Assembly (NCBI GenBank): GCA_001557035.1
Contig: LSKJ01000046.1
Location: 1-14,057, forward strand
Source of the DNA: Rhodospirillaceae bacterium CCH5-H10
GTDB taxonomy: Bacteria; Pseudomonadota; Alphaproteobacteria; Reyranellales; Reyranellaceae
Length of the DNA: 14,057 nt
Direction of reading: 5' to 3'
Shown: positions 1-14,057 of the stretch, one piece after another
Layout: the number at the start of each line of letters is the position of its first letter
How positions within the stretch are numbered: position 1 is the first letter of the stretch
Position numbers and translations under genes: made by a program
Notes under the pieces: model-generated
Told to the model about the DNA's origin: nothing
Seen by the model: the letters and a program-made list of their open reading frames with translations, nothing else
Databases searched by the model: none

Positions 1-914
1 GCACGGGACTGGTGAGTCACGACGAGCGCTACGAGCGCGGCGAGGAATTCGTTCAGGTCGCGAAGGCGCTGTGGGACAGCTGGGCCGATGATGCGGTGCT
101 CGACGATCGCGCGAGCGGGCACTATGCGCGCGCCGACCGGATCAGGCCGGTCAACCACGAGGGCAAGTTCTATCGCGTCGCCGGCCCGCTCAACATGCCG
201 CGCGGGCCACAAGGACGCCCCGTATTCGTGCAGGCGGGCTCGTCCGACACGGGCCGCCGCTTCGCCGCCCGTCACGCCGAGGCGGTGTTCACCGCGCAGA
301 TGGAGAAGAGCACGGCGCAGGAATTCTATGCCGACCTGAAGAAGCTGGCGGCAGCGGAGGGGCGGCCGTCCCAACACGTGCTGATCCTCCCCGGCCTCAG
401 CCCGGTGATCGCCTCGACCGAGACCGAGGCCAAACGGCTCGCAAAGGAACTGAATGAGCTCACCGATCCGGAGGTCGGGCGCAAGCGCCTGAGCGGCCGG
501 TTCGGTGGCCACGACTTCTCGCACCTGCCGCTCGACCGCCCCCTGACGGAAGCGGACTTCCCCGACCCCGGCACGGTCCAGGCCGCTCGCAGCCGCACCG
601 AAGTGATCGTCGGACTGGTTCGCCGCGAAAAGTTCACCCTGCGCCAACTGCTCGCCTATCTTGCGGGCGCCCGCGGCCACTACACCACCGCCGGCACGCC
701 GGAACAGATCGCCGACCTGATCGAGGACTGGTTCGACGACGGCGCCGCCGACGGCTTCAACCTGATGCCGCCGCTGCTACCCTCGATGCTCGATGTGTTC
801 GTGGCGGAGGTCGTGCCGATCCTGCAGAAGCGCGGGCTTTTCCGCACCGCCTATGAAGGCATCACCCTGCGCGATCATTTCGGCTTGCCCCGCCCTGCGG
901 CTCCGTCATCCTGA
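1..914 (+). CDS. NtaA/SnaA/DszA-family FMN-dependent monooxygenase (5' end cut by window)
   Basis: This is the C-terminal ~300 residues of a luciferase-like (LLM-class) flavin monooxygenase of the nitrilotriacetate/pristinamycin/dibenzothiophene-sulfone monooxygenase family. Such enzymes use FMNH2 from a partner reductase to oxidise small organic substrates. The visible part begins TGLVSHDERYERGEEF, matching the family segment where the core barrel turns to the HDERYER(A/G)xEF helix. It continues with KALWDSW, the F(Y)RVAGPLNMPRGPQGRPVFVQAGSSDTGRRFAARHAEAVFTA region (flavin phosphate-binding side) and the C-terminal GTPEQIADLIEDWFDDGAADGFNLMPP signature. The open frame runs to the left window edge, so the GTG at 12 is an internal codon and not a start. 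Full-length members are about 440 residues, so roughly 140 are outside the window. Substrate cannot be told. A VOC gene follows 32 bp later in the same direction, probably in one transcript. Confidence 0.9.
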   Translation, partial: TGLVSHDERYERGEEFVQVAKALWDSWADDAVLDDRASGHYARADRIRPVNHEGKFYRVAGPLNMPRGPQGRPVFVQAGSSDTGRRFAARHAEAVFTAQMEKSTAQEFYADLKKLAAAEGRPSQHVLILPGLSPVIASTETEAKRLAKELNELTDPEVGRKRLSGRFGGHDFSHLPLDRPLTEADFPDPGTVQAARSRTEVIVGLVRREKFTLRQLLAYLAGARGHYTTAGTPEQIADLIEDWFDDGAADGFNLMPPLLPSMLDVFVAEVVPILQKRGLFRTAYEGITLRDHFGLPRPAAPSS

Positions 915-946
915 CGGCAACCGGCATTCGAGGGGGAAGAAGTCCG

Positions 947-1330
947 ATGTTCAGCCACGTGACGATCGGCAGCAACGACGTAGGTCGGGCCAAGGCCTTC
1001 TACGATGCGTTGCTGCAACCGCTCGGTCTGGTGCGTCACATGGACTATCCGAATGCCGTGGGTTACGGCCCTGCGGACGGACGCCCCCAACTCTGGGTGC
1101 TCAGTCCGCTCGACAAGAATGCCGCCTCCGTCGGCAACGGCATCACCATCGGCCTGGAGGCGCCCGATCGCGGCGCCGTCGACGCGGCTCACAAGGCGGC
1201 GCTCGCGGCCGGCGGCAAGGACGAGGGCGCGCCCGGCATTCGCGCCCACTATCACCCGAACTATTACGGCGGGTATCTGCGTGACCTCGACGGCAACAAG
1301 ATCTGCGTCGTCTGCCACCGCAAGCCCTAG
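947..1330 (+). CDS. VOC (glyoxalase/bleomycin-resistance fold) family protein
   Basis: A 127-residue single-module vicinal-oxygen-chelate protein. The N-terminus MFSHVTIGSNDVGRAKAFYDALL is the typical first beta strand and helix with the metal-ligand-type His4. The C-terminus YYGGYLRDLDGNKICVVCH is the typical last strand pair. Members include glyoxalases, dioxygenases and small-molecule binding proteins, and nothing here fixes which. The start is well supported by the purine-rich AGGGGGAAG at 931-939, 7 nt before the ATG. It lies 32 bp after the flavin monooxygenase and 36 bp before a Bug-type receptor on the same strand, so it may handle a reactive product or intermediate of the same catabolic route (inference). 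Confidence 0.88.
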   Translation: MFSHVTIGSNDVGRAKAFYDALLQPLGLVRHMDYPNAVGYGPADGRPQLWVLSPLDKNAASVGNGITIGLEAPDRGAVDAAHKAALAAGGKDEGAPGIRAHYHPNYYGGYLRDLDGNKICVVCHRKP

Positions 1331-1366
1331 CCGATCCAGCACGCATCGAATTGCGTAATCAGGCCT

Positions 1367-2350
1367 ATGCGCCCCTTTTCACGCCGCGCCCTGTTGGCAT
1401 CCGCCAGCGCGGCCCTTCTGCCGCACGCGGCTGTCGCCCAATCCGGGCTGCCGGAGCGCGCCATCCGGATCTGGGTCGGATTCGCAGCGGGCGGCGGCTC
1501 CGACGTCGTGGCGCGCGCCATCGCGCCCGCGATCCAGCAGCGCCTGACGCGGCCCGTCACCGTCGAGAACCGCCCCGGCGCCGCCGGTGCCACGATGGGC
1601 GATGCCTTGAAGAAGGCCGCGCCCGACGGAGCCACGATCGGACTGCTGCCGAGCACCACGCTGATCGGCCGCCTGATATCGCCCGCGACCTTCCCGTTCG
1701 ATCCGCTGCGCGATCTCGCCCCCCTCGGGATCGTCGGGACTTTCGAGACGGCGTTCGTCGTGTCGCGGTCGATCGACGTGCGGACCATGGCCGAGTATGC
1801 GCAATGGGTGAAGGACGGACCGCCGGAACGCCGTCGCTTCGGGACCGCGGCGCCCGACACCTTCTCGCAGTACTTCGCGCAACTGCTCGCCCAGCAGTAC
1901 GGCGTCACCCTCGACCCCGTGCCCTTCCGCGGCACCGGTCCGATGTCTTCCGACATCGGCCAGGGTCGCATCGCGGCAGGCTGTGGCGGGCTCGCCTCCT
2001 TCGTCCACCATCATCGCAGCGGCAAGCTGAGGGTGCTGGCGACATCGGGCGCGGCGCGCAATCCCGTGCTGCCGGACGTACCGACGGTGGTCGAACTGGG
2101 CTTTCCGTGGCTTCAGTTGATCGACTGGTATGGCTTCTTCGCGCCGGGCGGCTTGCCGCCGCAGCTCGTCGAGGCCTGGAACCGCACATTGCACTACGCC
2201 GTCGATGCGCCGGAGGCGAGGGATCAGCTCACACAGTACGGTGTCGTCGTCGGCGTGACCCAGGCGGAGGAATGCAGAAAGCGTCTCATCGCGGATTTCG
2301 AGCGGTGGCGCATCCTGCTTGACAGTCTGGGCCTACGGACCGCCAACTGA
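1367..2350 (+). CDS. Bug/TctC-family tripartite tricarboxylate transporter substrate-binding protein (copy 1)
   Basis: A 327-residue periplasmic solute receptor of the Bug family, which captures carboxylates and other small organic molecules, classically for TctAB membrane partners. The N-terminus MRPFSRRALLASASAALLPHAAVAQ is an export signal with a twin-arginine-like S-R-R-A-L-L motif, a hydrophobic stretch and an AVA|Q cleavage site near residue 24. The mature protein shows the family pattern: PERAIRIWVGFAAGGGSDVVARAIAP, VENRPGAAGATMG, FPFDPLRDLAPLG, then the VPFRGTGPMSSDIGQGRIAAGCGG region and DVPTVVELGFP. It ends at a normal length. No TctA or TctB gene is present in the window. The ribosome site is weak (AGG directly before the ATG). 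The next gene, the glutaredoxin-DinB fusion, starts only 19 bp after the stop. It closely resembles the Bug protein at 6189-7184. Confidence 0.9.
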   Translation: MRPFSRRALLASASAALLPHAAVAQSGLPERAIRIWVGFAAGGGSDVVARAIAPAIQQRLTRPVTVENRPGAAGATMGDALKKAAPDGATIGLLPSTTLIGRLISPATFPFDPLRDLAPLGIVGTFETAFVVSRSIDVRTMAEYAQWVKDGPPERRRFGTAAPDTFSQYFAQLLAQQYGVTLDPVPFRGTGPMSSDIGQGRIAAGCGGLASFVHHHRSGKLRVLATSGAARNPVLPDVPTVVELGFPWLQLIDWYGFFAPGGLPPQLVEAWNRTLHYAVDAPEARDQLTQYGVVVGVTQAEECRKRLIADFERWRILLDSLGLRTAN

Positions 2351-2358
2351 CATCGTTC

Positions 2359-2363
2359 AGGAG
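2359..2363 (+). promoter_or_regulatory. Shine-Dalgarno deciding the start of the UGA-containing gene
   Basis: AGGAG sits 6 nt upstream of the ATG at 2370. It shows that translation is meant to begin before the UGA at 2406, in the frame that continues into the glutaredoxin and DinB domains. No comparable site precedes possible in-frame starts after the UGA, such as the TTG at 2661. Confidence 0.8.
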
Positions 2364-2369
2364 AGTGGC

Positions 2370-3122
2370 ATGACCGAACCGCTGAAGGTGTTCTGGCAGC
2401 CTGGTTGAACCAGCTGCCTGAGACTCAAAGAGTTTCTATCGGTCCGTGGGATCGACTTCGTTTCCGTCAATGTCCTTGCCGACCCGGCCGGCTTCGCCGA
2501 GCTGCAGTCTCTCGGCGTACGCTCCGTACCGGTCCTGTCGCGCGGCAAGGATTTCATCTTCGGCCAGAGCACGCGGGAGATCGTCGCCTTCCTCGGCCTG
2601 CAGGAAAAATCCGGCCCAGAACTGTCGCCGGCTGAACTCCATGCGCGCCTCGACAAATTCTTGACGGCGGCCATCGGGCTGCTGCCCTTGATGCCGGACG
2701 AGAAACTCCACGTCCACGTGCCCGGTCGTCCCCGCAGCTATCGGTCTCTCGCCTTCCACCTCTTCCGCGTGGTGTCTGCTTTTCTCGATGCCGAGCAGGG
2801 CATTACGCTCGTGCAGGCGGCCTTCCGCGAGGAACCCGCGGCCGATGCGGACATGGCGTCCGTGGTGGCCTACGGCACCGCCGTCCAGGAGCGTTTCCGC
2901 AACTGGTGGGCTCAGGGCGATACCGGCGCGGCGCGCCTGCTCCCGACCTACTACGGCGACCAGAGCCTGCACGAGTTGCTGGAACGGACCACCTGGCACT
3001 CCGGCCAGCATGTGCGGCAATGGATGATGCTGCTGGAGCGGGAGGGGGTGGCTCACGACCGTCCCCTCGGCGAGGCTGATTTTGCCCGGTTGCCGATGCC
3101 TGCGAACGTCTGGGACGGGTGA
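2370..3122 (+). CDS. Glutaredoxin-DinB fusion with in-frame UGA at the first redox Cys: candidate selenoprotein
   Basis: Read with UGA (2406-2408) as selenocysteine, this is one 250-residue protein. Residues ~4-85 are a glutaredoxin/NrdH-like thioredoxin fold: LKVFWQPG, then U13-T14-S15-C16, KEFL, IDFVSVNVL, and GVRSVP with the expected cis-Pro54. Residues ~95-245 are a DinB/YfiT-like four-helix domain with the metal-type histidines H130 (SLAFHLF), H210 and H214 (TTWHSGQH), ending in FARLPMPANVWDG. The ATG at 2370 has AGGAG at 2359-2363, 6 nt upstream and 19 bp after the Bug gene. The 237 codons after the UGA hold no other stop or frameshift. The UGA replaces the catalytic (N-terminal) Cys of CxxC, the classic site of Sec/Cys exchange. 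I recall alphaproteobacterial Cys homologues with WQPGCSSC. Likely role: thiol-disulfide or selenol redox chemistry, fused to a DinB thiol/metal domain. Alternatives are a TGC-to-TGA nonsense mutation or a sequencing error. Sec machinery (selA, selB, selC, selD) is not in the window. Confidence 0.68.
2395..2455 (+). promoter_or_regulatory. Candidate bacterial SECIS region: three consecutive triloop hairpins at the UGA
   Basis: Three hairpins can be drawn by hand. (1) 2395-2418: a 10-bp stem with one bulged C (2401), with the UGA itself as the 3-nt loop. (2) 2420-2436: a 7-bp stem (one G-U) with AAA loop 2427-2429, beginning 18 nt after the UGA. (3) 2439-2455: a 7-bp stem (one G-U) with GUG loop 2446-2448, beginning 37 nt after the UGA. 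Bacterial SECIS elements lie inside the reading frame just after the UGA. As I remember the published model, the apical loop starts about 16-37 nt downstream and has a G in its first two positions. Hairpin 2 fits the spacing but lacks the loop G. Hairpin 3 has the loop G but sits at the spacing limit. Hairpin 1 would have to melt in the ribosome. Which of these SelB would bind is unknown. No U-run follows, so this is not an intrinsic terminator. Confidence 0.45.
2406..2408 (+). other. In-frame UGA, candidate selenocysteine codon
   Basis: Codon 13 of the glutaredoxin-DinB gene. It is preceded by V-F-W-Q-P-G and followed by T-S-C, so it occupies the attacking cysteine of a CxxC redox motif. A single base separates it from the Cys codon TGC. 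The position, the intact frame on both sides and the structured RNA downstream fit Sec insertion. A nonsense mutation cannot be excluded from one sequence. Confidence 0.6.
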
Positions 3123-3193
3123 TTCGCAACTTCCGGGGCCCTCGGGCGTTTGGATTGCCAGACGACCCCAATTCACCAGCCCGGAGAACACAC

Positions 3194-3523
3194 ATGCGCG
3201 TCACTCACGCCAACGGCAAGGATCTGGCCAAGGAGATTTCCCTTCTCAAGGCCCAGCTCGAGGAACTGACGGGAACGATGAACGGCGCTGGGCATTCGAT
3301 GGTCGCCAAAGGCGAGGAAGCCATCGAGGAGACCCTCAAGTCGGCCCGCGAGTTGATCGCCAAGTATGGTGACACCGCCAAGGCGATGGCTCAGGACACG
3401 ATCGACCTGAAGAACAAGGCGACGGACAAGTTCATCGAGCACACCGAGGCCCGCCCGCTGACGACGATTGCTGCGGTTGTCGGCATCGGCTTCCTCGCAG
3501 GTTGGCTTTGTCGTCGGCAGTAG
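3194..3523 (+). CDS. DUF883 (YqjD/ElaB-like) membrane-anchored protein
   Basis: A 109-residue protein of the YqjD/ElaB/YgaM type. Residues ~10-85 are a charged amphipathic helix (KDLAKEISLLKAQLEELTG, then EEAIEETLKSARELIAKYGDTAKAMAQDTIDLKNKATDKFIEHTEARP). It is followed by one C-terminal membrane helix, TTIAAVVGIGFLAGWL, and the basic tail CRRQ. In E. coli YqjD is inner-membrane anchored by its C-terminus and associates with ribosomes in stationary phase, so a similar role is possible. The start at 3194 is chosen because GGAG precedes it at 3183-3186; a GTG at 3119 in frame adds 25 residues that do not look like the family. The following gene encodes a small two-helix membrane protein, the common YqjD-YqjE-type pairing. 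Confidence 0.85.
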   Translation: MRVTHANGKDLAKEISLLKAQLEELTGTMNGAGHSMVAKGEEAIEETLKSARELIAKYGDTAKAMAQDTIDLKNKATDKFIEHTEARPLTTIAAVVGIGFLAGWLCRRQ

Positions 3524-3572
3524 CCGGGGGAAGGCAGCACAGGTTCGGCCTTCCACGGAAGCGAAACCCTCG

Positions 3573-3836
3573 ATGATCGGCCCCCTTCTCCGGGTCGCGG
3601 CAAGCGCTGCCGCGGCCCGTTCGCTGCGCTCCACCGCCCAGGATGCGCTGAACCGCGCCCTCCTGACGGTCGGGGCGGCGCTCGCCATCGGCGTCAGCGC
3701 CATCTGTCTTTCCTTCTCCGCCTACGCGCTCATCGAGCGACAGCTCGATCCCGCCAGCGCCTCCGCCATCGTCGGCGCTTTCTGGGGCTTGCTTGGACTG
3801 GGCTACTTCGTCGCCGCCCGTCGCCGCCGCAACTGA
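3573..3836 (+). CDS. Small two-helix membrane protein, YqjE/phage-holin-family-like
   Basis: An 87-residue protein beginning MIGPLLRVAASAAAARSLRSTAQDALNRA, with two predicted membrane helices: about residues 29-53 (LLTVGAALAIGVSAICLSFSAYALI) and 60-80 (ASAIVGAFWGLLGLGYFVAA). It ends in the basic tail RRRRN. The layout (short amphipathic N-terminus, helical hairpin, positive C-terminus) resembles the YqjE/holin-like proteins that often follow DUF883 genes, and it sits 49 bp after one. The open frame extends upstream to 3468, but that stretch overlaps the end of the DUF883 gene in another frame, so the ATG at 3573 is preferred. Its 3' end overlaps the 3' end of the convergent permease gene by 34 bp. 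Function is otherwise unknown. Confidence 0.72.
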   Translation: MIGPLLRVAASAAAARSLRSTAQDALNRALLTVGAALAIGVSAICLSFSAYALIERQLDPASASAIVGAFWGLLGLGYFVAARRRRN

Positions 3837-5071
3837 AGCGGCGGCGCGGACGCCACGGGTGGCTTGACCGCCAGGCGCTCGCTCACCGGACGATCCTCCG
3901 ACAACAAAACCGAGAGCCAGCGCAGCGACGGCAGATGCGCGGCCACGGTGCTGACGAGGATCAGTAGCGGTACCGCGACGATCGCGCCGACGGCCCCCCA
4001 CATCCAGCCGAGGAAAGCGACGCCCGCAAAGACCGCCACCGTGTTCAGGGCGCAGCGGCGGCTGACGAACACAGGCGTGATCAGCTGCGATTCGATGAAG
4101 TGGATGGCGGCCAGAATCAGCGGCGGCGCCAGCATGTGCATCCAGTCGTCGTAGGTGATCAGCGCGACCAGGGCGACGAGCCCGATGGCGACCGGGGGTC
4201 CCACGAACGGCACGAACGACGCCAGTCCCATCAGCACACCCCAGAGCAGCGGATTGGGAAATCCGAGCAGGGCGAGCACGATCGTCGAGGCCAGCGCCAC
4301 CAGCGAGTAGATCACCACCAGCGCGAACAGGTAGCTGCCGACGCGATCGTTGATGTCGCGCATCACCCGTGCCAGCCGAACGCGGACGTGAAAGTTGAGA
4401 GGTACCCGCAGAATCTGGCGCTTGTGATCATTCCTGTGCGCCAGAAGCATGAACGCAAGGACGCCCGCGTAGCCGATCTGGAGAAGCAGCGCCGGCGTCG
4501 TGCTCATCAGCTCGGAGATCAGGCTCTTGTCGCGCACCACGACTGTTTCAGGCGGCGCCTTCTCGGTCGCGGCCTGCGACGGTTGGGCTTGCGTCGCCTG
4601 CTCCACGCGATCCGTGACCTGCTTCACGAAGGCCAGAGACTTGCGCAGGCCTTCGAGCTTCCGTTCCAGCGTGTAGGTGAGATAGGGGGCCTGCTCCGCC
4701 CAACTCGTGAGCGCCGGTGTCGCGACCACCAGGAGGCCGGCCACGACGATCGCCAGCAAGGTCACTGAAGCGCCGGCCGCAGCAGTCGGCGGGAGGCGGA
4801 GGCGCTCCAGCTTCTTGGCGACGGGCGTCAGGATCAGCGCGAGCACGATGGCCGCGGCGGTCGGAATGAGGAAGTCCCGCGCCAGATAGGCCATGACGCC
4901 AACGGCACCGATGGCGAGGACCATCAAAGGACGGCGGATGGCCGACCCGCCTTGAACGTGGACGGTCGGCACGCGCAAGACTGTATCTTCGACCACGGAA
5001 CCTCGCTGACCGCCAATAACGGCGGCGTGCCAAAGAGGTTCCAATGCGTTCCTCCCTGCGGGATGGACCAT
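3803..5071 (-). CDS. AI-2E/PerM family (TqsA-like) permease
   Basis: An up to 422-residue polytopic inner-membrane protein of the AI-2E transporter (UPF0118/PerM) family. It has the usual order: two N-terminal helices (MVLAIGAVGVMAYLA, AAAIVLALILTPVAKKLERL), a third helix, a long soluble loop (~130-190) rich in Q/A/E, then a C-terminal helix bundle. The C-terminal block carries the family signatures FPNPLLWGVLMGLASFVPFVGP, HFIESQLITPVF and LGWMWGAVGAIVAVPLL. Family members export small molecules or ions; TqsA of E. coli affects autoinducer-2 efflux. The substrate here is unknown. The start is uncertain: the ATG at 5071 has no visible Shine-Dalgarno, while a GTG at 4996 (25 codons later) follows GAGG by 4 nt and removes a non-family-like leader. 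The tail is positively charged (LQLRRRRAATK) and overlaps the convergent neighbour. Confidence 0.9.
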   Translation of the reverse strand: MVHPAGRNALEPLWHAAVIGGQRGSVVEDTVLRVPTVHVQGGSAIRRPLMVLAIGAVGVMAYLARDFLIPTAAAIVLALILTPVAKKLERLRLPPTAAAGASVTLLAIVVAGLLVVATPALTSWAEQAPYLTYTLERKLEGLRKSLAFVKQVTDRVEQATQAQPSQAATEKAPPETVVVRDKSLISELMSTTPALLLQIGYAGVLAFMLLAHRNDHKRQILRVPLNFHVRVRLARVMRDINDRVGSYLFALVVIYSLVALASTIVLALLGFPNPLLWGVLMGLASFVPFVGPPVAIGLVALVALITYDDWMHMLAPPLILAAIHFIESQLITPVFVSRRCALNTVAVFAGVAFLGWMWGAVGAIVAVPLLILVSTVAAHLPSLRWLSVLLSEDRPVSERLAVKPPVASAPPLQLRRRRAATK

Positions 5072-5110
5072 TTGCGCGCCGGTGTGCGCGGATCATAGGC
5101 TGAACGCCGA

Positions 5111-6163
5111 ATGCCCACTTACGCCGACACCGTCCCCGTGATGGAGCGCCACCGGTTCGACGTGGCCTCCCTCGACCGCTACTTCCGCGAGAAGCTGAAG
5201 GGCTATCGTGGCGGACTGGAGGTAAGGCAGTTCGATTCCGGCCATTCCAACCCGACTTTCTTCGTCGCCGCCGACATGGACGACGGCCGCCGCGACTTCG
5301 TGCTGCGCAAGAAGCCGCCGGGCAAGCTGGTCGCCTCGGCCCACCAGGTCGACCGCGAGTTCCGCGTGATCTCCGCTCTCGCGGCGACGGACGTGCCGGT
5401 CGCACCGGCGCGGCTGCTGTGCGACGACGATTCCGTCATCGGCCAGATGTTCTACGTCATGGAGGCCGTGCCCGGCCGCATCCTCGTGAACCCGGCGATG
5501 CCGGACCAGACGCCGGCCGAGCGCACCGCAATCTTCGATTCGATGAACGACGTGCTGGCCCGTCTGCACAGGGTCGATCCGGAGAAGGTCGGGCTCGGGG
5601 ATTATGGGCGCAGCGGCCAGTACATCGCCCGCCAGATCTCGCGCTGGAGCCGGCAATATGCCGAACTCAAGACCGAGGACATTCCCGCGATGGACAGGCT
5701 TTCCTCCTGGCTGCCGGAGAACATTCCCGACGACGGCGATCCCACCACCATCGTCCATGGCGACTATCGCCTCGGTAACCTGATCGTCCATCCGACCGAG
5801 CCGCGTGTCGTCGCCGTGCTCGACTGGGAGCTCTCCACCCTCGGCCATCCCCTGTGCGACGTCGCCTACAATTGCCTCGGCTATCACCTGAAGGAGCCAC
5901 CGCACGGTTTCGCCACGGTCGACTTCGCGGCACTCGGCCTGCCGACCGAAAAGGACTACGTCGCCGCCTACTGCCGCCGCACCGGGCGCGATTCGATCCC
6001 CAACTGGAACTACTACCTCGCCTTCTCGCTGTTCCGCCTCGCCGCCATCGCGCAGGGCGTCTACCGCCGCGGCCTGCAGGGCAATTCGTCCAACCCCGAA
6101 TCGATCAAGATGAGCAGGTCCGCACGAGAACGGGCCGAACTCGCATGGAGTCTGGTGTCCTAA
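5111..6163 (+). CDS. Phosphotransferase family protein (APH/ACAD10-like kinase fold)
   Basis: A 350-residue member of the aminoglycoside-phosphotransferase/choline-kinase-like fold, close to the ACAD10/11 N-terminal kinase type found in bacterial acyl-CoA and lipid catabolism. Visible motifs are the glycine-loop-like [10 protein letters not shown] (41-50), [11 protein letters not shown] with the nucleotide-binding Lys at 67/68, the Brenner motif H216-G-D218-Y-R-L-G-N223 with catalytic Asp218, and the Mg-binding VLDWE (Asp238) followed by [10 protein letters not shown]. It ends in the usual [22 protein letters not shown] segment. The likely reaction is ATP-dependent phosphorylation of a hydroxylated small molecule such as a hydroxyacyl compound; the real substrate is unknown. 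The start is the ATG at 5111; a second ATG at 5141 is possible and neither has a strong ribosome site. It is divergent from the permease and 25 bp upstream of the second Bug gene. Confidence 0.88.
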
Positions 6164-6188
6164 GAAAAACGACCTGGAGGAAACAAAA

Positions 6189-7184
6189 ATGACAATGAAG
6201 AAGATCGGCCGCCGTACATCGATCCTGATGACCGGCGCGGCGATCGCCACGCCGCTCGTACCCAGCGTCCACGCCCAGCAGACCGGCCTGCCCGACAAGC
6301 CGCTGAAGATCCTGGTCGGCTTTCCGGCCGGCGGCGGCACCGACGTGATGGCGCGCCTGCTTGCCGAGCCGCTGAAGCAGCGCACCGGCCGCAACGTCAT
6401 CATCGACAACAAGGCCGGCGCCTCGGGCACCATCGCCATCGGAGACCTGAAGAGCGCCGGCACCGATGGCACGACCATCGCCTACGTGCCCTCCGCCACC
6501 ATCGTCCAGAAGCTGACGATGCCGGCCGTGCCCTTCGATCCGTTGACGGACATCGCGCCGATCACCCTCGCCGGCACGGTGCAGACCGCCTTCTGCGTCT
6601 CGCCGACCATCGGCGTCAACAATCTCAAGGAATATGTCGAGTGGCTGAAGAAGAACCCGACCCGGGCTTCCTTTGGCACGACGGCGCTGGGCTCCTTTAC
6701 GCACTTCTTCGGCGTCATGGCCGGCAAGGCGGTGGGAATCCCGCTCGAGCCCATTCCCTATCGCGGCGCCGCGCCGCTGGTCGCCGACCTGCAGGGCGGT
6801 CATATCGCTGCCGGGTGCGGCGGCATCACCGATTTCCTGGAGCACCACCGCGCCGGCAAGGTGAAGGTCATCTTCACCTCGGGCGTGAAACCGACCACCT
6901 CGGCGCCTGAAATCCCAACCATCACGCAGCTTGGCTACCCGCAGCTCTCGATCCTGGGCTGGTACGTCTTCTTCGCTCCCCCCAAGACACCCGCGCCGCT
7001 GATCGACGCCTGGGGCAAGGAACTGAAGGCGGTGCTGGCAATTCCCGAGATCCAGAAGAAGCTGGTCGAACTGGGTCTCGATGTCGAAACCTCCACGCCC
7101 GCGCAAGTCACCGAACGCATGACGGCCGATCTCGCGCGCTGGAAGACGATCATCGATTCGATCGGCTATAAGCCACAGGGTTGA
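6189..7184 (+). CDS. Bug/TctC-family tripartite tricarboxylate transporter substrate-binding protein (copy 2)
   Basis: A 331-residue periplasmic receptor. The leader MTMKKIGRRTSILMTGAAIATPLVPSVHAQ has a twin arginine, a hydrophobic core and a VHA|Q cleavage site near residue 29. Family segments are PDKPLKILVGFPAGGGTDVMARLLAEPL, VIIDNKAGASGTIAIGDL, VPFDPLTDIAPITL, IPYRGAAPLVADLQGGHIAAGCGG and EIPTITQLGYP, with the typical C-terminal helix. A very good Shine-Dalgarno, GGAGG (6176-6180), lies 8 nt before the ATG at 6189; a second in-frame ATG is at 6195. It shares long similar stretches with the Bug protein at 1367-2350, including the AAGCGG motif and the HHR(A/S)GK turn, so the two are paralogues of one subfamily. 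It is followed 17 bp later by an alpha/beta hydrolase, suggesting uptake plus hydrolysis of the same compound class (inference). Confidence 0.92.
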   Translation: MTMKKIGRRTSILMTGAAIATPLVPSVHAQQTGLPDKPLKILVGFPAGGGTDVMARLLAEPLKQRTGRNVIIDNKAGASGTIAIGDLKSAGTDGTTIAYVPSATIVQKLTMPAVPFDPLTDIAPITLAGTVQTAFCVSPTIGVNNLKEYVEWLKKNPTRASFGTTALGSFTHFFGVMAGKAVGIPLEPIPYRGAAPLVADLQGGHIAAGCGGITDFLEHHRAGKVKVIFTSGVKPTTSAPEIPTITQLGYPQLSILGWYVFFAPPKTPAPLIDAWGKELKAVLAIPEIQKKLVELGLDVETSTPAQVTERMTADLARWKTIIDSIGYKPQG

Positions 7185-7201
7185 CCCACGGAGACGAGTG
7201 C

Positions 7202-7942
7202 ATGCCGATCCTGAAACGGCCCGATGCCGAGATCCACTACGAGGTTCACGGCCAGGGCTTTCCCCTCCTGTTGTACGCACCGGGAGGCCTGCGCTCGTCT
7301 ATCGAATTCTGGGGACCGGCGGCCGACGGCACGCCGCGCGCGTGGATGGACCCGCGCGTGGCGCTCAGCGACCGGTTCACCGTCATCTCCATGGACCAGC
7401 GCAACGCCGGCAAGTCGGTGGCCGACGTGAAGCCCGACCATGGCTGGCACACCTTCGCCGCCGATCACCTGGCCCTGATCGATCATCTGGGTTTCGGGCG
7501 GTTCGCCGTCATGGGCGGCTGCATCGGCGGCAGCTACTGCTTCGAGGCGATCGAGCAGGCGCCCGACCGCGTCGCCGCCGCGGTCCTCCAGAACCCGATC
7601 GGCCTGTGGGAAAACCGCGACACCTGGGACGAGGCCGTGAAGGGCTACGGCGAGACGGTGCGGGCGCGCGATCCCTCGATCTCCGAGGCCACGATCAAGA
7701 GCTTCGGGCAGAACATGTTCGGAGCGGACTTCGTCTTCTCCGTCACGCGCGACTTCGTGAAGAATTGCAGGACTCCGCTGCTGCTGCAGCCCGGCACGGA
7801 CAAACCTCATCCCGCGCATACGAGCGACGAGATCGCCGCGCTTGCGCCCAACCTCGAAGTCCAGAAGGATTGGCGGGCTCCGCAGTTCCTTCAGGCATCG
7901 ATCGATCGCGTCCGCACCTTTCTCGAGAAGCACACGGCATGA
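7202..7942 (+). CDS. Alpha/beta hydrolase with Cys in the nucleophile elbow
   Basis: A 246-residue alpha/beta-hydrolase-fold protein. Visible landmarks are the oxyanion-side LLLYAPGGLRSS (22-33), the D-x-R turn VISMDQRNAGKS (61-72), the nucleophile elbow VMGGCIGGSYC with Cys107 in place of the usual Ser, and the acid loop LLLQPGTD200KPHPAHTS. The region where the catalytic His normally sits (after NLEVQKDW, 218-224) reads RAPQFL and has no His; His203 and His206 are nearby alternatives. Cys nucleophiles occur in dienelactone hydrolases and in an uncharacterised GxCxGG clade, so activity is plausible but unproven. The ATG at 7202 is chosen because GGAG (7190-7193) lies 8 nt upstream; a TTG at 7181 is less likely. 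The stop overlaps the next start as ATGA, so the two are translationally coupled. Confidence 0.87.
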   Translation: MPILKRPDAEIHYEVHGQGFPLLLYAPGGLRSSIEFWGPAADGTPRAWMDPRVALSDRFTVISMDQRNAGKSVADVKPDHGWHTFAADHLALIDHLGFGRFAVMGGCIGGSYCFEAIEQAPDRVAAAVLQNPIGLWENRDTWDEAVKGYGETVRARDPSISEATIKSFGQNMFGADFVFSVTRDFVKNCRTPLLLQPGTDKPHPAHTSDEIAALAPNLEVQKDWRAPQFLQASIDRVRTFLEKHTA

Positions 7943-8313
7943 TGAACAGGCTTGCGATCTGCGCTGCGATCCTGCTGGCCACGGTCTCCGCACTCGCCCC
8001 GACCGCCCGGGCCCAGGAAGTATGGGGCGCCGTGGCGACCGACAACGAGCGTCTGTTCGGCGTCTCGGCCGGCATGGCGACGCGCGAGGCCGCCGAAACC
8101 TCGGCCCTGGCCCAGTGCGGGCCGCTGGAATGCGCCATCCGAATGGCGGCGCCACAGCGCTGCATCGCCTACGCGCACAGCGACAACGGCCAGGCTTCGG
8201 GCTACGGCGCGGCCCCGACGAAGGAACAGGCCGAACGATCGGCCTGGAACGAGTGCAACGCGCGCGTCCCCAGCAACTCCTGCACGATCCGCGCCGCTCG
8301 CTGTTTCGAATAG
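7939..8313 (+). CDS. Secreted DUF4189-like small Cys-rich protein
   Basis: A 124-residue exported protein. A Sec-type signal peptide, MNRLAICAAILLATVSALAPTARA, is followed by Q at the cleavage point (~25/26). The mature part begins EVWGAVATDN and carries the DUF4189 pattern: WGA(V/I)A, then GxSAGMATREAAETSALAQCG, CIAYAHSDNGQASGYGAAPTKEQAERSAWNEC, and a final C-x-I-R-A-A-R-C. Six Cys in the mature part could form disulfides in the periplasm. The function of DUF4189 proteins is not established. The ATG at 7939 overlaps the TGA of the hydrolase (ATGA), which implies translational coupling. A second ATG at 7942 is equally possible. Confidence 0.8.
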   Translation: MMNRLAICAAILLATVSALAPTARAQEVWGAVATDNERLFGVSAGMATREAAETSALAQCGPLECAIRMAAPQRCIAYAHSDNGQASGYGAAPTKEQAERSAWNECNARVPSNSCTIRAARCFE

Positions 8314-8329
8314 CCCGACCCGATCGCCC

Positions 8330-8707
8330 CTACAGCACGACCTTCGAGTTCGCCAACAGCCACCGGCGGGCCTCGTGGATCGAGCGGAACACCTGGACGG
8401 GCCGCTCGTCTGAGGTGAGCGACATGAAGAGCCTGCCGAGTTCGCCCCGATTGCCGTCGGCCACGATCGCGAGCGGCCCGCGCGGCCGCTGGAGGGGCGC
8501 GGCACGCAGACGCTCCGCAATGCCCTCCAGTTCTTCCTTGCCGAGCGCCGACGTCGCCGACGTGATGTCGATGATCTTGCGATAGGGCAATGTCCCGCTG
8601 TCGATCAGTTCCTTGACGAGCGTCATCAGGTCCGCAAGCGTGATCTCGCCTCGGGCGACGGCAACGACCATGCGGTCCGGCGGAAAAATATCGAGCTTGA
8701 AAGGCAT
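8330..8707 (-). CDS. SpoIIAA/STAS-like protein, paralogue A
   Basis: A 125-residue cytosolic protein without membrane segments. It resembles the SpoIIAA-like/STAS-fold proteins of alphaproteobacteria: MPFKLDIFPPDRMVVAVARGEITLADL, then YRKIIDITSATSAL, QRPRGPLAIVADG, GRLFMSLTSDERPVQVFRSIHEARRWL. The closing (R)PV(Q/K)VF(R/H)S(I/L)H-AR(R/K)WL motif is shared with its neighbour at 8824-9198. These are often described as possible anti-sigma-factor-antagonist-like or lipid-binding proteins, but no role is proven. AGG lies 5 nt before the ATG at 8707. It converges on the DUF4189 gene, with 16 bp between the stops, and lies 116 bp downstream of its paralogue. Confidence 0.75.
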   Translation of the reverse strand: MPFKLDIFPPDRMVVAVARGEITLADLMTLVKELIDSGTLPYRKIIDITSATSALGKEELEGIAERLRAAPLQRPRGPLAIVADGNRGELGRLFMSLTSDERPVQVFRSIHEARRWLLANSKVVL

Positions 8708-8823
8708 GCTACCTGATCGCGAACGACGCCATGCGCGATCCTACGTCAGCCGCCGGTCAGGCGCGACGACGTCCCTTTGCATCGCCATGGCAGAAAGATA
8801 GCCGATCCGTGCTCAAGTCGCCG

Positions 8824-9198
8824 TCATGGCATCGGCTGCTCGTCGAGCCATTTTCTCGCCGCATGCAGGCTATGAAAGACCTTCACCGGACGCTCGGCGC
8901 CGGTCAGCCGGGCGAATGTCTCGGCGTTGTCGGCAGCCTGGCCGGGATTGACGACGAAAGCGAGCGCACCACGCGGTCGGGAAACGGGTTGGGACAGGAC
9001 CAGATTGGCCATCATCTGGACGCCGGCACCGTCCAGGGGCGCCGTGGGCGACGCGATATCGATGATCTTTCGGTAATGCAGCACGTCGCTGGCGAGGAAT
9101 TGCTGCACGGCTTCCCGAACGTCGTCAGCCGTGAACGTCCCGCGCACGACGGCGATGGCGAGACGGCTCGGGTGAAAGAAATCGATATGGATCGGCAT
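8824..9198 (-). CDS. SpoIIAA/STAS-like protein, paralogue B
   Basis: A 124-residue soluble protein that aligns end to end with the neighbour at 8330-8707: MPIHIDFFHPSRLAIAVVRGTFTADD, HYRKIIDIASPTAPL, SRPRGALAFVV, ARLTGAERPVKVFHSLHAARKWLDE. By eye roughly 35-40% of positions are identical, so the pair is an old tandem duplication rather than a recent copy. The ATG at 9198 is preferred over an in-frame GTG at 9222 because it gives the same N-terminus and length as the paralogue. Neither start has a clear Shine-Dalgarno. It is transcribed away from the unknown membrane protein at 9293. Function is unknown; a regulatory STAS-like role is only an inference from fold similarity. Confidence 0.75.
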   Translation of the reverse strand: MPIHIDFFHPSRLAIAVVRGTFTADDVREAVQQFLASDVLHYRKIIDIASPTAPLDGAGVQMMANLVLSQPVSRPRGALAFVVNPGQAADNAETFARLTGAERPVKVFHSLHAARKWLDEQPMP

Positions 9199-9292
9199 CT
9201 GGTCGCGGCTCGGCTCGCCCACATTTTACCGCATGCGTACGGCAGGGTCGCTGGCGATACCATGCCCGGGCGCAGCCGCAAACAGGAGTAGC

Positions 9293-10102
9293 ATGTTGGA
9301 GCAGACCGCCGTCATCGTCGTTGTGGCCCTCGCCGCCGGCGCCGCCCTCTATCTGTTCGGCCGCAACGTGTCCTCCCGGCAGCGCCTCATTCGTTCCATG
9401 GCCGCAGCGGTCGCCGGCGCCCTGGCCGCGGCCGGGGCGGTTTATGGTCTGCAGGCCCTGACCGGCGACGACACTCAAATGGTCGACAATGCGATGACCG
9501 AAGCGCGTGCGCTGCCGCTGGTCGGGCTCGTGCTGGCCGACGTGCCCGATGCCGAGCCACGGCTGCGTGCCTCGCTGAAGGAGGAGCTGCGCAATCCGAC
9601 GACGCAGGGCGCGCCGCGCCCCCTCGTGCTGATGAGCGAGCTGCGTGCCAAGCACATCGTTCCGGCACTGCGGGCCACCGATGCCGCCGACGCAGAGGGC
9701 GTCCTGGCGGCACGCATCGCGCTGATGCGGCATCTCGCCGGCACGAACGTCACGGCCTGCCGTGAGCTGGCGCTGATCGGCATCCAGCGGGCCGACCGGC
9801 TCGATGCCCAGGGCCAGAAGCTGATGCGCGACATGCTGACCGCCATGGAGAAGGCCTATCGCGCAGGCCGCGACGCCCTGAAGTCCGGCACCGCCCAGCC
9901 GCCGGTGCCGAACGATACCGAGGCGCGCACCCTCCTCGTCGAGGCCGGCCTGACATCGTCCGACTTCGAGAAGTTGCAGAACCTGGCGAAACTGTCGAAC
10001 GAGGAGGCGTGCGAACTGGGCATTCGCCTGAACGGCGCACCCTCGAAGCTGCCGCCGGACAGAGCCGGCGGCCTCGCCCGCTACCTGGCCGCTGCGCAAT
10101 AG
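9293..10102 (+). CDS. Hypothetical membrane-anchored protein, no recognised family
   Basis: A 269-residue protein that I do not recognise. The N-terminus holds two hydrophobic segments, about residues 4-23 (QTAVIVVVALAAGAALYLFG) and 34-54 (SMAAAVAGALAAAGAVYGLQA), probably a helical hairpin. The rest is soluble and mostly helical, with Arg/Lys/Glu-rich stretches. Two Cys sit in similar helical contexts (NVTACRELALIG and SNEEACELGIRLNG). A segment DTEARTLLVEAGLTSSDFEKLQNLAKLSNEEAC follows a Pro/Thr linker near residue 200, so a C-terminal domain may be separate. AGGAG at 9284-9288 fixes the ATG at 9293; an ATG at 9233 in frame would add 20 residues without a ribosome site. It stands alone on the + strand between - strand genes, with only 12 bp to the convergent YbaK gene. 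Confidence 0.75.
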   Translation: MLEQTAVIVVVALAAGAALYLFGRNVSSRQRLIRSMAAAVAGALAAAGAVYGLQALTGDDTQMVDNAMTEARALPLVGLVLADVPDAEPRLRASLKEELRNPTTQGAPRPLVLMSELRAKHIVPALRATDAADAEGVLAARIALMRHLAGTNVTACRELALIGIQRADRLDAQGQKLMRDMLTAMEKAYRAGRDALKSGTAQPPVPNDTEARTLLVEAGLTSSDFEKLQNLAKLSNEEACELGIRLNGAPSKLPPDRAGGLARYLAAAQ

Positions 10103-10114
10103 GGCGCGGCGCCG

Positions 10115-10588
10115 TCAGGCGATCAGCGGTGCGACGACGGCCTTCAGGACCGCGGCCGCATCCTGCGGCGACATCCGCACCTGCAGGCCGCGCTGGCCGC
10201 CGTTCAGAAAGACGAGCTCGTGCGCCATCGCCCCGGCCTCGATGGCGGTGCGTACCGGCTTCATCTGGCCGAACGGGCTGATGCCGCCCACCTTGTAGCC
10301 GGTCATCCGCTCGGCATCGGCGGGCTTCATCATCTCGGCGGACTTCCCCTTGAAGGCGGCCGCCAGCTTTTTCATCGAGACTTCGCGGTCGGACGGCACG
10401 ATCACGCAGGCCGGCTTCCCGTCGACCAGGGTCATCAGGGTCTTGAGCACGCGCTGCGGCTCCTCGCCCAGCGCCTCGGCCGCCTGCAGCCCGACCTTGT
10501 CGGCATCGGGATCGTAGTCGTAGGTGTGGACCGTGAAGGCGACCTTCGCCTGCTCCAGCGCTTTCGTCGCGCGCGTGACCTTCGACAT
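10115..10588 (-). CDS. ybaK: YbaK/EbsC family Cys-tRNA(Pro)/prolyl-tRNA editing deacylase
   Basis: A 157-residue cytosolic protein of the YbaK family, which hydrolyses Cys mis-charged on tRNA(Pro) and sometimes other mis-aminoacyl tRNAs in trans. The full-length signature is present: MSKVTRATKALEQ, YDPDADKVGLQAAEALG, then RVLKTLM with Lys49 at the position of the essential family Lys. CVIVPSDREVSMKKLAAAFKGKSAEM and GYKVGGISPFGQMK (98-110, glycine-rich active-site loop) follow, and it ends FLNGGQRGLQVRMSPQDAAAVLKA. The length matches family members (~155-160). A GGAG precedes the ATG at 10588. It is the last gene of a leftward run behind the Zn-dependent hydrolase (50 bp gap). Its housekeeping role probably has nothing to do with the catabolic genes upstream. 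Confidence 0.93.
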   Translation of the reverse strand: MSKVTRATKALEQAKVAFTVHTYDYDPDADKVGLQAAEALGEEPQRVLKTLMTLVDGKPACVIVPSDREVSMKKLAAAFKGKSAEMMKPADAERMTGYKVGGISPFGQMKPVRTAIEAGAMAHELVFLNGGQRGLQVRMSPQDAAAVLKAVVAPLIA

Positions 10589-10638
10589 GACTGCTCCGAC
10601 CGTTCATCCGGCCGGGCAGGATAGCGCAAACTGCCGGG

Positions 10639-11865
10639 TCAGTTCCCCTTCAGGATCTTGGCCGTCGCATCGGCGAAGACCTGGCAACCCAGCACGATGT
10701 CGGCATCGTCGGTGTTTTCGGTGAAATGGTGTGAAATGCCGCCGATCGACGGCACGAACATCATCGCCGCCGGCATCTTCAATCCGATCACCTGCGCGTC
10801 GTGTCCGGCGCCCGACGGCATGCGCATGTGCTTGTCGGGGGCATGGGCCGCGGCCGATTCCTCGATTGCCTCAAGGAAACGCTCGTCCATGACCAGCGGC
10901 TGGGTGCGCGAAAGGTTCACGCACTCGACCTTGCACGGGCTGTTCTTCTGGTGATCGGCGACGATCTCCATCAGCTTGGCCTCGAAGGCCTGCAGCACCT
11001 TGTAGTCGGCGTCACGGAACTGGAGGATCATCTCGGCCCGGCCGGGCACGATCGCCGGCGCGCCGGGCTCCAGCACCATCTTGCCGACGGTCCAGACGCT
11101 GCGCGGACCCGAGACGGCCGGGAACTTGTCCATCACGTCGTTGTAGAGCCGCATCATCGCGACGCCGGCATCCTTGCGGATCGGCATCGGCGTCGTGCCG
11201 GCATGGTTCTGGATGCCGCTGAAGGTCAGGCGGAACTGCATGATGCCGACGATCGCCGTCACGATGCCGATGCGCTTCTCGCCGGCTTCGAGGAGACCGC
11301 CCTGCTCGATATGGGCTTCGAGGTAGCCACGGTACCTTCCCTCCTCCAGATGTTCGCGCGGCACGCCCTCGAGACCGGCCGCCTTCAGCGCCTCGCGCAT
11401 CGGCGTGCCTTCGTCGCGGTGCTTGGCCTTATCGATGTCGGCCTCGGAGAAGATGCCGATGAAGGAGCGGCTGCCGGTCATCTGGCCCCAATGGCCTTCC
11501 TCGTCGGCCCAGGAGGCGACGTCGACGGCGAGATGCGCCGTCTCGGGATCCTCGGCCAGCGCCCGCGCCACTTCGAGCCCGTAGATCACGCCCATCACGC
11601 CGTCGAGCCAGCCGCCGCGCGGCTGCGTGTCGGAGTGCGAGCCGATCAGGATTCGCGGGCCGGTCTTCGGGCTCTTGCCGATCACCGTGCCGATGCCGTC
11701 GATCACCGGTTCGAGTCCCGCTTCCTTCATGCGCGCCGCGAGCCAGTGCCGGCTCTCGACATCCTGCGGCGACAGATGCGGGCGATGCACGCCGGTCTGG
11801 TAGCGGCCGAAATCGGCGATCCGCCGCAGGTCGCCGAGCAGTCGTTCACCGTTGATCGTGGGCAT
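10639..11865 (-). CDS. Zn-dependent hydrolase, M20 family (N-carbamoyl-amino-acid hydrolase/allantoate amidohydrolase type)
   Basis: A 408-residue member of the hydantoinase/carbamoylase (HyuC/AmaB/AllC) group, di-metal enzymes that cleave N-carbamoyl or ureido groups and release ammonia and CO2 or an amino acid. Metal-site motifs are visible: GSH77SD79T, GGWLD88GVMGV (bridging Asp), WADE122E123GHWG, HIEQGGLLEAG with His185, and late GISHHFTEN with the last His ligand. GIQNHAGTTPM and SGAGHDAQ are the usual dimerisation-domain and substrate-side segments. The start is the ATG at 11865, with an excellent GGAGGAGAA (11871-11879) just upstream. The family fits an amide/ureide nitrogen-scavenging role with the two amidases upstream; the exact substrate is unresolved. 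A large inverted repeat ends next to its ribosome site. Confidence 0.9.
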   Translation of the reverse strand: MPTINGERLLGDLRRIADFGRYQTGVHRPHLSPQDVESRHWLAARMKEAGLEPVIDGIGTVIGKSPKTGPRILIGSHSDTQPRGGWLDGVMGVIYGLEVARALAEDPETAHLAVDVASWADEEGHWGQMTGSRSFIGIFSEADIDKAKHRDEGTPMREALKAAGLEGVPREHLEEGRYRGYLEAHIEQGGLLEAGEKRIGIVTAIVGIMQFRLTFSGIQNHAGTTPMPIRKDAGVAMMRLYNDVMDKFPAVSGPRSVWTVGKMVLEPGAPAIVPGRAEMILQFRDADYKVLQAFEAKLMEIVADHQKNSPCKVECVNLSRTQPLVMDERFLEAIEESAAAHAPDKHMRMPSGAGHDAQVIGLKMPAAMMFVPSIGGISHHFTENTDDADIVLGCQVFADATAKILKGN

Positions 11866-11870
11866 GTCAG

Positions 11871-11879
11871 TTCTCCTCC
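11871..11879 (-). promoter_or_regulatory. Strong Shine-Dalgarno of the Zn-dependent hydrolase, abutting an inverted repeat
   Basis: Read on the - strand this is GGAGGAGAA, 5 nt before the ATG at 11865. It fixes that start over the in-frame ATG at 11886. The inverted repeat at 11881-11992 ends one base upstream, so folding of the repeat in the mRNA could affect access to this site (inference). Confidence 0.75.
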
Positions 11880-11880
11880 A

Positions 11881-11992
11881 CCTCATCCTGAGGAGCGGCC
11901 CCTTGGGCCGCGTCTCGAAGGATGGGAACCCGCACCTTGTCTGTTGCCCATCCTTCGAGACGCATCGCTACGCGATGCTCCTCAGGATGAGG
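11881..11992. repeat. 112-bp composite palindromic intergenic repeat with co-varying inner hairpins
   Basis: Two 46-nt arms, 11881-11926 and 11947-11992, are inverted copies of each other separated by a 20-nt spacer. Each arm has an outer 16-nt block (CCTCATCCTGAGGAGC), an inner segment of 14 nt and another 16-nt block (CGTCTCGAAGGATGGG). The blocks match perfectly between arms. The inner segments differ in sequence yet both fold with a flanking C as a 6-bp stem with 3-nt loop (11896-11910 and 11963-11977). Elements of this CCTCATCCTGAGGAGC kind are, to my knowledge, dispersed between genes of many Rhizobiales and related genomes. There is no transposase and no U-run, so it is neither a full insertion sequence nor an obvious terminator. 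It fills most of the gap between the second amidase (stop at 12010) and the Zn hydrolase (start at 11865). Confidence 0.85.
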
Positions 11993-12009
11993 GTTTACTG
12001 TCCTGAGCA

Positions 12010-13278
12010 TCAGTTCAAATGCGCCGCGACCCAGGCGGCAAGGGAAAGCACGCGGTCGTCCTCGTGACGCAGGCCGACGAGTTGCACGCCGAGCGACAGC
12101 CCGTTCGGGCCGGTGCCGGCGGGTAACGTCACGCAGGGCGTGCCGGCCAGCGTCCAGATCGAGTTGAAGACCGGATCGCCGGTGGCCGCGAGTCCCCTGG
12201 GCGCCTCGCCCGGCGCACTCGGCGTCAGCAGCAGGTCGACCTTGTCGAACAGGGAGTCGACATGGGCCTTGAAGGCGGTGGCCTTGCGTTGGGCCGCGAC
12301 GTAGCGCTCGAAGGAGACGGCAAGGCCGCGCTTCATCGGCCCGTTCATCAGCTCGTCGCTCACCTTGTCGGGATTGCGCAGCCGCTCGTCGGCATAGTTG
12401 CGCACGCTCTCGAAACCGGTGATCGCGGCATGGTCGTCGATGATGTCGGTGAACTGCGGCGCAAACGACAGGTCGACGACCGACGCGCCCTTGTCGGACA
12501 GCAGCGTCGCCGTGTTCTCGATCAGCGCCCTGGTCTCGGGCTCGGCCTGATCCCAGACCGGCGAGCGGCAGACACCGATGCGCGGCCGGCCGATGTCGCG
12601 GTCGATGCGTACCGGCGGCAGCTTCAGCACGGCGGCACGGAACAGCGCGATGTCGTCGAGGGTGCGCGCCATCAGGCCGAGCGTATCGACCGAATGGCAC
12701 TGCATCTTGATGCCGACGCGGGAGAAATCGCCGAAGGTCGGCTTGTAGCCGACGATGCCGCAATAGGCGGCGGGCCGGATCACCGAGCCGCCGGTCTGCG
12801 TGCCGAACGCCAGCGGCACATGCCCATCGGCCACCGCCGCGGCGGAACCCGACGACGAGCCTCCCGGCGTGTGCGCGGGATTGTGCGGATTGGTCGTCGC
12901 GCCCGGATGGCGATTGGCGAACTCGGTCGTCACCGTCTTGCCCATGATGACGGCATTCTCGGTCCGGCAGAGCGCCACGCAGGCGGCGTCGCCGAACGGC
13001 ACCTTACCCTCGAAGATCGGCGAGTTGTGGCCGGTCGGCATGTCGTAGGTGTCGATGATGTCCTTCACGCCGACCGGGATGCCACGCAGCAGGCCACCGC
13101 TCGCGGCATCGGCGGCCCGTGCCTGAGCGATCGCCTGGTCGGGATCGAGATGGACCCAGGCCTTCACGACATCGTCACGCCCGGCGATGCGGTCGAGACA
13201 GTCGCGCACCAGCTTCTCGGAGGTGAGCGTGCCGGCCTCGATGGCGGCAACGGCTTCGACGGCGGTGATCGGCTTCAT
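12010..13278 (-). CDS. Amidase signature family protein (GatA-like)
   Basis: A 422-residue amidase-signature enzyme, hydrolysing carboxamides to acid and ammonia. The Ser-cisSer-Lys triad is clear: Lys72 in GIPVGVKDIIDT, Ser141 in TPGGSSSGSAAAVADG and the nucleophile Ser165 in GTQTGGSVIRPAAYCGIVGYKP. The C-terminus FNSIWTLAGTPCVTLPAGTGPNGLSLGVQLVG is the family's substrate-channel and closing segment. The length is normal for stand-alone amidases and no GatB or GatC is nearby, so a catabolic amidase is more likely than the tRNA amidotransferase. Its ATG at 13278 overlaps the TGA of the upstream amidase (ATGA), with GGAG 9 nt upstream inside that gene, which indicates translational coupling. 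The two are paralogues. Confidence 0.92.
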   Translation of the reverse strand: MKPITAVEAVAAIEAGTLTSEKLVRDCLDRIAGRDDVVKAWVHLDPDQAIAQARAADAASGGLLRGIPVGVKDIIDTYDMPTGHNSPIFEGKVPFGDAACVALCRTENAVIMGKTVTTEFANRHPGATTNPHNPAHTPGGSSSGSAAAVADGHVPLAFGTQTGGSVIRPAAYCGIVGYKPTFGDFSRVGIKMQCHSVDTLGLMARTLDDIALFRAAVLKLPPVRIDRDIGRPRIGVCRSPVWDQAEPETRALIENTATLLSDKGASVVDLSFAPQFTDIIDDHAAITGFESVRNYADERLRNPDKVSDELMNGPMKRGLAVSFERYVAAQRKATAFKAHVDSLFDKVDLLLTPSAPGEAPRGLAATGDPVFNSIWTLAGTPCVTLPAGTGPNGLSLGVQLVGLRHEDDRVLSLAAWVAAHLN

Positions 13279-14057
13279 GACAGCACGCTCCGCGCCCAGG
13301 CCGCGATGTCGAGCAGGCTGGCATCCTCATGCTGGCGGCCGACGAGCTGGATGCCGACCGGCAGGCCGGTCGGCCCCCTGGTCAACGGCAGGGTCACGCA
13401 GGGCATCCAGAGATAGGTCCAGAGCAGGTTGAAGGTGGCATCGCCCGTTCGTTCGAGGCCGAGGGGCGCTTCGCCCTTGGCCGGCGCCGTCAGGATGACG
13501 TCGATGTCGGAGAACAATGCGTCGACAGCTGCGCGGCCGGTCTCGCCCAGCTTCCGCGCGGCCACCCAGGTCGCATAGTCGATCTTGGAACCGGCTTCGA
13601 GCTTGTCCTTCTTCAGGCTCTCGCTCAGCAGCCCGGGGAAGCGTCGTGCCTCGTCGGCATGGGCACGCGGCCCGTCGAAGGCCGACAGGGTCTTCTGACC
13701 CTCGGTCATGTCGCGCACCGGCGCAGGCAGCTCGATCTCGCTCACCTGTGCGCCGGCTTTGGCAAAAGCCGCCGCCGCGTCGGCCACCGCCTGCGTGCCT
13801 TCGGGAGAAAGCTCCTCGCGATGATGCGTGAAGGCGACTGCAATGCGGGGAGGCCGGTCGAGCTTGCCGATCGGCGTGAAGGGCATCGCCATCAGCGCGG
13901 CGCGGAACAGCGCGATGTCCTCCACGCTGCGGGCATAGGCACCGATCGTGTCGAGCCATTCTGTGTTGGCCTTCATGCCGGCCGGCGCGAAGTGGCCGTA
14001 GCTCGGCTTGTAGCCCACGACGCCGCAGAAGGCGGCGGGACGGATCACCGAACCGCC
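13275..14057 (-). CDS. Amidase signature family protein, second paralogue (5' end cut by window)
   Basis: The last 260 residues of a second amidase-signature protein, whose N-terminal part lies beyond the right window edge. The first visible residues, GGSVIRPAAFCGVVGYKPSYG, contain the nucleophile Ser; the Lys and cis-Ser are outside. Later segments FNLLWTYLWMPCVTLPLTRGPTGLPVGIQLVG and EDASLLDIAAWARSVLS match the downstream amidase in order. The GTG at 14048 is the Val after the nucleophile and not a start. Two similar amidases in one transcript may split substrate range or form a hetero-oligomer (inference). The TGA (13275-13277) overlaps the next ATG. Confidence 0.9.
   Translation of the reverse strand, partial: GGSVIRPAAFCGVVGYKPSYGHFAPAGMKANTEWLDTIGAYARSVEDIALFRAALMAMPFTPIGKLDRPPRIAVAFTHHREELSPEGTQAVADAAAAFAKAGAQVSEIELPAPVRDMTEGQKTLSAFDGPRAHADEARRFPGLLSESLKKDKLEAGSKIDYATWVAARKLGETGRAAVDALFSDIDVILTAPAKGEAPLGLERTGDATFNLLWTYLWMPCVTLPLTRGPTGLPVGIQLVGRQHEDASLLDIAAWARSVLS

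Follow-up and report, generated by a model that had tools for sequence, protein, structure and literature searches.

Glutathione S-transferases combine, in their overall plan, a thioredoxin fold with a helical domain. The UXX-star selenoproteins (NF041212, NF041211 and NF047338) are, to judge by their names, glutaredoxin-like and contain selenocysteine (Sec), and a 2026 inventory of 119 prokaryotic selenoprotein families and subfamilies has a plain UxxC glutaredoxin entry that is defined by the glutaredoxin domain alone (PF00462; PMC13188914). The DinB/YfiT thiol S-transferases, namely BstA, mycothiol S-transferase and mycothiol-dependent maleylpyruvate isomerase, are four-helix bundles with three conserved histidines, the histidines as reported for BstA (PMC5815605).

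Here we describe a gene from Rhodospirillaceae bacterium CCH5-H10 (GCA_001557035.1, contig LSKJ01000046.1; the 14,057 nt stretch that was analysed is called the window) whose product resembles each of these systems in part. It has the bundle and the three histidines of the DinB/YfiT enzymes, to which it adds an N-terminal glutaredoxin domain with a predicted Sec; compared with the UxxC glutaredoxin entry it adds the fusion to DinB, and the helical half that accompanies its thioredoxin fold is DinB rather than that of a glutathione S-transferase. It falls far below the UXX-star cut-offs, scoring 27.6 against 66 bits for NF041212, and so lying outside that family, 18.4 against 100 for NF041211 and 22.9 against 97 for NF047338. 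Cys-type Grx-DinB proteins, such as that of Bradyrhizobium sp. STM 3562, share both domains and the motif WQPGCTSC, but they differ in having a Cys codon, in the absence of the full hairpin described below from the 12 Cys loci read, and in the presence of SelB in 3/9 of their genomes in a sample of the class.

Within the literature searched, this domain architecture has not been listed before among selenoproteins. The available part of the 119-family inventory does not list the Grx-DinB fusion, and 'DinB' is absent from its main text (PMC13188914). In the open-access literature, with subscription journals and preprints outside the scope, no report of a Grx-DinB selenoprotein was found in the accessible portions of the sources covered (including PMC12013277, PMC9312934, PMC2398784, PMC1088965, PMC5029168, PMC5815605 and PMC10950700); one review that pairs glutaredoxin with the term 'DinB domain' does not contain 'selen' in its main text.

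A reading frame interrupted by a single UGA

Direct reading of the window gives a frame that runs from an ATG at 2370-2372 to a terminal TGA at 3120-3122, comprises 250 codons including the UGA, and is interrupted by the TGA at codon 13 alone, in the context WQPG-U-TSC (Table 1). A sequence-only reading of the window had described such a frame, preceded by a well-spaced Shine-Dalgarno element and with the UGA at the first position of a CxxC-type motif, and had proposed that Sec takes the catalytic place in a protein of Grx-DinB type. Rereading confirmed the frame, the spacing and the motif, in which homologues align a Cys with the UGA. An in-frame UGA that aligns, at a redox site, with a Cys in homologues is one mark of a bacterial selenoprotein, and the proposal as a whole is supported by this TGA/Cys pattern, by the hairpin and by the machinery found in relatives. 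We put the probability that the gene encodes a selenoprotein with Sec at codon 13 at about 95%.

Table 1. Features of the Grx-DinB gene, in window coordinates
Feature	Position	Strand	Basis
Shine-Dalgarno-like AGGAG	2359..2363	+	6 nt 5' of ATG, direct reading
Grx-DinB selenoprotein gene	2370..3122	+	250 residues with predicted Sec13; UGA-containing relatives
Glutaredoxin domain PF00462, residues 6-60	2385..2549	+	39.0 bits against cut-off 22.9
UGA codon 13, predicted selenocysteine, UxxC position one	2406..2408	+	TGA in relatives, Cys in other homologues
Cys16, UxxC position two	2415..2417	+	alignment; presumed resolving cysteine
SECIS-like hairpin	2439..2455	+	stem 2439-2444 with 2450-2455, loop CGUGG 2445-2449, 36 nt past UGA
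Pro54 codon	2529..2531	+	invariant in 36 aligned sequences; thioredoxin-fold cis-proline place
DinB_2 domain PF12867, residues 102-217	2673..3020	+	26.2 bits against cut-off 24.8, barely over
His130, first His of putative metal triad	2757..2759	+	invariant in 36 aligned sequences
His210 and His214 (HxxxH), rest of putative metal triad	2997..3011	+	invariant in 36 aligned sequences

Public entries begin downstream of the UGA

Used as a query, the read-through protein matched 2189 proteins at E <= 0.001. Among the best 120 of these, lengths range from 196 to 239 aa and coverage of the query does not exceed 93%; entries that carry an organism name belong to Reyranella, Vineibacter terrae or Proteobacteria, and their product names include 'DinB family protein' and 'NrdH-redoxin'. 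All 20 sequences taken from the best 120 start 3' of the UxxC motif, at about residues 17, 33, 42, 50 and 53. When residues 1-42 served as the query, 16 proteins were returned, 12 of them full length, at 254-274 aa, and bearing a Cys as residue 13. The expectation that standard annotation would leave only a DinB fragment needs one correction: the N-terminal part is missing, but the starts vary after the UxxC motif, so many entries retain some of the glutaredoxin domain.

Two rival explanations draw on these entries. The UGA could be a selenium switch with dual output, Sec being incorporated if selenium is present, with a shorter post-UGA product made otherwise. The examined entries do start at possible initiation codons a short way past the UGA, but the chosen start varies among the five positions given above, with no sign of selection for one of them; we consider a switch improbable, and it would add to the selenoprotein reading rather than replace it. 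Alternatively, the UGA could be a true stop, the gene having decayed or only its downstream part being made from a later start. The 20 truncated entries are consistent with this, as is an open reading frame with a TTG start at 2661, downstream of the UGA, but the comparisons that follow speak against it.

Codon 13 among relatives

A scan of genome DNA confirmed 406 relatives, the best 80 of which were kept as loci. One of these ends before codon 13; in the other 79, codon 13 is TGA in 78 and TGC in a single locus that is 49% identical to the window protein. The set includes Reyranella, Vineibacter, Enhydrobacter, Desertibaculum, Acetobacteraceae and Minwuiaceae, and named strains among the TGA carriers are Reyranella massiliensis 521, R. 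soli NBRC 108950, R. aquatilis KCTC 52223 and Vineibacter terrae CC-CFT640. A class sample of 289 genomes, spread evenly over the class, contained 24 with a homologue at a cut-off of E 1e-20, 15 with TGA (6 of these genomes already present in the earlier searches) and 9 with Cys. Cys forms whose DNA was read have 37-49% identity to the window protein, and UGA forms reach down to 44%.

The sequence-only reading had suggested comparing position 13 across homologues, and had held that a UGA found in one strain only would count against Sec. The comparison, with UGA in 78/79 relatives and Cys in other homologues, excludes a single-strain UGA. The same reading had also pictured a family whose other members have CxxC, and this needs amendment: Cys members exist, but in the best-80 set the nearest relatives, as far as about 50% identity, carry UGA.

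Each of the 78 TGA matches contains exactly one internal stop, and neither TAA nor TAG occurs at codon 13 in any locus read in the best-80 set and the class sample. As their terminal stop, 79 UGA genes (window included) use TGA in 48 cases, TAG in 22 and TAA in 9. Over codons 5-12, 5' of the UGA, the same 79 genes have a pS of 0.51 and a pN of 0.058, a ratio of 0.11, and these upstream codons are under protein-level selection. Such selection, the one internal stop per gene and the absence of TAA and TAG, together with the hairpin and the Sec machinery in relatives, make a true stop very unlikely.

A quick tree was built from 76 sequences (53 Sec and 23 Cys, thinned from 113); on it the Sec/Cys label requires 2 changes, against a mean of 20 for shuffled labels. 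A lone Cys sequence lies inside the Sec part of the tree, on a long branch. With an uninferred root and a quick tree, gain and loss of Sec are indistinguishable, and the topology would fit a single origin of the Sec form plus one more change. Two genomes that hold a UGA copy also hold a Cys-type Grx-DinB copy; these Cys copies could be paralogues or contamination of metagenome-assembled genomes. Among viral contigs, 32 pattern matches included no relative.

A conserved hairpin follows the UGA

The bSECIS model comprises a stem of 4-16 bp, a loop of 3-9 nt with G in the first two loop positions, a loop located 16-37 nt after the UGA, and an MFE <= -7.5 kcal/mol (PMC13188914). SECIS prediction had been proposed in the sequence-only reading as a check, and the window hairpin falls within the geometry of this model, with 6 bp and a CGUGG loop at 36 nt; an alternative pairing of 7 bp with a GUG loop at 37 nt also lies within it. 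The bare hairpin, at -7.5 kcal/mol, sits at the energy line, and with two flanking bases on each side it reaches -8.1 kcal/mol (z -2.1), which is only modestly stable. Taken over 55 nt, the region shows no unusual stability (z -0.86).

The full stem was found in 87/90 UGA genes and the loop CGUGN in 89/90, against 0/12 Cys genes in both cases (34 loci taken as copies, all reading TGA, were left out of the UGA count). The one UGA gene without a CGUGN-type hairpin has a different hairpin that fits the geometry. Scanning for the bSECIS geometry found some hairpin in 90/90 UGA genes, 89 of them at -4 kcal/mol or better, and in 7/12 Cys genes, 1 at -4 or better. An MFE <= -7.5 over 60 nt does not discriminate, being reached by 90/90 UGA and 12/12 Cys genes.

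The coding sequence is constrained at the same place. Synonymous conservation is maximal at codons 21-28, the best 8-codon window, at 0.41 above expectation, where all 8-codon windows have a mean of 0.12 and an sd of 0.075 (71/79 UGA genes, after removal of near-copies). With codons matched by position and gap-free, pS is 0.20 over codons 17-30; on either side it is 0.51 (codons 5-12) and 0.52 (codons 31-73).

Cells of the stem are paired in 98.5% of cases on 58 sequences (the window and 57 of the 78 UGA loci) and in 97.9% on 40 more diverse sequences that were picked after inspection (the window, 30 of these loci and 9 from the class sample), with slid controls at 12-57%. In the 40-sequence set, U-A is replaced by C-G (3), G-C (1) and G-U (1). 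The percentage paired, the 5 compensatory cells and the covariation score were each out of reach for all 500 shuffles; the 2 pairs changed on both sides were reached by 22/500 shuffles and the pair types by 25/500. Related sequences can beat shuffles without any structure, and the contrast between UGA and Cys genes therefore weighs more.

A hairpin nearer to the UGA, at 2420-2436, was rejected as the SECIS element: 81.4% of its cells pair in the 40 diverse sequences, with no compensatory change and a covariation no better than that of shuffles. RNAalifold placed a further pairing upstream. Rfam gave no match in the window at gathering score, and one sub-threshold snoRNA match in 2300-3200 at E up to 1; a tRNA scan of the window found none.

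Selenocysteine machinery in relatives

The source strain is represented here by its window contig, and we infer that it would have Sec machinery from the genomes of its relatives. Other matches to the tRNA-Sec model reach about 54 bits, and tRNA-Sec was counted only in the group well above this score (lowest counted 66.1 bits), the gathering score of 47 not being used as a cut-off. In a first set of 50 genomes, holding 50 of the 79 loci (49 UGA and 1 Cys), SelB was above cut-off in 46/49 UGA genomes and tRNA-Sec at >= 67 bits in 48/49, each against 0/1 Cys genome. In the class sample, 41/289 genomes have SelB, and SelB and tRNA-Sec occur together in 14/15 TGA genomes versus 3/9 Cys genomes (Fisher p 0.004); with three Cys-type genes nevertheless in genomes that hold both, the link between UGA and the machinery is not absolute.

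A search for selA and selD covered 24 UGA genomes, each with SelB, and 4 Cys genomes, each without it; selA was found in 23/24 UGA and 0/4 Cys genomes and selD in 23/24 and 1/4, a contrast that is not independent because the UGA set is all SelB-positive and the Cys set all SelB-negative. One UGA genome has SelB, tRNA-Sec and a TGA-bearing FdhA, with no match to selA or selD. Five UGA genomes across the searches have no clear tRNA-Sec; their assemblies, of 2.8-4.5 Mb, may be incomplete.

In the order of one genome of the first set (G010), 71/76 genomes match Grx-DinB. Among the 45 genomes new to the search, 3 match over the glutaredoxin part alone and 41 have a clear tRNA-Sec, comprising 34/37 with Grx-DinB (for part of which TGA is known only from the per-match stop count) and 7/8 without a full match, so the machinery in this order is independent of the gene.

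As a positive control, the known selenoprotein FdhA was found in 14/24 UGA genomes; all 17 matches hold one TGA, and the four inspected read UHGP. The remaining 10/24 gave no Sec-type formate dehydrogenase (TIGR01553) at E 1e-60, and among the Fdh-alpha (TIGR01591) matches listed in these 10 none has a TGA and one has a TAG.

On contig 48 of one genome, the UGA gene is about 7 kb from selB and tRNA-Sec, and in seven other genomes it shares a contig with selB, about 74-95 kb apart.

These data also bear on read-through by a suppressor tRNA that inserts Cys or Trp instead of Sec. The Cys homologues suggest that Cys would work at this position, but SelB and tRNA-Sec co-occur with the UGA gene, SelA and SelD are present in the UGA genomes tested, and a conserved bSECIS-type hairpin is absent from Cys genes; we regard suppression as even less probable than a true stop. 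An assembly or sequencing error at 2406-2408 is a negligible prospect, the same TGA recurring in 78/79 other contigs, named strains included.

Domain architecture and proposed chemistry

The N-terminal half of the predicted selenoprotein has the marks of a glutaredoxin, namely a score above the gathering cut-off, the UxxC motif and a conserved Pro54, and its fold matches are 7c10 and 3zit. The C-terminal half belongs by its DinB_2 match and its invariant H130, H210 and H214 (36 rows) to the DinB / S-transferase-like superfamily, with fold matches to DR0053 and YfiT. Both a cis-Pro54 and a DinB domain after the redox domain had been claimed from the sequence, and the sequence comparison agrees, Pro54 by its invariance in the 36 aligned sequences and DinB by PF12867 over cut-off. 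We take Pro54 to be the cis-proline of the thioredoxin fold.

On the selenoprotein reading, a ribosome that reaches the UGA would insert selenocysteine delivered by SelB with tRNA-Sec, as directed by the hairpin, and the product would join a UxxC glutaredoxin domain to a DinB four-helix bundle that carries an invariant three-His site. The chemistry that we propose for it is tentative, with the odds somewhat against it. The selenolate of Sec13 would attack a disulfide, a mixed disulfide or an electrophile, the intermediate would be resolved by Cys16 or glutathione, and the putative DinB metal site would bind or activate the thiol or the substrate. The enzyme would presumably serve as a thiol oxidoreductase or S-transferase. 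The UGA/Cys pair, the hairpin, its link with the Sec machinery and the domains are computed results; Sec insertion in the source strain, metal binding, the thiol partner and the substrate are inferred.

Gene neighbourhood

Neighbours were surveyed in 80 sets (79 loci and the window) with crude frame picking. A TctC-type receptor cluster occurs in 32/80 sets; luciferase-like and glyoxalase clusters are seen in 13 and 15 sets, respectively. Hydantoinase A lies near two Acetobacteraceae loci, one of which also has hydantoinase B, and a further locus has an amidase. The gene may have a catabolic setting, but its neighbours are not consistent enough to build on.

In the window itself, the upstream gene is of TctC type and ends at 2350. 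It is one of two TctC-type receptor genes, at 1367-2350 and 6189-7184 (+), and no membrane gene of a TctC-system transporter was found among 17 window frames scanned with Pfam. Adjacent frames at 8330-8707 (-) and 8824-9222 (-) encode small paralogous proteins with 42% identity over 118 aligned positions, one with a sub-threshold SpoIIAA-like match and the other with none. Tandem amidase-family genes at 12010-13278 (-) and 13275-14057 (-) overlap by 4 bases, the second running off the window, and an M20 peptidase-family gene lies near them at 10639-11886.

Discussion

Grx-DinB might be a selenium-dependent, glutathione S-transferase-like enzyme of the Alphaproteobacteria that is the main or only selenoprotein in some lineages and keeps their Sec system alive. 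This is suggested because 10/24 UGA genomes are without a TIGR01553 FdhA or a TGA-bearing Fdh-alpha among the listed matches, and we hold it to be doubtful.

The finding adds a widespread predicted Sec family to the Alphaproteobacteria, in Reyranella and its kin, Acetobacteraceae and others. Public entries for UGA-type Grx-DinB miss the catalytic residue, and the annotation could be corrected by means of the UGA/Cys alignment and the CGUGN hairpin. The occurrence of Sec and Cys forms of one fused scaffold, with named Reyranella and Vineibacter strains at hand, would allow the gain conferred by selenium to be tested, and the family would link the DinB thiol-transferase superfamily to selenium.
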